From NCBI RefSeq assembly GCF_028735875.1, contig NZ_CP117834.1, forward strand, positions 2,034,001-2,098,000: 64,000 bases of DNA, given 5' to 3'. The notes beneath the pieces are model-generated. The model was not told the origin of the DNA and made no database searches. It saw nothing but the letters and a program-made list of their open reading frames with translations. Below are positions 1 through 64,000 of this stretch, piece by piece. How positions within the stretch are numbered: the first letter of the stretch is position 1; each line of letters opens with the position of its first letter. The translations under genes were made by a program, and so were the position numbers. The stretch comes from Shouchella hunanensis (GTDB lineage: Bacteria; Bacillota; Bacilli; Bacillales; Bacillaceae_D).

Positions 1-821
1 CGAGTGGACCGGAGAGTATTCAAGCAACGATGACAGGGGATGTAGAGTTTGGTGGAGCGTTTAACGGTGCCATCCTTCAGCTACAATATGCAGGGGCTGG
101 TGTGACATCGGTCATTCATTATTACGGGTCCGATGAAGAAACGTATGCAGGATACTATGTCTTGGAAGATAGCCCGATTAAAGAAGCGGACGATTTAATC
201 GGTGGAAATGTTGGTGTTAATACGTTAGGTGCCCATCATGAATTTTCAACAGTAGAGTATGCGCGACAGAATGGATTAACGAAAAGTCAGGTCGATGACA
301 TCGGTCGAATCATTATCCCTCCTGCGTCAGGTGAACAGGCGCTGCGTTCTGGGCAGTTGGAAGTAACGACGTTGAGCGGTATTATTCGAGATAAAGCATT
401 GGAAACAGGAGGTTTGCGCCCGCTCTTCAAAGATATCGATTTATTTGGTCCATTTAATGCTGGGAGTATCGTCTTTAGAGATGATTACATAGAAGAACAG
501 CCCGAGGCGGTCGAGGTATTTGTCAGTGGAATGGCAAGAGCCATTGAATGGATGAAAGAGAATGAAGCAGAAGTTGTGCGGGAACGAATGCGAACTATCG
601 TTGAAACAAGAGGTCGAAATGAACAAACGGATTTAATTGACTACTGGAAAAGCAGTGGAATCGAATCTCCTGGAGGTGCGATTCGTCAGATTGATTTTGA
701 GCGATGGGAAGATTGGTTAGTCGAAGAGGGGCGAATGTCAAAAGGTGAAACACAAATGGATGAGGTGTATACCAATCGGTTTAATCCATACCTGAACGAA
801 TTAGAGGAAGGAAGTGAATGA
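1..821 (+). CDS. ABC transporter substrate-binding protein, NitT/TauT type (5' truncated by window edge)
   Basis: The reading frame is open from base 3 without a start, so the protein begins outside the window; about 272 residues are visible. The fold is that of SsuA/TauA/NMT1-like periplasmic-type binding proteins: the visible stretches GGAFNGAILQ, a lobe containing GGNVGVNTLG and later MARAIEWMKEN followed by a C-terminal helical section are typical. In Gram-positives such proteins are lipid-anchored and deliver substrate to a membrane permease. The next two genes overlap or abut and encode the matching ATPase and permease, so the three form one importer. The ligand (sulfonate, taurine, nitrate, a pyrimidine such as HMP, or other) cannot be read from the sequence. 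Confidence 0.85.
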   Translation, partial: SGPESIQATMTGDVEFGGAFNGAILQLQYAGAGVTSVIHYYGSDEETYAGYYVLEDSPIKEADDLIGGNVGVNTLGAHHEFSTVEYARQNGLTKSQVDDIGRIIIPPASGEQALRSGQLEVTTLSGIIRDKALETGGLRPLFKDIDLFGPFNAGSIVFRDDYIEEQPEAVEVFVSGMARAIEWMKENEAEVVRERMRTIVETRGRNEQTDLIDYWKSSGIESPGGAIRQIDFERWEDWLVEEGRMSKGETQMDEVYTNRFNPYLNELEEGSE

Positions 822-1614
822 GGTGGGACACATCGCAATTAAAGTAGATAACTTGACTCATCAATTTAAAGGAAACCGAAACGAGACCGTGACCGCCATT
901 TCAAACTTAAGCCTGTCTGTTGAGAAAGGAGAATTCTTTGTTATAGTCGGCCCGAGCGGGTGTGGCAAATCGACCTTGCTTGATTTGCTTGCTGGGTTAC
1001 AGCTACCTACTCAAGGGCGCATCGTTGTAAATGGAAAGCAGGTGTCTAAACCGAGTTTAACTCGGGGGTTTGTGTTTCAACAATATGCCCTATTGCCATG
1101 GAGAACAACAATTGAAAATGTAGCCATTGGCTTAGAAGAATTAGGGTTAAAGCGAAAAGAACGTCTTGCCAAGGCGGCTTCGTATATTGAACTTGTCGGG
1201 TTAAAAGGGTTTGAAGAGACGTATCCCCATCAGTTATCGGGAGGAATGAAGCAACGGGTTGCCATTGCACGAAGCTTAGCCTATGACCCCGAGGTTCTTC
1301 TCATGGATGAACCATTTGGAGCACTTGATGCCCAAACACGAGAAAGTCTCCAATTAGAGTTACTGGAGATTTGGAGGAAAACGAATAAAACGATTGTATT
1401 TATTACACACAGCATTGACGAAGCAATTGTCCTCGGTCAACGTGTCGCGGTAATGAGTCAAAGACCTGGAAGAATCTCACATATTGTGGATACACCATTA
1501 TTTGAAACGAAAAAAAAGGAAGACCCCCGTTCATTACCAGCATTTGCTATGCATAGACAAAACGTATGGAACTTGCTACATGGAGAGGAGGAGGTGTATG
1601 CATGGAACGAATAA
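814..1614 (+). CDS. ABC transporter ATP-binding protein, SsuB/TauB type
   Basis: A 266-residue ATPase that powers the importer. Walker A is GPSGCGKST at residues 46-54, the Q-loop is VFQQ near 87-90, the ABC signature LSGGMKQ is at 141-147 and Walker B VLLMDEP at 161-167, followed by the D-loop ALD and the H-loop in FITHS. Family-typical length. It starts inside the last codons of the binding-protein gene (8-base overlap) and its end overlaps the permease gene, which indicates translational coupling. The closest well-known families are SsuB, TauB and ThiZ; substrate is not determined. Confidence 0.93.
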   Translation: MNEVGHIAIKVDNLTHQFKGNRNETVTAISNLSLSVEKGEFFVIVGPSGCGKSTLLDLLAGLQLPTQGRIVVNGKQVSKPSLTRGFVFQQYALLPWRTTIENVAIGLEELGLKRKERLAKAASYIELVGLKGFEETYPHQLSGGMKQRVAIARSLAYDPEVLLMDEPFGALDAQTRESLQLELLEIWRKTNKTIVFITHSIDEAIVLGQRVAVMSQRPGRISHIVDTPLFETKKKEDPRSLPAFAMHRQNVWNLLHGEEEVYAWNE

Positions 1615-2414
1615 CCCATGTGCCTGAAGCAAATCGGCAGTGGTCAGCGCGGTTTAACCGTTATGCTTTCCAGAGTCTATCATTTCTTAAGTCCATAACA
1701 GCCATTGCACTTTTCTTTTTGTTATGGGAAATCGCCCCTCGAATGGGTATGGTTGATGCTGTTTTTATGCCACCTTTCTCTACTGTTCTGGCAAGTGGCT
1801 TCGAGTTAGCTTTAAATGGGCAGTTGTTTTCACACATTAGTGCTAGCTTTACGCGGTCGATCATTGGATTTTTAGTAGGAATGATCATTGCGATTCCTCT
1901 TGGACTAGTAATTGGGTGGTTTACGACGTTTAGTAAATGGTTAACGCCCCTTTTAGAATTGTTTCGTAATACAGCAGCGCTAGCGGTGTTACCTGTTTTC
2001 ATCTTGTTGCTTGGAATAGGGGAACTCTCTAAAGTCACTGTTGTCATCTACGCATGTTTCTTTCCTATTCTCATTAGTACCATTAGTGCCGTTCGACATG
2101 TTGACCCTTTATATATAAAAGCAGGGAAATCGTTAGCGTTAACGCCTTACCGCTTGTTCATGAAGATAATCTTGCCAGCATCTGTACCAACGATTTTTGT
2201 CGGTCTTCGCCTGGCAGCAGCGTCATCTATTTTAGTTTTAGTTGCTGCGGAAATGATTGGAGCCAAAGCAGGGTTGGGTTATTTGATTATTAGCAGTCAA
2301 CATACATTTCAGATTCCACATATGTATGTGGGCATCCTGACCATCTCTATTATCGGTTTAGGGGTAAACGCGCTTCTTGTTTTTATTGAGAAAAAACTGT
2401 TGCATTGGAAATGA
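1602..2414 (+). CDS. ABC transporter permease, SsuC/TauC type
   Basis: A 270-residue membrane protein with about six transmembrane segments and the BPD_transp_1 pattern; the EAA-like cytoplasmic loop is visible around KSLALTPYRLFMKIILPASVPTIFVGL written in part here as the stretch near residues 175-200 (conserved G and P). The frame is open from 1566, but the ATG at 1602 is preceded by AGGAGG at an 8-base spacing and is the likely start; it then overlaps the ATPase gene by 13 bases. No terminator is obvious after the stop. It should form the channel of the importer whose binding protein and ATPase lie upstream. Confidence 0.9.
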   Translation: MERITHVPEANRQWSARFNRYAFQSLSFLKSITAIALFFLLWEIAPRMGMVDAVFMPPFSTVLASGFELALNGQLFSHISASFTRSIIGFLVGMIIAIPLGLVIGWFTTFSKWLTPLLELFRNTAALAVLPVFILLLGIGELSKVTVVIYACFFPILISTISAVRHVDPLYIKAGKSLALTPYRLFMKIILPASVPTIFVGLRLAAASSILVLVAAEMIGAKAGLGYLIISSQHTFQIPHMYVGILTISIIGLGVNALLVFIEKKLLHWK

Positions 2415-2851
2415 CATCTAAGTAGTGAAAAAAGCGCTTCAGACAGTGGTTCCTTGGGTTTTCACTCGTCTGGTGCGCTATTTTGTGCTGTTTGTACTTT
2501 CACTCTCTATTACCTTTTCCTACGAGATTCGTTTATACAGCTGTCTAACTACTCGGTGGGATGTGCAGAATCAGTCTGGTTTTTTGTCTATAAATAACGT
2601 TTCCTAGAATAGGAACAGTTGTCGCTATGTTCTTTTGCTTTAAAAGAATTGGAAGTGCTACAAGTAAAAAGGGAAACATGGCAATACATTGGAACAAAAC
2701 TAGCAAAAATCTCCTTCAACCAAAAAGCCTATATCATATAAGTTGCTCATTTGGTATGATTTACAGAATCATTGATAGTTTCATAGAAACCTATGTTTAG
2801 CTAACCTAATATTCGGGAATGAACGATAGGTAGTTTAAAAGGAGGGGGAGA

Positions 2852-3916
2852 ATGCGTTTTTTAAAAACAGTGACAGCCCTATCGATTATTGTCTTACTCC
2901 TGTTTATGACGTATGAACAAGTGAGCGCGTCCACAAACGTTGGTGTCGTTCAAAGTGATGCGCCATTAAACGTAAGGGATCTTCCTTCTGAAGAAGGTTC
3001 CATCATTGGGAAGCTCGAACCTGGAAATAAAATTGAATATTTTAACACGTCAACAGACTGGGTTAAAATCACGTATGCTGGACAAGTTGGCTATGTAAGT
3101 AAAGCATTTATTAGTGGCGCAACAAGTACAGAGGCAACGTCAACAACAGGGCATGTGGAGACGAAGACAGGTGTGATCGCCTCAACGGGTGGACTAAATG
3201 TTCGGTCTGGACCACAACAATCGGAAAGCGTTCTTGGGCAGTTGGCAAATGGTACACAAATTGATTACATTGACTTAGGGAATGACTGGGCGCAAATAAC
3301 CTATAACGGGGCAATTGGATTTATACATACTCATTACATACAATCTATGGTTACGTCACCTACAGTTACTCCTATTGTTAATAAGCCAACAGCTAAACAA
3401 GGGTTTAAAGTCGTACTTGACGCTGGACATGGCGGTTATGATTCGGGTGCCGTTGCAAATGGCCTCTTAGAAAAGCATGTAGTAAAAGCGTATAAGGATG
3501 AGCTAAAGCGAACGTTAGCAGCAGATGGCATTGAAGTTATTGAAACGCGAACAGGTGATGAGTTTGTTTCCCTTTCGAGTCGAGTGAACCAAGCAAATCA
3601 AGCGCAAGCAGATTTGTTTCTTAGCATTCATGCTAATAGTTTTGCCGATCCGAATGTTCGTGGTTTTGAGACTCATTACTACCAATCTAGTAAAGAGGCA
3701 AGCGTTATTAATAAGGAGATTCGCCGATTAAACTCTGGTTATACAAGAGGAATCTATCAGTCTAATTTCCAAGTTCTTCGCGATTCAAATGTTCCAGCTG
3801 TTTTAATTGAAGTTGGTTACTTAACAAATGCTGATGATGCCTACCGTATGCAAACCAATCAGCATCAACAAGAAGTAAGTGAAGCCGTTCGACGTGCGGT
3901 GCAACAATTAAAATAA
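2852..3916 (+). CDS. N-acetylmuramoyl-L-alanine amidase with two SH3b domains
   Basis: A 354-residue secreted cell-wall hydrolase. Residues 1-26 form a Sec signal peptide ending VSA. Two bacterial SH3 domains follow (about 28-88 and 107-165, each with the LNVR motif), then an Amidase_3 zinc-amidase domain from about 186. The expected zinc ligands are present: His193 in DAGHGG, Glu207, His260 in SIHANS, and the catalytic Glu320 in LIEVGY. It cleaves the bond between muramic acid and L-alanine in peptidoglycan. A strong site (GGAGGGGG) precedes the ATG and a terminator follows, so it is monocistronic. LytC/CwlC family. Confidence 0.93.
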   Translation: MRFLKTVTALSIIVLLLFMTYEQVSASTNVGVVQSDAPLNVRDLPSEEGSIIGKLEPGNKIEYFNTSTDWVKITYAGQVGYVSKAFISGATSTEATSTTGHVETKTGVIASTGGLNVRSGPQQSESVLGQLANGTQIDYIDLGNDWAQITYNGAIGFIHTHYIQSMVTSPTVTPIVNKPTAKQGFKVVLDAGHGGYDSGAVANGLLEKHVVKAYKDELKRTLAADGIEVIETRTGDEFVSLSSRVNQANQAQADLFLSIHANSFADPNVRGFETHYYQSSKEASVINKEIRRLNSGYTRGIYQSNFQVLRDSNVPAVLIEVGYLTNADDAYRMQTNQHQQEVSEAVRRAVQQLK

Positions 3917-3927
3917 GCTAGTAATAA

Positions 3928-3961
3928 GAAGCCTTTCTCAAAGAAGGTTTCTTATTTTTTT
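3928..3961 (+). terminator. Rho-independent terminator after the SH3b-amidase gene
   Basis: Stem AAGAAGCCTT / AAGGTTTCTT (one G-U pair) with an 8-base loop, followed by ATTTTTTTT. Confidence 0.85.
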
Positions 3962-4016
3962 TGCAGGATTTACTCTCGTTTTGTCGAAAGAAAAGAGGCA
4001 TAATGAGGTGATAAGA

Positions 4017-4172
4017 ATGGAAGTGTTTCAATCTATAGGGTTGGCGGTACTGCCAGTACTCATCATAGGTACGTTTGCGGTTTCCACCATTGCGATAACT
4101 GCTGTGAAGGAACAGAAGAAACAACTAGAACAGTTAGAAAGGCGACTTGCACAACTAGAACGACAATCATAG
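4017..4172 (+). CDS. Small single-span membrane protein with C-terminal charged coiled coil, 51 aa
   Basis: The frame opens at 3981 with TTG, but the ATG at 4017 has a GAGGTG site six bases upstream and gives a sensible protein: an N-terminal hydrophobic helix (about residues 7-29) followed by a Lys/Gln/Glu/Leu-rich amphipathic helix with heptad spacing (KKQLEQLERRLAQLER). The topology resembles small scaffold or YrzO-like membrane proteins, but I do not recognise a family. The acetyltransferase gene starts 18 bases downstream, so the two are probably cotranscribed. Function unknown. Confidence 0.6.
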   Translation: MEVFQSIGLAVLPVLIIGTFAVSTIAITAVKEQKKQLEQLERRLAQLERQS

Positions 4173-4190
4173 AGAAGAGGATGTGCCATC

Positions 4191-4739
4191 ATGTTTGCAC
4201 GTAAACTAACAGGACAACTGACACTGAAACTAATTGATTTTCAAGATGCTGATGCGATTTTCACATTAACGAATGAAAATCGGACGTACTTAAAAGAATG
4301 GCTCCCCTGGCTCGATCATATTAAAGAAGTAGGTGATACCGCTACGTTTATTCGACGCTGTTTGCAGAGTCACGCAGATAACAATGGGCTTCATACGGTT
4401 ATTATCTATGACGGTCATGTAGTCGGAATGGCGAGTTTTAATACGTTGAACTGGGCAAATAAAACAGCCTCCATTGGTTACTGGGTGAGTGAAAAGGTTC
4501 AAGGTAGAGGCATTGTCACAGCCGTGGCCCATGACTTAACAAACTATGCTTTCCGACAACTAAACATGAACAAAGTCGAAATTCGTGCCGCTTCCGGAAA
4601 TCGAAAGAGTCAAAGAGTTCCGATGAAGCTTGGCTTTACAAATGAAGGGACGATCAGACAAGCAGAATGGTTGTACGATCATTATGTAGATCATGTTGTA
4701 TTTGGAATGTTGGCGTCTGAATGGGGAAAGACCGAGTGA
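4191..4739 (+). CDS. GNAT N-acetyltransferase, RimJ/RimL/YdaF family
   Basis: A 182-residue GNAT protein of the RimL type that transfers acetyl from acetyl-CoA to an amino group, classically N-termini of ribosomal proteins. The N-terminal NENRTYLKEWLPWLD and the C-terminal N-x-x-S..LGFTNEGT..AEWLYDHYVDHVV pattern are characteristic; the acetyl-CoA pyrophosphate loop is in EKVQGRGIVTA (Q/RxxGxG/A). RBS AGAGGATG precedes the ATG. Substrate is not known. One oddity is RKSQRVPMKLGF, where most relatives have N-x-x-S-x-x-V/I, so the pattern is essentially intact. Confidence 0.85.
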   Translation: MFARKLTGQLTLKLIDFQDADAIFTLTNENRTYLKEWLPWLDHIKEVGDTATFIRRCLQSHADNNGLHTVIIYDGHVVGMASFNTLNWANKTASIGYWVSEKVQGRGIVTAVAHDLTNYAFRQLNMNKVEIRAASGNRKSQRVPMKLGFTNEGTIRQAEWLYDHYVDHVVFGMLASEWGKTE

Positions 4740-4757
4740 ATGAGCTCGGTCTTTATT
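4727..4757 (+). terminator. Rho-independent terminator
   Basis: Perfect 10-bp stem AAAGACCGAG / CTCGGTCTTT that includes the stop codon region of the acetyltransferase gene, followed by ATT. Confidence 0.8.
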
Positions 4758-4814
4758 AAGGTTACTAGTGGGCATGTTGTACATGTCTTTTGTAAGAATG
4801 AGCCTGGAAAGTAA

Positions 4815-5069
4815 GGAACGAAACGATGTCGTTTCAAACCCCTGGAAGAATTAGAGACAATTGTGTTAATGGAGAAGGAAGGGACGACTCTTCACGAGTA
4901 AGATGTCATTTCCATTCGTGAGGTTTGTTACATCTCGTTTCTTGTAAGACAGAAGACATTGGTTCCTAATGATGGCGATACTCTTTTTGTGTTAGGTGCA
5001 AACAAGGTTAAAGCAGGGAGTAAAGCTTCTATTAGCATTGTATTGTTACCGAAGCCACAGACGCTGTAA
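4815..5069 (+). pseudogene. Possible decayed coding remnant
   Basis: This sits in a 430-base stretch without a normal gene. One frame reads 85 codons with a single internal stop (TAA after ...TTLHE), and the part after it (VPNDGDTLFVLGANKVKAG and following) looks protein-like. No start with a ribosome site can be seen. I do not recognise the family. It may be the tail of a lost gene or chance. Confidence 0.25.
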
Positions 5070-5171
5070 GTTGTAACATCCTGCTATTTTTGCTAAATGA
5101 CAGTATGTCTTTGAAAACGAATGGGTATATTGAAACGATAACGTTCATTTTTCTAGTGAAGGGTGATCATC

Positions 5172-5780
5172 ATGTCCAAATCGGTTCGAATGGAGAAAGC
5201 ATCGCCTTGTTCGAGGGTGGGCGCTAAGCTAAACATAATGGCTATTGAAAGCATGGCTCAAACAATTGTTGGTTCAGACGATCCTGCTATTATAGAAGAA
5301 ACGATGAAAGGATTGTGGGAAGGGAAAAACAATCGCTTCAGCCACGAATTTGCTTATGAAGCAAAAGTAGGTAACAAAACACTTGGAATGATTACGTGCT
5401 ACCCAACAAGCGTCATGAATCAATTAGTTCTTCCGACAGCCAAACAAATTTTGCACATAAGACGATTTGCTATGGTCAACTATGCAGTCAAGAATGTGCG
5501 TACCCTCTATGCCATGATGACGATGGAGGAAGGGAAGAAGGATGAGTTTCATATAGGTGCGATGGCCATACTACCTGAAAGCAGAGGGCTAGGTATTGGT
5601 GGAATGCTGCTTCATTATGCTGAAGCGCGTGCGAAAGATTGCTCTTTTAAGAAACTATCGCTAACGGTTCGAGAAAACAATCCCCGTGCGAAGCAGTTAT
5701 ACGAGCGGGTTGGCTATCAAGTTGTAGGAAAGATTGATCAAGGATCTTTTAAACTTTTTCGGATGGTTAAAGCGGTGTAG
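5172..5780 (+). CDS. GNAT family N-acetyltransferase
   Basis: A 202-residue acetyltransferase. The frame opens with GTG at 5163, but the ATG at 5172 has AAGGGTGAT at good spacing. The acetyl-CoA-binding motif A is clear in the C-terminal half: [20 protein letters not shown], with the R-G-L-G-I-G loop, then motif B with [13 protein letters not shown]. The N-terminal third ([13 protein letters not shown]) is less typical. The DUF2200 gene follows 30 bases later with its own site, suggesting one transcript. Substrate unknown. Confidence 0.85.
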
Positions 5781-5809
5781 CAGTAGAAAATCAAGAAAGG
5801 AGCGAACGT

Positions 5810-6160
5810 ATGGCTAAGCATAAAATTTACACGATGCCGTTTGCAAGCGTTTATCCACATTATGTGAATAAGGTTGAAAGAAAAGGCCGGACAAAAGCCG
5901 AGCTCGATGAGGTCATTCAATGGTTAACTGGCTATCGTCCAGAAGCGCTAGAAGCGCATTTGGAAAAGCAAACAGATATGGAATCGTTTTTTTCAGGTGC
6001 CCCAATCATGAACCCATCACGGTCTCTTATTAAAGGTGTTATATGTGGTGTTCGGGTGGAAGATATTGAAGAACCACTTATGAGAGAAATTCGTTACTTG
6101 GATAAATTAGTAGATGAGCTGGCAAGAGGTAAGGCAATGGAGAAGGTATTACGAGGCTAG
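5810..6160 (+). CDS. DUF2200 domain-containing protein
   Basis: A 116-residue protein recognisable as the DUF2200 family by [16 protein letters not shown] at the N-terminus, the K..R.T..ELD..I.WLTGY block and [21 protein letters not shown]. Length matches the family. The RBS AGAAAGGAGCG lies seven bases before the ATG. No biochemical function is established for this family to my knowledge. It is likely cotranscribed with the preceding acetyltransferase. Confidence 0.88.
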
Positions 6161-6315
6161 TGAACGGTCGCAACCCACTTTTCTAGTTATCCAAGTCGCT
6201 TCGTTTAGTTTCGCTTGGGATACTTAATCACTTTGAGGTGCGTACTTGTTTAGAAGAATGCTTAGGTTTATAGTCAATTTGAAACAAAAAATCTTAACGA
6301 TGAAGGTGAGAATCC

Positions 6316-7092
6316 ATGAGATTTCAGGATAAAGTTGTATTAATAACAGGTGCTTCTGGAGGGATTGGGATAAAGGCAGCAGAGCTTTTTCAAGCGGAAG
6401 GAGCTAAACTCGCTTTAGTCGATTTAAATAAAGAAGCTTTAGAGAAAGCATCTGTTGAAGCAAACCTAGACAAAGACAAAACATTGCTAGTAGCTGGAGA
6501 TGTTTCTAAAGAGAATGATGTCCAAGCATTTGTAGAGAATACTGTTGATCACTATGGACAAATTGATATTTTTATTAATAATGCAGGAATTAATGGTGAA
6601 TTTGGTTTGTTAACCGAACAAACCCTTGATAATTTTCAAAATGTCTTAAATGTAAATACAACAGGTGTGTTTCTTGGGCTGAAGTACGTGATGCAAGTGA
6701 TGAAAAAACAACAAAATGGTGTTATCGTGAATACAGCTTCCAACGGTGGGCTGCTTGGCGCACCTGGAATGGGTCCTTATGTGGCGTCAAAACATGCTGT
6801 GATTGCATTAACGAAAACGGCTGCTTTGGAAGGTGCTGCGGAAAATATTCGCGTTGTAGCTGTTGCACCTTCTGGAGTAGATACAGCCATGATTCGTTCA
6901 ATTGAACAAAATACAAACCCAGATAACGTCGATGAAGCACGTAAACAATTCGAAGCGAGTGTTCCGCTTAATCGCTATGCAACAGTAGAAGAGATTGCTA
7001 AACTAATGTTGTTTTTATCCTCTGAAGAGGCATCCTTTATCACGGGTAGCTATTATCGGATTGATGGTGGACAAGGGGCAACGTCTGTTTAA
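6316..7092 (+). CDS. SDR family NAD(P)-dependent oxidoreductase
   Basis: A classical short-chain dehydrogenase of 258 residues. The cofactor-binding TGASGGIG is at 11-18, NNAG at 88-91, and the catalytic Ser142, Tyr155 and Lys159 (YVASK) are all present. Asp36 in LVDLNK after beta-strand 2 suggests preference for NAD over NADP. The C-terminal SSEEASFITGSYYRIDGG is the usual SDR end. RBS GAAGGTGAGAATCC precedes the ATG. The substrate cannot be told; relatives are often annotated glucose 1-dehydrogenase or 3-oxoacyl reductase. Confidence 0.92.
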   Translation: MRFQDKVVLITGASGGIGIKAAELFQAEGAKLALVDLNKEALEKASVEANLDKDKTLLVAGDVSKENDVQAFVENTVDHYGQIDIFINNAGINGEFGLLTEQTLDNFQNVLNVNTTGVFLGLKYVMQVMKKQQNGVIVNTASNGGLLGAPGMGPYVASKHAVIALTKTAALEGAAENIRVVAVAPSGVDTAMIRSIEQNTNPDNVDEARKQFEASVPLNRYATVEEIAKLMLFLSSEEASFITGSYYRIDGGQGATSV

Positions 7093-7240
7093 ATAGCGTT
7101 GATGAATCGAAAAAGACGTAAATGTGAAAGAACCTTGTATTCTTTTCGTTAGGTTTTGAATTTCGTCTATTTCCTGCTATGCTAGATCTACAAAAAACTA
7201 ATGGATAGGGTCTATGGATAAAAAAGGAGGCGATGTAAAA

Positions 7241-7693
7241 GTGGCTAGGAAGGTTCTCTATGTCTTCATTGCACTTTTACTTGTCAGTGTAGCAGGTATT
7301 GTTTTAGTGAATTACATTCCTGAGGAGACGACGATAGAAGAAGAGATTACTCGTTATGAAAGTGAAAACGGTGAAATCACATCTATTCAAATCATACAAG
7401 AGTCAAGTGAACGTTCACATTCAACCAGAAGAGAAGTGACGATAGATGACCGTGATAAAATCATGGAACTCTTTGATGGAGCGACCGAACTCGTTCCGAA
7501 TGACCGTGCACCAACGGTAACGTATCATCTAGAAGTTGAAACAACAGAGCAATCCATTTATACAGCACCGACCATTCTTGTGAGCGATGCCACCTTTGCC
7601 TGGGGAGAGAATCGCTTTCATGTTAATGGAGAAAATACGTTATTTGAAGCGATTGAAACAGGTGATTTTGATTGGACGACTGACGAAGAATAG
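7241..7693 (+). CDS. Hypothetical exported or membrane-anchored protein, 150 aa
   Basis: The frame is open from an ATG at 7214, but AAAGGAGG sits about ten bases before the GTG at 7241, which gives MARKVLYVFIALLLVSVAGIV as an N-terminal membrane anchor or signal peptide. The rest is acidic and predicted extracytoplasmic, rich in beta-strand pattern (EITSIQIIQESSE...TVTYHLEVETTE). No conserved domain recognised. A terminator follows directly, so it is monocistronic or the last gene. Function unknown. Confidence 0.65.
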   Translation: MARKVLYVFIALLLVSVAGIVLVNYIPEETTIEEEITRYESENGEITSIQIIQESSERSHSTRREVTIDDRDKIMELFDGATELVPNDRAPTVTYHLEVETTEQSIYTAPTILVSDATFAWGENRFHVNGENTLFEAIETGDFDWTTDEE

Positions 7694-7700
7694 CTCGATA

Positions 7701-7731
7701 GAGAGGCCTTTTGCGAAGGTCTCTTTTTTTT
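7701..7731 (+). terminator. Rho-independent terminator
   Basis: Stem AGAGGCCTT / AAGGTCTCT with a five-base loop, followed by eight or more T. Confidence 0.88.
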
Positions 7732-7837
7732 ATTTAACGATTCATTTTAGTGGTAGATTATCTGCCCACTTCTCTTAAGAAAGTGGAAAACTTTGTTAAG
7801 CTAAAGTAAACAAAGGTAGATGGAGGGAGTGTGGCAA

Positions 7838-9166
7838 ATGAAGAAACAGGTAGGACTAGCAGTTGGGATAGGTGTAGGTAGTACCCTTGCAACTCAAGGA
7901 GTCTATGCAGAAGAATTTCCTTTACATACAATGGATGCTCAGGAGGCAGAAGGTCAACATTATGTACCCTCAACAGTGGACAATGTTCGCTGGGGAGAAC
8001 TACCAAACCGGACAAGTGCACCGGTATTAAAGATGGAATCAGGCGAAACCATTACATTTGATACAGTTTCAGCTGAAGGGCTACTTGATGATCAAGGCAG
8101 AGATCCTGTTTCTTACTTTGGTCAGTATGGTGTGAAGCCAAAAGATATTCTTTCCGAAGCGATTGCCATTGCGGAATCCGATATTGTCAATCTATTCGGC
8201 GAACATGGCCCTCATATTGTGACAGGGCCAGTTGAAATTAAAGGGGCAGAACCAGGCGATGTATTAAAAGTAGAAACGTTGTCACTCACGCCGCGGGTTC
8301 CATACGGCGTTATTTCAAACCGACACGGTCGTGGTGCATTACCTGGAGAATTTCCTGAAAATGAAGGACCAGCTGAAGAAGCAAGTGTTGAAAATCCAGA
8401 ATGGTTTCATAACGTATCCGTTTTCACCCCTATTACAATGCGAAACGGGCAATGGTATGGTGAAATTCCAGGAGAAGATGTGTTTTTTCCACTTCAACCT
8501 TTCATGGGAATGATGGGCGTTGCAACCGACACGACCGAAAGAGTAGACAGTGTCCCTCCTACCCGAACAGGTGGGAATATTGATATCAATGACTTAGGTG
8601 TAGGGTCAACCCTTTACTTACCGATTGAAGTGGAAGGCGGCCTGTTTTACACTGGTGATCCTCATTTTTCACAAGGAGATGGGGAAGTCGCGTTGAGTGC
8701 TCTTGAAGGGTCGCTTCGGGTAACCTTTCGTTTGTCGTTATTAAAAAAAGGTGATCCAGGTATACCCGGAAACGCTCATACGTTTACCCAACCAATTGGT
8801 GAAACAGAAGACTATTGGTTGCCAATTGGTCTTGATGAAGATTTAAATGAAGCGATGAAAGATGCCACACGTCAATCGATCGACTTCTTGGAGCATCATT
8901 ACGGTATGGACCGTGCTAAAGCACTTGCTTACTTAAGCGCAGCAACAGATTTTGAAGTTTCACAAGTAGTGGATCGAACGAAAGGAATTAATGGAAAAAT
9001 TCGAAAAGCGGATTTTGAAAAAAGGCTGCCCAATGAAGTAGCAGCAACAACAGAAGGTGGACAGTTACCACAGACATCGACTAACTATGTTGCGTGGATA
9101 ATTGGGGGCTTAAGTGTTGTAGGAGCAGCTTTTGCACTAGGTAGAAGAAAGAAACGATCTGTATAA
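7838..9166 (+). CDS. Secreted, sortase-anchored acetamidase/formamidase family protein
   Basis: A 442-residue protein. The ATG at 7838 is chosen because GGAGGGAG lies upstream; an in-frame ATG at 7820 would put six extra residues before the signal peptide (KKQVGLAVGIGVGSTLATQ, cleaved near YA-EE). The body matches the FmdA_AmdA family, which hydrolyses formamide or acetamide to ammonia and the acid: HYVPSTVDNVRWGELPN, the GPHIVTGPVEIKGAEPGDVLKVE block, GMMGVA, PTRTGGNIDI and GDPHFSQGDGEVA. The C-terminus has LPQTS at 410-414, a hydrophobic segment and the tail RRKKRSV, i.e. a cell-wall sorting signal. Most characterised members are cytoplasmic, so surface anchoring is unusual. Confidence 0.88.
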   Translation: MKKQVGLAVGIGVGSTLATQGVYAEEFPLHTMDAQEAEGQHYVPSTVDNVRWGELPNRTSAPVLKMESGETITFDTVSAEGLLDDQGRDPVSYFGQYGVKPKDILSEAIAIAESDIVNLFGEHGPHIVTGPVEIKGAEPGDVLKVETLSLTPRVPYGVISNRHGRGALPGEFPENEGPAEEASVENPEWFHNVSVFTPITMRNGQWYGEIPGEDVFFPLQPFMGMMGVATDTTERVDSVPPTRTGGNIDINDLGVGSTLYLPIEVEGGLFYTGDPHFSQGDGEVALSALEGSLRVTFRLSLLKKGDPGIPGNAHTFTQPIGETEDYWLPIGLDEDLNEAMKDATRQSIDFLEHHYGMDRAKALAYLSAATDFEVSQVVDRTKGINGKIRKADFEKRLPNEVAATTEGGQLPQTSTNYVAWIIGGLSVVGAAFALGRRKKRSV

Positions 9167-9205
9167 GAAAAAGAGGCTCAGCATGGCTGTGTCTCTTTTT
9201 CTTTT
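9166..9205 (+). terminator. Rho-independent terminator
   Basis: Stem AGAAAAAGAG / CTCTTTTTCT (10 bp) around a 17-base loop, starting at the stop codon of the acetamidase gene. Confidence 0.75.
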
Positions 9206-9270
9206 CATGTAAATGAAACATTTTGTTCCAGTAACCGTAGAACATACAAAGGAAACAAGGAGGCGACGGC

Positions 9271-9429
9271 ATGAAACAGGAATGGTTTACTTATGCGATT
9301 ACGATAGCAGCGCTGACATTTGTTGGCTTCACTTCTTTTAATAACACGGCAGCTGCCCTCATATTCGGCATTGGAAGTGGAAGTATTTTTGGCTGGGTCA
9401 TTGCCTCTATTCCGAAAATAAAACAATGA
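9271..9429 (+). CDS. Small membrane protein, 52 aa
   Basis: A short frame with an excellent ribosome site (AAGGAGGCGACGGC before ATG) encoding MKQEWFTYAITIAALTFVGF as a first hydrophobic helix, a short loop with FNNTAA, and a second Gly-rich hydrophobic helix (LIFGIGSGSIFGWVIASI) ending in KIKQ. The two-span layout with a Gly-x-x-x-Gly-like second helix suggests a small integral membrane protein. I do not recognise a family and neighbours do not tell its job. Confidence 0.6.
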   Translation: MKQEWFTYAITIAALTFVGFTSFNNTAAALIFGIGSGSIFGWVIASIPKIKQ

Positions 9430-9481
9430 TACTTTACTGTTATCACATTCGTTTATCAAGTTAAAAAAAGGAGCGCCTTTT

Positions 9482-10147
9482 ATGTTTCGTTCATATCGTC
9501 AATGGAAACGCCGAAAGAAAGTAAATAAAGTAAAGGAAGGTGACGGGCACGCGCTAAAACCATTCCGTTTTTGGCAGCCATTCACGCGCTCTTTATTTTA
9601 CTTGGAACTTACTGGTGATGAAGGTGAAACCCATGTGTATGCAGTGAACGTTCATTTTTTTAGCGAAGATAACACGGCAGAGTTATACCTTGATGGTAAG
9701 CATATGGCCACCTCAAGTCTTCCGGCGGCTTTCCCTGTACCTGGTGGTGTCATTGAAGTTGGAGCAACAGATTATGGCTTAAGTCGAATGCATTATGTGA
9801 GGGAAAGTGATCAACGAGAATACGTGTTACAGCCGGATAAGCGCTCGGGTGAAGGGTTGCGTCTAAGATTGGATCAACGGTTTCCTATAACAAGCAAAAG
9901 TTTAGGTCTGTCTGCGGTTATGGTATTGCTCGTCTCACTTATTCTCGGGTTACCACAATTACTAGAGCTCGTTACAAGCATACCGTGGATTCACGAACAT
10001 ATCGGCACTTTCCAGTCTCCAATTACGCTACCTGATTGGGTGAATACAACCCTAATTGTTGCTTCTGTCCTAGCTGGGATTGAGCGCGCGCTGCTGTTAA
10101 GAAATCATTGGCTCATTGATATGGAAACAGGCTATTGGGATAGCTAA
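9482..10147 (+). CDS. Hypothetical protein with C-terminal membrane segments, 221 aa
   Basis: The N-terminus is very basic (RSYRQWKRRKKVNKVK). A soluble, beta-rich region follows (about 30-140; YLELTGDEGETHVYAVNVHFF, ELYLDGKHMATSSLPAAFPVPGG) and two hydrophobic segments (about 142-162 and 185-203) close the protein. RBS AAAAAGGAGCGCC precedes the ATG. The soluble part resembles a small beta-sandwich, but I cannot name a domain. No partner is evident. Confidence 0.7.
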   Translation: MFRSYRQWKRRKKVNKVKEGDGHALKPFRFWQPFTRSLFYLELTGDEGETHVYAVNVHFFSEDNTAELYLDGKHMATSSLPAAFPVPGGVIEVGATDYGLSRMHYVRESDQREYVLQPDKRSGEGLRLRLDQRFPITSKSLGLSAVMVLLVSLILGLPQLLELVTSIPWIHEHIGTFQSPITLPDWVNTTLIVASVLAGIERALLLRNHWLIDMETGYWDS

Positions 10148-10237
10148 TAGAATCGTAAGAATGCGCGGTTTAGGTTATGATGTAGTTGGTATTATTTCGA
10201 ATGGAGCGTATGCTTCTTAATGAATGTGGGGAGTAAG

Positions 10238-10534
10238 ATGGAAGCTATTTTTATTATTCAGTTAGTCGTAGTACTATTCGTAAGCTCCATTGTACAATTT
10301 GTCTTGAAGAAGAAAGTAAAGCGATTTACGACTTCTTTTATTCATGCATCGATTATGTTAACGGTTTTACCAATCATATGGGCAAGAGGTTTTGAATTGC
10401 AGGCTGTCCAAGTCACTTTTTTAAATCATCAATTTCTCTACTTTATATCAGCATTTATGCTCGGCATTTGGGGCTTATTCTTGTATTTAATGGTAAGAGA
10501 AAATAAGAAAGAAACGGAAAACGCACTCTCTTAA
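10238..10534 (+). CDS. Hypothetical three-span membrane protein, 98 aa
   Basis: Frame open from ATG 10220, but GGGGAG precedes the ATG at 10238 and gives a protein starting directly with a hydrophobic helix (MEAIFIIQLVVVLFVSSIV). A basic loop (KKKVKRF) and two more helices follow. No known domain. A strong terminator overlaps its stop codon region. Confidence 0.6.
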   Translation: MEAIFIIQLVVVLFVSSIVQFVLKKKVKRFTTSFIHASIMLTVLPIIWARGFELQAVQVTFLNHQFLYFISAFMLGIWGLFLYLMVRENKKETENALS

Positions 10535-10554
10535 GATGATGAGAGTGCGTTTTT
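10518..10554. terminator. Strong terminator between convergent genes
   Basis: Perfect 13-bp stem AAAACGCACTCTC / GAGAGTGCGTTTT with a 10-base loop containing the stop codon of the upstream membrane protein gene. The flanking A and T runs allow it to serve both the plus-strand gene and the minus-strand chbG-like gene that ends at 10560. Confidence 0.85.
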
Positions 10555-10559
10555 GTGAA

Positions 10560-11267
10560 TTATTTGAGCGTCCATCCATCTGGTAATGTATACGTCATTA
10601 AAACATCTGTTTCCTTTAACCGCTCACGAACATAAGAAGAAGTGGATGTTAACGTCGTGTCTGCATAAGCTGGGTGACACATAATCTCTACAGATTGTAC
10701 GCCTTTATGATCGTCAAGGATGGTGTCTAACTCCTTATGATTGACTCCTTGTTTGTAAAACCTTTCATCAAATGCCTCTGTATACAGCTGCGTCTGTCGA
10801 GGCATCTCCTCAAAATTTTGCCGCCAGGGAAGTTGATACACTGCCGCTAGTTCTTCTATTACTGGACGTAGATGAGCCCAATTATGGATGTGATGATGGC
10901 TATCTAAATGACTAGGTGTTAACCCGAAGTCTAAGAATGTTTCAATTTGCTTCGTCCATTCTCGTAGCACGTCAGCTGGATTGATCAGACGTTCGTTTCG
11001 TTGTTCCAGAAGAGGTCTAAATTGACCAAACTGATTTGTAAGGCTTGGAACGTTATCAGCCAAAGGTGTACCGATTGTTAAGGCAAGGTGAACACCTACA
11101 CGTAAGCTAGGGTGCTGGTGCGCAAGGGCAACGGCATGACGCGTGCCAGGCATATTTACAAGCATGGTCGTAGAAGAAACGACTCCATGTAAGTGGCAAT
11201 CTAAAATACCGTAGTTGACTCCCCGTGATAACCCGAAATCATCTGCATTAAAAACAACAGTAGGCAT
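10560..11267 (-). CDS. chbG: Carbohydrate deacetylase, ChbG/YdjC family
   Basis: A 235-residue deacetylase. The start at 11267 is chosen by a GGAGGT site and by the family N-terminus MPTVVFNADDFGLS; the frame itself extends further upstream into the regulator gene. Metal-binding motifs are NADDFG near residue 7-12 and HLDSHHHIH in the middle. ChbG removes an acetyl group from mono- or diacetylated chitobiose (6-phosphate), which produces the inducing and cleavable form in E. coli. It lies 16 bases after the GntR regulator gene, in the same minus-strand operon, and opposite to a GH4 and PTS operon, which supports chitobiose as substrate. Confidence 0.88.
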   Translation of the reverse strand: MPTVVFNADDFGLSRGVNYGILDCHLHGVVSSTTMLVNMPGTRHAVALAHQHPSLRVGVHLALTIGTPLADNVPSLTNQFGQFRPLLEQRNERLINPADVLREWTKQIETFLDFGLTPSHLDSHHHIHNWAHLRPVIEELAAVYQLPWRQNFEEMPRQTQLYTEAFDERFYKQGVNHKELDTILDDHKGVQSVEIMCHPAYADTTLTSTSSYVRERLKETDVLMTYTLPDGWTLK

Positions 11268-11283
11268 GTTCGCTAAACCTCCA

Positions 11284-12000
11284 TTAACTGTAGTGTCGTT
11301 CAATTTGAAAACTTGCTCGTTCCCCATGGAAATAGGTTTGCGAGTGCTCCGCAATCGTCCCATCTTCTAAGTAAGCGAGCGTTTCCAAGTAAAAGCACGG
11401 TGTCTGTTCTTCAGACGCAAGATGTGTGGCAATAGAAGGATCCATCGTCGTTAGTTGAAGGTGTTCCTCTGTTCGTGCAATACGGACGCTGTAGTGATCT
11501 CTCAGTGTAGAATACAAAGAAACGGAGCATTGTTCCTCTGTAATACCTGGAGCAATGGTCCAAGGAACATAAGCGATCTCATACTGTAAAGGTTTTTCAT
11601 CGACGTAACGAACGCGAATGACTTTTTGAATGGCAGCATTGGCATCCGTGTGTAATAAATGGGACAACTCTTCATCAGCCGGGATAACTTGTAATGACAA
11701 TACCTTAATGAAAGGTTTTTTTCCTTGTGAAGTGACTTGTTCCGTAAAAGAGGTAACCGTTTGGGATAAATTTGTGCGTATTTTCGGCTCCGCGACAAAA
11801 GTACCTTGTCCTTGTCTTCGAACCACATAGCCTTCCTGGCTGAGCTGTTGAAGAGCAGTACGGACAGTGGTGCGACTCACACCATATGTGTCACAAAACT
11901 CAGCTTCAGTCGGAAGTTGTGATTGAGGTGCGTATTCGTTTGCTTCTATCTTTTCAATAATGTTTTCTTTGATTTGCTGGTGCATCGCAGACATTGGCAT
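11284..12000 (-). CDS. GntR/HutC family transcriptional regulator with UTRA domain
   Basis: A 238-residue regulator: N-terminal winged helix with QLPTEAEFCDTYGVSRTTVRTALQQL (recognition helix region, residues about 28-55) and QGQGTFV, then a UTRA ligand domain (about 75-235) ending EHSQTYFHGERASFQIE. HutC-type regulators typically bind a phosphorylated sugar and act locally. It is divergent from the PTS operon by 210 bases and cotranscribed with the ChbG-like gene, so it most likely represses this locus. GGAGG precedes the start; the ATG two codons later is an alternative start with better spacing. Confidence 0.92.
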   Translation of the reverse strand: MPMSAMHQQIKENIIEKIEANEYAPQSQLPTEAEFCDTYGVSRTTVRTALQQLSQEGYVVRRQGQGTFVAEPKIRTNLSQTVTSFTEQVTSQGKKPFIKVLSLQVIPADEELSHLLHTDANAAIQKVIRVRYVDEKPLQYEIAYVPWTIAPGITEEQCSVSLYSTLRDHYSVRIARTEEHLQLTTMDPSIATHLASEEQTPCFYLETLAYLEDGTIAEHSQTYFHGERASFQIERHYS

Positions 12001-12029
12001 GACCCCTCCAGATTCTATACCTTTATTGT

Positions 12030-12058
12030 ATCATAAATGATGGGAAGTTTTCATACAA
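12030..12058 (-). promoter_or_regulatory. Predicted sigma-A promoter of the gntR-chbG operon
   Basis: On the minus strand TTGTAT (12053-12058), a 17-base spacer and TATGAT (12030-12035) match sigma-A boxes. The -10 lies within ATCATaaATGAT, a small dyad that could be an autoregulatory operator. Confidence 0.5.
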
Positions 12059-12151
12059 AGGTAATGACAAAATAGAGAATTACTTTTAAAGTTGTTATTA
12101 CAAATAGTGCTGTACATTTCTTATTTGTTATGATAAATTGTAGTTGTATTA

Positions 12152-12165
12152 AGAAAGCGATTTCA
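12152..12165 (+). promoter_or_regulatory. Candidate cre site (CcpA) in front of the PTS operon
   Basis: AGAAAGCGATTTCA matches the cre consensus TGWAARCGYTWNCW at 12 of 14 positions. It lies next to a possible promoter (TTGTTA 12125-12130, TATTAA 12147-12152), where bound CcpA would block initiation, as expected for a sugar PTS operon. Confidence 0.5.
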
Positions 12166-12210
12166 ATAAACAGTTATACCTACAAATAGAGTAGTAACAG
12201 GAGGGGCTAT

Positions 12211-13527
12211 ATGATGTTGAAGCTTGTCATCATAGGTGGAGGATCTAGCTATACGCCAGAAATTATAGAGGGCATGATTGACCGTCACGATCAATTCCCT
12301 GTGACGGAAATAGCGCTAGTGGATATTGAAAAAGGAAAACAAAAGCTAGACGTCATTTCACGTTTAGCAAAGCGAATGGTCAAAAAATCAGGAAAAGACA
12401 TTACGATTACAGCTAGCCTTGATCGTCGAAAGGCATTAAAACATGCTGACTTCGTGACAAGTCAAATTCGAGTGGGGGGATTGAAAGCCAGAGAAAAAGA
12501 CGAACGAATTCCACTTTCTTACGGTGCTTTAGGGCAGGAAACAAATGGTGCAGGAGGAATCTTTAAAGCTTTGCGAACGATACCGATTTTGTTAGAGGTT
12601 TCAAAGGATATGGCTGAGCTTTGTCCAAATGCATGGCTGATCAACTTCACGAATCCTGCTGGAATGGTAACAGAAGCTTTGTTGAAATATGGTTCTCATA
12701 AACGCGTCATCGGTGTGTGTAACATTCCATTTAATATGCGAACAGGTGTGGCAGAAATTCTAGGCTGCCAGACGGAAGACGTTGAAATTGAATTTATTGG
12801 CTTAAATCATTTTGTATTTGGTCGTCGCGTGCTTGTAAAAGGAGTGGACTATACATCGATTGTAATTGAGCGATTAAAAGATCCGTCAAATCAATATTCA
12901 CCAGCAAATATCGTATCAGAAGGATGGTCGTCTACATTTTTATCTTCTTTTATGATGCTGCCGAATCCTTACCATAGCTATTACTTTAAAGGGGCAGAGA
13001 TGCTAGAGAAAAGTTTGAAAGAGTATTGGGAGAATGGAACACGGGCTGAAGTCGTCCAGCAAGTAGAAGAAGAGCTCTTTAAAAAATATGACGATAAAGA
13101 GTTAACAGAAAAGCCTACCGAACTTGAGAAAAGAGGAGGGGCTTTCTATAGCGATGCTGCTTGTAACGTTATGACAAGTATCTATACAAATAAAGGCGAT
13201 ATTCAAACCGTTAACGTTCAAAATAATGGAACCATATCAGACTTACCGAACGATGCTGTCATTGAAACCAACGCTGTCATGGGGGCAGAGGGACCACGAC
13301 CAATTTCGATAGGAGCGCTTCCACTCTCGATTCGAGGCATCATTCAATTGATGAAGAATATGGAGGAATTGGTCATTGAAGCAGCTGTAAAAGGCGATCG
13401 TGAGCGCCTGTATCAAGCGTTAGTCATCAATCCTCTTGTTCGAGAAGAAACGCTTGCAAACGATTTAATGGAAGAGTTATTGGAAGCACATAAAGAAGAT
13501 TTGCCACAATTTTATCAGCAAGTATAA
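12211..13527 (+). CDS. 6-phospho-beta-glycosidase, glycoside hydrolase family 4
   Basis: A 438-residue GH4 enzyme, which cleaves phosphorylated disaccharides by an NAD- and divalent-metal-dependent redox mechanism. The NAD-binding GGGSSYTPE is at 9-17, the family motif NFTNPAG near 145-151, and the metal ligands are in CNIP (Cys170) and GLNH (His200). LicH/CelF/ChbF type. It is the first gene of an operon with PTS IIC, IIA and IIB. Together with the deacetylase ChbG this suggests intake and splitting of chitobiose or cellobiose 6-phosphate. RBS AGGAGGGG before ATG. Confidence 0.93.
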   Translation: MMLKLVIIGGGSSYTPEIIEGMIDRHDQFPVTEIALVDIEKGKQKLDVISRLAKRMVKKSGKDITITASLDRRKALKHADFVTSQIRVGGLKAREKDERIPLSYGALGQETNGAGGIFKALRTIPILLEVSKDMAELCPNAWLINFTNPAGMVTEALLKYGSHKRVIGVCNIPFNMRTGVAEILGCQTEDVEIEFIGLNHFVFGRRVLVKGVDYTSIVIERLKDPSNQYSPANIVSEGWSSTFLSSFMMLPNPYHSYYFKGAEMLEKSLKEYWENGTRAEVVQQVEEELFKKYDDKELTEKPTELEKRGGAFYSDAACNVMTSIYTNKGDIQTVNVQNNGTISDLPNDAVIETNAVMGAEGPRPISIGALPLSIRGIIQLMKNMEELVIEAAVKGDRERLYQALVINPLVREETLANDLMEELLEAHKEDLPQFYQQV

Positions 13528-13542
13528 AAAGGGGGAATTTTT

Positions 13543-14823
13543 ATGATGCAATGGTTAGAAAGAAATGTTGTGCCGGTAGCGGGGAAAATTGGCGCACAAA
13601 GGCATTTAGTTGCCATTCGAGATGGGTTCGTGAGCGTCATTCCTCTAATTATTATTGGCTCGTTTGCCATCCTACTTAACAATTTTCCACTACCGACAAT
13701 CGAACGATACCAAGCGTTTATGATGGGGATTTTCGGTGAGAACTTCACTATGTTTGGTGGGAATATATGGGATGCCTCTTATGCAATTCTGGCTCTCCTT
13801 GTTACGATGGCCATTTCCTATCACCTAGCTCGTTCCTATCATGTTGATGGGTTAGCAGCAGCAATCTTATCGGTTTCCACATTCGTTATGCTGTCGCCGT
13901 TCACTGAGGATTGGGGACTCTCACTAGCATGGACAGGATCACAAGGTTTATTCGTTGCGTTATTTAATGCAATCATTGTAACTGAATTATTCCGAGTACT
14001 CGTAAATTCTAGATTTACAATTAAAATGCCACAGGGAGTACCTGAGGGTGTAACGAAATCTTTTCGCTCACTAATTCCATTTCTTATAATTCTCATAGGA
14101 CTTAGCTTGCTACAAATATTTATGACGTTAGTTGTTCAGTTAAGCGTGCACGAATTAATCTTTGAATGGATTCAAACACCCTTATTAAAATTATCAAATT
14201 CATTACCAGCAGCACTCATCGTTGTGTTCCTTAATCATTTCTTATGGTTCTTCGGTTTACACGGAACGAATATTATGTCACCGATTATGGAAGGTGTATA
14301 CTTATCAGCAAGTATTACAAATACGGAGCTGGTTCAAGCAGGAGCGAGTATTTTTGGGGATGAACTAGCCATTGTAACGAAAGCATTCTTTGATGCCTAC
14401 GTGTTTATGGGTGGATCTGGAACCACATTGGCGCTCATTGCCGCAATCTTTATTGTAGCAAAAACGTCTCATTACCGTACGGTCGGGAAGTTAGGTGCAC
14501 CAGGAGCTGCGTTTAATATCAATGAACCTATTATGTTCGGGATGCCAATTGTGTTGAATCCGTCACTGTTGATTCCATTTGTTTTATCGCCAATTCTGTT
14601 GACAATCATTTCTTATTTTGCAATTTCCCTTGGGTTTGTCGCGAAAACGGCAGTTGCGATTCCTTGGACAACACCGCCAATTATAAGCGGATTCCTTGTT
14701 TCAGGGCACTGGTCAGGTGTGGTTTTACAGCTCTTTAACTTAACACTTGCCACACTTATCTATATACCATTTATTCGCTTATCTGAACGTGCGCAAGAAC
14801 GAATTGAAAAAGAAAACGGCTAA
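13543..14823 (+). CDS. PTS lactose/cellobiose-type transporter subunit IIC
   Basis: A 426-residue polytopic membrane permease of the Lac family (CelB/LicC/ChbC). Landmarks are the N-terminal RHLVAIRDGFVSVIPLIIIGS, the HGTNIMSPI segment and GAPGAAFNINEPIMFGMPIVLNP in the substrate-binding part. It moves the disaccharide through the membrane while IIB phosphorylates it. Starts 15 bases after the GH4 stop with GGGGGAA.. as ribosome site; IIA follows 14 bases downstream. Confidence 0.94.
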   Translation: MMQWLERNVVPVAGKIGAQRHLVAIRDGFVSVIPLIIIGSFAILLNNFPLPTIERYQAFMMGIFGENFTMFGGNIWDASYAILALLVTMAISYHLARSYHVDGLAAAILSVSTFVMLSPFTEDWGLSLAWTGSQGLFVALFNAIIVTELFRVLVNSRFTIKMPQGVPEGVTKSFRSLIPFLIILIGLSLLQIFMTLVVQLSVHELIFEWIQTPLLKLSNSLPAALIVVFLNHFLWFFGLHGTNIMSPIMEGVYLSASITNTELVQAGASIFGDELAIVTKAFFDAYVFMGGSGTTLALIAAIFIVAKTSHYRTVGKLGAPGAAFNINEPIMFGMPIVLNPSLLIPFVLSPILLTIISYFAISLGFVAKTAVAIPWTTPPIISGFLVSGHWSGVVLQLFNLTLATLIYIPFIRLSERAQERIEKENG

Positions 14824-14837
14824 GAAGGAGTATCATC

Positions 14838-15158
14838 ATGACAAAAACACTTGAAGAAATTTCGTTCACACTCATTCTGCATGCGGGAAATGCTCGCTCT
14901 TTTGCGATGGAAGCCATCCAAGCAGCAAAAGCTGGAGAATTTGAGCAAGCGGCAGGTAAATTAAAAGAAGCAGAGGATGCATTTGTGACGGCTCACCATG
15001 GACAAACGGAACTGTTGCAACAAGAAGCGCAAGGGAACGGGGTTACCCCTTCCATTTTATTAATTCATGCACAAGATCACTTAATGACGTCGATGACAGT
15101 AAAAGAAATGGCCGTTGAAATGGTTGAACTCTATCAACGCTTACCAAAGGGAGTGTAA
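14838..15158 (+). CDS. PTS lactose/cellobiose-type subunit IIA
   Basis: A 106-residue soluble IIA phosphocarrier with three amphipathic helices. The phosphorylated histidine is His77 in LIHAQDHLMT; the conserved HHGQTELLQQEA region (residues 53-64) precedes it. It accepts phosphate from HPr and passes it to IIB. RBS AAGGAG. Confidence 0.93.
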   Translation: MTKTLEEISFTLILHAGNARSFAMEAIQAAKAGEFEQAAGKLKEAEDAFVTAHHGQTELLQQEAQGNGVTPSILLIHAQDHLMTSMTVKEMAVEMVELYQRLPKGV

Positions 15159-15161
15159 AAA

Positions 15162-15470
15162 ATGAATATTCTACTCGTATGTTCAGCTGGAATGTCTACT
15201 AGCATGCTCGTAACTAAAATGAGAGAAGCTGCTGAAATGAAAGGCGTAACGTGTGACATCGATGCCGTATCCGCTTCACAATTAAACGACCATTTAGAAA
15301 AAGTGGATGTCCTGTTAATCGGTCCACAAGTACGTTACATGCAAGCGCAAATTACGAAACAAGCGGAACCATACAACGTCAAAGTCGATCTGATTAATCA
15401 AATGGACTATGGGATGATGAAAGGTGAAAACGTATTGAATCAGGCGATACAGCTCGCTGAAGGAAAATAA
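15162..15470 (+). CDS. PTS lactose/cellobiose-type subunit IIB
   Basis: A 102-residue IIB protein; the phosphorylated Cys7 lies in the P-loop-like LLVCSAGMSTSML. Gene starts three bases after the IIA stop. Last gene of the operon, followed by a terminator. Together with IIA and IIC it forms the complete Lac-family permease. Confidence 0.93.
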   Translation: MNILLVCSAGMSTSMLVTKMREAAEMKGVTCDIDAVSASQLNDHLEKVDVLLIGPQVRYMQAQITKQAEPYNVKVDLINQMDYGMMKGENVLNQAIQLAEGK

Positions 15471-15480
15471 GGTAGTACAA

Positions 15481-15511
15481 AAAGTATAGGCACTTGTCTA
15501 TACTTTTTTTG
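15481..15511 (+). terminator. Rho-independent terminator of the PTS operon
   Basis: Stem AAAGTATAG / CTATACTTT, eight-base loop, followed by a T run. Confidence 0.88.
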
Positions 15512-15606
15512 TGTATAATGGGGAAATAGAGAAGCAAGCAGGAATGTTTACAAGTATGTTAAGCAGCTTTGAGGGCTAGCAATCGAACAAAGTGGAGGGA
15601 AAGAAA

Positions 15607-16011
15607 TTGGACTATACAGTTATTCATGAATCCCCGCATCCAAAAGCCTATAATGAGTTACGATTGGAAGCGGGAATGAGTGGGAAATCGCTAGAGGCAG
15701 CTGAAATCGGTCTCCGTAATTCCTTATATGCAGTGACGTTGTACGATGACGAAGTGCTAATCGGTATGGGCAGAATCATTGGAGATGGAGGCGCTTTTTT
15801 TCAAATTGTTGATATTGCGGTGAAGCCTACCTATCAAGGAAATGGATTAGGGAGAGTTATTATGGAGCACCTTACCAATTACCTTGACCAGAACACACTA
15901 CCAGGTTCTTACGTTAGCTTAATTGCAGATGGAGAAGCAGAGCATTTATACAAGAAATTCGCGTTTCAGTATACAGCTCCACGATCAAAAGGAATGTACC
16001 GTACGTATTAA
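15607..16011 (+). CDS. GNAT family N-acetyltransferase, 134 aa
   Basis: The TTG at 15607 preceded by GGAGGGAAA is the probable start (an in-frame GTG at 15592 lies within the ribosome site). The protein has the short GNAT layout: YDDEVLIGMGRIIGDGG for the central strands, VKPTYQGNGLGRVIMEHL for the acetyl-CoA loop (Q-G-N-G-L-G), then YKKFAFQYT and a C-terminal SKGMYRTY, typical of small Bacillus acetyltransferases. Substrate unknown. Monocistronic. Confidence 0.85.
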   Translation: MDYTVIHESPHPKAYNELRLEAGMSGKSLEAAEIGLRNSLYAVTLYDDEVLIGMGRIIGDGGAFFQIVDIAVKPTYQGNGLGRVIMEHLTNYLDQNTLPGSYVSLIADGEAEHLYKKFAFQYTAPRSKGMYRTY

Positions 16012-16140
16012 AGGGACTAAGCCTTCTTTGTTCTCTAACTCTTAAGGGATAAAAAAAGTTTTCGTGGGTACGTTTTACGCATTTGAAGAGGGGTAACTAG
16101 TACATATAGGTATCAATCATGGTTAAGGAGGATATCTATT

Positions 16141-16308
16141 ATGAATCGCTTTGAGCGAGAACTGTTTCGCCGGGAGTTATTCTTTCTGAAAGCAATGAGA
16201 AGGAAAGTGACCGGTAATGAAGCTCGCTTTGTTGAGATGTTGGATGACCAAATTAAGCATCTTGAAGCGATCCTTCATGAAGAAACAGAAAATATAATGA
16301 CAGATTAG
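16141..16308 (+). CDS. Small helical hypothetical protein, 55 aa
   Basis: A short frame with AAGGAGGATATCTATT before ATG, an excellent ribosome site. The product is soluble, highly charged and helical (MNRFERELFRRELFFLKAMR..., VEMLDDQIKHLEAILHEE). I do not recognise it; the size and composition resemble small conserved Bacillus proteins of unknown role. Followed by a dyad and a strong terminator. Confidence 0.6.
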   Translation: MNRFERELFRRELFFLKAMRRKVTGNEARFVEMLDDQIKHLEAILHEETENIMTD

Positions 16309-16400
16309 TGTAAAAGGATAGGGTTGACCTATCCTACATATCAACACGGGGAATCTTCCTTAACGTGATTGATCGCTAATCGGCTGCTTGCTCTGATTCA

Positions 16401-16440
16401 GAGAAGGGGCGCATGTGTATGCACATGCGCCTTCTTTTTG
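16401..16440 (+). terminator. Strong rho-independent terminator
   Basis: Stem GCGCATGTG / CACATGCGC extended by GAAG / CTTC with a GG bulge, followed by TTTTTG. Confidence 0.88.
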
Positions 16441-16464
16441 TCATTATAGTAGTCACTTGTTCTA

Positions 16465-16644
16465 CTAAAATAGAGTAAAGCTTCCCTCAATAAATTCATA
16501 GACGAAAAGAAAGATTATAAAAGCCATAAGGACAATGGACCCAATGATCATTTGCCGCATAAGGTATTTCCATGTCTTCATTAATGGGGCGCCAAGACAT
16601 GCTAACGCGAGTAACATCGCAAACAATACCGCAACTTCTATCAT
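16465..16644 (-). CDS. Small two-span membrane protein, 59 aa
   Basis: On the minus strand AGAGGTGATTTAGT precedes an ATG at 16644. The product has a hydrophobic N-terminal helix (IEVAVLFAMLLALACLGAPL), a basic loop (MKTWKYLMRQ) and a second helix (IIGSIVLMAFIIFLFVYEFI). The alternation of helix, positive loop and helix supports a real small membrane protein. No family recognised. Confidence 0.6.
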   Translation of the reverse strand: MIEVAVLFAMLLALACLGAPLMKTWKYLMRQMIIGSIVLMAFIIFLFVYEFIEGSFTLF

Positions 16645-17132
16645 ACTAAATCACCTCTAGATGACAATTCTTTCCTGAAGACGAACGACCTATACTAGTC
16701 TATGCGCCACGTGTTGCTTGTTTCATAAAAAAAGACAAACGAGTTGAAAGAGAAGCGTCACATGGGACGTGCTATCTTTCCGTATAGTTAAAGAATAGGT
16801 ACAATTTCGTGTTTGGAAACCTGTCGCTGTGGTATATGAAAATAGAGTGAGAGGCGTCACGTGGCTTTTGAGCATGATTTTCCGATTTTGACCTTACTAA
16901 AAAACCAGAAAAATCATTTTTTTAGTAAAATAAATAAAAAAATTGAAATTTAATGGTTTTGAAACCATTCACTGTGGTATATAAATACATAAATCACGAT
17001 GTTTTCCGTTTTGAAGTGTGTTCAATGCTCGTTATAATGTTTTTTACTTAATGAACGTTAACGGATTATATGAAATGTATTTTCAATATATAAAAAATTA
17101 TTTATTTTTTATATATTTTAGGAGGATAAAAA
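16645..17132. promoter_or_regulatory. Upstream region of the lanthipeptide operon with imperfect duplication and dyads
   Basis: 488 bases without a gene. It holds a repeated element: GGAAACC..TC.CTGTGGTATAT at 16815-16840 and again at 16961-16985, each followed further on by a GATTTTCCG / GATGTTTTCCG...TTTTGA block (16876-16891 and 16998-17013), so a segment of roughly 80-145 bases seems duplicated. Between them is an inverted repeat TTACTAAAAAA / TTTTTTTAGTAA (16894-16928). Such repeats could be binding sites for a regulator of the cluster downstream. Confidence 0.4.
17085..17117 (+). promoter_or_regulatory. Perfect AT-only hairpin directly before the first gene of the lanthipeptide operon
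   Basis: AATATATAAAAAA and its exact reverse complement flank a seven-base loop TTATTTA; the AGGAGG ribosome site starts three bases after the stem. It may influence translation or mRNA stability of the ABC ATPase gene. Confidence 0.45.
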
Positions 17133-17987
17133 ATGACTGTACTTCTTGAGATGGAAAATATCAGTAAATCGTTTAAGCGAAAAAACGTCCTTAAAAATGT
17201 TACGTTGAATGTTCCGGCTGGTTCCATTGTTGGATTTGTAGGCGATAACGGAGCAGGAAAATCGACTACATTTAAAACCATTTTAGGATTAATAAAGAAA
17301 GATGAAGGAACAGTTCGATTATTTGGAGAGGAAATATATGGCCAGCAATCAACTTTAAGAGAACAAGTGGGCGTTGTCTTCGATGCCATTAATCTACCTG
17401 CTGAACTTACGATTAAGCAGTTAAATAAAGTGTTTGTGAAAATGTACAGCAGTTGGGATCAAGAGGCATTTGACAGGCTATTACAAACGTTCCATTTGCC
17501 GGTAGATAAAAAGGTAAAAGAATTTTCACGAGGGATGTCGATGAAGCTATCCGTTGCTGTAGCCCTTTCCCATAACGCTAAATTGCTTTTACTTGATGAG
17601 GCGACGGGAGGACTTGACCCATCCTCAAGAAAAGAATTATTAGATGAACTCAGTCGTTTTGTTGAGGTAAATAAAGGGGGAATCCTTTTATCCTCTCATA
17701 TCATGAGTGACATTGAGAAGATTGCTGATCACCTTGTCTTTATCAAAGATGGAGAAATCATCTTAACGGAAAAGAGAGAAGTCATTCAAAATCAATACGC
17801 AATTGTTGAAATCAATGAAGAAGAACTATCGAAATTAGAGCCAGAGCATGTTGTGACATCCTATAAAGATAACAATGCACTTGTCGTTTTGGTTTCTGAT
17901 AAAAGAGAGCTACCAGAAAACATAGCTGTTAATGAGCTGACATTAGAAGATTTAAGCGTTTTCTTAGCGAGAGGTGAAAAGAAATGA
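17133..17987 (+). CDS. ABC transporter ATP-binding protein, BcrA/LanF-like
   Basis: A 284-residue ATPase of the drug/peptide efflux type. Walker A GDNGAGKST is at about 38-46, the degenerate signature FSRGMSMKL near 131-139 (LSGG replaced by FSRG, common in this group), Walker B LLLLDEATGGLDP, H-loop SSHIM. The C-terminal 60 residues are the usual accessory extension. The next gene overlaps by four bases (ATGA) and encodes the permease. At the head of a lanthipeptide operon such a pair often provides producer immunity, like LanFEG; that role is inferred. RBS TAGGAGG. Confidence 0.9.
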   Translation: MTVLLEMENISKSFKRKNVLKNVTLNVPAGSIVGFVGDNGAGKSTTFKTILGLIKKDEGTVRLFGEEIYGQQSTLREQVGVVFDAINLPAELTIKQLNKVFVKMYSSWDQEAFDRLLQTFHLPVDKKVKEFSRGMSMKLSVAVALSHNAKLLLLDEATGGLDPSSRKELLDELSRFVEVNKGGILLSSHIMSDIEKIADHLVFIKDGEIILTEKREVIQNQYAIVEINEEELSKLEPEHVVTSYKDNNALVVLVSDKRELPENIAVNELTLEDLSVFLARGEKK

Positions 17988-18640
17988 ATGCTTTACTACT
18001 GACGAGTTATTACTTAGTTTATCGAAGTTTATTTATGTATATCGGCATATCCATTTTTGTGGCCGCATTGGTTTTAGGATTTGGTCAAGAATCCATGCAC
18101 CCTTTTATTGTGTTGCTTACGCTATTATTAGTCTCCATCCCTGCAATGGAAGTAATTAAGCATGAGTCAAAGTCTGGCTACGATAAATTTGTGTTAACCA
18201 TGCCAATCAATCGAGCTCATATCGTGTTTGGGCATTATCTTTTTTACTTAGCCGTACTGGCAATTGGAATTGTCATAACAACAGTAACCTTTTTAGTGTA
18301 TTTTTTCGCAGTTGAAGAGTCTTACGTTCAACTACTCGTGCAAATAGCACCTTCTATTATGCTTGTGTTGTTAATCGGTGCACTTATTTTTCCTCTGCTT
18401 TATTTATTAGGGCCGGAGAAATCAGATGGTGTCTTAATTGTGGCGGCAGGGGCAGCTATCTTGGTTAGCTTTTTGATGGAACGAGTGGTTTCCAATCTTG
18501 TATTTGAACGATTTGCTTTGAATGAGGCAGAGACGTCATCAATGATTGTTTATTCACTGACTTTTGTGCTAATCGGTTTCACCATTTATATCCTTTCTTT
18601 CCTTATTGCTTTAAGTGTTTACAAGCGAAAAGAATTTTAA
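17984..18640 (+). CDS. ABC-2 type transporter permease, 218 aa
   Basis: A membrane protein with about six transmembrane segments. The early cytoplasmic loop KHESKSGYDKFVLTMPINRAHIVFGHY matches the conserved site in ABC-2 permeases of the YtrC/YhcI kind, where a Y-x-x-x-L-P-x-x-R motif contacts the ATPase. Translationally coupled to the ATPase gene (ATGA overlap). Probably an immunity or efflux module for the peptide made by the genes downstream. Confidence 0.85.
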   Translation: MNALLLTSYYLVYRSLFMYIGISIFVAALVLGFGQESMHPFIVLLTLLLVSIPAMEVIKHESKSGYDKFVLTMPINRAHIVFGHYLFYLAVLAIGIVITTVTFLVYFFAVEESYVQLLVQIAPSIMLVLLIGALIFPLLYLLGPEKSDGVLIVAAGAAILVSFLMERVVSNLVFERFALNEAETSSMIVYSLTFVLIGFTIYILSFLIALSVYKRKEF

Positions 18641-18668
18641 TCGATCACGTTTAAACGGGAGGACTATT

Positions 18669-18944
18669 TTGAAGAAAGATACGTTTATAAGAGATGTGTT
18701 TGAATATGGTTTGACGTTAGTAGGCGTTAATATTCTATTTATTCTTACCGAAACACTGAACCTCAATCGGTCATTTAATACGGATGGCCAAGGAAATTGG
18801 AGCATCTTTGGTTTTTCGCTACAAGATTTCTTTACGAACAATTTTGCTCTCTATGAAACCTGGGTATTTAACATGATTTTGGTTTTTATGGTTGTGGCAT
18901 GTCTATTCATGATTATTTTTAGAGCCATTAGGCGTGGAATGTAG
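18669..18944 (+). CDS. Small two-span membrane protein of the lanthipeptide operon, 91 aa
   Basis: The best start is TTG 18669 with GGGAGGAC seven bases upstream; an in-frame ATG at 18615 would overlap the permease gene in another frame. The protein has a hydrophobic segment near residues 12-30 (YGLTLVGVNILFILTETLN), a polar, aromatic middle and a second strongly hydrophobic helix (VFNMILVFMVVACLFMIIF) with a basic end. I do not recognise a family. Position between the ABC pair and LanKC suggests an accessory immunity or transporter subunit. Confidence 0.6.
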   Translation: MKKDTFIRDVFEYGLTLVGVNILFILTETLNLNRSFNTDGQGNWSIFGFSLQDFFTNNFALYETWVFNMILVFMVVACLFMIIFRAIRRGM

Positions 18945-18981
18945 CGTTTTGCTATTGTAGAGAAAAGGGAGGATGAAAAAG

Positions 18982-21591
18982 TTGGAGGGTAATTTTCTCT
19001 ATCACCAGTATTTAAAAGTAGATTCGGAACATTATGGAAAAATACGTAAAGGGGAAGGAGGAGATTTAAAAGTTGAGGGAGACATTAAGAGCATGTACTC
19101 TGTTCATAGCGATGAGGAATCCGTTTGGACACATTATCAGGTAGAAGGCGTTCATTTACCAATACAAGGATGGAAAATCCACATTACTTCTTCTAAAAAT
19201 GATGCGCAGAAAGTACTTAATAAAATAGCAAGGGTTTGTATGGAACGCAACCTTGTCTTTAAGCACTTAAAAGATCGACAGAGCTTTATGAAAATGAATT
19301 CAAAAAATGCGAACCGTGCCTCATCAGGGAAATTTATAACAGTTTATCCACTCAATGAGGAGCAATTTGTAGAGTTGTTAGATGTATTTGCTGACGCGAC
19401 AAAGGATTATGAGAAAGGTCCATATATATTGAATGATAAGCGTTGGAAGGATAGTAATGTTTTTTATCGATATGGAGGATTTAAAACGATATTAAATGAA
19501 GATGGGGAGCATTGTATTTATGATGATACCGGGCAATTAATCCCGGATCAACGCAACCCATTCTATCAAGTACCACCATTTATGGAACCGTATGATGCTT
19601 ACTTAGATTCATTAAACGTAAAAGATGATCTACTTTTAAACGAAGAGACGACTAAACTTAACGATTATAACATTGAAACATCTTTAAGCTACAGTAACGC
19701 TGGGGGAGTGTATTTAGCTACAAAAAAGGCAACTGACGAAAAAGTGATTATCAAAGAAGCGAGACCGGTAGCTGGTTTAGATGGAATAGGCAGAGATGCG
19801 TTAGAAAGGCAGAAGATCGAACTAGATGCACTAACGACATTAAATCAGGTGCCTGGAGTCGTGAACGTCCTAGATCACTTCCAAGCATGGGAACACTATT
19901 TTATTGTGGAAGAATACATTGAGGGCTCTGATTTAAGGTCGTGGCTCGTACGAAACTATCCTTTTGCAGGTAGTGTAGATTTGAACGTGTATGGTGAAGA
20001 GATTGTATCAATCATGACGAACCTTTATCACATTATTGATGATATGCACCAAAAAGGCATAGCAATGGGCGATATTCAACCAGCAAATGTGATTCTGACT
20101 TCAAGTGGAGAGGTGAAATTGATCGATTTTGAAACGGCGGTTTCCGTCTACTCCACGGAAAAGCCAGGGATGGCGACGACTGGTTTTGTTTCACAAGAAA
20201 TAAAAGTTGCAGGAGCAAGAGATTGGTTTGGTTATCTAAAATTATTACGGTATATTTCTCTGCCGATCCTAACATCGGATACATTAGAAAAGTATCTTGC
20301 CCCTATTCAGTTGAATTGGATTAAGAATCAGTATCCAAGTCACGTTTATAAGCAATTTATTGATCTATTTGAAAAAGCAAACAATCAAATTCGCTACTAT
20401 CAGAACGATATCCAGTTTAAGTGGCATTTAGAAGTGGACGAGCAGACAGAGGATCTGCAACTAATTGTGAAAAAACTAGTAAAAGGATTAGGTCAACATG
20501 TAACGGATGATGAAAGGTTCATCAATGGAGATATTCGTCAGTACGAGTTAAAGGATGCGAAATTTAACATACTAAATGGTGGGAGTGGAGCAGCGCTAAC
20601 CCTTAATCGTGAAGGCCATTGTGTAGAAAAGATAGATAAGTGGATGAACACTTATTTATTGGATCAACTTCCAGATGTTCAAAACGTCGGTTTATTTTCA
20701 GGACTAGCTGGTATAAGTACGTTGCTTTATGAAAGAGGACATACGGAAACGGTTCAGCAAGTAATACGTAAAATAAATCAAACAGACGAAAGAAATGACC
20801 TGACATTACGCTCTGGCCTTTCTGGTGTCGGCTTGTTTTATATAAGTCTGTATCTAGAAACAAATAAAACCGAATATTTGGATTATACTGAAAATGTAGC
20901 GGAGAAGATCGCCTTTGCAAGAAAAACGCAAAAATCATTGAAAACAAACGACTGGTCTGCGGTGCCAATAGGGTTAATCGACGGCGTATCTGGCATTTCC
21001 TTGTTCTACGCTGCGCTCTATTCCGTTACGTCCAATGAAGATTATTTGTGTGAAGCAATTGAGTTAATAAAAGAAGATCTAGCGAAAACTCAAAAAGACG
21101 AAGAATCGGGAATCCTGCAAACACTAGATGAGAACAATCGATTATTGCCTTACTTGTCGGGAGGTTCAATCGGGATTGGCATTGCTATTTGGTTTTTAAA
21201 TCACGTTAGCGATCAACAGCTGTTTAAAGAAGAGTTTGACTCCATTTTGAATCTCTCAAAGATCAGATGTACCATTAGTGGCGGGCTCTTCGATGGTGCA
21301 GGTGGATTTCTATTGTTACCATCCTTAGTAGAAGACAGACAAGCTCAATTGGACTATACGAAAGATGTCATTGAGTTGGCTCATTTGTTTTTAATTGAAA
21401 AAGAAGATACCTATATTTATCCAGGTAACTTTTCCTATCGATTATCGGATGATGTCTTCTCAGGTAGTTCAGGGATCATTCTAGCCTTTCAATCGATTAT
21501 GAAAGAAAACCCATTGTATTGGCTGCCTCTCATAAACGTTGAAAACTTTGTAGCAAGCACGAGAGGGTCAAGACTTAAAGAAGTTCATTAA
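18982..21591 (+). CDS. Class III lanthipeptide synthetase LanKC (lyase-kinase-cyclase)
   Basis: An 869-residue trifunctional enzyme. TTG 18982 is preferred because GGGAGG lies nine bases upstream, whereas the ATG at 18973 touches the site. Residues 1 to about 200 form the phospho-Ser/Thr lyase domain; about 225-500 a Ser/Thr kinase domain with Lys258 (VIIKEAR), the catalytic loop GDIQPANVIL (Asp364) and DFE (Asp382); about 520-869 a LanC-like cyclase with repeated G-[LV]-x-G-[IV] segments (GLAGIST, SGLSGVGLFY, DGVSGISLFY, GGLFDGAGGF). The three zinc ligands (Cys, Cys-His) of LanC are absent, which distinguishes class III from class IV. It phosphorylates Ser/Thr in the precursor, eliminates phosphate and forms (methyl)lanthionine or labionin rings. 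Five precursor genes follow immediately. Confidence 0.93.
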   Translation: MEGNFLYHQYLKVDSEHYGKIRKGEGGDLKVEGDIKSMYSVHSDEESVWTHYQVEGVHLPIQGWKIHITSSKNDAQKVLNKIARVCMERNLVFKHLKDRQSFMKMNSKNANRASSGKFITVYPLNEEQFVELLDVFADATKDYEKGPYILNDKRWKDSNVFYRYGGFKTILNEDGEHCIYDDTGQLIPDQRNPFYQVPPFMEPYDAYLDSLNVKDDLLLNEETTKLNDYNIETSLSYSNAGGVYLATKKATDEKVIIKEARPVAGLDGIGRDALERQKIELDALTTLNQVPGVVNVLDHFQAWEHYFIVEEYIEGSDLRSWLVRNYPFAGSVDLNVYGEEIVSIMTNLYHIIDDMHQKGIAMGDIQPANVILTSSGEVKLIDFETAVSVYSTEKPGMATTGFVSQEIKVAGARDWFGYLKLLRYISLPILTSDTLEKYLAPIQLNWIKNQYPSHVYKQFIDLFEKANNQIRYYQNDIQFKWHLEVDEQTEDLQLIVKKLVKGLGQHVTDDERFINGDIRQYELKDAKFNILNGGSGAALTLNREGHCVEKIDKWMNTYLLDQLPDVQNVGLFSGLAGISTLLYERGHTETVQQVIRKINQTDERNDLTLRSGLSGVGLFYISLYLETNKTEYLDYTENVAEKIAFARKTQKSLKTNDWSAVPIGLIDGVSGISLFYAALYSVTSNEDYLCEAIELIKEDLAKTQKDEESGILQTLDENNRLLPYLSGGSIGIGIAIWFLNHVSDQQLFKEEFDSILNLSKIRCTISGGLFDGAGGFLLLPSLVEDRQAQLDYTKDVIELAHLFLIEKEDTYIYPGNFSYRLSDDVFSGSSGIILAFQSIMKENPLYWLPLINVENFVASTRGSRLKEVH

Positions 21592-21642
21592 GGTTAATGG
21601 CTGTATGGACAAGCCGATTATTCTGTAAAGGAGGTGAGAAAC

Positions 21643-21780
21643 ATGAACCAAGTATTAGAATTACAAAAACTAGCACATGATGCAGATGGTCAAGGACAGT
21701 GGAGTGTTGAAAAATCACCAGCAACCGTGACCATCACAACAACGGCAGTAGGCTGGTCAACGGCAAGCAACGATTGTTAA
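21643..21780 (+). CDS. Class III lanthipeptide precursor 1 (45 aa)
   Basis: First of five tandem near-identical precursor genes, each with its own AAGGAGG site. The leader begins MNQVLELQKLA, containing the [IV]LELQ-type helix recognised by class III synthetases. A Gly/Gln/Trp linker (DGQGQWS) leads to a Thr-rich core (SPATVTITTTAVGW) and a C-terminal Ser-Thr-Ala-Ser-Asn-Asp-Cys, which is the S-x-x-S-x-x-C pattern for a labionin (Ser39, Ser42, Cys45). The only Cys is the last residue. Cleavage site not determined from sequence. Confidence 0.9.
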   Translation: MNQVLELQKLAHDADGQGQWSVEKSPATVTITTTAVGWSTASNDC

Positions 21781-21811
21781 TGATAGGTTATGGATAAGAG
21801 GAGGTACCAAT

Positions 21812-21949
21812 ATGAATCAAGTATTAGAATTACAAAAATTAGGACATGATTCAGATGGTCAAGCACAATGGAGTGTTGAAAAATCACCAGCAACCATTAC
21901 AACAACAAGAACGGTCATAGGTTGGTCAACAGCAAGTAATAGTTGCTAA
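21812..21949 (+). CDS. Class III lanthipeptide precursor 2 (45 aa)
   Basis: Second copy, the most divergent core: TITTTRTVIGW replaces TVTITTTAVGW, introducing an Arg and exchanging Ala-Val for Val-Ile, and the end is S-N-S-C, adding one more Ser. Leader MNQVLELQKLG. Labionin motif Ser39-x-x-Ser42-x-x-Cys45 retained. GAGGAGGTACC before the ATG. Confidence 0.9.
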   Translation: MNQVLELQKLGHDSDGQAQWSVEKSPATITTTRTVIGWSTASNSC

Positions 21950-21977
21950 AGGTACATTTACGAAGGAGGTGAGAAAC

Positions 21978-22115
21978 ATGAATCAAGTATTAGAATTACA
22001 GAAATTAGCACATGAAGTAGACGGTCAAGGACAATGGAGTGTTGAAAAATCACCAGCAACCATTACAACTACGACAACGGCAGTAGGTTGGTCAACAGCA
22101 AGCAACGGCTGTTAA
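21978..22115 (+). CDS. Class III lanthipeptide precursor 3 (45 aa)
   Basis: Third copy. Leader MNQVLELQKLAHEVDG, core SPATITTTTTAVGW with five consecutive Thr, end S-T-A-S-N-G-C. The motif Ser39-x-x-Ser42-x-x-Cys45 is conserved. RBS AAGGAGGTGAG. Confidence 0.9.
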   Translation: MNQVLELQKLAHEVDGQGQWSVEKSPATITTTTTAVGWSTASNGC

Positions 22116-22149
22116 AAGTAAGTGGGAATCTCTAAAGGAGGTGACGAAT

Positions 22150-22287
22150 ATGAATCAAGTCTTGGAATTACAAAAATTAGCGCATGATTCAGACGGTCAA
22201 GGGCAATGGAGTGTTGAAAAATCGCCAGCAACCGTGACCATTACGACAACGGCAGTAGGTTGGTCAACAGCAAGTAACGATTGCTAA
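22150..22287 (+). CDS. Class III lanthipeptide precursor 4 (45 aa)
   Basis: Fourth copy. The sequence from residue 17 onward is the same as copy 1 (core SPATVTITTTAVGW, end SNDC); the leader differs only by Ser for Ala at position 14. RBS AAGGAGGTGACGA. Confidence 0.9.
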   Translation: MNQVLELQKLAHDSDGQGQWSVEKSPATVTITTTAVGWSTASNDC

Positions 22288-22318
22288 TAATAGGATATTT
22301 ATAATAGGAGGTACCAAC

Positions 22319-22456
22319 ATGAATCAAGTATTAGAATTACAAAAGCTGGCAACTCATTCAAACGACCACGGGCAATGGAGCGTTGAAAAATCGCCAGCTA
22401 CAGTGACCATAACAACAACCGCAGTAGGCTGGTCAACAGCAAGCAACGATTGTTAA
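22319..22456 (+). CDS. Class III lanthipeptide precursor 5 (45 aa)
   Basis: Fifth copy. The core equals copies 1 and 4, but the leader linker differs (ATHSNDHGQWS instead of AHD.DGQGQWS), showing that the linker is free to vary while the LELQ helix, the QWSVEKSPAT junction and the core are constrained. RBS AGGAGGTACC. A stable dyad follows the stop. Confidence 0.9.
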   Translation: MNQVLELQKLATHSNDHGQWSVEKSPATVTITTTAVGWSTASNDC

Positions 22457-22461
22457 TTATG

Positions 22462-22498
22462 ATGCAAGTTGTTAGTCCGTTTGGCTAACAACTTGCAT
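22462..22498 (+). promoter_or_regulatory. Stable hairpin without T-run after the precursor genes
   Basis: Perfect 14-bp stem ATGCAAGTTGTTAG / CTAACAACTTGCAT with a nine-base loop, not followed by a T tract. It is likely to be an attenuator, partial terminator or 3'-end stabiliser that raises precursor mRNA over the downstream methyltransferase and exporter genes. Confidence 0.55.
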
Positions 22499-22544
22499 AT
22501 AGTATAGTCGGTTTGCAATAAAAACTCAAATGAGGGTGGTAGAA

Positions 22545-23375
22545 ATGGACAAGTTATTAGAAGTTGTAAAGAGTCCTGAAGTGTTTGAAGAAGGGTCGCA
22601 AGATATTTGGCTTGATCCGGATCGTGCTGATTTTGTCTTACAGTCACATCTGGATGAAACAATGGACGGTGCAAGTAAAGATGCTCATTTTATTCAGCAG
22701 TCCATTGACCTTATATGTGAGTTAGCTCCGTTAACGAACCACCAATCCATTCTCGATCTTGGCTGTGGACCGGGACTGTACGCAGAAAAGTTAGCTGAGA
22801 GAGGATATAAGGTGACGGGCATAGATTTTGCTGAGAATTCAATTGAGTATGCGAAAAAAGAAGCGGAGAAAAAGAATCTCCCCATTGACTATCACTGTGG
22901 AGATTTCTTAACGATTAACTATGAAGAAGAATTTGATTCAACCCTATTGATTTATCAAATCTTCGGTATTTTGAAGCCTGATGAAAGAAAAAAGGTACTA
23001 TCGAACATGTATAGAGCTCTTAAACCTGGAGGATTCGTGCTGCTAGACGTATTGTCAGATAAAAGTTTTGCAGATTTCGAAGAATCGAGAGAATGGAGTC
23101 TCTCAAGTAAAAATAGTATGCTATCAAGAAAAAAGCATTTAGGGTTAATATCTACTGAGAAATATCCTAATAATGTCTCACTTCAAAAAACCGTATTAGT
23201 GTTTGAAGACGGGGAAATCGTTAACTATCATTATTGGAATCAATACTTTAGTGTTGAAGACTTAAGACAAGAGATTGAAGAAGCTGGATTCACACTTGAA
23301 CAAGTGTATGCAGACGTGAACGGTGAAACGTACAAAGCAGATGGTGAATTTATAGCGGCTGTTTTACGGAAATAA
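22545..23375 (+). CDS. SAM-dependent class I methyltransferase of the lanthipeptide cluster
   Basis: A 276-residue methyltransferase (ATG 22545 chosen; GAGGGTGGT upstream; an in-frame ATG at 22530 lies before that site). SAM-binding motif I is LDLGCGPGLYAEKLAERG with the acidic loop VTGIDFAENS; motif III/IV LLIYQIFGILKPDERK and LKPGGFVLLDVL follow. Within a class III lanthipeptide operon of a Bacillus relative the closest precedent I know is the N-terminal dimethylation of andalusicin, so N-methylation of the released peptide is the leading guess. It could also act on a side chain. Confidence 0.87.
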   Translation: MDKLLEVVKSPEVFEEGSQDIWLDPDRADFVLQSHLDETMDGASKDAHFIQQSIDLICELAPLTNHQSILDLGCGPGLYAEKLAERGYKVTGIDFAENSIEYAKKEAEKKNLPIDYHCGDFLTINYEEEFDSTLLIYQIFGILKPDERKKVLSNMYRALKPGGFVLLDVLSDKSFADFEESREWSLSSKNSMLSRKKHLGLISTEKYPNNVSLQKTVLVFEDGEIVNYHYWNQYFSVEDLRQEIEEAGFTLEQVYADVNGETYKADGEFIAAVLRK

Positions 23376-23503
23376 ATAGAGACATACGTGGAGTTAATGA
23401 AGGTTTCCTTTATAAGGAATTACAGAGGTTTTGTTTTTCTTTCTTTTTTCAACTTGAAGTGGTCCCACGACTGAAACTCTAACTATGAAAAGAGACATTC
23501 ACT

Positions 23504-25258
23504 ATGGAAACGTTATCGTATAAACAGTTTGTTGGAATTTTTACTACCTATAGGCCGTCTCGAATGCTCCTAACAATTGCTTTTACACTTTCCTTGGTAC
23601 AAACAGGGCTGTCGTTAGTCATTCCCTTAATTGCTATGGATCTTGTGAACTTACTTATCGAAGAATCGTTTAATGGGCTCCTACTTGCGGGGTTAGTACT
23701 TTTATTCGTTACTCAAGTTGTTTTATCTGGTCTATCCTTGTACTTAATGATTTATATCGGAGAAAAAGTGATTTTACGTCTTCGAGACGATTTGTGGAAT
23801 CGAGTTGTACGATTGCCGCTTACGTTTTACGACAAAAACAATTCCGGCGAAATTATGAGCCGCATTACGAACGATACGAATGTGATGAAGAACTTTTTTA
23901 TTGATCATTTAGTTCCTTTCTTTACAGGACTGGTTTCGATAGTCGGCTCTTTTATCATCCTCTTTGTTCTAAACTGGTCTATGGCACTGCTTTTTTTAGT
24001 CATTTTTCCATTAGCGTTCTTTGTGATAAAGCCTCTTGGAAAACGAATGTACAACGTTTCAAGAAACCTACAACAGGAGACGGCTTCTTTTCAAGGCGAC
24101 TTAAGTAGAGTACTAGGAGACGTTCGATTAGTGAAATTTTCTGTTGCTGAAAAGCAAGAGGCAGCTGAAGGTGCTAAGCGCGCTACCAACCTTTATCGTC
24201 ACGGATTATCTACTGGAAAAATACTAGCTGTTGTTGCTCCATTAATGACAACAACGATTCTACTTGTACTCGTTATGATTATTGGATATGGAGGCTATCA
24301 AGTAGCCACAGGGAGTCTGTCAGCAGGTGCGTTGGTCGCGGTCGTCTTTTACATCTTCCAAATTATCAACCCTCTTTCAATGATGGCACAATTTTTTACG
24401 CAAGCACAGAAAGCGATGGGTGCGACTGAGCGGGTTTATTTACTATTGAAAGAAAAACATGAAGGCACCGTTGCTTCAGTGAAAGAGTCTGTTAGAAAGA
24501 ACCAACATGCTTTTAAAGGCATTCGCTTTTCAAATGTAGGGTTTTCGTACGACCAAGAGAGAAAGATTTTAAGAAAAATTAGCTTTACAGCAGAAGAAGA
24601 TCATGTAACGGCTATAGTAGGACCTAGTGGGACTGGTAAGACCACAGTGTTTTCTCTGCTAGAACGCTTCTATTTAATTGATGAGGGTGACATTTTCTAT
24701 AATAGTGATTCCATCTATTCCTATACATTAGAAGAGTGGAGAAGGAAAATAGCTTACGTTAGTCAAGAGTCACCGATTATGAGCGGGAGTATAAGAAAGA
24801 ATATAACCTATGGGTTAAAGCAACCAAAAAGCGACCATGCCATTTACGAAGCCATAAACAAAGCGAACTTAATGAGTGATATCATGGCGCTACCAAAAGG
24901 ATTGGACACGGAAGTAGGCGAACGAGGCATTCGCTTATCCGGTGGACAGAGACAAAGGATCGCCATTGCAAGAGCCATCTTAAGAGACGCGGATATCCTA
25001 TTGCTCGATGAAGCAACAGCGCACTTAGATGGACAATCGGAAGCGCTAGTTCAAGACGCGTTAAACGAGTTAATGAGAAATCGAACAACGTTAATCATTG
25101 CGCACCGGATCTCAACTGTTCAAAACGCAAACAACATTGTAGTGATGGAAAATGGAGAAGTAACAGATCAAGGAATCCATGAGGATTTATACAAGAAAAA
25201 TACGTTATATCATCATTTAGTAAATAGGCAAATGGTATCGAACAACCACGGCGCCTAA
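23504..25258 (+). CDS. ABC transporter ATP-binding/permease protein (lanthipeptide exporter, LanT-like without peptidase)
   Basis: A 584-residue half-transporter: six transmembrane segments in residues 1-310 (with LTFYDKNNSGEIMSRITNDT in the coupling region) and an ATPase domain with Walker A GPSGTGKTT, Q-loop YVSQES, signature RLSGGQRQR, Walker B ILLLDEATAHLD and H-loop AHR. No N-terminal C39 peptidase domain, as in other class III clusters, so leader removal must be done by another protease. Last gene of the cluster and followed by a terminator. A family-typical homodimeric exporter such as BmrA. Confidence 0.92.
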   Translation: METLSYKQFVGIFTTYRPSRMLLTIAFTLSLVQTGLSLVIPLIAMDLVNLLIEESFNGLLLAGLVLLFVTQVVLSGLSLYLMIYIGEKVILRLRDDLWNRVVRLPLTFYDKNNSGEIMSRITNDTNVMKNFFIDHLVPFFTGLVSIVGSFIILFVLNWSMALLFLVIFPLAFFVIKPLGKRMYNVSRNLQQETASFQGDLSRVLGDVRLVKFSVAEKQEAAEGAKRATNLYRHGLSTGKILAVVAPLMTTTILLVLVMIIGYGGYQVATGSLSAGALVAVVFYIFQIINPLSMMAQFFTQAQKAMGATERVYLLLKEKHEGTVASVKESVRKNQHAFKGIRFSNVGFSYDQERKILRKISFTAEEDHVTAIVGPSGTGKTTVFSLLERFYLIDEGDIFYNSDSIYSYTLEEWRRKIAYVSQESPIMSGSIRKNITYGLKQPKSDHAIYEAINKANLMSDIMALPKGLDTEVGERGIRLSGGQRQRIAIARAILRDADILLLDEATAHLDGQSEALVQDALNELMRNRTTLIIAHRISTVQNANNIVVMENGEVTDQGIHEDLYKKNTLYHHLVNRQMVSNNHGA

Positions 25259-25305
25259 TGAAGGGCAGTACAACTAGCGATGAAAAGGAAACCGTACCAT
25301 GAACG

Positions 25306-25344
25306 AAAGACGAATGTCCGCCAACGGGATCATTCGTCTTTTTG
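25306..25344 (+). terminator. Rho-independent terminator of the lanthipeptide operon
   Basis: Stem AAAGACGAATG / CATTCGTCTTT (11 bp) with a 14-base loop, followed by TTG. Confidence 0.78.
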
Positions 25345-25383
25345 TTGCATCGTCTATGCTTCTTACAAAAGAGTGTGCATGTT

Positions 25384-25842
25384 CTAATGGTGCGCATGAT
25401 CGTTTGAAAATGGTTGTGAAGAGCCGTTTAGTAAATACTCCGCTTCTTCAGGTGTGATCTTGCCGACAGCAAAACGCTTTGTCGGCATCGCATATAAGTC
25501 ACCAACCTGCGTGAAGGCTTTGGCGAAATAGAGTCCTTCCTGGGTAAAATCGACTTCCACTGCATAAATTCCGTTTCCTTCAGCAGTAGCCGTTACATAC
25601 TCATGTTGTTCATGATTATTGGACCAAACTTCAAATCGAACAAGTTCGGCATCTGTGATCTCTTCCTCTCCTTGAGAAACGGAGGCATAAATCGTTTGTT
25701 TCCCTCCTTCTGAGATAGAATCTGGTAATTCGACACGTACTTGAAGCGGTTGAAACGCTGTGTACGCTTCAGGGTTATTACTGGTAAAGGAACAAGCAGA
25801 CAGGAAAACAGTCATGCTTATGATGGTGAAAAGTAGTCGCAT
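25384..25842 (-). CDS. FixH/YtkA-like lipoprotein
   Basis: A 152-residue secreted lipoprotein: signal peptide with lipobox LSAC (Cys16), then an immunoglobulin-like YtkA/FixH domain (LQVRVELPDSISEGGKQTIYASVS...TDAELVRFEVW...GIYAVEVDFTQEGLYFAKAFTQV) and a short His-rich tail (NDHAHH) that could bind metal. It is encoded 12 bases after the PepSY gene in the same orientation. Pairs of YtkA-like and PepSY proteins occur in metal or redox processes; that function is inferred. Confidence 0.8.
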   Translation of the reverse strand: MRLLFTIISMTVFLSACSFTSNNPEAYTAFQPLQVRVELPDSISEGGKQTIYASVSQGEEEITDAELVRFEVWSNNHEQHEYVTATAEGNGIYAVEVDFTQEGLYFAKAFTQVGDLYAMPTKRFAVGKITPEEAEYLLNGSSQPFSNDHAHH

Positions 25843-25854
25843 GTTATCAACCTC

Positions 25855-27213
25855 CTATGCGTGGAAAAACGCTTTGAGACGCTTGTTTTTTTGAATAAGG
25901 AAAACGTCCAATAAGAACACAACGAGAAGAGAAAGGGCAACAAGTGGAAACACAACAGCAAATAAGAGTAAAATGACGAGCAAAGCCCGGTTATGACGAA
26001 TGGAGTTTGCTTTCGGAGCACCCATATGATGTTGAGGCTTCCGACGTCTCCATAAGAAAAACCCTGATACAATGATGCCAACTAAGCCGATACAAATGAG
26101 TAAGCCGAACAACTGATTAAGAAGTCCGAATTCAAGCCCTTTATGAATCGTAATCCCCGTTGCCATCCATTTTCCAACTAGACCATAGTCGTCATACCGA
26201 TAATCGGCGAGAACAGCTCCTGTATATTGATCCACATACATCGTCGCTTCGTCTCTTGCTTGGTCAGGAAAGGCAGAAAGCGTGAAGGAGCCTGTTTCAC
26301 TTCTTGGAAAGTAAACGGTGTAGCTCGGGTGTAATTCCCGGTGCAGTCCTGTTGTGACCACGTCATCAATCGAAACCTGTTCATACCCTTGCTCATTTCC
26401 AGAAAGCGGTACAGGTAATTTCTGTGCAGCCCAGGCTGATTCTGCCACATCCTCTGTTAAGGATTGCGGAGCATCACCTACCCAAATAGACGGGGGATAG
26501 CCATGTCCTGTACTTGTGGCTATATGCTGCACCCCGTTTCCCCAAAAACCAGTCCACAACATTCCTGTTAAAACGAAAAACAAGAGGCCAATGGATAGCC
26601 ACGCAGCAGGCACTGCGTGTAAATCGCGAACAAGAACACGCTTACCTTTTCGCACCCGCGGTAGCCAGACCCCATAGAGGTTGGGTTTGGAGCGCCTTGG
26701 CCACCACAAATAAAGGCCACTAGCGATCAAAATAATGGTCCACGAAGCTGTGAGCTCAACAACTCGATCCCCAAACGTTCCGAGCATCAGCTCGCTATGT
26801 AATTCTATTAACCGTTCCATCACTCGATTTTGATCCATGAGCACCCCTAACGATTCCCCAGTGTATGGATTCATGAAGACGGTGCCGGATGCCCCGTCGT
26901 CAAATGAAGCGCCAATAGCAACAGATCGAGTGGCTTCTTCACTAGGGGAATAAGAGGTAACCGTTGCAATATTCTCGTGAGCAGTGAGCGCATTTGCGAT
27001 CAACTCACTAGGCGGATACGTCACACCATCTTGGTTAGGACGCACATCGTAATACTCGCTGTAGATGGAAGCTTCAATCGTCCCTTTAAACAAGTAGATG
27101 CCTCCTGTAATCGCTAGAAGAAGTAAAATGGGTGCAATGATAAGACCAGCGTAAAAATGCCATCGCCAAACCGTACCATAACGCTTTAACGATCGAGGTG
27201 GATCTGTTTTCAA
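25855..27213 (-). CDS. PepSY-associated transmembrane protein
   Basis: A 452-residue membrane protein of the PepSY_TM family: TM1 near 20-42 (HFYAGLIIAPILLLLAITGGIYLF), an extracellular PepSY region, further helices with LHSELMLGTFGDRVVELTASW and LHAVPAAWLSIGLLFFVLTGMLWTG, and a late LHSxx/IHKGLEFGLLNQLFG segment with conserved His, typical of the ferric- or copper-reductase-like group. Conserved His in TM helices suggest haem or metal binding. Starts with TCATTCC..GAGGAATG site; operon with the YtkA-like lipoprotein. Iron-related function is possible but not shown. Confidence 0.85.
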   Translation of the reverse strand: MKTDPPRSLKRYGTVWRWHFYAGLIIAPILLLLAITGGIYLFKGTIEASIYSEYYDVRPNQDGVTYPPSELIANALTAHENIATVTSYSPSEEATRSVAIGASFDDGASGTVFMNPYTGESLGVLMDQNRVMERLIELHSELMLGTFGDRVVELTASWTIILIASGLYLWWPRRSKPNLYGVWLPRVRKGKRVLVRDLHAVPAAWLSIGLLFFVLTGMLWTGFWGNGVQHIATSTGHGYPPSIWVGDAPQSLTEDVAESAWAAQKLPVPLSGNEQGYEQVSIDDVVTTGLHRELHPSYTVYFPRSETGSFTLSAFPDQARDEATMYVDQYTGAVLADYRYDDYGLVGKWMATGITIHKGLEFGLLNQLFGLLICIGLVGIIVSGFFLWRRRKPQHHMGAPKANSIRHNRALLVILLLFAVVFPLVALSLLVVFLLDVFLIQKNKRLKAFFHA

Positions 27214-27249
27214 TGGTCATTCCTCATTTCGATTATAATAATATAATGT

Positions 27250-27272
27250 TTGTTGAACTAACTATACAACAA
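27250..27272 (-). promoter_or_regulatory. Small inverted repeat upstream of the PepSY operon
   Basis: TTGTTG and CAACAA arms with an 11-base spacer lie 37 bases upstream of the PepSY start, in the promoter zone of the minus-strand operon. Possible operator; no consensus recognised (it is not a good Fur box). Confidence 0.25.
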
Positions 27273-27525
27273 GGATAACGAAATAATGTGAACTAATTGT
27301 GTGTTTAGGTTGGGAAAATAAAAAAAGCACCTAAACGGTTTAGAAACAAGGCTTTTCCATAACGTTGGTCGCTTTTAATCCTTTATAAAGTCCTGCTGGC
27401 GCCGCTTGATCGTATCAAACACCACCTCGACTTACCCTCCCAATCACCATTTTATACTTTTCTCCATCCCATGATTGATTTTTTTGCGAAGCTTTCTCTT
27501 TTTCTAGTAGAGGGGGGAACATCAT

Positions 27526-27690
27526 ATGGAAAATCTACCTGATTGGGCAATTTTATTAGGGAACTTTGGTTTTCCCACGCTCGTGGCTGTTTATTTATTG
27601 ATTCGTTTTGAAAAACGAATTGAACATTTAACAGATGCGATTCGTGAACTAGAGAGAAGCACACATCAACAGAATGGAGGAAAACGATAA
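27526..27690 (+). CDS. YvrJ family small protein, 54 aa
   Basis: Short frame with AGAGGGGGG before ATG. One transmembrane helix (LGNFGFPTLVAVYLLI) followed by RFEKRIEHLTDAIREL, which is the YvrJ family pattern (NxGFPxxVxxYLLxRxExxLxxLxxxIxxL). YvrJ-like proteins often sit before lysis or sigma-factor genes and have holin-like size. Its TAA stop overlaps the ATG of the amidase by one base, so the two are translationally coupled and probably act together. Confidence 0.75.
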   Translation: MENLPDWAILLGNFGFPTLVAVYLLIRFEKRIEHLTDAIRELERSTHQQNGGKR

Positions 27691-28379
27691 TGGAACTAAA
27701 ACAAGATTTTATCCCACAATCAAATTCAAATCGTCCGCAGACTGCTTTACGCCCAACGCATATTACGGTTCATGAGACCGCTAATACGTCTAATGGGGCA
27801 AATGCCGAAATGCATGCACGTTACGTAAAGGGGGCAGATGCTCAGGCAAGACAAGTCTCATGGCATGTGACGGTGGATGATACTCAAGCGATTCAACACT
27901 TGCCTTTTAACGAAATCGGTTGGCACGCTGGTGCAAACGGGAATCGCCAATCAATAGGGATTGAAATTTGTGTAAACCGAGATGGCAACTTTCCGCAGGC
28001 ACGAGCAAACGCCATTTCCTTAGTGCGACGATTAATGAATGAACTATCAATTGGCATCAATTCAGTTGTTACGCACCAACATTGGACAGGCAAAAACTGT
28101 CCAGCAAATTTATTACCTTCTTGGAATCAATTTATTGCGGATGTTCGAGCAGGTACAAGCCCTGAACCGGCACCACCGATGGAGGGTCGTCTACTTCGCG
28201 TTATTGTCGACAGCTTATGGGTTTACAATCGACCGGATTGGAATGCACGCTATACGACGGTTTCAAGAAATGAAGTGTTCACCATTGCCGAGCAATTAAC
28301 AGTAAATGGCTCACGCATGTATCGATTAAAAAGCGGGCTCTATATTACGGCGAATCCGTCCTACGTTCAATTGATCTAA
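27690..28379 (+). CDS. N-acetylmuramoyl-L-alanine amidase (Amidase_2) with C-terminal SH3-like domain
   Basis: A 229-residue endolysin-type amidase without signal peptide. The Amidase_2 domain spans about 20-145; zinc ligands are His in THITVHETAN, His in VTHQHWTGKNCP and Cys in KNCP; SIGIEICVN is also typical. The C-terminal 65 residues (RLLRVIVDSLWVYNRPDWNARYTTVSRNEVFTI) form an SH3b-like wall-binding domain. XlyA/CwlA type, probably of prophage origin. Coupled to the YvrJ-like gene, which may provide export. A truncated close homologue lies at 54659. Confidence 0.9.
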   Translation: MELKQDFIPQSNSNRPQTALRPTHITVHETANTSNGANAEMHARYVKGADAQARQVSWHVTVDDTQAIQHLPFNEIGWHAGANGNRQSIGIEICVNRDGNFPQARANAISLVRRLMNELSIGINSVVTHQHWTGKNCPANLLPSWNQFIADVRAGTSPEPAPPMEGRLLRVIVDSLWVYNRPDWNARYTTVSRNEVFTIAEQLTVNGSRMYRLKSGLYITANPSYVQLI

Positions 28380-28384
28380 AAAAA

Positions 28385-28417
28385 CAGCCTGTCTCACTAG
28401 TGTGGGACAGGCTTTTG
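28385..28417 (+). terminator. Rho-independent terminator
   Basis: Stem AGCCTGTC...GACAGGCT with inner CAC/GTG pairing, followed by TTTTG. Confidence 0.82.
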
Positions 28418-28478
28418 TAAAGTTTGTGTAAATGTATTTTGTAAGATGTGACGCAAACCGCTTCCGGTTAAGAGAATT

Positions 28479-28754
28479 TGCTATAATCCTCTTACACCAA
28501 ATGCGTGAGGAAGCCCGAACGTAAAGGTGTTTAGTCAACAATACGTATACGATAGGGAGGGACACCCATTGGGAAGGCGACGCTTTTTAACAGAAATCAA
28601 ACGGAACTAGCGCAAGAAACGGTTGCTTTTCTAAGCTGCCCTCTTTGTCATTCATAAAAGATTGAGGAGCTAAAGAGAAAAGTGAATCCGTTTCTGAGAG
28701 TGACTGAAACAAACAACAATTCTTGGAGGTGAATCCCTTCTTTAAGGGAAATCA
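28479..28754 (+). promoter_or_regulatory. Extended -10 promoter and 260-base leader of the CNNM operon
   Basis: TGCTATAAT at 28479-28487 is an extended -10 element; transcription from there gives a leader of about 260 bases before the TTG start. The leader contains pairing segments such as ACACC/GGTGT (28495-28499 with 28525-28529) and AGCT..CCTC/GAGG AGCT (28635-28675). It does not match a riboswitch class that I can recognise. CNNM-type Mg2+ transporter genes are often under leader control, so a regulatory RNA is possible. Confidence 0.4.
28734..28749 (+). promoter_or_regulatory. Hairpin between Shine-Dalgarno and TTG start of the first CNNM gene
   Basis: GGAGGTGA (28725-28732) and the TTG at 28755 are 22 bases apart, too far for normal initiation. 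A hairpin TCCCTT-CTTT-AAGGGA fills the gap and, once folded, brings the site to an effective six bases. The next gene has the same arrangement with different sequence. Confidence 0.6.
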
Positions 28755-30086
28755 TTGGAAGTAAGCACATTTATTAATCTCTTGCTCATTGTACTATTTT
28801 TAGCATTAACCGCTTTCTTTGTAGCTTCTGAATTTGCGGTCGTCAAGATCCGAAGCTCACGAATTGATCAACTGATTGCGGAAGGAAATAAACAGGCGAC
28901 TGTTGCCAAAACCATAACGCAGAATCTCGATTACTATTTATCGGCCTGTCAGCTTGGGATTACCGTAACAGCTTTAGGCTTAGGTGCACTTGGTAAGCCT
29001 GCTGTAAGTAGTTTGATGTATCCTTTGTTTGACTTCTTTAATGTGTCAGATTCCTTATCATCTGCTATTTCTTATGCAGTTGCGTTTTTGCTTGTGACCT
29101 ATTTACACGTTGTCATCGGGGAAATGGCGCCTAAGACATTGGCAATTCAATTCTCGGAAAAAATGACTTTGCTTTTATCAGGGCCATTGTTTTGGTTCGG
29201 TAAACTGATGTACCCATTTATTCTGACGTTAAATGGTGCCTCTCGTTCATTGTTAAGAGTGTTTGGCGTCAAGCCGCTTGGTCATGATCAAGCGTACACA
29301 GAAGAAGAACTGAAAATTATTATGGCGCAAAGCTATGCAGGCGGCGCGATTGATAAAGAAGAACTTCAATATATGGAGAACGTCTTTTCATTTGACGAAC
29401 ATGTGGCAAAAGACATTATGGTGCCACGTACAGAAATGATTACCATCCATGAAGGCATGGCGATAGAGGAACTCGTGGCGTTAATGGATCGCTACAACTA
29501 TACGCGATACCCAGTTATAGAAGATGGCGACAAAGACAATATTATTGGCGTCGTCAACGCGAAGAAAATGCTTCAAGCGATTGTTGCTGGTAAAGATGTA
29601 TCCATTAAGTCCTATATGCGCGAGCTTCCATTTATTTTTGAAGCAACGAGCATTCAAGATGTGATGCACAAAATGCAAAAAGAAAAAGTGCATATGGCTG
29701 TCATTATTGATGAATTCGGTGGTACGGCAGGTCTTGTCACAATGGAAGAAGTCATTGAAGAATTGGTCGGGGAAATACGTGACGAATTCGATCGGGATGA
29801 AGAAAGCGATATTGAACAAGTCGGACCGAACGATTACTTGATTAACGGTCGTGTGCTGTTAAATGATTTAGAGGAGCAATTTGGATTGGTGTTTCATGAT
29901 CGCGAACACGTGGATACCATCGGTGGCTGGCTCTTACAAAACAGTCACGTCATGGATGGACCGATTGAAGGCATTCAAATGGAAGTAGAAGGCCATGTTT
30001 GGTCGGTTGTAGCAGCAGACGAACACCATGTTAAGAAAGTAAAGTGGACGCAACCCCAACCAGTTAAGCTTACTCAAGCAACTTAA
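28755..30086 (+). CDS. Hemolysin/CNNM family transporter (DUF21, two CBS, CorC_HlyC)
   Basis: A 443-residue membrane protein. DUF21 transmembrane domain about residues 1-190 with FFVASEFAVVKIRSSR, YYLSACQLGIT and IGEMAPKTLAIQ, the family signatures; two CBS domains about 205-330 (MVPRTEM, TRYPVIEDGD, AVIIDEFGGTAGLVT); a C-terminal CorC_HlyC domain about 345-430. Homologues (YhdP, MpfA, mammalian CNNM) take part in Mg2+ efflux. Start TTG; its ribosome site is separated by a hairpin (see separate entry). The paralogous gene follows 41 bases after its stop. Confidence 0.92.
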   Translation: MEVSTFINLLLIVLFLALTAFFVASEFAVVKIRSSRIDQLIAEGNKQATVAKTITQNLDYYLSACQLGITVTALGLGALGKPAVSSLMYPLFDFFNVSDSLSSAISYAVAFLLVTYLHVVIGEMAPKTLAIQFSEKMTLLLSGPLFWFGKLMYPFILTLNGASRSLLRVFGVKPLGHDQAYTEEELKIIMAQSYAGGAIDKEELQYMENVFSFDEHVAKDIMVPRTEMITIHEGMAIEELVALMDRYNYTRYPVIEDGDKDNIIGVVNAKKMLQAIVAGKDVSIKSYMRELPFIFEATSIQDVMHKMQKEKVHMAVIIDEFGGTAGLVTMEEVIEELVGEIRDEFDRDEESDIEQVGPNDYLINGRVLLNDLEEQFGLVFHDREHVDTIGGWLLQNSHVMDGPIEGIQMEVEGHVWSVVAADEHHVKKVKWTQPQPVKLTQAT

Positions 30087-30103
30087 ATGATACGGAGGTG
30101 AAC

Positions 30104-30122
30104 CCTTCTCAACATGAGAAGG
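30104..30122 (+). promoter_or_regulatory. Hairpin between Shine-Dalgarno and TTG start of the second CNNM gene
   Basis: GGAGGTGA at 30094-30101, a seven-base-pair hairpin CCTTCTC-AACAT-GAGAAGG at 30104-30122 and then ATGAA TTG. Folding gives an effective spacing of about seven bases. The stem differs in sequence from that before the first paralogue, but position and function match. Confidence 0.6.
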
Positions 30123-30127
30123 ATGAA

Positions 30128-31186
30128 TTGGACCCAATTATTAGTGTAAATCTAACCCTTGTCGCACTCTTTATTCTTTTGACCGGACTGTTTGTCGGTG
30201 GAGAATTTGCGATTTTAAAGGTTCGGATGTCAAGGCTTGATCAGCTCGTTTCAGAAGGGAACAAAAAAGCGGTTCTTGCTAAGAAAGTGGCACATGAGCT
30301 TGATTACTACCTATCTGCCTGCCAGCTAGGGATTACCATTACAGCGCTTGTGCTAGGTGCATTAGGTGAACCAACTGTTCAAAATATCCTGCGACCTGTG
30401 TTTGACTACTACAGCGTCCCAGACGCATTGGCAACCGCCATGTCTTACGCCATTGCCCTTGCTATCGTCACTTTTCTCCACGTGGTAATTGGAGAATTAG
30501 CGCCAAAAACACTTGCGATTCAGTTTCCTGAGAAGATGACGCTTCTATTAGCACCTCCCCTTTACTGGTTTGGGGTCATCATGGGACCCTTCATTCGCAT
30601 TTTAAACGGATCAGCCCGCAAGTTACTAGGGTGGTTTGGCGTTAAACCAGCAGGGCATGAGACCGTCTACTCAGAAGAAGAGTTGAAGCTTATCGTCTCA
30701 GACAGTTACAATAGCGGACAAATCAACCAAACTGAGCTAGCTTACTTGGAAAACATCTTCTCATTTGATGGACGAACATTAAGCGAGATCATGATTCCGA
30801 AAGAGCAAGTCGTGACGTTACAGGAAAACATGGAGATCGATGACATTTTAACAACCATTGAGCAACAAGGATACACCCGTTATCCCGTTATAAACCGAGA
30901 AGGAACAAGGATCGTTGGTTTTGTAAACACGAAAGAAATGCTCACAAGTATCGCAGCAGGTCGTGCCAACGGGATCGATTCGTACTTGCACCACATCCCA
31001 CGTGTAAAAGAATCTTTGATCATACAAGACGTCTTCTTAAAGATGAAAGCCACACGCACCCATATGGTGATGGTGACAAATGATCAAGGTGACATAAGCG
31101 GTCTTGTGACGATGGAAGACATTCTAAGTGAAATTGTCGGTGACTTGGAAGAAGAAGATTACGATAACGTTGGTCTGGCAACGTAA
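30128..31186 (+). CDS. Hemolysin/CNNM family transporter paralogue lacking the CorC_HlyC domain
   Basis: A 352-residue protein closely related to the gene before it. The TTG at 30128 is chosen by alignment with the paralogue (MDPIISVNLTLVALF with MEVSTFINLLLIVLF); the frame can also be read from a GTG at 30098, which overlaps the ribosome site. DUF21 domain (GGEFAILKVRMSR, YYLSACQLGIT, IGELAPKTLAIQ) and two CBS domains are present, but the protein stops after GLVTMEDILSEIVGDL, so the C-terminal CorC_HlyC domain is absent. It likely forms heteromers with or works beside the upstream paralogue in metal export. Confidence 0.9.
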   Translation: MDPIISVNLTLVALFILLTGLFVGGEFAILKVRMSRLDQLVSEGNKKAVLAKKVAHELDYYLSACQLGITITALVLGALGEPTVQNILRPVFDYYSVPDALATAMSYAIALAIVTFLHVVIGELAPKTLAIQFPEKMTLLLAPPLYWFGVIMGPFIRILNGSARKLLGWFGVKPAGHETVYSEEELKLIVSDSYNSGQINQTELAYLENIFSFDGRTLSEIMIPKEQVVTLQENMEIDDILTTIEQQGYTRYPVINREGTRIVGFVNTKEMLTSIAAGRANGIDSYLHHIPRVKESLIIQDVFLKMKATRTHMVMVTNDQGDISGLVTMEDILSEIVGDLEEEDYDNVGLAT

Positions 31187-31292
31187 ACGAAAACCTTTAG
31201 GGATTTTTCGTGTAAGTACGCAGAGCGTTATACACACGTGGACACATACCTTTCAAAAAAAGATAGGGAAACATTTTAATAAAGGTATCTGT

Positions 31293-31322
31293 AACGGCCA
31301 GACTTTTGTCTGGTCGTTTTTG
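31293..31322 (+). terminator. Rho-independent terminator of the CNNM operon
   Basis: Stem AACGGCCAGAC / GTCTGGTCGTT, TTTT loop, followed by TTTTTG. Confidence 0.88.
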
Positions 31323-31535
31323 TGCTTTTAAGGTAGTAAGATATAACGGGGGTTTCGGTAGTTTATTAGAAAATGTCACAATTTCACCCTGACTAAAGAT
31401 GAAATTAATGTCGAATTAAATAGACAGCTACTGTTAAATAGAATTCTTATTGAAAATATTTTATAAGAAAAATTGTTTTTATTGAATGAATTTTTAGATT
31501 AATGTACAATTAATGTAGATTGGAGGTGAATAACA
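31323..31535 (+). other. AT-rich intergenic region upstream of the 123-aa secreted protein gene
   Basis: No gene seen. The last 100 bases are AT-rich and end in TTGGAGGTGAATAAC directly before the next start; a promoter probably lies here (for example TACAAT at 31505) but I cannot define it well. Confidence 0.3.
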
Positions 31536-31907
31536 ATGAAAAATAGATTACATACGATGGGTCTGGTCATGATTGCTTTCTTCATATTCTCTGGATTCTC
31601 TTTTAGTGAAACAGTTGAAGAAGTCAATGACGAAGAGGTGAGCATTTATTCTCACAATGTTGCAGCAAGCTATTTACCTAGTACAAATCGAATTGCAATA
31701 ACTGTACTAAATGGAACTCCAAATGCTACCGCAACTGTTTTTGTTGCTCCTTATGGTCAATCAGTCCATGCTTCTACAACAATTAGATTAAATTCTGCTG
31801 GCAATGGAACTACCACTTTTACCCTACCTTCTAATGCACGGGGAACTTGGGCTGCAGGTGCTCGAATTGGCAATACTACTAAACAAGTAAATGTTAGAAC
31901 GAGGTAA
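31536..31907 (+). CDS. Secreted hypothetical protein, 123 aa
   Basis: Signal peptide MKNRLHTMGLVMIAFFIFSG followed by a mature part of about 95 residues with alternating polar-hydrophobic strands (SYLPSTNRIAITVLNGTPNATATVFVAPYGQ, TTIRLNSAGNGTTTFTLPSNARGTWAAGARIGN), consistent with a small beta-sandwich. No Cys in the mature part. I do not recognise the family. RBS TGGAGGTGAATAAC. Monocistronic with its own terminator. Confidence 0.7.
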   Translation: MKNRLHTMGLVMIAFFIFSGFSFSETVEEVNDEEVSIYSHNVAASYLPSTNRIAITVLNGTPNATATVFVAPYGQSVHASTTIRLNSAGNGTTTFTLPSNARGTWAAGARIGNTTKQVNVRTR

Positions 31908-31924
31908 AGGTAAAGTGAAAAGGT

Positions 31925-31961
31925 AAAGCCCGATTGAAGGTGACTTCGTTCGGGCTTTTTA
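31925..31961 (+). terminator. Rho-independent terminator
   Basis: Stem AAAGCCCGA / TCGGGCTTT with a loop of about 16 bases, followed by TT. Confidence 0.82.
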
Positions 31962-32013
31962 AGTAATAAAAAGCTACGAGGAAGAGACACTCCTCATAGC
32001 GATGCTAAGGATG

Positions 32014-32124
32014 CTAATGTTTTAAGTATTTTCGTAAAGCTTTGGCGCTAAGAAAAAGTAAGTAGAAGGCAAAACCAAGACCTACAAAAGCGATCACTTG
32101 CAATACCGTACCGAAATCGAAAAT
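32014..32124 (-). CDS. Possible small hydrophobic protein with ATT start, 36 aa
   Basis: On the minus strand AAGGAGG is followed eight bases later by ATT and an open frame of 36 codons: I-F-D-F-G-T-V-L-Q-V-I-A-F-V-G-L-G-F-A-F then YLLFLSAKALRKYLKH. One transmembrane helix with a basic C-terminus resembles many small Bacillus membrane peptides. There is no ATG, GTG or TTG at the right distance, so it either uses ATT, as infC does, or has lost its start. Confidence 0.4.
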   Translation of the reverse strand: MFDFGTVLQVIAFVGLGFAFYLLFLSAKALRKYLKH

Positions 32125-32389
32125 GATAAGCCCCTCCTTGAATCGTTCTAGTTAGTCAATCTACGACGAAGGGAAAGAGGGGGTTTCATTATAATGGGCT
32201 CGTAAGCATTCGTGCAATTGATATCTTAATGGGTATTTACTAGCAAAACGAATATATTCTCAACCTAAAGAGACGAATGGGATTGCGAATTTTTTGGGAG
32301 TTTGAAATAATTGATAGGAAGCTAAAAGTGAACGACGACAGTCTTACACTTGGTAAAGCAAAATGATGATTCCAATAAGGAGGATGTTT

Positions 32390-32899
32390 ATGCGTCCACG
32401 CCCTTTGTCTATTGAAAATCCAGAGCATGATCGGTATGTGAGCCTTGTTCCTGATGGCGATATTAAAGACATACTTACTAATCAACGAAATGAGAACATT
32501 CCCTTCCTAAGCAGCGTGTCAGAGGAGTTAGCAAAAAAAGCATATGCTCCAGGAAAATGGACTTTAAAAGAAGTAATTGGGCATATGACCGATTCGGAAC
32601 GTGTGATGGCGTATCGCATGCTTGCCATTGCGCGAAATGAAAGTGAACCACTCCCAGCAATGGACCAGAATCAATATGTTTCTGCAGCACACTTTAACAA
32701 ACAATCGTGGGAGCAGTTACTCGTTGGTTTAGACGCGGTACGCGGCAACACGTTAAGCCTAATCTCAACCATTGATGATGAGGCGTGGGTTCGGTGTGGG
32801 ACTGTAATGAACAGTTCGGTATCGGTAGGCGCCATTGCATATGGCATTGCCGGGCACGAATTACACCATATGAAAGTAATTAGAGCTAAATACGTGTAA
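32390..32899 (+). CDS. DinB family protein (DinB_2)
   Basis: A 169-residue four-helix protein. ATG 32390 with AAGGAGGATGTTT upstream is preferred over an in-frame ATG at 32363. The DinB/YfiT layout is visible: YAPGKWTLKEVIGHMTDSERVMAYRMLAIAR, then FNKQSWEQLLVGLDAVR and the C-terminal GAIAYGIAGHELHHMKVIR. The metal-site histidines are His in IGHMTDSERV and the two in GHELHHMKV. DinB-type proteins are thiol-S-transferase-like, often bacillithiol-linked; substrate unknown. Confidence 0.88.
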   Translation: MRPRPLSIENPEHDRYVSLVPDGDIKDILTNQRNENIPFLSSVSEELAKKAYAPGKWTLKEVIGHMTDSERVMAYRMLAIARNESEPLPAMDQNQYVSAAHFNKQSWEQLLVGLDAVRGNTLSLISTIDDEAWVRCGTVMNSSVSVGAIAYGIAGHELHHMKVIRAKYV

Positions 32900-32965
32900 A
32901 CCTTTTTTAAAAGCATATGGTGGGGAAATTTGGGTTTGTGCTGAATTTTTATATATTGAAATTGT

Positions 32966-33331
32966 TTAAGAGCTGTGGCATGTATGCGTATCATCACTAC
33001 GTTTTTTCTGTTTAAACTTTATAATGTCCCAATCTCCATATAATTCCTCATCACTGAATGTCATTCTCACTTCATAGGAATGGTGATTGTCAGAAGCAAC
33101 TAAATCAACTTTGAATTGGTGTCCTTCTAAAGTTTTCTTAAAAGAATGACCATGTACGCAACTGAAACTCATTGGATTATCAAATTTCATTTTGAGTTCG
33201 TTGGAAATAGAGACGAACAGTATCGATTCAATAATCTGATCTTGTTGACTTTGGGAATTTGATTCACCATGAGCCTGTATTGGTGTCGAAAGGATTGTTG
33301 CAACGAATAGTATGAGTATAGGTACTTTCAT
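32966..33331 (-). CDS. Secreted hypothetical protein, 121 aa (possibly DUF3888-like)
   Basis: Signal peptide MKVPILILFVATILSTPIQA, then a mature region with QQDQIIESILFVSISNELKMKF, an isolated Cys in SFSCVHGHSF, and GHQFKVDLVASDNHHSYEVRMTFSDEELYGDWDIIKFKQKK near the C-terminus (written in parts). The pattern of an N-terminal helix followed by a beta-hairpin and a final I-x-F strand recalls DUF3888 proteins of Bacillus, but the match is weak. RBS AAGGAGCTGAATGA. No partner seen. Confidence 0.6.
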   Translation of the reverse strand: MKVPILILFVATILSTPIQAHGESNSQSQQDQIIESILFVSISNELKMKFDNPMSFSCVHGHSFKKTLEGHQFKVDLVASDNHHSYEVRMTFSDEELYGDWDIIKFKQKKRSDDTHTCHSS

Positions 33332-33492
33332 TCATTCAGCTCCTTAAACAGCATTGTCGTTATTATGTACTAAAAGAAGAATGTAATTCAATTTTCACTG
33401 CTAGCATTTCCATTCAAAAATTTTAAAAACTGTTGTTTTTTTTCATATATCTTCTCTATAAACCGTATTACTTTAAAAAGGAGAGGATTTGA

Positions 33493-34695
33493 ATGACTGA
33501 CATGCAAGCTGAAAATGAGCATACGGGGGTAGAGCTAAAAAAGGTTATACGCACTACCATCCAAACAGGGGATACACCGTTTTTAAAAACCGATGGGAAG
33601 AAAATGCGGAATGAGTTTGGTACTGGTGTGGAAGTCATTTTACGTGGAACAAATGCTGGTGGTTGGCTGGTTATGGAGAATTGGATGTCACCAACAAACG
33701 CACCTGATCAAAAAACCGCAATGGATACCCTCACTTCACGCTTTGGTGAAGAAACAGCTTGGGAGCTCTTAAACCTTTTTCAAGATACGTACTGGCAAGA
33801 AAGTGATTTTGATCGCATTAAAGCGGAGGGGATGAATGTCATCCGGCTTCCCTTCACTTATTTTGAAATGTTAAACGATGACGGTAGCCTAAAAGCAACT
33901 GCTTTTGAACGAATGGATTGGTTTATAAATGAAGCGGAAAAACGAGCACTGTATATTATTTTGGATATGCATGGCGCGCCTGGCTCCCAAAATGGAAAGG
34001 ATCATTCCGGCGACACACGGTTCCCTGACGTAGGGAATTTATATGGGAACGCTGAGAATATGGATCGGACTGTCTTTTTATGGGAGCGTATTGCAGAACG
34101 ATATAAAGACAATCCATGGATTGCTGGATACGATTTACTGAACGAGCCTGGCGGTGCAAGTGGAAAGGAACAGTTTGACTTTTATGATCGCCTTTATCGA
34201 GCAGTTCGCAGAAAAGATCCAGATCACATCATTATTATAGAAGCGATTTGGGACCCGATGGACCTTCCGCACCCTGACTTGTACGGTTGGCAAAATGTTG
34301 TCTATTCGTATCACTTTTATGGATGGGACGACATTAACAACCTTGACTATCAGAAACAGTTTGTGGATTCAAAAGTGACGATGGTTAATGAATGGACCAA
34401 TTACCCTGTCCCTCTTTTGGTTGGAGAATTTACATTGTTTAGCAATCTACAGAGTTGGGATTACGCGTTACGGGTATATGATGACCAACGATGGAGTTAT
34501 ACCACTTGGACATATAAGGTAACCGGTCAAGGAAGTAGCTGGGGCATGTACACAGGCAATCCGTTGGAAGTTGATATTTACTCCGACAGTGAAGCAGATA
34601 TTAGAAGAAAATGGGCAACATCAGCAACGGAAACTAGTTTCACACGCAATGATCCTATTGTAGATGTCATTCAAAACTATACGAAACGCCCATAG
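33493..34695 (+). CDS. Glycoside hydrolase family 5 protein (exo-beta-1,3-glucanase-like), no signal peptide
   Basis: A 400-residue (beta/alpha)8 hydrolase. Conserved GH5 elements: GTNAGGWLVMENWM (N-terminal loop as in yeast exo-1,3-glucanases), MNVIRLPFTY, LYIILDMHGAPGSQNG, the acid/base Glu in GYDLLNEPGG, SYHFYGWDD and the nucleophile Glu in LLVGEFTLF. It has no export signal and begins with a polar N-terminus, so it should act inside the cell on imported oligosaccharides or glucosides, or be released otherwise. RBS AAAGGAGAGG. Monocistronic with a terminator. Confidence 0.9.
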   Translation: MTDMQAENEHTGVELKKVIRTTIQTGDTPFLKTDGKKMRNEFGTGVEVILRGTNAGGWLVMENWMSPTNAPDQKTAMDTLTSRFGEETAWELLNLFQDTYWQESDFDRIKAEGMNVIRLPFTYFEMLNDDGSLKATAFERMDWFINEAEKRALYIILDMHGAPGSQNGKDHSGDTRFPDVGNLYGNAENMDRTVFLWERIAERYKDNPWIAGYDLLNEPGGASGKEQFDFYDRLYRAVRRKDPDHIIIIEAIWDPMDLPHPDLYGWQNVVYSYHFYGWDDINNLDYQKQFVDSKVTMVNEWTNYPVPLLVGEFTLFSNLQSWDYALRVYDDQRWSYTTWTYKVTGQGSSWGMYTGNPLEVDIYSDSEADIRRKWATSATETSFTRNDPIVDVIQNYTKRP

Positions 34696-34699
34696 CGTG

Positions 34700-34736
34700 T
34701 AAAAAGAGCAGTCGCCTAGGCAACTGCTCTTTTTAG
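34700..34736 (+). terminator. Rho-independent terminator
   Basis: Stem AAAAAGAGCAGT / ACTGCTCTTTTT with a short CGCCTAGGCA loop. Confidence 0.9.
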
Positions 34737-34822
34737 TAGTCCTTATAAATCTTATTCAATTCACACGTTGTAGTCAGACACAACCTGTTGGTCCGCATTC
34801 GTATGTTTGAAACGTATCTTCG

Positions 34823-35278
34823 CTAGCGGTTTAGTTGAAGCCACTCGCTTAAATACATTCGTTCAGTCAGTTCTCTTTTGTTATCAAGTTTACAAATCAA
34901 TTCTAAACTGTTACCGTCAGGGTCATTAAAATGAATTTTTGCATGTGCATATCCTTTTTGGGGCATGACAAATGGCTCGATTGGTTCAAATCCAAAGGCT
35001 TCTCTTGGTTTGTAACCTCGAGTATGTAGCCAATTAACTGACTGCATTAGGTCTTCTAACGATACTTGGAAAGCTATGTGTCGGATAGAAGGGTGATACT
35101 CATAATGGACTTCTTTTGTATGCCATAAACCTAACCAACTTTCATTCTTTACAATCCATAAAAAAGCTAGTTTATCTTCAAGAGTATGATCCAGTTCAAG
35201 TCCTAGACCTACATAAAATTCAATTGATTGCTTGATGTTACTTACAGGTAGATGTGCTTCATATAAACCTTTAATCAT
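34823..35278 (-). CDS. VOC family protein (glyoxalase/bleomycin-resistance fold)
   Basis: A 151-residue vicinal-oxygen-chelate protein made of two beta-alpha-beta-beta-beta modules: GLYEAHLPVSNIKQSIEFYVGLGL at the start, SIRHIAFQVSLEDL in the middle and HFNDPDGNSLELIC at the end. Metal ligands expected at His9, His in RHIAF and Glu in LELI are present. FosB-like thiol transferases and dioxygenases share this fold, but the sequence does not identify the reaction. GGAGGTTCTAGA precedes the ATG. Confidence 0.85.
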   Translation of the reverse strand: MIKGLYEAHLPVSNIKQSIEFYVGLGLELDHTLEDKLAFLWIVKNESWLGLWHTKEVHYEYHPSIRHIAFQVSLEDLMQSVNWLHTRGYKPREAFGFEPIEPFVMPQKGYAHAKIHFNDPDGNSLELICKLDNKRELTERMYLSEWLQLNR

Positions 35279-35551
35279 TCTAGAACCTCCGATTCGTTGT
35301 GTTGTAGATGTCTAATAAAACTATAATGGAAATGCCAGTTGATCACTTCAAACATAAGACACACACAGTCTACAACTTTAGTCGTAGAGTACAACACGAT
35401 CAACCAAGCTTAAAAGATGTAGGGTCAAATACCCTATTTAAACGAAAGCGCAGTATGACCAAAATGTAGATATTCTTTCAGGTTAACTAGTTTCATTAGT
35501 AGATTGCTCTATAAAATGATGATGAACTAAATGATCTGGGTTATAATACAG
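35279..35551. other. Intergenic region without recognised feature
   Basis: About 270 bases; no open frame with a ribosome site seen. A TATAAT at 35542-35547 lies just before the next small frame but has no convincing -35 partner. Confidence 0.3.
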
Positions 35552-35668
35552 ATGAAGAGTTCAGTTTTTAATGTTGCGATTGGAGTTGTAGATGGTGTTG
35601 TTAATGCCATCAGAACACACATTTTGAAAAAAGGGATTGGTATCCCGGTAACGAGTGGATTGATATAA
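35552..35668 (+). CDS. Possible small protein, 38 aa
   Basis: Frame MKSSVFNVAIGVVDGVVNAI followed by a basic segment and GIGIPVTSGLI. The amphipathic Val/Gly-rich N-terminus could insert in membranes. There is no clear ribosome site, so confidence is low. Function unknown. Confidence 0.25.
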   Translation: MKSSVFNVAIGVVDGVVNAIRTHILKKGIGIPVTSGLI

Positions 35669-35672
35669 CGAA

Positions 35673-35852
35673 ATGAGAGTTCTAAGATATATAATCTATT
35701 TTTTAATAGCCGTTTTACTATCATACTTACCATCAAAATATTTGGAAAGTAATTTGTTGAATAGTTTAATTTCATTTTTAATATTCTGTGCTATTATGAT
35801 ACCTCTACTAACTTTTGAGGTTTTGAAATTACAAAAGCCAAAAAGTAAGTAA
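35673..35852 (+). CDS. Possible small two-span membrane protein, 59 aa
   Basis: Frame starting MRVLRYIIYFLIAVLLSYLP with two hydrophobic helices separated by SKYLESN and a basic end (KLQKPKSK). The ribosome site is weak (AACGAA). Positive-inside arrangement is plausible for a real membrane protein. No family recognised. Confidence 0.4.
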   Translation: MRVLRYIIYFLIAVLLSYLPSKYLESNLLNSLISFLIFCAIMIPLLTFEVLKLQKPKSK

Positions 35853-35916
35853 AAGAAAAAATAGATTATAGAGTAAAGATGTTTGAGAGAAATTAGAAGA
35901 ATGATTTAGTTTTAAG

Positions 35917-35950
35917 AAGAGATTGACGCGAAATAGTGTCAATCTTTTTT
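35917..35950 (+). terminator. Rho-independent terminator
   Basis: Stem GATTGAC / GTCAATC flanked by A and T runs, followed by TTTTTT. The 250 bases after it (to 36199) hold no recognised gene. Confidence 0.72.
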
Positions 35951-36199
35951 ATATTTAAGGTGGTAATTGGATAATAATCATAAGAATACACGATAAATCA
36001 CAAACCAATTTACTAACATAATCATTACAAAATGGCAAAATTAATGAGATCAAACAAGGGAGAGGAACACCAACAATCCTATATTCATGGGCATTATGGA
36101 AAAGTGAAGCCGATAAGCGTATCCTTATTTTAGTTTAATTTCGTAGTTCTCTAATATTAGAGCACCCGTAAGTTGAAATAAGACATTTAGAATTGTATT

Positions 36200-36892
36200 T
36201 TACGGACCTTCGTAAGGAGGGTTTTCAACGTGGTCAGCAAAATTTTCTTTATAGGGGCAACCATCCAACATTATCTCTTTTGCCGCAACCTTAAAATCAT
36301 ATTTAGTGATCTTTAAATTATATTTATCAGCGTCAATTAACAACCAACAGGCTCCTTTGGCTCTGCTCTGTAATCCTACACTGCCTGCGTTAATGACTTT
36401 TTTAGCGTAAATATCTCTTTTAAATTGAATGTGGGTATGACCACAGATGATAACAGTTTGATTTACATTTTTAATCATCTCAAAGACTTCATTTTCAGGA
36501 GTATCTAACCTGATAGCCTCAGTATCGCTTCTAGGAGAGCCATGTATAAATAAATTATTACCTTCTACATGTGAAAATTTAAATGAACCTAACCATTCAA
36601 GTTGCTTAGTTGATAGTTGCTCAACACACCACTCATTTAATTCGTCAACCATATTTTCTACTCGTTTTTGGTTTTTATAGTGTTCAAATAACTCCCGATC
36701 GCCATTACCCATAATAAAGATAAATTCGTTTTTATATGCAAACAGTTTGTCTATGACTTTCTTAGGTTGTGGACCCCAAGCCAAATCACCACCAACAATG
36801 ACTTTATCTACGTTTTCATTTTCAATTACTTTTAAAACAGCTTCTAACGCTCGATCATTACCATGTATATCATATAGTGCGGCTATTCGCAT
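36200..36892 (-). CDS. Metallophosphoesterase family protein
   Basis: A 230-residue calcineurin-like phosphoesterase of the YfcE/MJ0936 type. The five metal-binding blocks are all visible: D-I-H (Asp8, His10), GGD, GNGD, a His in FIHGSPRSD and CGHTHIQF, then INAGSVGLQSR. It hydrolyses phosphomono- or diesters in the cytoplasm; substrate unknown. AGGTGACTACAA precedes the ATG. Monocistronic. Confidence 0.9.
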   Translation of the reverse strand: MRIAALYDIHGNDRALEAVLKVIENENVDKVIVGGDLAWGPQPKKVIDKLFAYKNEFIFIMGNGDRELFEHYKNQKRVENMVDELNEWCVEQLSTKQLEWLGSFKFSHVEGNNLFIHGSPRSDTEAIRLDTPENEVFEMIKNVNQTVIICGHTHIQFKRDIYAKKVINAGSVGLQSRAKGACWLLIDADKYNLKITKYDFKVAAKEIMLDGCPYKENFADHVENPPYEGP

Positions 36893-37077
36893 TTGTAGTC
36901 ACCTTCTATCCGTTTTTATACTAAATAGTTCTACAAAATAGTATTGTTTACCTTGTAACATTACCCTGCCTTGTTCATCCTACGCTTTTAAAGGAAGAAA
37001 AATCCTGCTTATGAGAGGTTTAAACCTCAAGATGAACGGTAAAAGATGCATATGAATGAAACGGAGGAGAATGACAT

Positions 37078-38064
37078 ATGGATCACATAAACGAATTACT
37101 GACTCAAAAAATAGGACTTGGTACAGCACCCCTAGGCAATATGTTCCGGGAAGTGCCAGAAGAAGAAGCCCAAGCGACAATTGAAGCAGCCTGGAATGCA
37201 GGCATTCGTTATTATGACACCGCACCATTTTACGGGGCAGGTCTGGCCGAGCTTCGTTTAGGGAAGTTTCTCTCCAAGCAAAACCGAGATGACTATGTTC
37301 TAAGCACAAAGATCGGTCGCGTCATAGAAGATGAAACAGAGGAAAAAGAAGGTCTCTTTACGAATGGTCGAACGAACAAAATTACAACCGACTATTCGGC
37401 AGAGGCTACGCACACTTCCATTGATCAAAGCATGGAAAGACTGCAAACAAATCGTCTGGACTTTGTGTTTGTGCACGATTTGTCACCTGATTTTCACGGG
37501 GACGAATGGATTGCCAAATTTGAAGAAGCGCGAACAGGTGCATTCCTTGTTCTTGATGACTTAAAGAAACAAGGTGTCATAAAAGGATGGGGTCTCGGTG
37601 TAAACACAACCATCCCAATTGAGCTTGCTCTTCAACTTGAACAAGTGCATCCAACTATTAGTTTACAAGCAACCCAATACACTCTTCTCGATCATGAAGA
37701 CACACTGCGCCGAATGATGCCTGAAGTCGAGCAATCGAATTCAGCGATTGTGGTAGGTGCACCGTATAGCTCAGGTGCCCTTCTTGGCGGAGATCACTAT
37801 AACTACGGTGAGATCCCAGAAGACGTTCAAATAAAAATAAACAAACTAACAGAAGTAGCAGAGTCTCACGGCGTCAGCCTAAAAGCAGCAGCGCTCCAGT
37901 TCTCAACAGCGCATCCAGCTGTCGCTGCGGTTATTCCGGGATCAACGCGACCTGATCGCATTAAGGAAGACCTCGACGCGTTACAAGAGACAATCCCAGA
38001 AGCATTCTGGCAGGAATTAATTGAAAAACAACTCATTTCAGCGGTTGCACCATTGCCGTTGTAA
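37078..38064 (+). CDS. Aldo/keto reductase, D-threo-aldose/pyridoxal dehydrogenase-like
   Basis: A 328-residue AKR. Conserved Asp and Tyr of the catalytic tetrad are in RYYDTAPFYGAG, the Lys in LSTKIGR, the His in FVHDLSPD. The cofactor loop IPGSTRPDRIKEDL is at the C-terminus. The GTAPLGNMFREVPEEEA N-terminus matches the pyridoxal 4-dehydrogenase/D-threo-aldose 1-dehydrogenase branch rather than YajO or IolS. ACGGAGGAG precedes the ATG. It ends with its own terminator and is separate from the riboswitch operon downstream. Confidence 0.9.
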   Translation: MDHINELLTQKIGLGTAPLGNMFREVPEEEAQATIEAAWNAGIRYYDTAPFYGAGLAELRLGKFLSKQNRDDYVLSTKIGRVIEDETEEKEGLFTNGRTNKITTDYSAEATHTSIDQSMERLQTNRLDFVFVHDLSPDFHGDEWIAKFEEARTGAFLVLDDLKKQGVIKGWGLGVNTTIPIELALQLEQVHPTISLQATQYTLLDHEDTLRRMMPEVEQSNSAIVVGAPYSSGALLGGDHYNYGEIPEDVQIKINKLTEVAESHGVSLKAAALQFSTAHPAVAAVIPGSTRPDRIKEDLDALQETIPEAFWQELIEKQLISAVAPLPL

Positions 38065-38067
38065 AGG

Positions 38068-38102
38068 AAAAAGACATTCAGCACACGCTGGATGTCTTTT
38101 TA
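38068..38102 (+). terminator. Rho-independent terminator
   Basis: Stem AAAAAGACAT-CAGC / GCTG-ATGTCTTTTT with one internal mismatch and an ACAC loop. Confidence 0.88.
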
Positions 38103-38390
38103 TCTGTGAAAAGAACGAGTCAAAACAAAATATGAGGTAGTTGGACTGTATCGAACAAATAGAAGTTATTTAGAATGGATCGATATTGATTGTTGCAGTT
38201 ATTATGTGGACTGTTTTATTTCCGTTTGTGAATAATGAGTGAGAGAGGGGAGAAGCATTGGGAATTAATGTATTATTTTAACAAAAAATACGCGAATGGA
38301 TTTCAAAATTCGTAGATTCTTCAATTTATTTATGTTACTCTTTAGATGAAAGGGAATATTATTAATTTTTTATACAATAGAATAACTATT
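38103..38390. other. Intergenic region before the TPP riboswitch
   Basis: About 290 bases; no gene recognised. The promoter of the riboswitch operon must lie here: TATACAATAG near 38371-38378 is a candidate -10 region. Confidence 0.35.
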
Positions 38391-38486
38391 ACTAGGGGTG
38401 CTTTTGTGTTAAAAGCTGAGAAAAGGCTAAAAGTCTTTAACTCTTTGAACCTGATCTGGTTTATACCAGCGGAGGGAAGTGTTGAG
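38391..38486 (+). ncRNA. TPP riboswitch (THI element)
   Basis: Nearly all conserved blocks of the thi box are present in order: ACTAGGGGTGC (P1/P2 side), AAAAGCTGAGA, a variable P3 arm, CTTTGAACCTGATCTGG, TTATACCAGCGGAGGGAAG. The aptamer binds thiamin pyrophosphate. A terminator lies 35-70 bases downstream and then the first gene, so high TPP should stop transcription of the operon. The genes behind it are not thiamin biosynthesis or transport genes (see findings). Confidence 0.96.
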
Positions 38487-38518
38487 CATCAAAATTTTTT
38501 GAATGCTATTATTTGTTA

Positions 38519-38556
38519 ACAAAAAACCACTTCCAATTCTGGAGTGGTTTTTATTT
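38519..38556 (+). terminator. Riboswitch-controlled terminator
   Basis: Stem AAAACCACTTCC / GGAGTGGTTTTT (one bulged base), T-rich tail, located between the TPP aptamer and the first gene. Confidence 0.85.
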
Positions 38557-38576
38557 TATAGGAGGAGTGATAAGGA

Positions 38577-39032
38577 ATGAGTCAAGGTAAAAAAATGTTT
38601 CTAGCGGGTCCCTTTAAAAGTTTGGTTAATTCAAATACAGGCATAATGGGTAAGCATGAAAAACAAAAATTAATAAATTTAATATCCTTTTTTGAAACAA
38701 GGGGTTTTTCAGTCCATAATGCACACAAACGCGAAGGTTGGGGGAAAGATTTCATGACGCCTGAAGAATGTACGGAAATTGATTTCAAAGAAATTAGTGC
38801 ATGTGATCTTTTTGTTGCTTTCCCAGGAGCACCAGCTTCTCCAGGCACGCATATAGAAATTGGTTGGGCTTCCGCTTTAAACAAACCAATTGTTCTATTG
38901 TTAGAAGAAGAAAAAGACTATGCCTTTTTAATAAATGGTTTGGGTACGATCGCAAATGTAACGTTTATCCGTTTTCGAACAGAAGAAGATTATTTCAGTC
39001 AACTTGATAAGGTGTATTTGCAAATCGTTTAG
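38577..39032 (+). CDS. Nucleoside 2-deoxyribosyltransferase-like N-glycosidase (MilB/BcmB type)
   Basis: A 151-residue protein of the nucleoside 2-deoxyribosyltransferase superfamily: MFLAGPFKSLVN at the N-terminus, HKREGWG in the sugar/phosphate region, DLFVAFPGAPASPGTHIEIGWA with catalytic Glu94. MilB and the corresponding protein of the bacimethrin cluster hydrolyse 5-hydroxymethyl-CMP to free 5-hydroxymethylcytosine. First gene behind a TPP riboswitch and followed at 12 bases by a thymidylate-synthase-like gene. RBS GGAGGAG. The precise substrate is inferred from the neighbours. Confidence 0.85.
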   Translation: MSQGKKMFLAGPFKSLVNSNTGIMGKHEKQKLINLISFFETRGFSVHNAHKREGWGKDFMTPEECTEIDFKEISACDLFVAFPGAPASPGTHIEIGWASALNKPIVLLLEEEKDYAFLINGLGTIANVTFIRFRTEEDYFSQLDKVYLQIV

Positions 39033-39044
39033 GAGGTATTAGAT

Positions 39045-40049
39045 ATGCATTTCAATAACTTTCATGAAGCCTATATCGAAACACTATATGAAACCTATCA
39101 CCATCCTCAATTTTTTAACGCACCACGCGGTAACCACAGCCGTGAAAAACTCAATCATCATTTGAGTATTGAAAACCCTGTAGAACGTATTTGTTATTTA
39201 GCAAGTCGAAAGACGAATATTGTATTTAATTTTGCGGAAGTGTTATGGTACTTATCTGCAAATAATGGTGTTGATTTTATTAGCTACTATAATAAGAAAA
39301 TGAGCCAGTATTCAATGAATGGAAAGGTATTGACAGGTACAGCGTATGGACCGAAGATATTTGAATTTGGGAATGCGAAAGTGAATCAATGGAAGCAAAT
39401 AAAAGATTTATTAACCTATGAGGACGTTGATTCAAAACGAGCATTTTTGCAGATCTTTGACGCGACTGAACTTATGGTTCCCGAGAACATTGATGTTTCT
39501 TGTACAGTAGGATTACAATTTTTTGTAAGAGAAAATAAACTATATATGGCGTCTTTTATGCGTGCAAATGATGCTTTCCGTGGAATCGTTAGTGATCTTT
39601 TTTCTTTTACTTTGATTCAAGAATTAATGGCAAGAGAGCTTCAACTAGATTTAGGTACATACTTTCATAATGTCGGTTCCATCCATGTCTATCAATCGGA
39701 TAACGAATGGACTGAAAGGGTACTCCAAGAAGCGAAGTCTAACGTTCAAAAAATGAAGCCACAGTTTCAGTTTCCTACCATGCCTTTAACAGATAATTGG
39801 TCAGCAATTGAAACTGTATTAAACTATGAATCTTTATTAAGACAAGACCTAATTACATTGTCTTGCTCAGATATTGAACAACTGGATATAGCGGATTATT
39901 GGAAACAAGTTCTTTATCTTTTTAGTTTATATCAGTACATCGCTTATAAGCGAACAATTGATTTCTCTTTGTTTCGTCATTTACTACCGGTTTATCAACA
40001 TTTAATGATGAATAAATGGCCCTCGTATTTCAAGACAAAAATAGAATAG
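39045..40049 (+). CDS. Thymidylate-synthase-fold CMP 5-hydroxymethylase (MilA/BcmA type)
   Basis: A 334-residue thymidylate synthase homologue. Landmarks: TGTAYGPKI, Lys131-Arg132 in DSKRAFLQIFDA, the nucleophile Cys153 in DVSCTVGLQFF, MRANDAFRGIVSD, and HNVGSIHVY with His214 and Tyr216. The residue equivalent to Asn177 of E. coli TS, which recognises uracil, is Asp184 here, as in enzymes acting on cytosine nucleotides. It should use methylene-tetrahydrofolate to convert CMP to 5-hydroxymethyl-CMP. Divergent from housekeeping ThyA in the C-terminal 100 residues. AGGAGG site; coupled to the neighbouring N-glycosidase and methyltransferase genes. Confidence 0.87.
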   Translation: MHFNNFHEAYIETLYETYHHPQFFNAPRGNHSREKLNHHLSIENPVERICYLASRKTNIVFNFAEVLWYLSANNGVDFISYYNKKMSQYSMNGKVLTGTAYGPKIFEFGNAKVNQWKQIKDLLTYEDVDSKRAFLQIFDATELMVPENIDVSCTVGLQFFVRENKLYMASFMRANDAFRGIVSDLFSFTLIQELMARELQLDLGTYFHNVGSIHVYQSDNEWTERVLQEAKSNVQKMKPQFQFPTMPLTDNWSAIETVLNYESLLRQDLITLSCSDIEQLDIADYWKQVLYLFSLYQYIAYKRTIDFSLFRHLLPVYQHLMMNKWPSYFKTKIE

Positions 40050-40080
40050 ATCAATTGGTATAGAGGAGGAAGGGTTGCTT

Positions 40081-40851
40081 ATGGGAAAGACTTCTTTTAA
40101 AGAAGGTATGGTTGCGAATCAATTTGATGCGTACAATGACATTCTTGAACAAACGTTAGGGTTTCGTTTTGTTTTCCAAGCCCTTATTGAAAATCCAGAT
40201 AGTAAAACTATACTTGACTATGGGTGTGGACCAGGGAAAGTCGCTTATAGATTGGCTGAGCGTACGGATCTAAATATTATTGCTGTAGACGAATCAAAAG
40301 AAATGCTCGAGATTGCTTTTGAAAAACGAGATCATCCAAAGATTGACTACCGTTTAATTCAAGATGATCGTTTATCTTTCATTAAGGACAACTCAGTGGA
40401 TGGAGCGATTGCCTGTTATGTTTTCATAAATACAGAAAAGAAAGATCGAATTCAGCGCATTATGAAAGAGATTTATCGGGTTCTAAAACCTCAATCCCCT
40501 TTTGTCATTTTAGATACGAATCCTGACTCAACTGGTATCGCGTTTTCAACCTTTCAAAATGGTCTATCAGGAAAAAAGTATAGTTATGGAGAAGCGCGAC
40601 AAGAATGGCTACACATCGAGAATCAAGATGACCTGATTTTAAATGATTTTCACTGGCCAAAGTCAATGTATCAAGAACTTCTTAAAAAAGTAGGGTTTCA
40701 GGAAATCGAACAAATCGAACCAACATTGCGAGATATTCCCGCTGAGGAATTACAGATGATTGAACAAAAGCATACATTTAACCAATGGAAAAATGAATGG
40801 GACTCCCCTCCCTTCGTTCTGTATCGATCAATAAAACCAGCACAAGAGTAA
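40081..40851 (+). CDS. SAM-dependent class I methyltransferase of the TPP-riboswitch operon
   Basis: A 256-residue methyltransferase (ATG 40081; an in-frame TTG at 40075 lies too close to GGAGG). SAM motif I LDYGCGPGKVAYRLAER with acidic IIAVDES, motif II SVDGAIACYVFIN, and motif III YRVLKPQSPFVILD. In the bacimethrin pathway a methyltransferase forms the 2-methoxy group of the pyrimidine, and this gene is the only methyltransferase in the operon, so it is the candidate for that step. It follows the hydroxymethylase by 31 bases. Substrate is inferred. Confidence 0.85.
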   Translation: MGKTSFKEGMVANQFDAYNDILEQTLGFRFVFQALIENPDSKTILDYGCGPGKVAYRLAERTDLNIIAVDESKEMLEIAFEKRDHPKIDYRLIQDDRLSFIKDNSVDGAIACYVFINTEKKDRIQRIMKEIYRVLKPQSPFVILDTNPDSTGIAFSTFQNGLSGKKYSYGEARQEWLHIENQDDLILNDFHWPKSMYQELLKKVGFQEIEQIEPTLRDIPAEELQMIEQKHTFNQWKNEWDSPPFVLYRSIKPAQE

Positions 40852-40889
40852 ATCGTGAAGTTTCTTAGCTGTTCAAAGGAGAGGATCGT

Positions 40890-42131
40890 ATGATTGTTGA
40901 TGAATTTGATGTATTTTTCTTTGATTTAGATGGAGTGATATATATAGGGTCCGAACCACTTCCAGAAGCAGTAGAAACACTGGAACGTCTTCGGCGGGAT
41001 CGAAAGATGATTCGTTTTCTAACAAATGATCCCTGTACAACACGAAAAAAAACAGTAAGTCGGTTAAATCGTTTAGGAATAGAGGCAAGTGACGAAGAAG
41101 TGATTACATCAGGTTGGGCGACTGCGCAATATTTACAGAAAGAAAAGATTAGAACGGCACTTGTTTTAGGCGATGAACATTTAAAATGGGAGTGTCAACA
41201 GGTTGGTATTACGATTGACGTCCAAGATACCGTTGATGCCGTTGTTGTCGGGTGGGATGGTGATGTGTCTTTTCATGACATCCAATTAGCAGCGCGGTGC
41301 ATTCATAAAGGTGCAACATTTGTTGCGACCAATCCAGATAGAACCTATCCGACTCCGGAAGGTCCGTTACCTGCAGTTGGAGCTATGGTAGAAGCCATTC
41401 GCGTATCAACAGAGAAGAGGCCTATCATTGTAGGAAAACCATACCCTTATATGTTTGAAAAAGCGATGGCCGATTTCTCTTCATCCGATAGAATAGTAAT
41501 GGTTGGTGATAATCCATATACTGACGTGTTAGGAGCACATCAGTCAGGGATACCAACCATTTTAATATCAGATCAAGAGACAACTAAATTTCCGTCTGCT
41601 AGAGATTTCCGAAATCCTGATGTGACGATACCGAATTTAAAATGTTTATTTGATCGTAAGATTGAAATTAAGCATTGGATTTCTCCTTCCTTTTCTTGGC
41701 CAGATCATATAAAAGCGGGAGTAGCGGGCATTATTTTTGATGAGAAGCAGCGCGTTCTCCTCATGAAGCGTGCCGATAACGGTTTATGGGGAATTCCTTC
41801 AGGTCATGTCGAACCAGGAGAAACTGTTGAAGAGGCGATCATTAGAGAAATTAGGGAAGAAACGGGTTTACAAGTTAAAGTGAGTCGATTAATTGGTGTT
41901 TATTCTGACCCAGCTTCACAAATCTTTGAATACCCCAACGGAAAGGTGAGTCACTTTATTACAAATTGTTTTGAATGTGAAGTTGTGGGAGGGAATTTAA
42001 TTAAGGGAAATGAAGAAACATTAGATGTGCGTTACTTTGATTGCAATCAGTTACCTGAAGATCTTTTGCTGATGCATCCAAGATGGCTTGAAGATGCATT
42101 AGAAGAAAGACAGCTGTCTTATATACGTTAA
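40890..42131 (+). CDS. HAD-IIA (NagD-like) phosphatase fused to a Nudix hydrolase
   Basis: A 413-residue fusion. Residues 1-255 are a HAD-IIA phosphatase: DLDGVIYIG with Asp12 and Asp14, FLTNDPCT, GKPYPYMFEKA, MVGDNPYTDVLGA. Residues 270-410 are a Nudix domain: box G305-x5-E311-x7-REIREETGL with all catalytic Glu present. The combination could remove phosphates from nucleotide intermediates or from toxic thiamin analogue phosphates. It is the last gene of the operon, 38 bases after the methyltransferase, with GGAGAGG before ATG. Such a fusion is not, to my knowledge, part of the described bacimethrin cluster. Function within the pathway is inferred. Confidence 0.85.
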   Translation: MIVDEFDVFFFDLDGVIYIGSEPLPEAVETLERLRRDRKMIRFLTNDPCTTRKKTVSRLNRLGIEASDEEVITSGWATAQYLQKEKIRTALVLGDEHLKWECQQVGITIDVQDTVDAVVVGWDGDVSFHDIQLAARCIHKGATFVATNPDRTYPTPEGPLPAVGAMVEAIRVSTEKRPIIVGKPYPYMFEKAMADFSSSDRIVMVGDNPYTDVLGAHQSGIPTILISDQETTKFPSARDFRNPDVTIPNLKCLFDRKIEIKHWISPSFSWPDHIKAGVAGIIFDEKQRVLLMKRADNGLWGIPSGHVEPGETVEEAIIREIREETGLQVKVSRLIGVYSDPASQIFEYPNGKVSHFITNCFECEVVGGNLIKGNEETLDVRYFDCNQLPEDLLLMHPRWLEDALEERQLSYIR

Positions 42132-42441
42132 GAAACGCAAAGCTTTGGGATGCTAGAAATTGGACTGGATAGTGATAGAATATCCTAAGGTTAATTAAGT
42201 GAACTAAGTAGGGATATCTTTCATTATCAAACAAAAGTTGCCGATTTTTAGTCAAGCATAACAAACGAGATTTGTAATGGATCGAATGACACACATTCTT
42301 ATGAAGTACCTTTTGGGAAAATACAGTGTTGATAAAACACGCCATCAACAGGCGTGTTTTTTCAATGATTTAACGTTTTCTCGTTCATTTAAAAGCGGAG
42401 TAGGACTGGTTCGCTGGACAACAAACAAGTTAAGCTAACTC
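42132..42441. other. Intergenic region with terminator of the riboswitch operon
   Basis: About 310 bases between the HAD-Nudix gene and the beta-lactamase gene. It contains one clear terminator (42334-42362) and no recognised gene. Confidence 0.4.
42334..42362 (+). terminator. Rho-independent terminator
   Basis: Perfect stem AAAACACGCC / GGCGTGTTTT, seven-base loop, followed by TT. Confidence 0.88.
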
Positions 42442-43350
42442 TTAAGGCGTTTGGCTTGCTCCATACTCGAAATCGTCCATCAGCATGCGCAAGGCAGCTT
42501 CAGTCGCTTCGGCAATGAGCGCATCATCGGACTCAGCATCTGCTTGTTCCTTGCTTGATAACACAGCGATTACAATTGGATCTTCATCTGGTGGCCAAAT
42601 AATGCCGATGTCGTTTCGTGTTCCGTAGGAAGCAGAGCCGGTTTTATCGCCGACAAGCCAACCTTCAGGAACACCGGAACGGATGAGTGCATCGCCTGTG
42701 GTGTTATGAATCAGCCAGTCGTTTAACAGCGTTTGTTTTTCTTCGTCAAGTGCATCTCCAAGTGAAAAGGCATAGAGGCTTTCCGCAAGAGCCTTAGCTG
42801 TGCTTGTATCGCGTGTTTCTCCAGGTTTAACATCATTTAGTTCCGTCTCCATTCGTTCTGGTTCCGTCACTTCATCTCCGATTTCTCGGAGTGCCTCTTT
42901 AAACCCTGATGGACCGCCAATTTCATTGAAAATAAGATTAGCCGCTGTATTGTCGCTGTAGCGAATCGAGGCATCGCTTATTTCGTGTAGACTCATACCC
43001 GTCTCCACATGCTGCTCAGTAATCGGACTATATGTAACAAGGTCAGCTTCGGAAAACAGGATCTGCGTGTCTAACTCGTCAAGGGAAAGCTGTTGTAACA
43101 GCACGCCAACCGCCAACGCTTTGTGGGTCGAAGCATAGGCAAAGCGTTCATCCTCGTTGTATGCGATGGTCTGTCCATTACCCGTATCAAGTGCATACAC
43201 GCCTAAGCGTGCATCATAGTGATCTTCAAGCACGGAAAATACTGCTGCACTGTTCTCGTCATCTGGTTGCTGTTGCTCGGTTGTCTCAGGTGTTCCGCAG
43301 GCAGCTAATACGGTTAATGTAAAAATGGCTCCATATCTCTTCAATGTCAA
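42442..43350 (-). CDS. Class A beta-lactamase, lipoprotein
   Basis: A 302-residue class A serine beta-lactamase exported as a lipoprotein (lipobox LAAC, Cys18). Active-site motifs: S74-T-H-K77, the SDN loop S132-D-N134, the E-x-x-L-N motif at Glu168-Asn172 and K236-T-G. It opens penicillins and some cephalosporins. PenP/BCL-1-like enzymes occur in Bacillus relatives. It is divergent from blaR1-blaI with two BlaI dyads in between, so it is induced by beta-lactams. Confidence 0.94.
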   Translation of the reverse strand: MTLKRYGAIFTLTVLAACGTPETTEQQQPDDENSAAVFSVLEDHYDARLGVYALDTGNGQTIAYNEDERFAYASTHKALAVGVLLQQLSLDELDTQILFSEADLVTYSPITEQHVETGMSLHEISDASIRYSDNTAANLIFNEIGGPSGFKEALREIGDEVTEPERMETELNDVKPGETRDTSTAKALAESLYAFSLGDALDEEKQTLLNDWLIHNTTGDALIRSGVPEGWLVGDKTGSASYGTRNDIGIIWPPDEDPIVIAVLSSKEQADAESDDALIAEATEAALRMLMDDFEYGASQTP

Positions 43351-43368
43351 TCAACCTTTCGTTATTAA

Positions 43369-43401
43369 GATTACAACTGTAGTCAATATTACAAATGTAA
43401 T
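43369..43401. promoter_or_regulatory. Two BlaI operator dyads
   Basis: GATTACAACTGTAGTC (43369-43384) and ATTACAAATGTAAT (43388-43401) carry the TACA-N2-TGTA core bound by BlaI/MecI repressors. They lie between the divergent beta-lactamase and blaR1 genes and should control both. Confidence 0.85.
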
Positions 43402-43474
43402 CTAATTCTGTCAAACGATTTTTATTCGTGGTATGATAAACGAAAAACGAAACAAGTGGAGGAGCGTATAACGA

Positions 43475-45232
43475 ATGCTAGTGACACTTCTAGTGCTAAC
43501 GTTGCTCATTAGCGCACTTTTTCTCGTTCGTCAGGGTATGAAACTAGTGCGACTACCGGCCATTTGGTTGGATCGTTTCTGGTCTCTTCTCTTTGTAGTA
43601 CTTTTGCTCCCATTTCTTCCCCTTCAAGCCGTTCCTTTTTTTGCTGGAGAGACGAGGGGAGTAGAGCAACGTCCTCAACTTCCTGGAGAAGCGCAACTGA
43701 CAGAAGCAACAAACATGACGATTTCTGACTTTAGCGTGTCTGTTACTAGGTTTGATTTAGGCTGGCTTGAGTCTGGTTTATTCGTGGTTTGGCTTGGAGG
43801 AATCGGATTTGGGTTGTGTCTTATTTTCCAATCCCTCTTTAAGCTAAAAACAATAATTGCTAAGGCGAGAGCTGTAAAGGACTCACGGTTAACGATCGCT
43901 TATGACGCCTGTGTCAAGGAGCTAGGACTTAAAAAGAAACCACGCCTATTGGAGTCAGGCTCAATCGAGTCACCCGTAACATGCGGAATTCTCCGTCCTT
44001 ATCTCCTTGTTCCGGAAGGTTTGTATAATCTTTTTTCTACCGATGAGATTCGTTACATGTTCCTGCATGAACTAAAGCATCATCAGCTGCACCATCCTCG
44101 GATAAATGCGACCGCGCTCTTACTCCAAATGGTTTATTGGTTTCACCCGCTCGTCTGGCTCGCACGAAAAAAGATGGTAATGGACCGAGAGCTTGCCTGT
44201 GACGCAGCTGTTATTGAAACAATCGGCATGTGCGAGCGCAAAGCTTACGGGAGGACGCTGCTTCAGTTCATTGAGAAAAAACAATCCCATTCGTCGCTTG
44301 AACTCGGTGTTGGCGGGACGAAGAAACAGATTGAGACACGCATTTATTCTCTTATTCACTACCGCAGTTCTTCTAAAAAAGATACGGTCAAAGGTAGTCT
44401 TATTTACACGCTCGTAGTGTTGTTCATTGTCCTGCAGACGCCATGGCTTGCTCTAGGAGAGGTAGAGGAGCAAAGATATTCATTTGATCACTCAAATGCC
44501 AGCTATGAGGAGCTGTCTTCCTTTTTTGCTGATCATGATGGAAGCTTTGTGCTCTACAGCGCTAGAGAGAATCATTATTTCATTCATAATCGAGCCGGAA
44601 GTGAGCAACGCTATTCACCGAACTCCACATTTAAGATTTATAGTGCCTTGATCGGGCTTGAAGAAGGCATCGTTCAGCCAGATACCGTCCTCGCTTGGGA
44701 CGGGACAGCACATGATTACCCTGAATGGAACCAGCAACAAACCCTCAATAGCGCGATGCAGTATTCGGTTAACTGGTATTTTGAAAAAATAGAAGCAGAC
44801 ATGTCACTTAACCAGATGATGACTTATATCAACGAGTTGAATTACGGCAACAAATCGATTGAGGGGCCGACGCCAGTTTGGCTCGAATCTTCGTTAACCA
44901 TTTCTCCGGTTGAGCAAGTTGATTTGCTACATCGGTTGTATAGCAAAGAACTTCCGTTTCAAGGGGAATCCGTCATGGCGGTTAAAGACGCGCTCTTGCT
45001 TGAGCAAACGGGTGAAACCGCATTTTATGGCAAAACAGGGACTGGTGTGGTGAATGAACGGGCTGTGAACGGTTGGTTTGTGGGTTTTGTGGAAACGACA
45101 GACGATACGCTGTTTTTTGCCACGCATCTAGCTGGTGATGAAGAGGCCACGGGACAAAGTGCGGCTGATATAACCCGAGCCATTTTAGTAGATAAAGGAA
45201 TTCTAACAGGGGGGATTGGAGTAAATGAGTAA
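43475..45232 (+). CDS. blaR1: BlaR1-type beta-lactam sensor-transducer
   Basis: A 585-residue membrane protein. Residues 1-330 form an M56 peptidase domain with transmembrane helices and the zinc motif H198-E-L-K-H202 plus Glu239 in RELACD. Residues 335-585 form an extracellular class D-like sensor with S384-T-F-K387, S-V-N in QYSVNWYFEK, and K-T-G in FYGKTGTG. Beta-lactam acylation of Ser384 activates the zinc protease, which leads to loss of BlaI. GTGGAGGAGCG precedes the ATG; it overlaps blaI by eight bases. Confidence 0.94.
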   Translation: MLVTLLVLTLLISALFLVRQGMKLVRLPAIWLDRFWSLLFVVLLLPFLPLQAVPFFAGETRGVEQRPQLPGEAQLTEATNMTISDFSVSVTRFDLGWLESGLFVVWLGGIGFGLCLIFQSLFKLKTIIAKARAVKDSRLTIAYDACVKELGLKKKPRLLESGSIESPVTCGILRPYLLVPEGLYNLFSTDEIRYMFLHELKHHQLHHPRINATALLLQMVYWFHPLVWLARKKMVMDRELACDAAVIETIGMCERKAYGRTLLQFIEKKQSHSSLELGVGGTKKQIETRIYSLIHYRSSSKKDTVKGSLIYTLVVLFIVLQTPWLALGEVEEQRYSFDHSNASYEELSSFFADHDGSFVLYSARENHYFIHNRAGSEQRYSPNSTFKIYSALIGLEEGIVQPDTVLAWDGTAHDYPEWNQQQTLNSAMQYSVNWYFEKIEADMSLNQMMTYINELNYGNKSIEGPTPVWLESSLTISPVEQVDLLHRLYSKELPFQGESVMAVKDALLLEQTGETAFYGKTGTGVVNERAVNGWFVGFVETTDDTLFFATHLAGDEEATGQSAADITRAILVDKGILTGGIGVNE

Positions 45233-45602
45233 AAACATGCCGAGCATTTCAGATGCAGAGTGGGAAGTGATGAAGGTACTCTGGAAAAATCCGCCGAAAA
45301 GTGCACGTCAAGTCGTGACAGAGCTCAAGGCGCTCGTTGACTGGAAGCCCAAAACAATCCGCACGCATCTTGACCGTTTAACCAAAAAAGAGATTATCAA
45401 AGTGAATCGAGATGAGCGACTTTACACGTTTACACCACTTTTTTCAGAAGATGAGTGTAAGCGGGCAGAAACCAATTCGTTTATTAAACGTGTTCATGAC
45501 GGCACAACAAAATCGATGATGCTACAATTCATTGAAGACGAAACCCTCACAAAAGAAGATCTACAGGATCTTCGATCCTTGCTTGATGAAAAGCTAGATT
45601 AA
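45225..45602 (+). CDS. blaI: BlaI/MecI/CopY family repressor
   Basis: A 125-residue winged-helix repressor: ISDAEWEVMKVLWKNPPKSARQVVTEL and TIRTHLDRLTKKEIIKV cover the DNA-binding domain (residues about 4-70); the C-terminal helices contain the cleavage/dimer region. It binds the TACA/TGTA dyads at 43369-43401 and silences the beta-lactamase and its own operon. It overlaps blaR1 by eight bases and is therefore translationally coupled. Confidence 0.94.
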   Translation: MSKNMPSISDAEWEVMKVLWKNPPKSARQVVTELKALVDWKPKTIRTHLDRLTKKEIIKVNRDERLYTFTPLFSEDECKRAETNSFIKRVHDGTTKSMMLQFIEDETLTKEDLQDLRSLLDEKLD

Positions 45603-45713
45603 AGAAAGAGCTGCAAAGGTAGAAGCATCTGCCTTTGCTTTTACCAATGGAGGATAGCACCAATCCATCCGCGTCAATTTTATAGCGTAAAGACGGTAAA
45701 GTGTATGAATACG

Positions 45714-45745
45714 TAAAAAAAACCAACCAATCGGTTGGTATCAAT
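45714..45745 (-). terminator. Rho-independent terminator (minus strand)
   Basis: On the minus strand ACCAACC-GATT-GGTTGGT followed by eight T, downstream of the small membrane protein gene at 45755. Confidence 0.85.
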
Positions 45746-45754
45746 CGTACTCAT

Positions 45755-45955
45755 TTATTTCTCTAAAAATTTCTTACCTCTGTTTTTGTCAACGGCTAAA
45801 CGCAATAAAACGAAAAGGACACCAACACCAATCCCAATAACGGTATAAGCCATAATGTTTCCAACTGTATACTCATCAGAAACTAGAAAACCAACACCGG
45901 TAAATACAATAGCAAATGCAACAAGTAATACGGTGATTTTCACACCAGCGTTCAT
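45755..45955 (-). CDS. Small two-span membrane protein, 66 aa
   Basis: The frame is open upstream to 46117, but GGAAGGGTG before the ATG at 45955 and the hydrophobic N-terminus (MNAGVKITVLLVAFAIVFTG) point to that start. Second helix in YTVIGIGVGVLFVLLRLAV, ending in DKNRGKKFLEK. Typical small Bacillus membrane protein; no family recognised. Its own terminator follows. Confidence 0.65.
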   Translation of the reverse strand: MNAGVKITVLLVAFAIVFTGVGFLVSDEYTVGNIMAYTVIGIGVGVLFVLLRLAVDKNRGKKFLEK

Positions 45956-46013
45956 CTGGAACACCCTTCCATTTGTAACCTTATAATGATAGATTCCCAA
46001 TAGTCGCAAAATG

Positions 46014-46043
46014 AAACATAAGGGGAGTATTCCCCTTATGTTT
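46014..46043. repeat. Perfect inverted repeat (possible terminator)
   Basis: AAACATAAGGGGA / TCCCCTTATGTTT with a GTAT loop, 13 bp. On the minus strand it is followed by CATTTTG. It separates the TIR-like fragment from the small membrane protein gene and may be the terminator of a lost minus-strand gene. Confidence 0.5.
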
Positions 46044-46105
46044 ATGAGCAGCGCTCGTCGTCTGTACCCATGCATGTAATGTGCTACAAGCTGATCCTGT
46101 AATAA

Positions 46106-46378
46106 GTGCTGCAACACCTAAAAGGTTTGGCGAGCTCCAAAGTTGGAATTGTACTGGTGACACCTGCAATGTTGAAATGGATTCGTGCAGAGGGCGTCGC
46201 TGAAGAGGAACTTTCCGCTGTTCTTTCTCGTGAGCAGCTCATACCCATAGTGCACTATACAACTTATGAAGCTCTCCGAGATGTCAGTCCGTTACTCATG
46301 TCTAGAAGTGGTCTAGACACCGCTGAAGAACCGTTAGCGGATCTTGCTGTTAAACTTGCAGAGCTTGTTGAATTGTAA
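46106..46378 (+). pseudogene. TIR-domain protein fragment (3' part only)
   Basis: The frame encodes about 85 residues that look like the C-terminal half of a bacterial TIR domain: SKVGIVLVTPAMLKWIRAEG, EEELSAVLSREQLIPIVHYTT, YEALRDVSPLLMSRSGLDTA, then a final amphipathic helix. The N-terminal half with the first strand and the catalytic Glu region is missing, and there is no ribosome site at the frame opening. It appears cut at about 46110-46120, where an unrelated minus-strand frame begins. Probably the remnant of a deleted gene; a terminator remains after it. Confidence 0.6.
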
Positions 46379-46413
46379 GAATTTTTTCTGGCATTTAGTG
46401 CAGCTAGTCAGTG

Positions 46414-46444
46414 AAAACCTGTCCAATAAGGGCAGGTTTTTTAT
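46414..46444 (+). terminator. Rho-independent terminator
   Basis: Stem AAAACCTG(T)CC / GG(G)CAGGTTTT, AATAA loop, followed by TTATT. Confidence 0.85.
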
Positions 46445-46594
46445 TAGTGTTTTTGAAAACATATGGCTCCGAGCAATCATTTCAATTAAAAATATCTTGT
46501 ACTTTTATTAGACGAATAACTGTTCATTATTAACTAAAATTAAATTAAATAAATCACAACGATTTATTAATTCTACTAAAAGGAGCAAGCGACT

Positions 46595-46954
46595 ATGGCA
46601 ACTATTTATCGATCTTACCGACGTCCTGATCCAGTAAGACCAGGACAAACGAATACCATTAGTACTGCTATTACTTACGGCGTTTCTTCGCACAACAACA
46701 TTCCTGTTTCAGTATACGATTGCAAATACTGTTACGCAACTTGCGCAAGCGTAAATATACGATTGCAACGAATGGTAACATCTGCGGTGTATGAAACTGT
46801 CGGTTTGAGGTTAAACCGACGGGTTTGCGTTGCGCAGTTTTCTACACGAGTCGATGAGACGTTCACAAATGTACGAAAATCAAGCGCACCTATGCGTGTT
46901 CTCTGGACGATAGATGGTACTAACGAAACATCTCCAATTTTTTATCACGCTTAA
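46595..46954 (+). CDS. Unknown Cys-motif protein, copy A (119 aa)
   Basis: A soluble, basic 119-residue protein: MATIYRSYRRPDPVRPG at the N-terminus, a central ISTAITYGVSSHNNIPVSVY, Cys43-x2-Cys46-x3-Cys50, RLQRMVTSAVYETVGLRLNRR, a further Cys in RVCVAQF, and a conserved C-terminus (FTNVRKSSAPMRVLW, NETSPIFYHA). No signal peptide. The strand-rich pattern suggests a small beta-fold. AAAAGGAGCAAGCG precedes the ATG. Its nearest relative is copy B 1,020 bases downstream, and both are followed by an 82-residue acidic protein. I do not recognise the family. Confidence 0.75.
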   Translation: MATIYRSYRRPDPVRPGQTNTISTAITYGVSSHNNIPVSVYDCKYCYATCASVNIRLQRMVTSAVYETVGLRLNRRVCVAQFSTRVDETFTNVRKSSAPMRVLWTIDGTNETSPIFYHA

Positions 46955-47024
46955 CCTTCATCTAATCAAAGACCATTATCTTTGAATAAGGAAAATAACT
47001 ATTAATGATCAAGGAGGAAAAAAT

Positions 47025-47273
47025 ATGATTACTTTTAAAAAACAAGGTGACAAAAATATTCTTATGATTGAACAAGAAGAGGTCGTAGTTGATAAAGTGA
47101 AGATTTTGGAAGGTCAATTCTTAGCTATCGTCAGTTATTTGGATGAAGAAGATAATTTCCAAGAGGCTGAACTATTTTATCACTTGGATGAAAATGAAGT
47201 GAACGAATTCCTTGAGTCAATCGAAGAAGGGGTTCAACACAAGTATCAATTAAGCGAAGACCTTTTTAAATAA
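47025..47273 (+). CDS. Unknown acidic partner protein, copy A (82 aa)
   Basis: A very acidic 82-residue protein: MITFKKQGDKNILMIEQEEV, then ILEGQFLAIVSYLDEEDNF, EAELFYHLDENEVNEFLESI and the end KYQLSEDLFK. Beta-hairpin at the N-terminus, helix at the C-terminus. CAAGGAGGAAAAAAT precedes the ATG. It follows the basic Cys-motif protein by 70 bases. A charge-complementary pair of this kind is common in toxin-immunity or scaffold pairs, but no function can be assigned. Confidence 0.72.
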   Translation: MITFKKQGDKNILMIEQEEVVVDKVKILEGQFLAIVSYLDEEDNFQEAELFYHLDENEVNEFLESIEEGVQHKYQLSEDLFK

Positions 47274-47290
47274 GTTCTAAATTAACAATT

Positions 47291-47325
47291 AAAGGTAGCC
47301 GATAGGCTACCTTTATTGGTTTTTC
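47291..47325 (+). terminator. Rho-independent terminator of unit A
   Basis: Perfect stem AAAGGTAGCC / GGCTACCTTT, four-base loop, followed by a T-rich ATTGGTTTTT. Confidence 0.82.
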
Positions 47326-47614
47326 GATGGTGCAGGAATTGTCAGGCTCTCTCAGTCATGAATAGACTTAGTACAGTGTCACGTTGGGTTTGATAAAGCT
47401 CGTACCTAATTAATGAAACTATTTGAAACTACATATTAAAAAAGAATCTAGCGATTACCTGTTCCAACAGCTTTATTATTCTTATAGGACCAGCAATAAT
47501 TCCGGTTAAAAACATTTTGTACTTTTATTAGATGAATAACTGTTCATTATTAACTAAAATTAACTTAAATAAATCACAACGATTTATTAATTCTACTAAA
47601 AGGAGTAAGCGATT

Positions 47615-47977
47615 ATGGCAACTATTTATCGAACTTATCAACGCCGAATGCATGGAGGTGTTGAATTAAAACCTATTGAAACAGCTATTACCTATGCAAT
47701 TTCCTCACACAACAATATACCAGTTTCAGTGTACAATTGCGGACCATGTTACGCTTCTTGTGGAACCGTAGATATTCGATTACAACGTATGGTGACGTCT
47801 GCAGTTTATGAAACAGTCGGAACAAGGTTAAACAGAAGGTATGGAGACACACGTATTTGCCCTGCTAGAAGTGTTGAAGAAACCTTCACAAATGTACGAA
47901 AATCAAGCGCACCTATGCGCGTTCTCTGGACGTTAGAAGGTATCAACGAAACATCTCCAACTTTTTATCACGCTTAA
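47615..47977 (+). CDS. Unknown Cys-motif protein, copy B (120 aa)
   Basis: Paralogue of copy A with intact frame. The N-terminus differs (MATIYRTYQRRMHGG), the Cys motif is Cys42-GP-Cys45-YAS-Cys49, and the segment RLQRMVTSAVYETVG plus the C-terminus (FTNVRKSSAPMRVLW, NETSPTFYHA) is conserved. The fourth Cys is shifted (RICPARS). The conserved set of C-x2-C-x3-C, aromatic residues and the SSAPMRVLW end likely defines the family. AAAAGGAGTAAGCG before ATG. Function unknown. Confidence 0.75.
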   Translation: MATIYRTYQRRMHGGVELKPIETAITYAISSHNNIPVSVYNCGPCYASCGTVDIRLQRMVTSAVYETVGTRLNRRYGDTRICPARSVEETFTNVRKSSAPMRVLWTLEGINETSPTFYHA

Positions 47978-48046
47978 TTTTCATCTAATTAAGATCACTA
48001 TCTTTGAACAAGAAAAATAACTATTAATGAACCAGGAGGAAAAATA

Positions 48047-48295
48047 ATGATTACTTTTAAAAAACAAGTTGACAAAAATATTCTTATGATTGAACAAGAA
48101 GAGGTCGTAGTTGATAAAAAGAAAGTTTCAGAAGGTCAATTCTTAGGTATTGTAAGTTATTTGGATAAACAAGAAAATTTCCAAGAAGCTGAGCTGTTTT
48201 ATCATTTTGACGAAAATGAAGTGAATGAATTCCTTGAGTCAATCGAGGAAGGGGTTCAACAAAAGTATCAATTAAGCGAAGATCTTTTTAAATAA
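48047..48295 (+). CDS. Unknown acidic partner protein, copy B (82 aa)
   Basis: Paralogue of the 82-residue protein of unit A with a handful of substitutions (KKVSEGQFLGIVSYLDKQENF, YHFDENEVNEFLESI, QQKYQLSEDLFK). Much better conserved between units than the Cys-motif protein, suggesting that the larger protein is the one under diversifying pressure. CAGGAGGAAAAATA before ATG. Confidence 0.72.
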   Translation: MITFKKQVDKNILMIEQEEVVVDKKKVSEGQFLGIVSYLDKQENFQEAELFYHFDENEVNEFLESIEEGVQQKYQLSEDLFK

Positions 48296-48307
48296 GTTTT
48301 AAATTCC

Positions 48308-48340
48308 AATTAGAGGTAACCTTATAGGTTACCTCTAATT
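48308..48340 (+). terminator. Terminator of unit B
   Basis: Perfect 14-bp stem AATTAGAGGTAACC / GGTTACCTCTAATT with a TTATA loop, followed by GTTTCG. Its right arm and the bases after it resemble 52090-52112. Confidence 0.75.
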
Positions 48341-48350
48341 GTTTCGATGT

Positions 48351-48425
48351 TACTTCTCTGGGAGAGTTTCTACTAAACGCTCAATGTTAAGTGTTGCTTC
48401 AATTATATATTTATAAGCTCTTTCC
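48351..48425 (-). pseudogene. 3' fragment of the 285-aa lipoprotein gene
   Basis: The minus-strand frame encodes AYKYIIEATLNIERLVETLP-EK, which matches the C-terminus of the intact lipoprotein at 52119-52976 (AYKYVFKATLNIERLVETLP-DK). Homology stops near 48425; the rest of the gene is missing. The adjoining terminator bases are also shared with the intact locus, so a whole block was duplicated and then truncated. Confidence 0.75.
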
Positions 48426-48674
48426 GAATGTGGAACCAATGTTGGAGGTCGAAACCGAATCCCTATGGATTTACGATAAGTCTTATTGGAATAGCGGATA
48501 CAAAAAAGTAAATAAAGGTGAGTATTTACTTTAAACAAAGAATTGATTGTAAACGAATCAAAGATGTATCAATTATGTAACTACTTGGGATCAATAATCG
48601 TGTACTTTTCTTGTACGATCTTAAACTAAATATAGCTTAGTATTTAATTATTAAGTAAGAAGGAGTGAATAAAC

Positions 48675-48722
48675 ATGACTGATTATGTAACTCAAACAAA
48701 TTATAAGAAATCCATCTTATAA
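48675..48722 (+). CDS. Possible 15-residue peptide frame
   Basis: AAGAAGGAGTGAATAAAC precedes ATG and 15 codons (MTDYVTQTNYKKSIL) before TAA, 73 bases upstream of the DUF1906 gene. A strong ribosome site for such a short frame suggests a leader peptide or the remaining start of a lost gene. Confidence 0.3.
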   Translation: MTDYVTQTNYKKSIL

Positions 48723-48795
48723 TGCTAAGTAACGTTTTTTTCTGTATATAATTTGCGAATACAAGAAGCTTAAGTTACACATAGGAGGTTACATT

Positions 48796-51114
48796 ATGGA
48801 TGAAATGGTTTTACAAGTCCAAAAGTGGTTAAACGTTAGTTATAGTTTTCGACCAAATTGGGGAGGACAAGTTCCTGAAAATGGACGTACTGGATGGTCA
48901 ACTATGTATGGATTAACAAGGGCACTACAACTTGAGATCGGGATCGCTAATCCAGTTAACTCTTTTGGGCCAGCTACCTTAGCGGCATGTCCGACTTTAC
49001 GAAAGGGTGATAATAATCATGTCGATTCCATAATCGTCATGATTCTTCAAGGAGCTATGTGGTGCAAAGGATACAGCCCTGGAGGTTTAACAGGAACATT
49101 CGGTCCTGGAACTGAAGATGGTGTCAAACAAATGCAAAGTGACGCTGGACTTACTCCAAATGGAATTGTTACACCGCGTGTTTTTCAGGCAATGTTAAAT
49201 ATGGACGCCTATAGATTAGTTAATAATGGCGATGAGAATATCCGATTAATTCAAAGAAATTTGAATGGAAACTACTATAATACAACAGCAATTCAACCTG
49301 CTGATGGTCATTATTCAAGAGACACAAATACAGCTCTAATCTATGGCTTGCAACTAGAAGCTAATGTTAGTGGAGCAAATGGTCACTTCGGTCTTGGTAC
49401 AAGGGCCGCAACTCCAACAATTAGAATAGGTGACTCTCGAACAAACTTTGTTCAATTAATTCAATACTGTTTATATGTGAATAATTATAACCCTGGAAAT
49501 TTTGGTGGGCGTTTTGATTCAACTATGGAAAATCAGGTTAAAGAATTTCAATCTTTCCACAAGTTACCTTCGGATGGTGTCGTCAATTTAAATACATGGA
49601 TGTCGTTGCTTGTAAGTACAGGAAACCCTGATGTAAAAGGTTCAGGTATTGATACTTCTTACACTATTACTCCTGCTAGAGCACAAACCTTAGTCAACGA
49701 TGGAAGACAGATAGTTGGGCGTTATTTAACAGGTTCTTTTGCACTATCATCGGCGGAGTTGAACACCATTTACGGATCAGGTCTTAGAGTTTTTCCGATC
49801 TATCAACGATTTGCAGATCATGCGGAATGGTTTTCTTATAATCAGGGCATTATTGATGCGAGAGATGCGATACAAGCAGCAACAACTCTACAGTTTTCTT
49901 ATAATACAATTATTTATTTTGCAATTGATTTCGATGTGTCATTGCAACAAATAAACAATCTCATAATTCCTTATTTTACGGGTGTACATGAAGAGATAGA
50001 TCGGTACCATGCAATGGGAGTTTCCTATAGAATTGGTGTCTACGGGCCTAGATATGCATGTACAGTTTTATCAGAAAGAGGATTAACCACTTCTAGTTTT
50101 GTAAGCGGTATGTCGACAGGTTTTTTCGGTAATAAAGGACACGTGTTGCCTGAAGACTGGGCTTTTAACCAAGTCAAAGAACACTCAATTGGATCTGGTG
50201 CAGGGCTATTAGATATCGATAATTTAATTGTCTCAGGTCGGGACCAAGGAGTATCTTCAAAAGATAATAGTGTCACTACTCCAAATATAGGAGACTATGT
50301 TTCCGAAAATGCTCCATTTATGAATAAGTTAAATGAATTATTTAACTTCGCATACGAACGATCAGATGGTGACAATCGAATTGCTAGCATATTGACTCTG
50401 AATTATTTACGAAGCGAAAATTATAATTCAACTGTTTGGATTCCTATTGCCGGTGCTATTGATTCAAACTTTGTAGAAGAAGCAGAACAAAGATTTGGCA
50501 AACCTTCAGACTTCCCAATTTTATACGATCCAATTACGGGGACTGATATGGATTTTATGCACATGTCAGCAACCTTAAATGCAATACTTTTCCAAAAAAC
50601 TTTTACAATTGGAGATTTAGCCTCAAAACTCTCTGATTTCGCGGGATGGTTAGGCGATTTAATTACAGTAATAGATGATGCAAAACGTGCATTTGAACAA
50701 GGTCGGTTTAATTCCTTATATGATGCTGCTTACTATTATATCGGGCATACATCAGATTCAGCGGGGACATTTCCATTAGAAGATTTATTAGGAGATATGG
50801 ATGCAATTAATATTGGTAGAGCATTAGATCTTAATGATACCAACGCTAACGTTTATGAGGAAATGAACACTTACTATCGTTTAGGGTTTCGTCGAAGATT
50901 CAAACAAGCTGCACATAATCGTTTTGAATATAACCGAGAAGAGATTTATAATGAAGCTTATCGACTATTGACTACTTTAAACCCATTGATTTCTACACCA
51001 CGTACTTTATTCAGACAAGCTTTCAATGTGGATTCATTTTCAAATGAGGAAGCAGAAAATGTAGCAAAAGCATTTAGAGACGTTTGTTCAGAGTGGTTAG
51101 ATAAAGAAGATTAA
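48796..51114 (+). CDS. Peptidoglycan-binding and DUF1906 (glycoside-hydrolase-like) protein with unknown C-terminal domain
   Basis: A 772-residue protein without signal peptide. Residues about 1-275 contain repeated PG_binding_1-like units (VLQVQKWLN, GPGTEDGVKQMQSDAGLTPNG, LIQRNLNG, STMENQVKEFQSFHKLPSDG). Residues about 285-485 are a DUF1906/Rv2525c-like TIM-barrel: GSGIDTSYTITPARAQTLVN, GRYLTGSF, IYFAIDFDVS and YRIGVYGPRY. Residues 500-772 are helical and not recognised. Proteins of this type act on or bind cell wall; lack of an export signal suggests a non-classical route or release by lysis. AGGAGGTTACATT before ATG; preceded by the duplicated units and followed by a terminator. Confidence 0.85.
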   Translation: MDEMVLQVQKWLNVSYSFRPNWGGQVPENGRTGWSTMYGLTRALQLEIGIANPVNSFGPATLAACPTLRKGDNNHVDSIIVMILQGAMWCKGYSPGGLTGTFGPGTEDGVKQMQSDAGLTPNGIVTPRVFQAMLNMDAYRLVNNGDENIRLIQRNLNGNYYNTTAIQPADGHYSRDTNTALIYGLQLEANVSGANGHFGLGTRAATPTIRIGDSRTNFVQLIQYCLYVNNYNPGNFGGRFDSTMENQVKEFQSFHKLPSDGVVNLNTWMSLLVSTGNPDVKGSGIDTSYTITPARAQTLVNDGRQIVGRYLTGSFALSSAELNTIYGSGLRVFPIYQRFADHAEWFSYNQGIIDARDAIQAATTLQFSYNTIIYFAIDFDVSLQQINNLIIPYFTGVHEEIDRYHAMGVSYRIGVYGPRYACTVLSERGLTTSSFVSGMSTGFFGNKGHVLPEDWAFNQVKEHSIGSGAGLLDIDNLIVSGRDQGVSSKDNSVTTPNIGDYVSENAPFMNKLNELFNFAYERSDGDNRIASILTLNYLRSENYNSTVWIPIAGAIDSNFVEEAEQRFGKPSDFPILYDPITGTDMDFMHMSATLNAILFQKTFTIGDLASKLSDFAGWLGDLITVIDDAKRAFEQGRFNSLYDAAYYYIGHTSDSAGTFPLEDLLGDMDAINIGRALDLNDTNANVYEEMNTYYRLGFRRRFKQAAHNRFEYNREEIYNEAYRLLTTLNPLISTPRTLFRQAFNVDSFSNEEAENVAKAFRDVCSEWLDKED

Positions 51115-51116
51115 TA

Positions 51117-51148
51117 ATAACGACCACGATATATATCGTGGTCGTTAT
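51117..51148 (+). terminator. Palindromic terminator
   Basis: Perfect stem ATAACGACCACGAT / ATCGTGGTCGTTAT, loop ATAT, followed by TT. Confidence 0.78.
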
Positions 51149-51436
51149 TTCATAGCATCCAATCAGACAGCCATAAGATCCTAACAATACTAAATGACTA
51201 AACTAGAACGAGGGCTGTTTGAAATACCCTAACAGGATTAAGTTTTTGCTTCCTCTCGGAAATACAATATGAACAAATAAAATCTAAAAAAGGCACATTA
51301 AAGATCTTTTTTATTCCTACTGGCAGCTGATTTACAATCTCTCACGATAACTCTTTATTCATAAGTATACGATTTTGAAAAAAGAACTAAATTTCCCTGT
51401 CGAGGTCAAGAACAAAAGTTTTCAGACTCTTAAAAA
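51149..51436. other. Intergenic region without recognised feature
   Basis: About 290 AT-rich bases; I see no frame with a ribosome site and no clear structure. Confidence 0.3.
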
Positions 51437-51754
51437 TCATGGTTCTAAGAACGCACCCAAAGCAAATAATACCATTAGTAGAATCCAAAATAACCACGTT
51501 AATGATAAGGGAATTATTAGCAACAACATAAACAATCTGTGATAACGATTGGAATTAAAGAATATACTAATGGAAATTAGTGGGGTTAAGAACAAATAGA
51601 TAGCTGCTACTACACCAAAAAATTGTTGCGAAAAAAAATAAAAGTTATAGGGAATAACAATTAACACTAATAGTACAATTAATAATAAGAGATTTACTTT
51701 TTCGCTCTTTTCGGTTTTTAGTAATTGCTTCAATAAATCCAATTTATTGCTCAA
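51437..51754 (-). CDS. Hypothetical multi-span membrane protein, 105 aa
   Basis: A short charged N-terminus (MSNKLDLLKQLLKTEKSEKV) followed by three hydrophobic segments (LLLLIVLLVLIVIPYNFYFF, VVAAIYLFLTPLISISIFF, LFMLLLIIPLSLTWLFWILL). No conserved domain recognised. AAGGAATTG site. Lies between the DUF1906 gene and a recombinase remnant. Confidence 0.6.
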   Translation of the reverse strand: MSNKLDLLKQLLKTEKSEKVNLLLLIVLLVLIVIPYNFYFFSQQFFGVVAAIYLFLTPLISISIFFNSNRYHRLFMLLLIIPLSLTWLFWILLMVLFALGAFLEP

Positions 51755-51907
51755 TTCCTTTCTCTCTTTAACACTTAGTTTTCAACTTGAAAAACGTTTT
51801 CTCTAAATAAATTGTTTTTCTTATATATTATAATGCTAGTATCAGTAATAATCATAACATTTGATTACACCCACTTACATGCTGTTTCTGTAATCGGTTT
51901 TGTGAAA

Positions 51908-52094
51908 TTAGAAATAGTTGCTTGTAACTAACATAACTAAACTAATTGTAAAATCTCGTATTTCCTTCTTCTTTGATTCAAATCTATCTAGAAAACGATA
52001 TATAATCGTTCGTGAAACGCCCCACATTTTAGCAATATCTTTTATCGGCGTGCCATTTGAAACGAGAGTCTTCAACATTTCAATATCTTTATTA
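51908..52094 (-). pseudogene. Serine recombinase C-terminal HTH remnant
   Basis: The minus-strand frame reads NKDIEMLKTLVSNGTPIKDI-A, then KMWGVSRTIIYRFLDRF and a Lys-rich end. This is the resolvase-type helix-turn-helix (VSNGTPIKDIAKMWGVSRTTIYRxL in intact Tn3-family resolvases and invertases). The catalytic domain is absent. The fragment ends exactly where the duplicated terminator/lipoprotein block begins (52094), marking a recombination junction. Confidence 0.65.
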
Positions 52095-52118
52095 GGCTAC
52101 CTCTGAATTGTCTCGATT

Positions 52119-52976
52119 TTATTTATCTGGGAGAGTTTCTACTAGACGCTCAATGTTAAGCGTTGCTTTAAATACATACTTATAAGCTTCTTCATAATCA
52201 TGGTAACTTATGGAATCAGCAACTTGTAGATACTGTCTTGTTTCAGATGACCATAAATGTAATTCTTGATATTTTTTTAGATAAGGTTCTATATAATCCA
52301 GTTGTGCTTCAATACGATCAATTGTAGCTTGTAAAGCTCCCCAACCTTTTGGTAAACCACTCTCTTCTTGATTGACCGTATAGAATGAGTCATCATTTAA
52401 ATATGTATGTTCTTCCTCCGTTAACTCTTCTCCAAGTGAGTCTACTCGCTCACCGTTAGGAGATACGAAACCGTCGGTATATAATTCTTTAACAATACTC
52501 ATGAACAAACCGACAGCTTGGGTTTCAAAAGGTTGTATAGGATCAAGTGTGTTTGAATCAAATCCAAAAATATTGGTACTCGTTGCCATATTGGTATCCT
52601 CATCAAAAATGAGAAAGTTCTTGTAATAGATCTCACTTTCTGAAAAATCATAATCAAGATCTACTTCTCCATCTTGCTCATAGTACTCCCTTGCCTCATC
52701 AAGGCTTAAGCGACCTTCTTCTGGTAGCTTAAATGTATGGAAAAACGTTTCAATATTAGTGTAATCCTCTTGATTTAATTGAGATTCTAAACTATATAAA
52801 TCTCGTTCGACATGATCCCAATCGTACTCATAACCAATGGTAATTGAATCCTCGCTTGAATGATCGGCTGTTGATGCTGTATGATCTGATGTCTCACTAT
52901 CTTCGGTATTTATGCTTTCATTTGAACAACCTGAGATAAAGAACAGCAATGGAACAAATATATATCTATATTTCAT
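52119..52976 (-). CDS. Hypothetical lipoprotein, 285 aa
   Basis: Signal peptide MKYRYIFVPLLFFISGCSN with lipobox ISGC (Cys17), then an acidic Ser/Thr linker (TEDSETSDHTASTADHSSED) and a helical, acidic mature domain (WDHVERDLYSLESQLNQEDY, TQAVGLFMSIVKELYTDGF, ATIDRIEAQLDYIEPYLKKY, ATLNIERLVETLPDK). No recognised family. GGAAGGTGACTTAAAT precedes the ATG. A second lipoprotein gene with stops lies just upstream, and a truncated copy lies at 48351. Confidence 0.75.
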   Translation of the reverse strand: MKYRYIFVPLLFFISGCSNESINTEDSETSDHTASTADHSSEDSITIGYEYDWDHVERDLYSLESQLNQEDYTNIETFFHTFKLPEEGRLSLDEAREYYEQDGEVDLDYDFSESEIYYKNFLIFDEDTNMATSTNIFGFDSNTLDPIQPFETQAVGLFMSIVKELYTDGFVSPNGERVDSLGEELTEEEHTYLNDDSFYTVNQEESGLPKGWGALQATIDRIEAQLDYIEPYLKKYQELHLWSSETRQYLQVADSISYHDYEEAYKYVFKATLNIERLVETLPDK

Positions 52977-52998
52977 ATTTAAGTCACCTTCCTGTCAT

Positions 52999-53529
52999 TT
53001 AAATATTTCCAACTTTAAGTGATTCATCTACGTCTACTTCACAGTCATATCTTCTTTCTCCAACAGACCCTACTTCTTCAACACTTACCCTTTTTAAAAT
53101 GTTGCCGTCCTTCGTGTTTAGCGTAACCTCAATCCCTAACTGATCTTCATCAACAAAATAAAAGCCTGGGGTGTCTTATAATTCGGCTACCATTTGATTA
53201 TTGCAATTTGGCCCCTTGTATTCATATTCCTTTGGTATAAAGCGTTCTTTGATCTCGTTTAAAGCTTCTTCGAGTGATTCGAGAGAGGTAATTTCAGCAC
53301 GTACAGTTCACGCTCTATATTCCTCATCATAATCCACAAATGCAACATTTAAATTATTGCTTAAAAAATACGCAGTTGGGTAACTTTGTGATTCATTCAA
53401 TTCATAATCACCATATAAATCTTCAAAATCATCCAAGGAATCTCCTATTCTTGCTGAATCGTTAAAGATACATCCACTAAGAGTTATCATTAAAACGGAC
53501 AGATAACCAACAAGATGAATTCTGATAAT
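52999..53529 (-). pseudogene. Inactivated lipoprotein gene (lost start, two stops)
   Basis: Upstream of the 285-aa lipoprotein gene and in the same orientation. After AAGGAGG at the expected distance there is only ATT/ATC, followed by a lipoprotein signal (HLVGYLSVLMITLSGCIFND). The frame continues to a TGA at 53308 and a TAA near 53176 and then without further change to 52999, with coherent protein sequence across both stops (EITSLESLEEALNEIKERFI; GIEVTLNTKDGNILKRVSV). Thus one frame, three inactivating changes. Confidence 0.65.
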
Positions 53530-53737
53530 AAAACCTCCTTACCTATCACTTTTCAATTTATTAGTAATATAACATACAAGTAGACGCTTTAACATTGTGA
53601 AAAAATTGTATTTTATTTAAGGGTTATTTTGATAATTTATTAGTACAATCTCATTAGGTAATAGGTTGAGATTTTAGTAATTTATAATTAAAATAAGAAC
53701 ATATGATCTTATTTAATATTTCATTGGAGGCGATTTG

Positions 53738-54121
53738 ATGTATTCGACAAAATTGAGGCAAGCAACTATGAAACATATTGAAAACGAAATCAAAGTGATT
53801 AAAGAAACGGAGCATGAGATTGCCTATATGATATGGAACGGATTCTTAGATGAAAATTTTGCTCATGAAAACACAAAAAAAATGACTATGGCGTTCGTCA
53901 ATAAAAGAATAAGGAAAATGGAGGACATTGTCTCTGTTATAAAAAAAACTTACGATGAGTCTTCGGAAGAACAGCAACAAGTAATCAAATTAAGATATTG
54001 GAGCAATAAAAGCTTAACTTGGGATGGAATTGCATTAGAATTAAATATGCATAGAAATACTGCAATCAATTATAAAAACGACTTTATTATATTAGTCGCT
54101 AAACGATTGGGTTGGATGTAA
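53738..54121 (+). CDS. Phage-type transcriptional regulator, ArpU/RinA-like
   Basis: A 127-residue helical protein (ATG 53738 with GGAGGCG seven bases upstream; in-frame TTG at 53735). The C-terminus EEQQQVIKLRYWSNKSLTWDGIALELN and HRNTAINYKNDFIILVAKRLGW is a sigma-70 region-4-like HTH found in ArpU and related phage late-gene activators. It is followed by a holin and an amidase gene, the order expected in a phage lysis region. Remnant of a prophage. Confidence 0.8.
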   Translation: MYSTKLRQATMKHIENEIKVIKETEHEIAYMIWNGFLDENFAHENTKKMTMAFVNKRIRKMEDIVSVIKKTYDESSEEQQQVIKLRYWSNKSLTWDGIALELNMHRNTAINYKNDFIILVAKRLGWM

Positions 54122-54165
54122 TGTGAAATTCTTGTACAAATAAAGGTAGTTTTTCACTTAATGTT

Positions 54166-54199
54166 AAAGAGAGCTAGCGAGGCTAGGTCTCTTTTCTTT
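54166..54199 (+). terminator. Terminator between regulator and lysis genes
   Basis: Stem AAAGAGA-CTAGC / GCTAG-TCTCTTT with single-base bulges, T-rich tail; the ribosome site of the holin gene follows closely. Confidence 0.65.
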
Positions 54200-54214
54200 A
54201 AGGAGTGATATTAC

Positions 54215-54649
54215 TTGGAAAGCGTATTTAAGGTTATTTTTAGCTTACTAGCAACAGTTTTTACGTTTTGGACAGGAGAGTGGGATGTATTGATTCAATA
54301 TTTGTTAATATTCGTAATTATTGATTATATAACAGGGATGGTTAAAGCGTATAAGACTCAGCAATTATCAAGTAATGTGGGGTGGAAAGGGTTAATAAAA
54401 AAAATTACTATTTTCATTGTAATAGGAATTGCACACACTTTAGACATCTTGCTAATAGAAAGTTCAATTAACGAATTGAACGGTCAGGCTCTACCTACTC
54501 TAAGAACTTTGGTTATATGGGCTTATATCATTAATGAAATCCTTTCAATTCTTGAAAATATTGATGAGAGCGGTATTTATATACCCCCATTTCTCAAAAG
54601 GCTTCTTCGTCATTTAGAAAGAAATACTGAAAATAAATTTAAAGAGTAG
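54215..54649 (+). CDS. Phage holin, TcdE/phi-LC3-like (Bacteriophage_holin_4)
   Basis: A 144-residue holin with about four hydrophobic segments: FKVIFSLLATVFTFWTG, WDVLIQYLLIFVIIDYITG, KKITIFIVIGIAHTLDILL, TLRTLVIWAYIINEILSIL, and a charged C-terminus. DYITGMVKAY and NEILSILEN are characteristic. It makes membrane lesions that release endolysin. Start TTG 54215 with AAGGAGTGATATTAC. The truncated amidase follows directly. Confidence 0.88.
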   Translation: MESVFKVIFSLLATVFTFWTGEWDVLIQYLLIFVIIDYITGMVKAYKTQQLSSNVGWKGLIKKITIFIVIGIAHTLDILLIESSINELNGQALPTLRTLVIWAYIINEILSILENIDESGIYIPPFLKRLLRHLERNTENKFKE

Positions 54650-54658
54650 GTGTTGAAA

Positions 54659-54961
54659 ATGAAATTAGAAAAAGAGTTTATTCCATTAAGTAACAGTAAT
54701 CGTCCTGGTACCATTATAAATCCTTCATATATTACCATACACGAAACAGCAAATACTTCAGTCGGTGCGAATGCTCAAATACATAGTAGCTATGTGAAAG
54801 GAGTGGACGCTCAAAACAGGCAAGTTTCTTGGCACATAACTGTTGATGATACTCAGGCTATTCAACACTTACCACTAAATGAAATGGGTTGGCATGCGGG
54901 ACTGTGCGGAAACAAACAATCTATTGGTATTGAAATTTGTGTTAACCGAATGGAACGCTAG
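54659..54961 (+). pseudogene. Truncated N-acetylmuramoyl-L-alanine amidase (Amidase_2)
   Basis: The first about 95 residues match the intact amidase at 27690 (FIPLSNSNRP, ITIHETANTSVGANA, VSWHITVDDTQAIQHLP, GWHAGLCGNKQSIGIEICVNR), then the frame diverges after the codon for Arg and stops after Met-Glu-Arg. The second zinc His, the Cys ligand and the SH3-like domain are missing, so it cannot be active. The break at about 54951 is where unrelated DNA with the GIY-YIG gene begins. Confidence 0.85.
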
Positions 54962-55040
54962 AGAATGATTTTTCTGTAAATATATAGTGATGAGAACCGA
55001 TAAACAGGGTAGAGGATACGAAGAAAGGACTGCACCCGAC

Positions 55041-55895
55041 ATGCCAAATGAACGAACAGCGATGATGTATTTTCCAGATTCGAACCACGCATCTTCTTTA
55101 AAAGTGGTACAGGAGCCAACAAGCCAAATTCGCGGCTTTTACTTCAAAAAGAGCCTTTTAGCAGAAGTAGAGAAACTTGAGCACGCCAACAACTATGCTG
55201 TTTATTTTCTTATCTCGGATGTCGAAGAACCAAGTATCTACATTGGCCAGTCGATACATGGCATCAAACGATTAAAAGAACACTTAAAGCAAAAAGACTT
55301 TTGGCAGTTTGGCATTTTATTTGTTACCGACAATAATAGCTTCGATAAACAACTTATTGATTTTCTTGAATATGAATTTATCCAGCGCTTTAACGCTTCG
55401 ACTTATATTGTAGAGAACCGGGATATGCGCATTAACAAACCGAATGTTAATTGGTATATGGCAGCGGCAATGAACACATTTGCTGGGCAAATTACCTTCT
55501 TACTAGAAGCATTAGGCGTGACAATAAAACAAGCAAAGCAAGTAGAGTCGTATGAAGGAGAACGAACCTATTACCGAGCCGAAAAAAACCACCCTGCTAC
55601 CATCTATCTTCACGATGGACAATTTGTGATTACAAAGGGCTCTACCGTCCTATTTCCACAAGAAAAATTGAAACACTATAAAGACGAAGGAAAACTCTAT
55701 CAGAAATTACAAGCGAAAATAAACCAACTAATTCAAGCAAACCAAGCCGATCCTATTGATGATAAATCCGCTCGCCTAACAGAAGACATCGTGTGTCCAA
55801 GTCCTAGCTATGCGGCAGACTTATGTAGCGGTGCGTCAAAAAATGGGTGGGAATATTGGCAAGGATTAAAGGAAGAGCGGGAAAGGTTAGGGTGA
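55041..55895 (+). CDS. GIY-YIG nuclease family protein
   Basis: A 284-residue protein. ATG 55041 with AAAGGA nine bases upstream is preferred; the frame extends to 54987 into junction sequence. The GIY-YIG domain is around residues 45-135 (YAVYFLISDVEEPSIYIGQS, variant of GIY...YIG, then IKRLKEHL, FWQFGILFV, EYEFIQRFN). The C-terminal half carries RAEKNHPATIYLHDGQFVITKGS, a DUF4357-like module common in restriction-related GIY-YIG proteins. Likely a DNA nuclease of unknown target. Starts next to the broken lysis genes. Confidence 0.82.
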   Translation: MPNERTAMMYFPDSNHASSLKVVQEPTSQIRGFYFKKSLLAEVEKLEHANNYAVYFLISDVEEPSIYIGQSIHGIKRLKEHLKQKDFWQFGILFVTDNNSFDKQLIDFLEYEFIQRFNASTYIVENRDMRINKPNVNWYMAAAMNTFAGQITFLLEALGVTIKQAKQVESYEGERTYYRAEKNHPATIYLHDGQFVITKGSTVLFPQEKLKHYKDEGKLYQKLQAKINQLIQANQADPIDDKSARLTEDIVCPSPSYAADLCSGASKNGWEYWQGLKEERERLG

Positions 55896-55953
55896 ACACC
55901 TCTATTCGAGCCCTTCCCAACTATTAAGTCCATTGATGCTATTTTTCAATTAT

Positions 55954-56664
55954 TTATTCGAAGCAAACCTTTCCTTCAGATTCAATTGCTTGCGCATGTT
56001 TATCGCCAATGCCTGAAATTCGTTTCATATCATTGTACGAAGAAAACGGTCTAAGCTGCATAATTTGACTTGCCCGATCCGGACCGATTTGGTAAATCCC
56101 TTGTACCTCTGCTTCAGAAGCAGTGTTAATATGAATGGACCCAGCAGGGCAGCTATGATTGCTTTCTTCGGAACTAGATTCTGAAGTAGAGGCAGTGACC
56201 GTTTTCGATTTGGCCGTTTCTAATTCGTCTTTAAGTGTAGAAACTTCCTCCTCTAACTTCGAGATGGTTGCTTCATTGTTTGAAAGACTGTCACTTTTTT
56301 CGGTGATTTGTTCATTGAGGGAAGAGATTTCGTTTTTGTACTCTTCTTCTATTTGATCTCGTAGATCTTCTTCAAATGAATCAAGTTGCTCTTCCATTTC
56401 TTCAATATGTAAAGATAATTCATCAATTTCTTCATCTTTTTCGACTATTGTTGCTTCAAGTTCTTCGATTAATGCTTGAGCTTCATCTAGTTCACTATCT
56501 TGGGCTGAAGCTTGTTCGCCTTCAGCGCAAGCGGATAAAGTAATTGCCATAGCGATTGCGATTAAAGCATAAGGTGCTTTCTTATGTCTTGTGGTATGTT
56601 GAAAAAAAGTAAACATATAAATAATACCTGCGAGTAAGACCATTGTTGCTAGTGCGATATTCAT
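55954..56664 (-). CDS. Membrane coiled-coil protein with C-terminal helix-hairpin-helix (ComEA-like) domain
   Basis: A 236-residue protein. Residues 4-22 form a transmembrane helix; residues 30-46 form a second hydrophobic stretch ending in LSAC, which resembles a lipobox in an odd internal position. Residues about 55-150 are a long acidic coiled coil (EELEATIVEKDEEIDELSLH and following). A Ser-rich linker leads to CPAGSIHINTASEAEVQGIYQIGPDRASQI and ISGIGDKHAQAIE, the tandem HhH motif of ComEA, which binds DNA nonspecifically. The Cys-PAG start of the HhH domain and a terminal Cys could form a disulfide. RBS AGGAGGTTTACT. Confidence 0.8.
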   Translation of the reverse strand: MNIALATMVLLAGIIYMFTFFQHTTRHKKAPYALIAIAMAITLSACAEGEQASAQDSELDEAQALIEELEATIVEKDEEIDELSLHIEEMEEQLDSFEEDLRDQIEEEYKNEISSLNEQITEKSDSLSNNEATISKLEEEVSTLKDELETAKSKTVTASTSESSSEESNHSCPAGSIHINTASEAEVQGIYQIGPDRASQIMQLRPFSSYNDMKRISGIGDKHAQAIESEGKVCFE

Positions 56665-56819
56665 AGTAAACCTCCTAAAATGATGTATGCTATAATTATA
56701 CTAATAACAAAGACCTAAGTCACGGATGTTTTCTATTAATTAATAATAGATAGACATTTGTGTTTATTTTGCTTTTTATTTAGCTTATAGCTAAAAGTTA
56801 ATCTAAAAGGAGTTATTTA

Positions 56820-57998
56820 ATGAAACGTACTTACTTAGAACTAGTTCCAGGCTTAGAAGTTACAAATAGTGAAATTAGTGCCTTGTTTGGTTGCGCCAAT
56901 CAAGGAGGGATGAGACGCTCGTTAAAGACAAATACGCTAGTGCTTATTTCTGATAAAACCAAGCTTTACCAAGATCGAGAAAAAGACGGTGTTTTTTATT
57001 ATACGGTCATGGGAAAGCTGGGAGACCAGGGCTTAACATTTCAACAGAACAAAACGTTGGCGAAATCCAACGAAAACAATGTATCTGTTCATCTATTTGT
57101 TGCATACAAAAAACGAATTTACACGTATAGAGGTCAATATGAATTAATAAACGAACCACTTCAAGAACACCAATTAGATGAAGAAAAAAATAATCGGTTT
57201 GTTTGGGTACTCCCTTTAAGAAAACGTTTGAATGATATTGATAAAAGTAGTTATACATACGGCCAATCGCAGAAGTTAGGCAATCATGACTCATGGGATC
57301 TTCATCATAATGTTGCAGTAAAAACAGCCGACCAATCGACCTTTGAATACGGTGAAACCGTCATACCTAAGCGTATACGTCCTTTCTTTAAGTCGACAAA
57401 TCTCAAAGAAGGTGAAGAAAAAGAAATTACATTAATCTATCAAGAGTATATCTTTTCTGCAAAGGTTCAAGCGAGTGGCTCTCCACGTCATCGATTGAGA
57501 TGGGAGAAACGGTTTACTCTGCTAATAAACGAATACGCAAATAGAGTTCAAGGTGAGGTTAAAATCTATTTCATATATGACGATGAAGAAACCTACAAAG
57601 TAATCTTATCTCGTAAAGACATAATGGATACGGTACATACTGATGTGATAGCAGAAGAATTAGAACAATATGGCGCTAGGACAGAGGGGAGAATTACTAG
57701 TTATTATGGGAAGAAATATGAGCGTGACCCAATTAATCGTGAGTTGGCCATACAAATCCACGGTGTAACCTGTGCTGCTTGTAATTTTAACTTTGAGCAA
57801 AAATATTGTGAAAGAGGCAGAGATTTTATTGAAATTCATCATATAAAGCCGTTAAGTTCTCTTGGTGGGAGTACAGAGATAAATCCTAAAGAAGACCTGG
57901 TTCCACTGTGTGCAAACTGTCATCGAATGGTTCATAGACGAAAAGATCACGTACTAACTATGGAAGAGTTAAAAGAAATTCTTCAGAAAGAGAATTAG
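56820..57998 (+). CDS. SRA-like (ScoMcrA type) and HNH endonuclease, putative type IV restriction enzyme
   Basis: A 392-residue protein. The N-terminal 150 residues carry a modified-base-recognition domain: GCANQGGMRRSLKTNTLVLIS, YYTVMGKLGDQ, NKTLAKSNENNVSVHLF, YRGQYELINEPLQEHQ and RFVWVLPLR. The C-terminal HNH nuclease has zinc knuckle Cys318-x2-Cys321 and Cys364-x2-Cys367 around the catalytic IEIHHIKPLS (His340-His341) and NCHRMVH. Such enzymes cut DNA with methylated or otherwise modified bases, defending against modified phages. Stand-alone gene with AAAGGAG site and no methylase nearby, as expected for type IV. Confidence 0.87.
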   Translation: MKRTYLELVPGLEVTNSEISALFGCANQGGMRRSLKTNTLVLISDKTKLYQDREKDGVFYYTVMGKLGDQGLTFQQNKTLAKSNENNVSVHLFVAYKKRIYTYRGQYELINEPLQEHQLDEEKNNRFVWVLPLRKRLNDIDKSSYTYGQSQKLGNHDSWDLHHNVAVKTADQSTFEYGETVIPKRIRPFFKSTNLKEGEEKEITLIYQEYIFSAKVQASGSPRHRLRWEKRFTLLINEYANRVQGEVKIYFIYDDEETYKVILSRKDIMDTVHTDVIAEELEQYGARTEGRITSYYGKKYERDPINRELAIQIHGVTCAACNFNFEQKYCERGRDFIEIHHIKPLSSLGGSTEINPKEDLVPLCANCHRMVHRRKDHVLTMEELKEILQKEN

Positions 57999-58000
57999 AA

Positions 58001-58207
58001 TTACTTAAACCTTAAAATTTCATTCATATCATCTATGTCTAAAGCTTCAGCAATCTTTTCTATATGTTCTAACTGAATCCGTTCGCGCTTCCCATTAGCT
58101 AATTCACTAAGCGTAGCGCGGCGAATTCCTGTTTTTAAATGAAGTGCATGAATAGTTAATTCGTGTTTATGGAGTAATTCATTAAGTGCTATTTCAACTT
58201 TTGGCAT
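58001..58207 (-). CDS. Small XRE-family HTH regulator, 68 aa
   Basis: ATG 58207 with GGGTGATTAAC upstream; a GTG at 58216 is an alternative. The HTH is in the middle: LTIHALHLKTGIRRATLSELANGKRERIQLEHIEKIAEAL, i.e. the Cro/CI fold with the recognition helix around RRATLSELANG. Divergent from the IMPase-like gene, with palindromes GTACGTATATACGTAC and AAGTACTTGATGTACTT in the 100 bases between them, which are likely its operators. Ends three bases after the HNH gene on the opposite strand. Confidence 0.85.
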   Translation of the reverse strand: MPKVEIALNELLHKHELTIHALHLKTGIRRATLSELANGKRERIQLEHIEKIAEALDIDDMNEILRFK

Positions 58208-58227
58208 GTTAATCACCCAGCTTTCTA

Positions 58228-58291
58228 AAGTACTTGATGTACTTATAAGCGTACGTTATAATATATCCAAAAGTTGTACGTATATACGTAC
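58228..58291. promoter_or_regulatory. Divergent promoter with GTAC-core palindromes
   Basis: For the plus-strand gene: TTGATG (58234-58239), 17-base spacer, TATAAT (58257-58262). The -35 lies inside the palindrome AAGTACTTGATGTACTT (58228-58244), a half-site AAGCGTACGTT lies in the spacer, and GTACGTATATACGTAC (58276-58291) lies just after the start site. The repeated GTAC core suggests cooperative binding of the adjacent XRE repressor. Confidence 0.6.
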
Positions 58292-58308
58292 GAATATGAG
58301 GTGATCTT

Positions 58309-58986
58309 TTGCCAAACCGTAGAAGTACCATTTTCGCCATTGTCAAAGAAATTTCAGGCACAAATAGTCCCTTATTTTCATCAATATCAATGAAGAATAT
58401 ACAAAAAGAGATATACTCATTTATTCACGAAAGAATGACTACTACATATTCTGGTGAAATCTTTTGTTATTCAGGTCAAAAGATTCCAAGCTATAATGAG
58501 AATCCAATTTGGTTAATTTCCATTAATCTGTATAAAATGAATCAACTAACGAACAACTTTTGCTTGTCCATAGCAATCATTGAGAATAATACTCTGATTC
58601 AAGGTTGTGTTTATGATTATCGATTAAACAACCTTTATTACGCAGAAAAAAAGAAAGGTGCTTTCCTAAATGGACAGCCCATCTATCGTGACGAATTAAT
58701 ACGTTTAAAAGAAGCGGAAATTCGAATACATTCCTCATTTCTGCAGAAAGAACAGCCTTTAAATCCTTCTTATCAACGTGTAAGGATGGCAGAGCTTCCT
58801 ACTGCTTTAGAGACGTGTTCAGTTGCAGAGGGGGATGCGGATATATTTATGACTATGAATCAGATTCCTCACGAATTTGCTGCTGCAAGCTTAATTGCAA
58901 AAGAGGCTGGGGTGGATGTAATGACGTTAGAAGGGCAAGAGTTATGTTGGAATAAAGTTTCTAGTGTATGGTGTGGTGTTGTTTAG
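58309..58986 (+). CDS. Degenerate inositol-monophosphatase-like protein
   Basis: A 225-residue protein aligned with IMPase family members: WLISINLYKMNQLTNNFCLSIAI corresponds to W-I-x-D-P-L-D-G-T-x-N-F..., and YAEKKKGAFLNGQPI to the usual A-x-x-G-x-G-A-x-x-N-G. The metal ligands in DPLDGT are replaced (ISINLY) and the late W-D motif is HEFAAASLIAKEAG, so the active site is lost. It may be a regulatory or binding protein. Start TTG 58309 with AGGTGATC. Strongly controlled promoter upstream. Confidence 0.75.
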   Translation: MPNRRSTIFAIVKEISGTNSPLFSSISMKNIQKEIYSFIHERMTTTYSGEIFCYSGQKIPSYNENPIWLISINLYKMNQLTNNFCLSIAIIENNTLIQGCVYDYRLNNLYYAEKKKGAFLNGQPIYRDELIRLKEAEIRIHSSFLQKEQPLNPSYQRVRMAELPTALETCSVAEGDADIFMTMNQIPHEFAAASLIAKEAGVDVMTLEGQELCWNKVSSVWCGVV

Positions 58987-59477
58987 ATACGTTAAGATCT
59001 GTAGGTAGGTTATATTTAGAAGAAAACTTGTTGTTTCATTTTAAGAAAAGGAGAATTGATATTTTCTTTCTAGTCCTGATACTGTAAACAAAAAAACCAA
59101 ACGACTTTTTCCGCTTTTTAAGACGGTCTTTTTACATTTCTAACGTGTATTAATTTGAAGGTAATCAATCATAGTTGAATTAGATGTTAGAAGCGTAAAT
59201 TTTTATATAACCTTTTAGAATTGATGGAAATAATGAACTAGAGCATACAATATTTAAAGGAACAGAGTATCAATTAGTAATGGGGAAAAGTGTCAGACTA
59301 AATTCGATGGGATACCACAAGTAAAAGTAGCCGAAACTCTTCCGACCGAGTATAGCGACAACTTGATGGTCATTCAAGATCTTAAGAGTTAATAGAAAAT
59401 AAGAGGTGTCTTTATTTTATTTTAAAGATTTAAACAAATATTAAATTTTAATTTAGTAAATCTGGATAGGCTACTCT
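58987..59477. other. Intergenic region with short coding-like remnants
   Basis: About 490 AT-rich bases. Short frames such as DGNNELEHTIFKGTEYQLVM and VKVAETLPTEYSDNLMVIQD around 59222-59392 look like fragments of a lost gene in two frames. No intact gene. Confidence 0.3.
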
Positions 59478-59536
59478 GAGTTGGACAGATTTTTTAAGGT
59501 CAATTAGACTAAAAGCAATATACTTGAGGAGAATCT

Positions 59537-59806
59537 ATGATGACCAAAAGAAAACGTCGAACGTTTAACGAGGAATTCAAAAAACAAATGGTGCGGCTTT
59601 ACCAATCAGGAAAACCACGGAAGGAAATCATTCGGGAGTATGACTTAACGCCTTTTACGTTTGATAAGTGGATGAACCAATATGAAAACTCAGGATCATT
59701 TGAAGAAAAGGACAACCTTACAGAAGAACAAAAAGAGTTACGCGCACTTCGCAAACGAAATCAACAGCTTGAAATGGAAAATGATATGCAAGACTTGCCG
59801 CACTGA
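59537..59806 (+). CDS. IS3-family transposase orfA
   Basis: An 89-residue HTH_Tnp_1 protein: RKRRTFNEEFKKQMVRLYQSG, the helix-turn-helix around KEIIREYDLTPFTFDKWMN, then a leucine-zipper-like C-terminus (EEQKELRALRKRNQQLEMEN). It binds the IS ends and is normally fused to orfB by frameshifting. The end (DMQDLPH) shows the coding frame is disturbed right where the slippage site should be. Inactive with orfB destroyed. Confidence 0.82.
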   Translation: MMTKRKRRTFNEEFKKQMVRLYQSGKPRKEIIREYDLTPFTFDKWMNQYENSGSFEEKDNLTEEQKELRALRKRNQQLEMENDMQDLPH

Positions 59807-60623
59807 TCATGGGACGAAAGTAAATGTGATTCGTCAAAACGCTCACAAGTACTCGGTATCAGCAATGTGCATCGTCCTCAACATCCCAAGAAGCGTTTAT
59901 TACCACGAAAAAAACGAGAAATCCAACGATAGTGTCCTTTCAAAAGAGATAAATACGGATCTTTCAAGAAAGTCGACAAACGTATGACACAAGAAGAATT
60001 AAACACAAGTTGAAAGAATGCGGACACGTCGTGTCCAGACGCCTAATTACCCGTATTATAAAAGATTTATACAGTTGCTCAGTTCAAACCAATTAAAACC
60101 GCTTGTAATGAATCAGAAGTTGGGAATACATTAAATCGAATTCAAACAAGACAGAGAACTGAAGGTAATCGTGAGCGATTTAACCTACGTTCGTGTCCAA
60201 CAAAAATGGCATTACATCTGTTTATTAATTGATTTATTTAATCGAGAAATCATTGGGTTTAGTGCTGGAGCCCATAAAAACGCCAAACTTGTTCAACGTG
60301 CCTTCGCATCTGTACAAGTAAATCTCAATCAACTAGAATGCTTTCACACAGATCGCAGAAGCGAGTTTAACTAAGTTGATTGATGATGCGCTAGATGCTT
60401 TTGAGATTAAGCGCTCATTGAGTAACAAAAGAAACCCTATGACAATGCCGTAGCTGAAACGATTTTAAAAAAATTAAAACCGAGTTCGTTCGCGGAAATG
60501 TTTTTATAGCCAACACGAACGTGATGTAGAACAATTTGATTATGTCCATTGGTACAATCATATTCGAGTTCACGGGTCCCTTGGATATGACACACTAACT
60601 GAATATAAAATAGTAGACCTTTA
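59800..60623 (+). pseudogene. IS3-family transposase orfB, broken
   Basis: Pieces of the integrase core are found in different frames: HKYSVSAMCIVLNIPRSVYY (HTH_21 region), SDLTYVRVQQKWHYICLLID and NREIIGFSAG (first DDE Asp region), ECFHTDRRSEFN (second Asp, HSDRGSEF in active relatives, here altered), and a C-terminal HWYNHIRVHGSLGYDTL-like piece (third catalytic Glu region). At least three frame changes. Confidence 0.82.
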
Positions 60624-60701
60624 AAAGTGTCCGATTTACTGTTGCCATTCCAGGATGCAATTGAAAAGTTAGGGTGTCTAAGTCTCTCATTTTACTTTAA
60701 A

Positions 60702-61103
60702 TTAATTTTTTTCAAAAGCTATTACACACCAGATTGAGTTTATTATTATAAGTATAATACTTCCTATAATAACACTGATGTTAGCAAAATTACTATAAAA
60801 ATCAGTCAAAAAATAACTAAAAGCAATAGTTGATAATAGTATTAATATGCTCAGAATTAAACCTATGATACAAAAAAGACTTAAAATATAAAAAACTTTT
60901 TCATGACCTATTATATATAAAATTAAAGGGCTATAACAAAGAAAAATAACAAATAAAGTAGTCCACATCCCAACATCATTAAAGCTATAATATCCTCCTA
61001 GACTTAATACCTCCGAAAGTGACAACGACATAATTAATGAGGAAAAGACGACAAAAGATAATAAAGTAAAAATGATTATCTTTTTTCTGAAATGTAATTG
61101 CAT
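60702..61103 (-). CDS. Hypothetical membrane protein, 133 aa
   Basis: Four hydrophobic segments (IIIFTLLSFVVFSSLIMSL, MWTTLFVIFLCYSPLILYII, VFYILSLFCIIGLILSILIL, ISVIIGSIILIIINSIWCVI) separated by short polar loops. Very AT-rich and Ile-rich, unlike the genes on the left half of the window. AAGGAGTCAATAT before ATG. No family recognised. Confidence 0.6.
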   Translation of the reverse strand: MQLHFRKKIIIFTLLSFVVFSSLIMSLSLSEVLSLGGYYSFNDVGMWTTLFVIFLCYSPLILYIIGHEKVFYILSLFCIIGLILSILILLSTIAFSYFLTDFYSNFANISVIIGSIILIIINSIWCVIAFEKN

Positions 61104-61196
61104 ATTGACTCCTTATAATTTAATTTTTATTTTTATCTTACTTGATATATTATATAATATAGTAATTTACCAATTTTCAGTAAGGGAGAATTTATA

Positions 61197-61952
61197 TTGA
61201 TTAAAGAAATTTCTACTCCAATTGGTCTATATCGCAAAGAAAAGTTTACTACAGAACAATCTTATTTCAAAAGTCATTTAGTAATAGGGTATTCTAAAAC
61301 GAAAATATATTTGAATGATTACCTCAGTAAGCAAGAACATGAATCTTTGAAAGAGTTTAAGCATAGTAAAAGGCAATATGAATACTTAATAGGAAGGTAT
61401 GTTGCTAAAAAGAGTATATTGCCATTTCTCCCTAATCATACTCCGAAAGATATAACAATAAAGAAAGGTATATTTGGCCAACCTATTGTTAGTTCCGTAA
61501 TCAATTATGACAACTATCAATTAAGCCTAACCCATACAAGTAATTTTGCTGCCTCTCTTTCATATCCTGAGTTTCATCCAATGGGGATTGATCTTGAAGT
61601 TATAAATCCGAAGAATGATAAAATACTTAATAGAGTTTTAACCTATAAAGAAAAACTACTAATTGAAAAGATAAGTAGTAATGAATCAGAGGCACTGTCA
61701 ATTATATGGACGGTTAAAGAATCAATCTCTAAGGTATTGCGAACAGGCTTAACAGTACCTTTAGATCTTTTAGCTATTAAAAATGTTAAGCAAGAAGAAT
61801 TTCAGTACATATGTGAATTTGAAAACTTTCCTCAGTATAAAGCGGTTACTTGGATTTTCTCACCATTCATATTAACAATTTGTTTGCCTAAAAACACAAT
61901 TATACAATTAGAAGACAGAAAAAAAATTAAACAATTTTTCAGCTTAAAATAA
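61197..61952 (+). CDS. 4'-phosphopantetheinyl transferase, Sfp type
   Basis: A 251-residue Sfp-like enzyme that transfers phosphopantetheine from CoA to carrier-protein serines. The three family motifs are visible: RQYEYLIGRYVAKK and the F-G-Q-P block (residues 93-96), GIDLE with Asp132 and Glu134 (Mg2+ ligands), and W171-T-V-K-E175 (W-x-x-K-E). Sfp-type length. Usually needed for nonribosomal peptide or polyketide synthetases. Followed after 460 bases by an ABC-2 exporter operon that leaves the window. Start TTG with AAGGGAGAA. Confidence 0.9.
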   Translation: MIKEISTPIGLYRKEKFTTEQSYFKSHLVIGYSKTKIYLNDYLSKQEHESLKEFKHSKRQYEYLIGRYVAKKSILPFLPNHTPKDITIKKGIFGQPIVSSVINYDNYQLSLTHTSNFAASLSYPEFHPMGIDLEVINPKNDKILNRVLTYKEKLLIEKISSNESEALSIIWTVKESISKVLRTGLTVPLDLLAIKNVKQEEFQYICEFENFPQYKAVTWIFSPFILTICLPKNTIIQLEDRKKIKQFFSLK

Positions 61953-62412
61953 ATATTTTACGCCACCCCTTTTTTAGTTCATGTACAGAATTTCAAACAG
62001 GATTTCTGTACTCCTCGTGTGTTTAATTAACATGCTTTAAACAGTAGTATACAGAAATTTCTAACATGAGGTAACATCTAAACAGATAATACACTTAATA
62101 ATAAAAAAGATATACAAAAATATTCAAAGGCGTATTCCAATTTAATCATTATTAATCGTTTCAAAATAAACTTTTTTAAAAAAAGTTTCATTAAAAATTA
62201 TTAATTACTATAATTATAATACTATAAACATTTATATATTTAGTCCCTTATGTAGTTGTTATTGGTATAAATTTATTATATTAGAATATGAATTTACGAA
62301 TTTTTATAAATTTATTAAAAAATTGTACTTTTTTGTAATATCATGTATAATCTTTCCTATGCAACAAAAATAGTAAGAATTAAGTATTGTTAAAATTCAG
62401 TAGGAGGTTGTG
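61953..62412. other. AT-rich intergenic region upstream of the ABC exporter
   Basis: About 460 bases. A hairpin GTACAGAA / TTCTGTAC (61983-61990 and 62004-62011) may end the transferase transcript. The rest is AT-rich (many TATA-like words), so the promoter of the ABC operon cannot be placed with certainty. Confidence 0.35.
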
Positions 62413-63345
62413 ATGGTTTTAGACGTACAAAATATAACTAAGGTATTTTTGGGGAAAAAGAAAACTAAGATTTACGCGAACGATGATATTAGTTTTAAAA
62501 TTAATGAGGGCGAAATTTTTGGGCTAATGGGTCATAACGGTGCTGGAAAAACAACATTGGTTAATCAGATCATAGGTTCAACAAAACCAACAAGTGGAAA
62601 TATATTTTTGAAAAATGAGAATGTACAAAAATCACCAACTAAAGCAAGAGGTATTTGTTCCGTACAGTCACAGTCACAGTTACCTTTGGGTTTTTTAACA
62701 CCTGCTCAAGCCGTTTCAACAATGGGGAAAATGCGTTTAGCTAATAAAGAGGATGTTCAGAAAAGAATGAACTATTTATTTGACGCATTAGATATTGGCC
62801 AGTGGGCTAATACTGAGGGGATTCAACTTTCTGGGGGGATTAAACGACTGACCGCATTTTGTATGTCCGTCATTAGCCCAGGAGAATTAGTAATTTTAGA
62901 CGAGCCAACAAATGATGTAGACCCTATGAGAAGACGCTATCTTTGGGATATAATACGTCAACTAACTAAAGATGGGACATCAGTTATTTTAGTAACACAT
63001 AATGTCTTAGAAGCAGAAAAGGCAGTGGATAGGCTTGCTATATTACATAAAGGGAAATTTTTAGTTGAAGGAACACCCTCTCAAATAAAGAGTTCGGTGG
63101 ATAATAAAATGAGATTGGAAGTTAATTTAATTAATGAAAATAGTTTAAATAATTTACCTGAATGGATAATAAATAAAAATACTGTAGGTAATAGATTAAT
63201 AATGTCACTTGATTCAAATTCTGTCCCTTTAAGTATAGAGTGGGCAAGTGAACAGGTTAGACAGAATCACATTTTAGATTATACTCTTTCACCTACTACT
63301 CTAGAAGATGTTTATGTCGAACTTACAAGTGGGAAAGGAGAGTAA
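62413..63345 (+). CDS. ABC transporter ATP-binding protein (ABC-2 drug/antibiotic exporter type)
   Basis: A 310-residue ATPase. Walker A GHNGAGKTT, Q-loop SVQSQSQL, a signature QLSGGIKRL, Walker B ELVILDEPTNDVDP, H-loop VTHNV; C-terminal extension with LEDVYVELTSGKGE, as in ABC-2 exporters such as DrrA. ATG 62413 with AGGAGG five bases upstream. The permease starts three bases after its stop. Probably exports a product or gives resistance, in line with the phosphopantetheinyl transferase next door. Confidence 0.92.
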   Translation: MVLDVQNITKVFLGKKKTKIYANDDISFKINEGEIFGLMGHNGAGKTTLVNQIIGSTKPTSGNIFLKNENVQKSPTKARGICSVQSQSQLPLGFLTPAQAVSTMGKMRLANKEDVQKRMNYLFDALDIGQWANTEGIQLSGGIKRLTAFCMSVISPGELVILDEPTNDVDPMRRRYLWDIIRQLTKDGTSVILVTHNVLEAEKAVDRLAILHKGKFLVEGTPSQIKSSVDNKMRLEVNLINENSLNNLPEWIINKNTVGNRLIMSLDSNSVPLSIEWASEQVRQNHILDYTLSPTTLEDVYVELTSGKGE

Positions 63346-63348
63346 ATA

Positions 63349-64000
63349 ATGAAATTATACAAACAATTTAAATATGTTTTTCAAATGCAATTCCTTAGGA
63401 ATTCAGGAAATCTAGTGTTTTTTGCAATAATACAAATAATGATATCTTTAGGAATTGTAATTGGTTTCACCTACCTTTTCGCAGACCCGGATTCAAATAC
63501 TATATTATTTTTAGCTACGGGCGCTCCAACTTTGATTATGATAATTACTGGTTTAGTAATCCTTCCACAACAAATAGCTAATGCAAAATCTGAAGGTTAT
63601 ATTGATTTCGTACGTACATGGCCCGTGAATAGAGCGTTAATCCTCTCCGCGGATACGTTAACATGGCTTATTATCACAATACCTGGAATTGCTATTTCTA
63701 CACTCTGTGCACATTTTATATTCGACCCTGGTTATTCAATATCTTGGACTGTAATACCAGCTCTACTATTAATCGCTTTGACTTCAATAGGTGTGGGTTA
63801 CGGTTTTTCATATGCCTTACCGCCTCAAGCATCAGCAGCACTTTCACAGGTCTTAATTTTTGGTGCATTAATGTTCTCTCCTATTAATTTTCCAATGGAC
63901 AGACTACCAGAGTGGTTACAATATTTACATCAGGTACTACCTCTATATTCTATGGCTGAAGTTATGAGAGCTTCAATGGCCTCAAATACGTTTACAGCCG
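63349..64000 (+). CDS. ABC-2 type transporter permease (3' truncated by window edge)
   Basis: Open frame from ATG 63349 (AAAGGAG before it) to the end of the window, 217 residues. Five hydrophobic segments are visible, including LVFFAIIQIMISLGIVIGF and VIPALLLIALTSIGVGYGFSYALPP. The cytoplasmic loop GYIDFVRTWPVNRALILSAD and the conserved PEWLQYLHQVLPLYSMAEVMRA near the end are typical of ABC-2 permeases of the DrrB type. Pairs with the ATPase just upstream. Confidence 0.88.
   Translation, partial: MKLYKQFKYVFQMQFLRNSGNLVFFAIIQIMISLGIVIGFTYLFADPDSNTILFLATGAPTLIMIITGLVILPQQIANAKSEGYIDFVRTWPVNRALILSADTLTWLIITIPGIAISTLCAHFIFDPGYSISWTVIPALLLIALTSIGVGYGFSYALPPQASAALSQVLIFGALMFSPINFPMDRLPEWLQYLHQVLPLYSMAEVMRASMASNTFTA

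Follow-up and report, generated by a model that had tools for sequence, protein, structure and literature searches.

A compact locus of Shouchella hunanensis, consisting of a TPP riboswitch and four genes within a window of 64,000 nucleotides (the whole stretch of DNA analysed), is well supported by its sequence as a putative producer of the vitamin B1 antagonist bacimethrin. It is probably a stand-alone bacimethrin cassette that carries its own immunity and belongs to a mobile kind, and the likely explanation as a whole is that such cassettes spread between Bacillota partly as passengers of Tn3-family transposons. This reading draws on the riboswitch, the enzyme families, active-site residues, transposon hallmarks in relatives, an empty site and a lopsided pattern of decay. 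The cassette lies in the single 4.06-Mb contig of the genome, which excludes a plasmid-borne location in this organism.

The initial annotation had described a complete thi-box followed in tight order by glycosidase, thymidylate synthase (TS)-like, methyltransferase and HAD-Nudix genes, with none of the usual thiamin genes behind the riboswitch, and each of these points was confirmed. The aptamer (THI element, 38384-38494, + strand) aligns with model positions 1-105 of the 105 of RF00059 at 78.4 bits (E 8.6e-14; gathering score 54.3) and is the sole RF00059 match at the gathering threshold in the 64-kb window; the four ORFs that follow it are tightly spaced and all on the same strand. An intrinsic terminator of 12 pairs followed by a T-run is predicted at 38522-38552 (+ strand); its 5' arm, CCACTTCC, could alternatively pair with GGAAGTG at the aptamer 3' end to form an antiterminator, and riboswitch and terminator together would place the cassette under TPP-dependent control. 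Since a terminator scan of the region gave two terminator-like sites where 2.8 were expected, this call relies on the place of the hairpin and on its conservation, an equivalent structure being found in 11 of 11 folded leaders. Gene order is conserved across genera and the riboswitch is kept in most, the aptamer immediately preceding 12 of the 19 cassettes or remnants studied in relatives (13 of 20 loci overall). The RF00059 search found eight TPP riboswitches genome-wide, the seven others preceding tenA (twice), thiC, thiD, ykoE, ylmB and thiE-thiS-thiG, as read from the translations; these form the thiamin regulon of the organism itself.

The first ORF (38577-39032, + strand; PF05014) has as its nearest solved structure the CMP N-glycosidase 4jen (E 1.5e-50), with MilB, 4jem, at E 3.5e-49. 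It presents the sequence F-L-A-G-P-F-K, which agrees with the F-L-(G/A)-(G/A)-P-F-(R/K) motif linked to hmCMP recognition and includes a Lys where BcmB has Lys (PMC4081090), together with the MilB/BcmB residues Asp78, Ser97, Gly99 and the catalytic Glu103. The Phe, Lys, Asp, Ser, Gly and Glu are present in 16 of 16 aligned glycosidases, the exception in this alignment being the MilB Glu62 position, which is Gln in five of the 16. Assignment as a 5-hydroxymethyl-CMP N-glycosidase of the MilB/BcmB type is thus supported, as is that of the next ORF (39045-40049, + strand; PF00303) as a probable CMP 5-hydroxymethylase of the MilA/BcmA type within the TS superfamily. The latter matches the CMP 5-hydroxymethylase MilA (5jnh) at E 1.5e-94, as against 5.7e-14 for the best thymidylate synthase, and has all seven MilA-site residues (Lys133, Ala176, Asp186, Cys155, Glu68, His216 and Tyr218 in MilA numbering), which are kept in 16 of 16 aligned hydroxymethylases; the Lys, Ala and Asp have been linked to ribose and cytosine preference (PMC5175136). 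A housekeeping role as thymidylate synthase was rejected, because a separate, ordinary enzyme is encoded at G000:C1:449558-450346. The third ORF runs on the + strand from an ATG at 40081 to 40851, with an alternative TTG start at 40075, matches several models of SAM methyltransferases (Methyltransf_25, E 6.4e-17) and is 77-89% identical to its counterparts in cassettes L013, L016 and L019. As its matches to solved structures are weak (best 4.7e-7), its substrate is taken from the cluster context, and it is presumed to be a class I SAM-dependent O2-methyltransferase of 5-hydroxymethylcytosine, the methyl position being likewise a prediction. Glycosidase, hydroxymethylase and methyltransferase, the combination that characterises bacimethrin clusters, are therefore all present. 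The last ORF (40890-42131, + strand; Hydrolase_6/Hydrolase_like and NUDIX) encodes a HAD-IIA/Nudix fusion of the YzgD type in which both catalytic motifs are complete. No exporter gene was found within the four-gene unit, and thiaminase I (TIGR04541, BcmE), with 0 matches in the whole genome, was ruled out elsewhere in it.

For the product, the position of its methyl group, the chemistry of immunity, export and the ecological role, we infer the following course. At low TPP the riboswitch would permit transcription through into the genes; the hydroxymethylase would convert CMP to 5-hydroxymethyl-CMP, the glycosidase would free 5-hydroxymethylcytosine and the methyltransferase would yield bacimethrin (4-amino-5-hydroxymethyl-2-methoxypyrimidine), in line with the route from CMP through hmCMP and 5-hydroxymethylcytosine to bacimethrin described in PMC12345177. 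Neighbours lacking thiamin would import bacimethrin as a mimic of HMP and turn it into the toxic 2'-methoxythiamin pyrophosphate. In the maker, the Nudix half may hydrolyse the methoxy pyrophosphate forms and the HAD half then the monophosphate, protecting the cell and letting bacimethrin exit unactivated. The proposal of a bacimethrin cluster in the initial annotation is borne out as far as sequence goes; the HAD-Nudix gene, which it had listed with the other three, is more likely to serve immunity than a biosynthetic step.

Another product derived from 5-hydroxymethylcytosine, such as a mildiomycin-like compound or a modified base, with TPP control incidental, would agree with the closeness of glycosidase and hydroxymethylase to MilB and MilA. 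We consider it improbable, given that the unit holds no further nucleoside-antibiotic genes, that the methyltransferase is a fixed part of it and most loci have the TPP riboswitch in front, that the best match of the glycosidase is 4jen and its Lys is of the BcmB type (PMC4081090), and that three Bacillus cassettes have an operon extended by ThiD. Still less probable, and very unlikely overall, is that the product feeds thiamin salvage in the host and harms no other cell: the cassette does lie within the thiamin regulon, and the Paenibacillus operon is described as shared with thiM, thiD and thiE (PMC5627462), but PMC7093009 and PMC5627462 describe the cofactor formed from a 2-methoxy pyrimidine as inhibitory, and the genome has thiC, by which HMP is made de novo.

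Bacimethrin may also be made while the HAD-Nudix enzyme is biosynthetic or has a housekeeping task, for instance as a pyridoxal phosphatase or a cleaner of damaged thiamin, an alternative that we regard as unlikely although of some weight. The published CMP route, as given in PMC12345177, requires no phosphatase or Nudix step. In favour of housekeeping, YzgD of P. thiaminolyticus has been reported to dephosphorylate pyridoxal phosphate, acting also on nucleotide-type diphosphates, with HMP-P untested there (PMC5627462), and HAD-Nudix fusions occur without the trio of biosynthetic genes in seven Bacillota genomes and on haloarchaeal plasmids, which indicates a wider role of the family; in addition, two of the ten actinobacterial loci fetched have a gene for the HAD half only beside the trio. 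Against it, a Nudix domain adjoins 15 of 15 intact trios examined in Bacillota, fused to HAD in 14 and separate in one, and the fusion is intact in four of five broken trios, twice directly behind a TPP riboswitch, a count in which two of the four loci (G744 and G554) were found by the fusion query, so that presence of the fusion was there built into the search. The presence of the fusion beside intact trios and its survival in broken ones support the presumed role in self-immunity. A fusion beside every intact trio was also considered and was dropped after reverse searches found G782, where the Nudix gene beside the intact trio stands apart and is transcribed divergently, no fusion being present, and where genes resembling thiaminase I and ThiD follow downstream; in these searches of 398 genomes of the class, three of three with a full hydroxymethylase also had this Nudix domain. 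The E. coli Nudix enzyme NudJ (YmfB) is not known to be fused to HAD or to belong to a biosynthetic cluster. It hydrolyses both MeO-HMP-PP and MeO-TPP and confers resistance to bacimethrin (PMC5158307), and a protective role of YzgD has already been proposed for Paenibacillus (PMC5627462); our literature search found no paper joining Cof, HMP-PP and hydrolase.

The solo HAD-Nudix genes of four congeners were considered as riboswitch-controlled remnants, a notion abandoned when no TPP riboswitch was found in the 12 kb around each, and in the solo copy of G650 a Lys replaces a Nudix-box Glu. In a tree of 23 HAD-Nudix proteins, those from cassettes, from decayed loci and from solo genes are intermingled, their labels being no more clustered than in shuffles; several of its forks are open, and it shows repeated change and not its direction. 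The G003 copy has dN 0.0083 and dS 0.037, against dN 0.0093 and dS 0.108 for the adjoining aldo/keto reductase; its 18 differences in 1239 bases are too few for purifying selection to be taken as proven.

In some relatives the riboswitch and the four genes are the passenger of a Tn3-family transposon, a mobility absent from the initial annotation. Transposase, terminal inverted repeats and a 5-bp target duplication are found in L013, L019 and L022. A 7.8-kb element is common to a Priestia megaterium plasmid (L013) and a Pallidibacillus contig (L022), with 99.88% identity over 7791 bp and 37-bp inverted repeats at its ends; the repeats have 0 and 1 mismatches in L013 and L022, and 1 and 4 in L019, a diverged copy from Paenibacillus. 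The target duplications are perfect in L022 (TTTTA) and L019 (AAGAA) and match at four of five bases in L013. The transposase of L013 (PF01526, E 1.4e-142), accompanied by a tyrosine recombinase, is encoded by DNA that L022 shares and that is 81% identical in L019. Around the window copy, no transposon repeat was detected within 8 mismatches in the 64 kb, so that retention of Tn3 ends there was discarded, and visual inspection of the listed ORFs between 34 and 48 kb revealed no transposase. A stretch of approximately 38263-42206 is absent from the same-species genome G494, an empty site in a sampling of mostly one searchable genome per species: G494 matches the window at 36976-38262 and again at 42207-46000, the two matches being separated in it by 14 bases. 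The direct repeat of 6 bp, AATTAA, read at the edges from this comparison is too short to be meaningful.

The bacimethrin operon of Clostridium botulinum was reportedly the subject of work by Cooper, O'Leary and Begley in 2014. As described for C. botulinum A ATCC 19397 (PMC5627462, PMC12345177), it shares with the window unit the glycosidase, the TS-like hydroxymethylase, the methyltransferase and the CMP route, but adds thiaminase I, a pyrimidine kinase and a putative ABC transporter, whereas the HAD-Nudix fusion is a feature of the window unit. The mildiomycin enzymes MilA and MilB (PMC5175136, PMC4081090) have in common with it the enzyme families, the first two steps and the specificity residues; the product branch differs, and no mildiomycin pathway genes were recognised in the unit. 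Putative bacimethrin clusters of Microcystis, likewise proposed antivitamin clusters, contain a TS, joined in some strains by a glycosyltransferase; this TS is described as larger and of low homology, and ThiD2 and an ABC transporter are present as well (PMC12345177). The thiaminase I operons of Paenibacillus thiaminolyticus, P. apiarius and strain C454 are controlled by a putative TPP riboswitch and have glycosidase, TS, methyltransferase and YzgD in the same order, a set published as a probable bacimethrin operon, but they open with thiM-thiD-thiE and, behind the shared genes, also encode thiaminase I and a HAD hydrolase (PMC5627462); the window unit comprises the riboswitch and four genes only and, in relatives, travels in a transposon. 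The chemistry was already known, as were longer operons containing the four genes; new, within the literature searched, are the minimal form carried by a Tn3-family transposon, the empty site and the Nudix pairing.

Bacimethrin has been reported from B. megaterium (PMC7093009). We give roughly even chances to the broader proposal that a riboswitch-controlled antivitamin weapon and its immunity gene form one Tn3-family transposable unit spreading among Bacillota, which would explain bacimethrin in P. megaterium, and that strains shedding the costly biosynthetic genes persist as protected non-producers, with riboswitch and immunity gene retained. Taken together, these data connect RNA-based vitamin sensing with an antivitamin antibiotic and with spread by transposons, topics usually handled separately, and provide a concrete genetic candidate for bacimethrin in P. 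megaterium as well as a candidate self-immunity enzyme; within one genus, genotypes that are putatively producers, protected non-producers or empty at the site would allow the influence of vitamin antagonists on microbial communities to be studied.

The only Rfam match at the gathering threshold in the window is a full-length TPP riboswitch (38384-38494, + strand), which scores 78.4 bits against a gathering score of 54.3. It is followed on its 3' side by an intrinsic terminator (38522-38552) and then by four closely packed ORFs on the same strand that end at 42131, which bears out the coordinates and gene list of the initial annotation. The terminator's 5' arm, CCACTTCC, can pair with GGAAGTG, which lies at the aptamer's 3' end, and this complementarity suggests an antiterminator/terminator choice of the usual kind that would permit expression when TPP is low; all 11 leaders folded have an equivalent hairpin. 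The genome has eight TPP riboswitches, including that of the cassette, and by our reading of the genes the other seven precede two tenA, thiC, thiD, ykoE, ylmB and thiE-thiS-thiG. Since those seven stand before thiamin genes, the host very likely synthesises thiamin itself, and the cassette, carrying one of the eight, belongs to the host thiamin regulon.

The protein of the first ORF is a nucleoside deoxyribosyltransferase-like N-glycosidase (PF05014), whose best solved relatives are a CMP N-glycosidase (4jen, E 1.5e-50) and MilB, the hmCMP N-glycosidase of the mildiomycin pathway (E 3.5e-49). It contains the motif FLAGPFK; in PMC4081090 a lysine or arginine at this motif position is described as marking MilB relatives tied to a hydroxymethylase and as recognising the hydroxymethyl group of hmCMP. 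For the second protein, the match to the CMP 5-hydroxymethylase MilA has E 1.5e-94 and that to the best true thymidylate synthase only 5.7e-14; the seven MilA residues that PMC5175136 names, Lys133, Ala176 and Asp186 among them, are all found in it and in each of the 16 proteins aligned. An ordinary thymidylate synthase is encoded elsewhere in the genome (439.5 bits, versus 69 for the TS-like protein of the cassette). The third is a class I SAM methyltransferase with only weak matches to solved structures; the fourth joins a HAD-IIA phosphatase and a Nudix hydrolase in one fusion, and both catalytic motifs are complete. The cluster first noted as bacimethrin-like is real, and that reading is well supported at the sequence level by the riboswitch, the enzyme matches and the active-site residues.

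A hydroxymethylase scan of an 84,980-genome collection with a three-row alignment, its reach limited by two short peptide patterns, yielded 22 loci, of which 12 bear the label Bacillota and 10 Actinomycetota. To these were added the window, a P. megaterium plasmid and the genomes G009, G003, G744, G554, G541 and G782; the Bacillota loci with cassette genes examined numbered 20. Immediately upstream, 13 of them have a TPP aptamer; at the gathering threshold none was found near loci L023 and L024, G554 or G782, nor near G541, where the contig ends about 0.4 kb upstream. None was found in the stretches of the Paenibacillus thiaminase-type operons L027 and L028, the former spanning a thiM-like gene with some 5 kb of preceding sequence; in operons of this type a putative riboswitch has been placed before thiM (PMC5627462). 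Three Bacillus cassettes (L025, L026 and L029, from strains of Bacillus velezensis, B. swezeyi and B. haynesii) have a ThiD-type gene between the methyltransferase and HAD-Nudix genes (PF08543 in L025). The actinobacterial clusters L033 and L034 have a gene matching the HAD half only beside the first three genes (hereafter the trio); downstream of the cluster in L033, from Actinokineospora globicatena, an ORF at 11524-12315 has a TenA (thiaminase II)-like start. The L023 cassette, on a contig whose label, Roseburia sp. 1XD42-34, may be mistaken, shares 80% identity with the one in Virgibacillus chiguensis. Cassettes of this kind are rare, with glycosidase matches in three near genomes out of 100 (that of the window included, one a weak partial match), in two of 398 across the phylum (its own, and a 33% match without other cassette genes nearby) and in four of 398 of the class (its own included, one a fragment).

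The P. megaterium plasmid pPmC-129-1 carries genes for a Tn3-family transposase (PF01526, E 1.4e-142) and a tyrosine recombinase and, after these, the riboswitch with its four genes, all enclosed by 37-bp inverted repeats that have one mismatch and lie 7.8 kb apart; the flanks, TACAA and TTCAA, are alike at four of five bases. The element of Pallidibacillus pasinlerensis is 99.88% identical to this one over 7791 bp and has TTTTA, a perfect 5-bp duplication, on its two sides. A diverged element in Paenibacillus sp. FSL H7-0326 (81% identical across the 7.7 kb in common) has AAGAA on both sides and a right repeat with four mismatches, 13.4 kb from the left one. A single repeat was found in Cytobacillus firmus (left) and in Bacillus sp. 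FJAT-47783 (right). The repeats and 5-bp duplications in these relatives are, as sequence features, hallmarks of Tn3 transposition. In the stretches searched, no such repeat within eight mismatches was found at the window copy, in G009 or in Planococcus. The same-species genome G494, which lacks the cassette, aligns with the window up to 38262 and from 42207 onward, with 14 bases separating the two parts, and has no HAD-Nudix match at 1e-40. Directly downstream of the cassette, at 42442-45602, translations show a class A beta-lactamase-like gene (- strand) and then BlaR1-like and BlaI-like genes (+ strand); these were ruled out as part of the cassette because the stretch is also present, at 98%, in G494 and in the congener G003. 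Two similar small proteins of 119 and 120 aa, both starting MATIYR, are encoded near tandem at 46595-46954 and 47615-47977. Bacimethrin has been isolated from Bacillus megaterium and Streptomyces albus (PMC7093009), and it is our guess that the original producing strain carried the Tn3 element; in the literature searched, the only paper to mention both bacimethrin and a transposon concerns E. coli hemolysin.

The trio is intact in 15 of the 20 Bacillota loci, and 14 of these 15 have an intact HAD-Nudix fusion. In the fifteenth, G782 (L104 7888-12854), the fusion is absent and a separate gene, which shares 63% identity with the Nudix half, adjoins the glycosidase gene on the opposite strand; genes whose products read as thiaminase I and ThiD come after the trio. 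Among the 20 loci, then, every intact trio seen has this Nudix domain beside it. The trio is broken in the other five. The congener G003, 97% identical around the site, has lost the hydroxymethylase gene entirely and the glycosidase and methyltransferase genes for the most part, and retains the riboswitch and a HAD-Nudix at 98% identity. A different deletion in G744, from another family, begins at residue 32 of the glycosidase, ends at residue 117 of the methyltransferase and leaves the riboswitch and HAD-Nudix, and a third, in G554, leaves HAD-Nudix intact, with no riboswitch found. The Planococcus locus has a frameshifted methyltransferase gene (possibly a sequencing error) and an intact HAD-Nudix, and in C. 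firmus the hydroxymethylase has an in-frame stop, the methyltransferase is truncated and no HAD-Nudix was found. The fusion thus tends to persist after the trio has decayed, which is what one would expect of an immunity gene.

Flanking sequence led to G003, and the hydroxymethylase to the Planococcus and C. firmus loci; G744, G554 and G541 were found through a HAD-Nudix search, so that the presence of the fusion there is built in. Because of this bias, reverse searches were made with each protein in what is apparently the same draw of 398 class genomes (E 1e-90 for the fusion, 1e-50 for the hydroxymethylase, 1e-8 for the glycosidase), giving seven, three and four genomes, respectively. The Nudix domain, fused or separate, accompanies the full hydroxymethylase in three of three genomes (the window's own, G541 and G782), and the hydroxymethylase is absent from five of the seven with the fusion, both being small numbers. 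Neither G782 nor the search bias changes the odds, because the Nudix domain, presumably the active half, accompanies each intact trio seen.

The Nudix enzyme NudJ of E. coli is reported to confer bacimethrin resistance and to hydrolyse MeO-HMP-PP and MeO-TPP (PMC5158307), and PMC5627462 proposes as possible that YzgD, the HAD-Nudix type protein of Paenibacillus thiaminolyticus, protects Paenibacillus from toxic thiamin analogues. Against an immunity role, that paper relates after Tirrell and colleagues that YzgD acts on pyridoxal phosphate and various nucleotide diphosphates, HMP-P not being among the substrates tried. Our literature search found nothing joining bacimethrin with self-resistance. 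Also counting against immunity, solo fusions without the trio were found in G004, G008, G010 and G011 (70-71% identity), with no riboswitch near them and no glycosidase in the genome, and in G650, G527 and G531 (49-78%), whose genomes gave no glycosidase (E 1e-8) or hydroxymethylase (E 1e-50). Five haloarchaeal plasmid records carry the fusion at 47-49% over most of its length, neighbours being seen in two. Because solo fusions occur in Bacillota and on haloarchaeal plasmids, the HAD-Nudix family has a wider role, perhaps general clean-up. In a tree of 23 fusion proteins the cassette, decayed and solo states are mixed, and the direction of change is not fixed. The Staphylococcus haemolyticus plasmid pSH_7b_2 encodes, beside bioB and between IS257 copies, a Nudix protein that stands alone and shares 58% identity with the Nudix half.

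The chemistry is already known: later papers credit the description of bacimethrin synthesis from CMP to work on Clostridium botulinum (Cooper et al. 2014), and a Paenibacillus operon with the same four genes and a putative TPP riboswitch is in print (PMC5627462). Within the literature searched, what is new is the minimal stand-alone unit, its carriage by a transposon in relatives and its lopsided decay.
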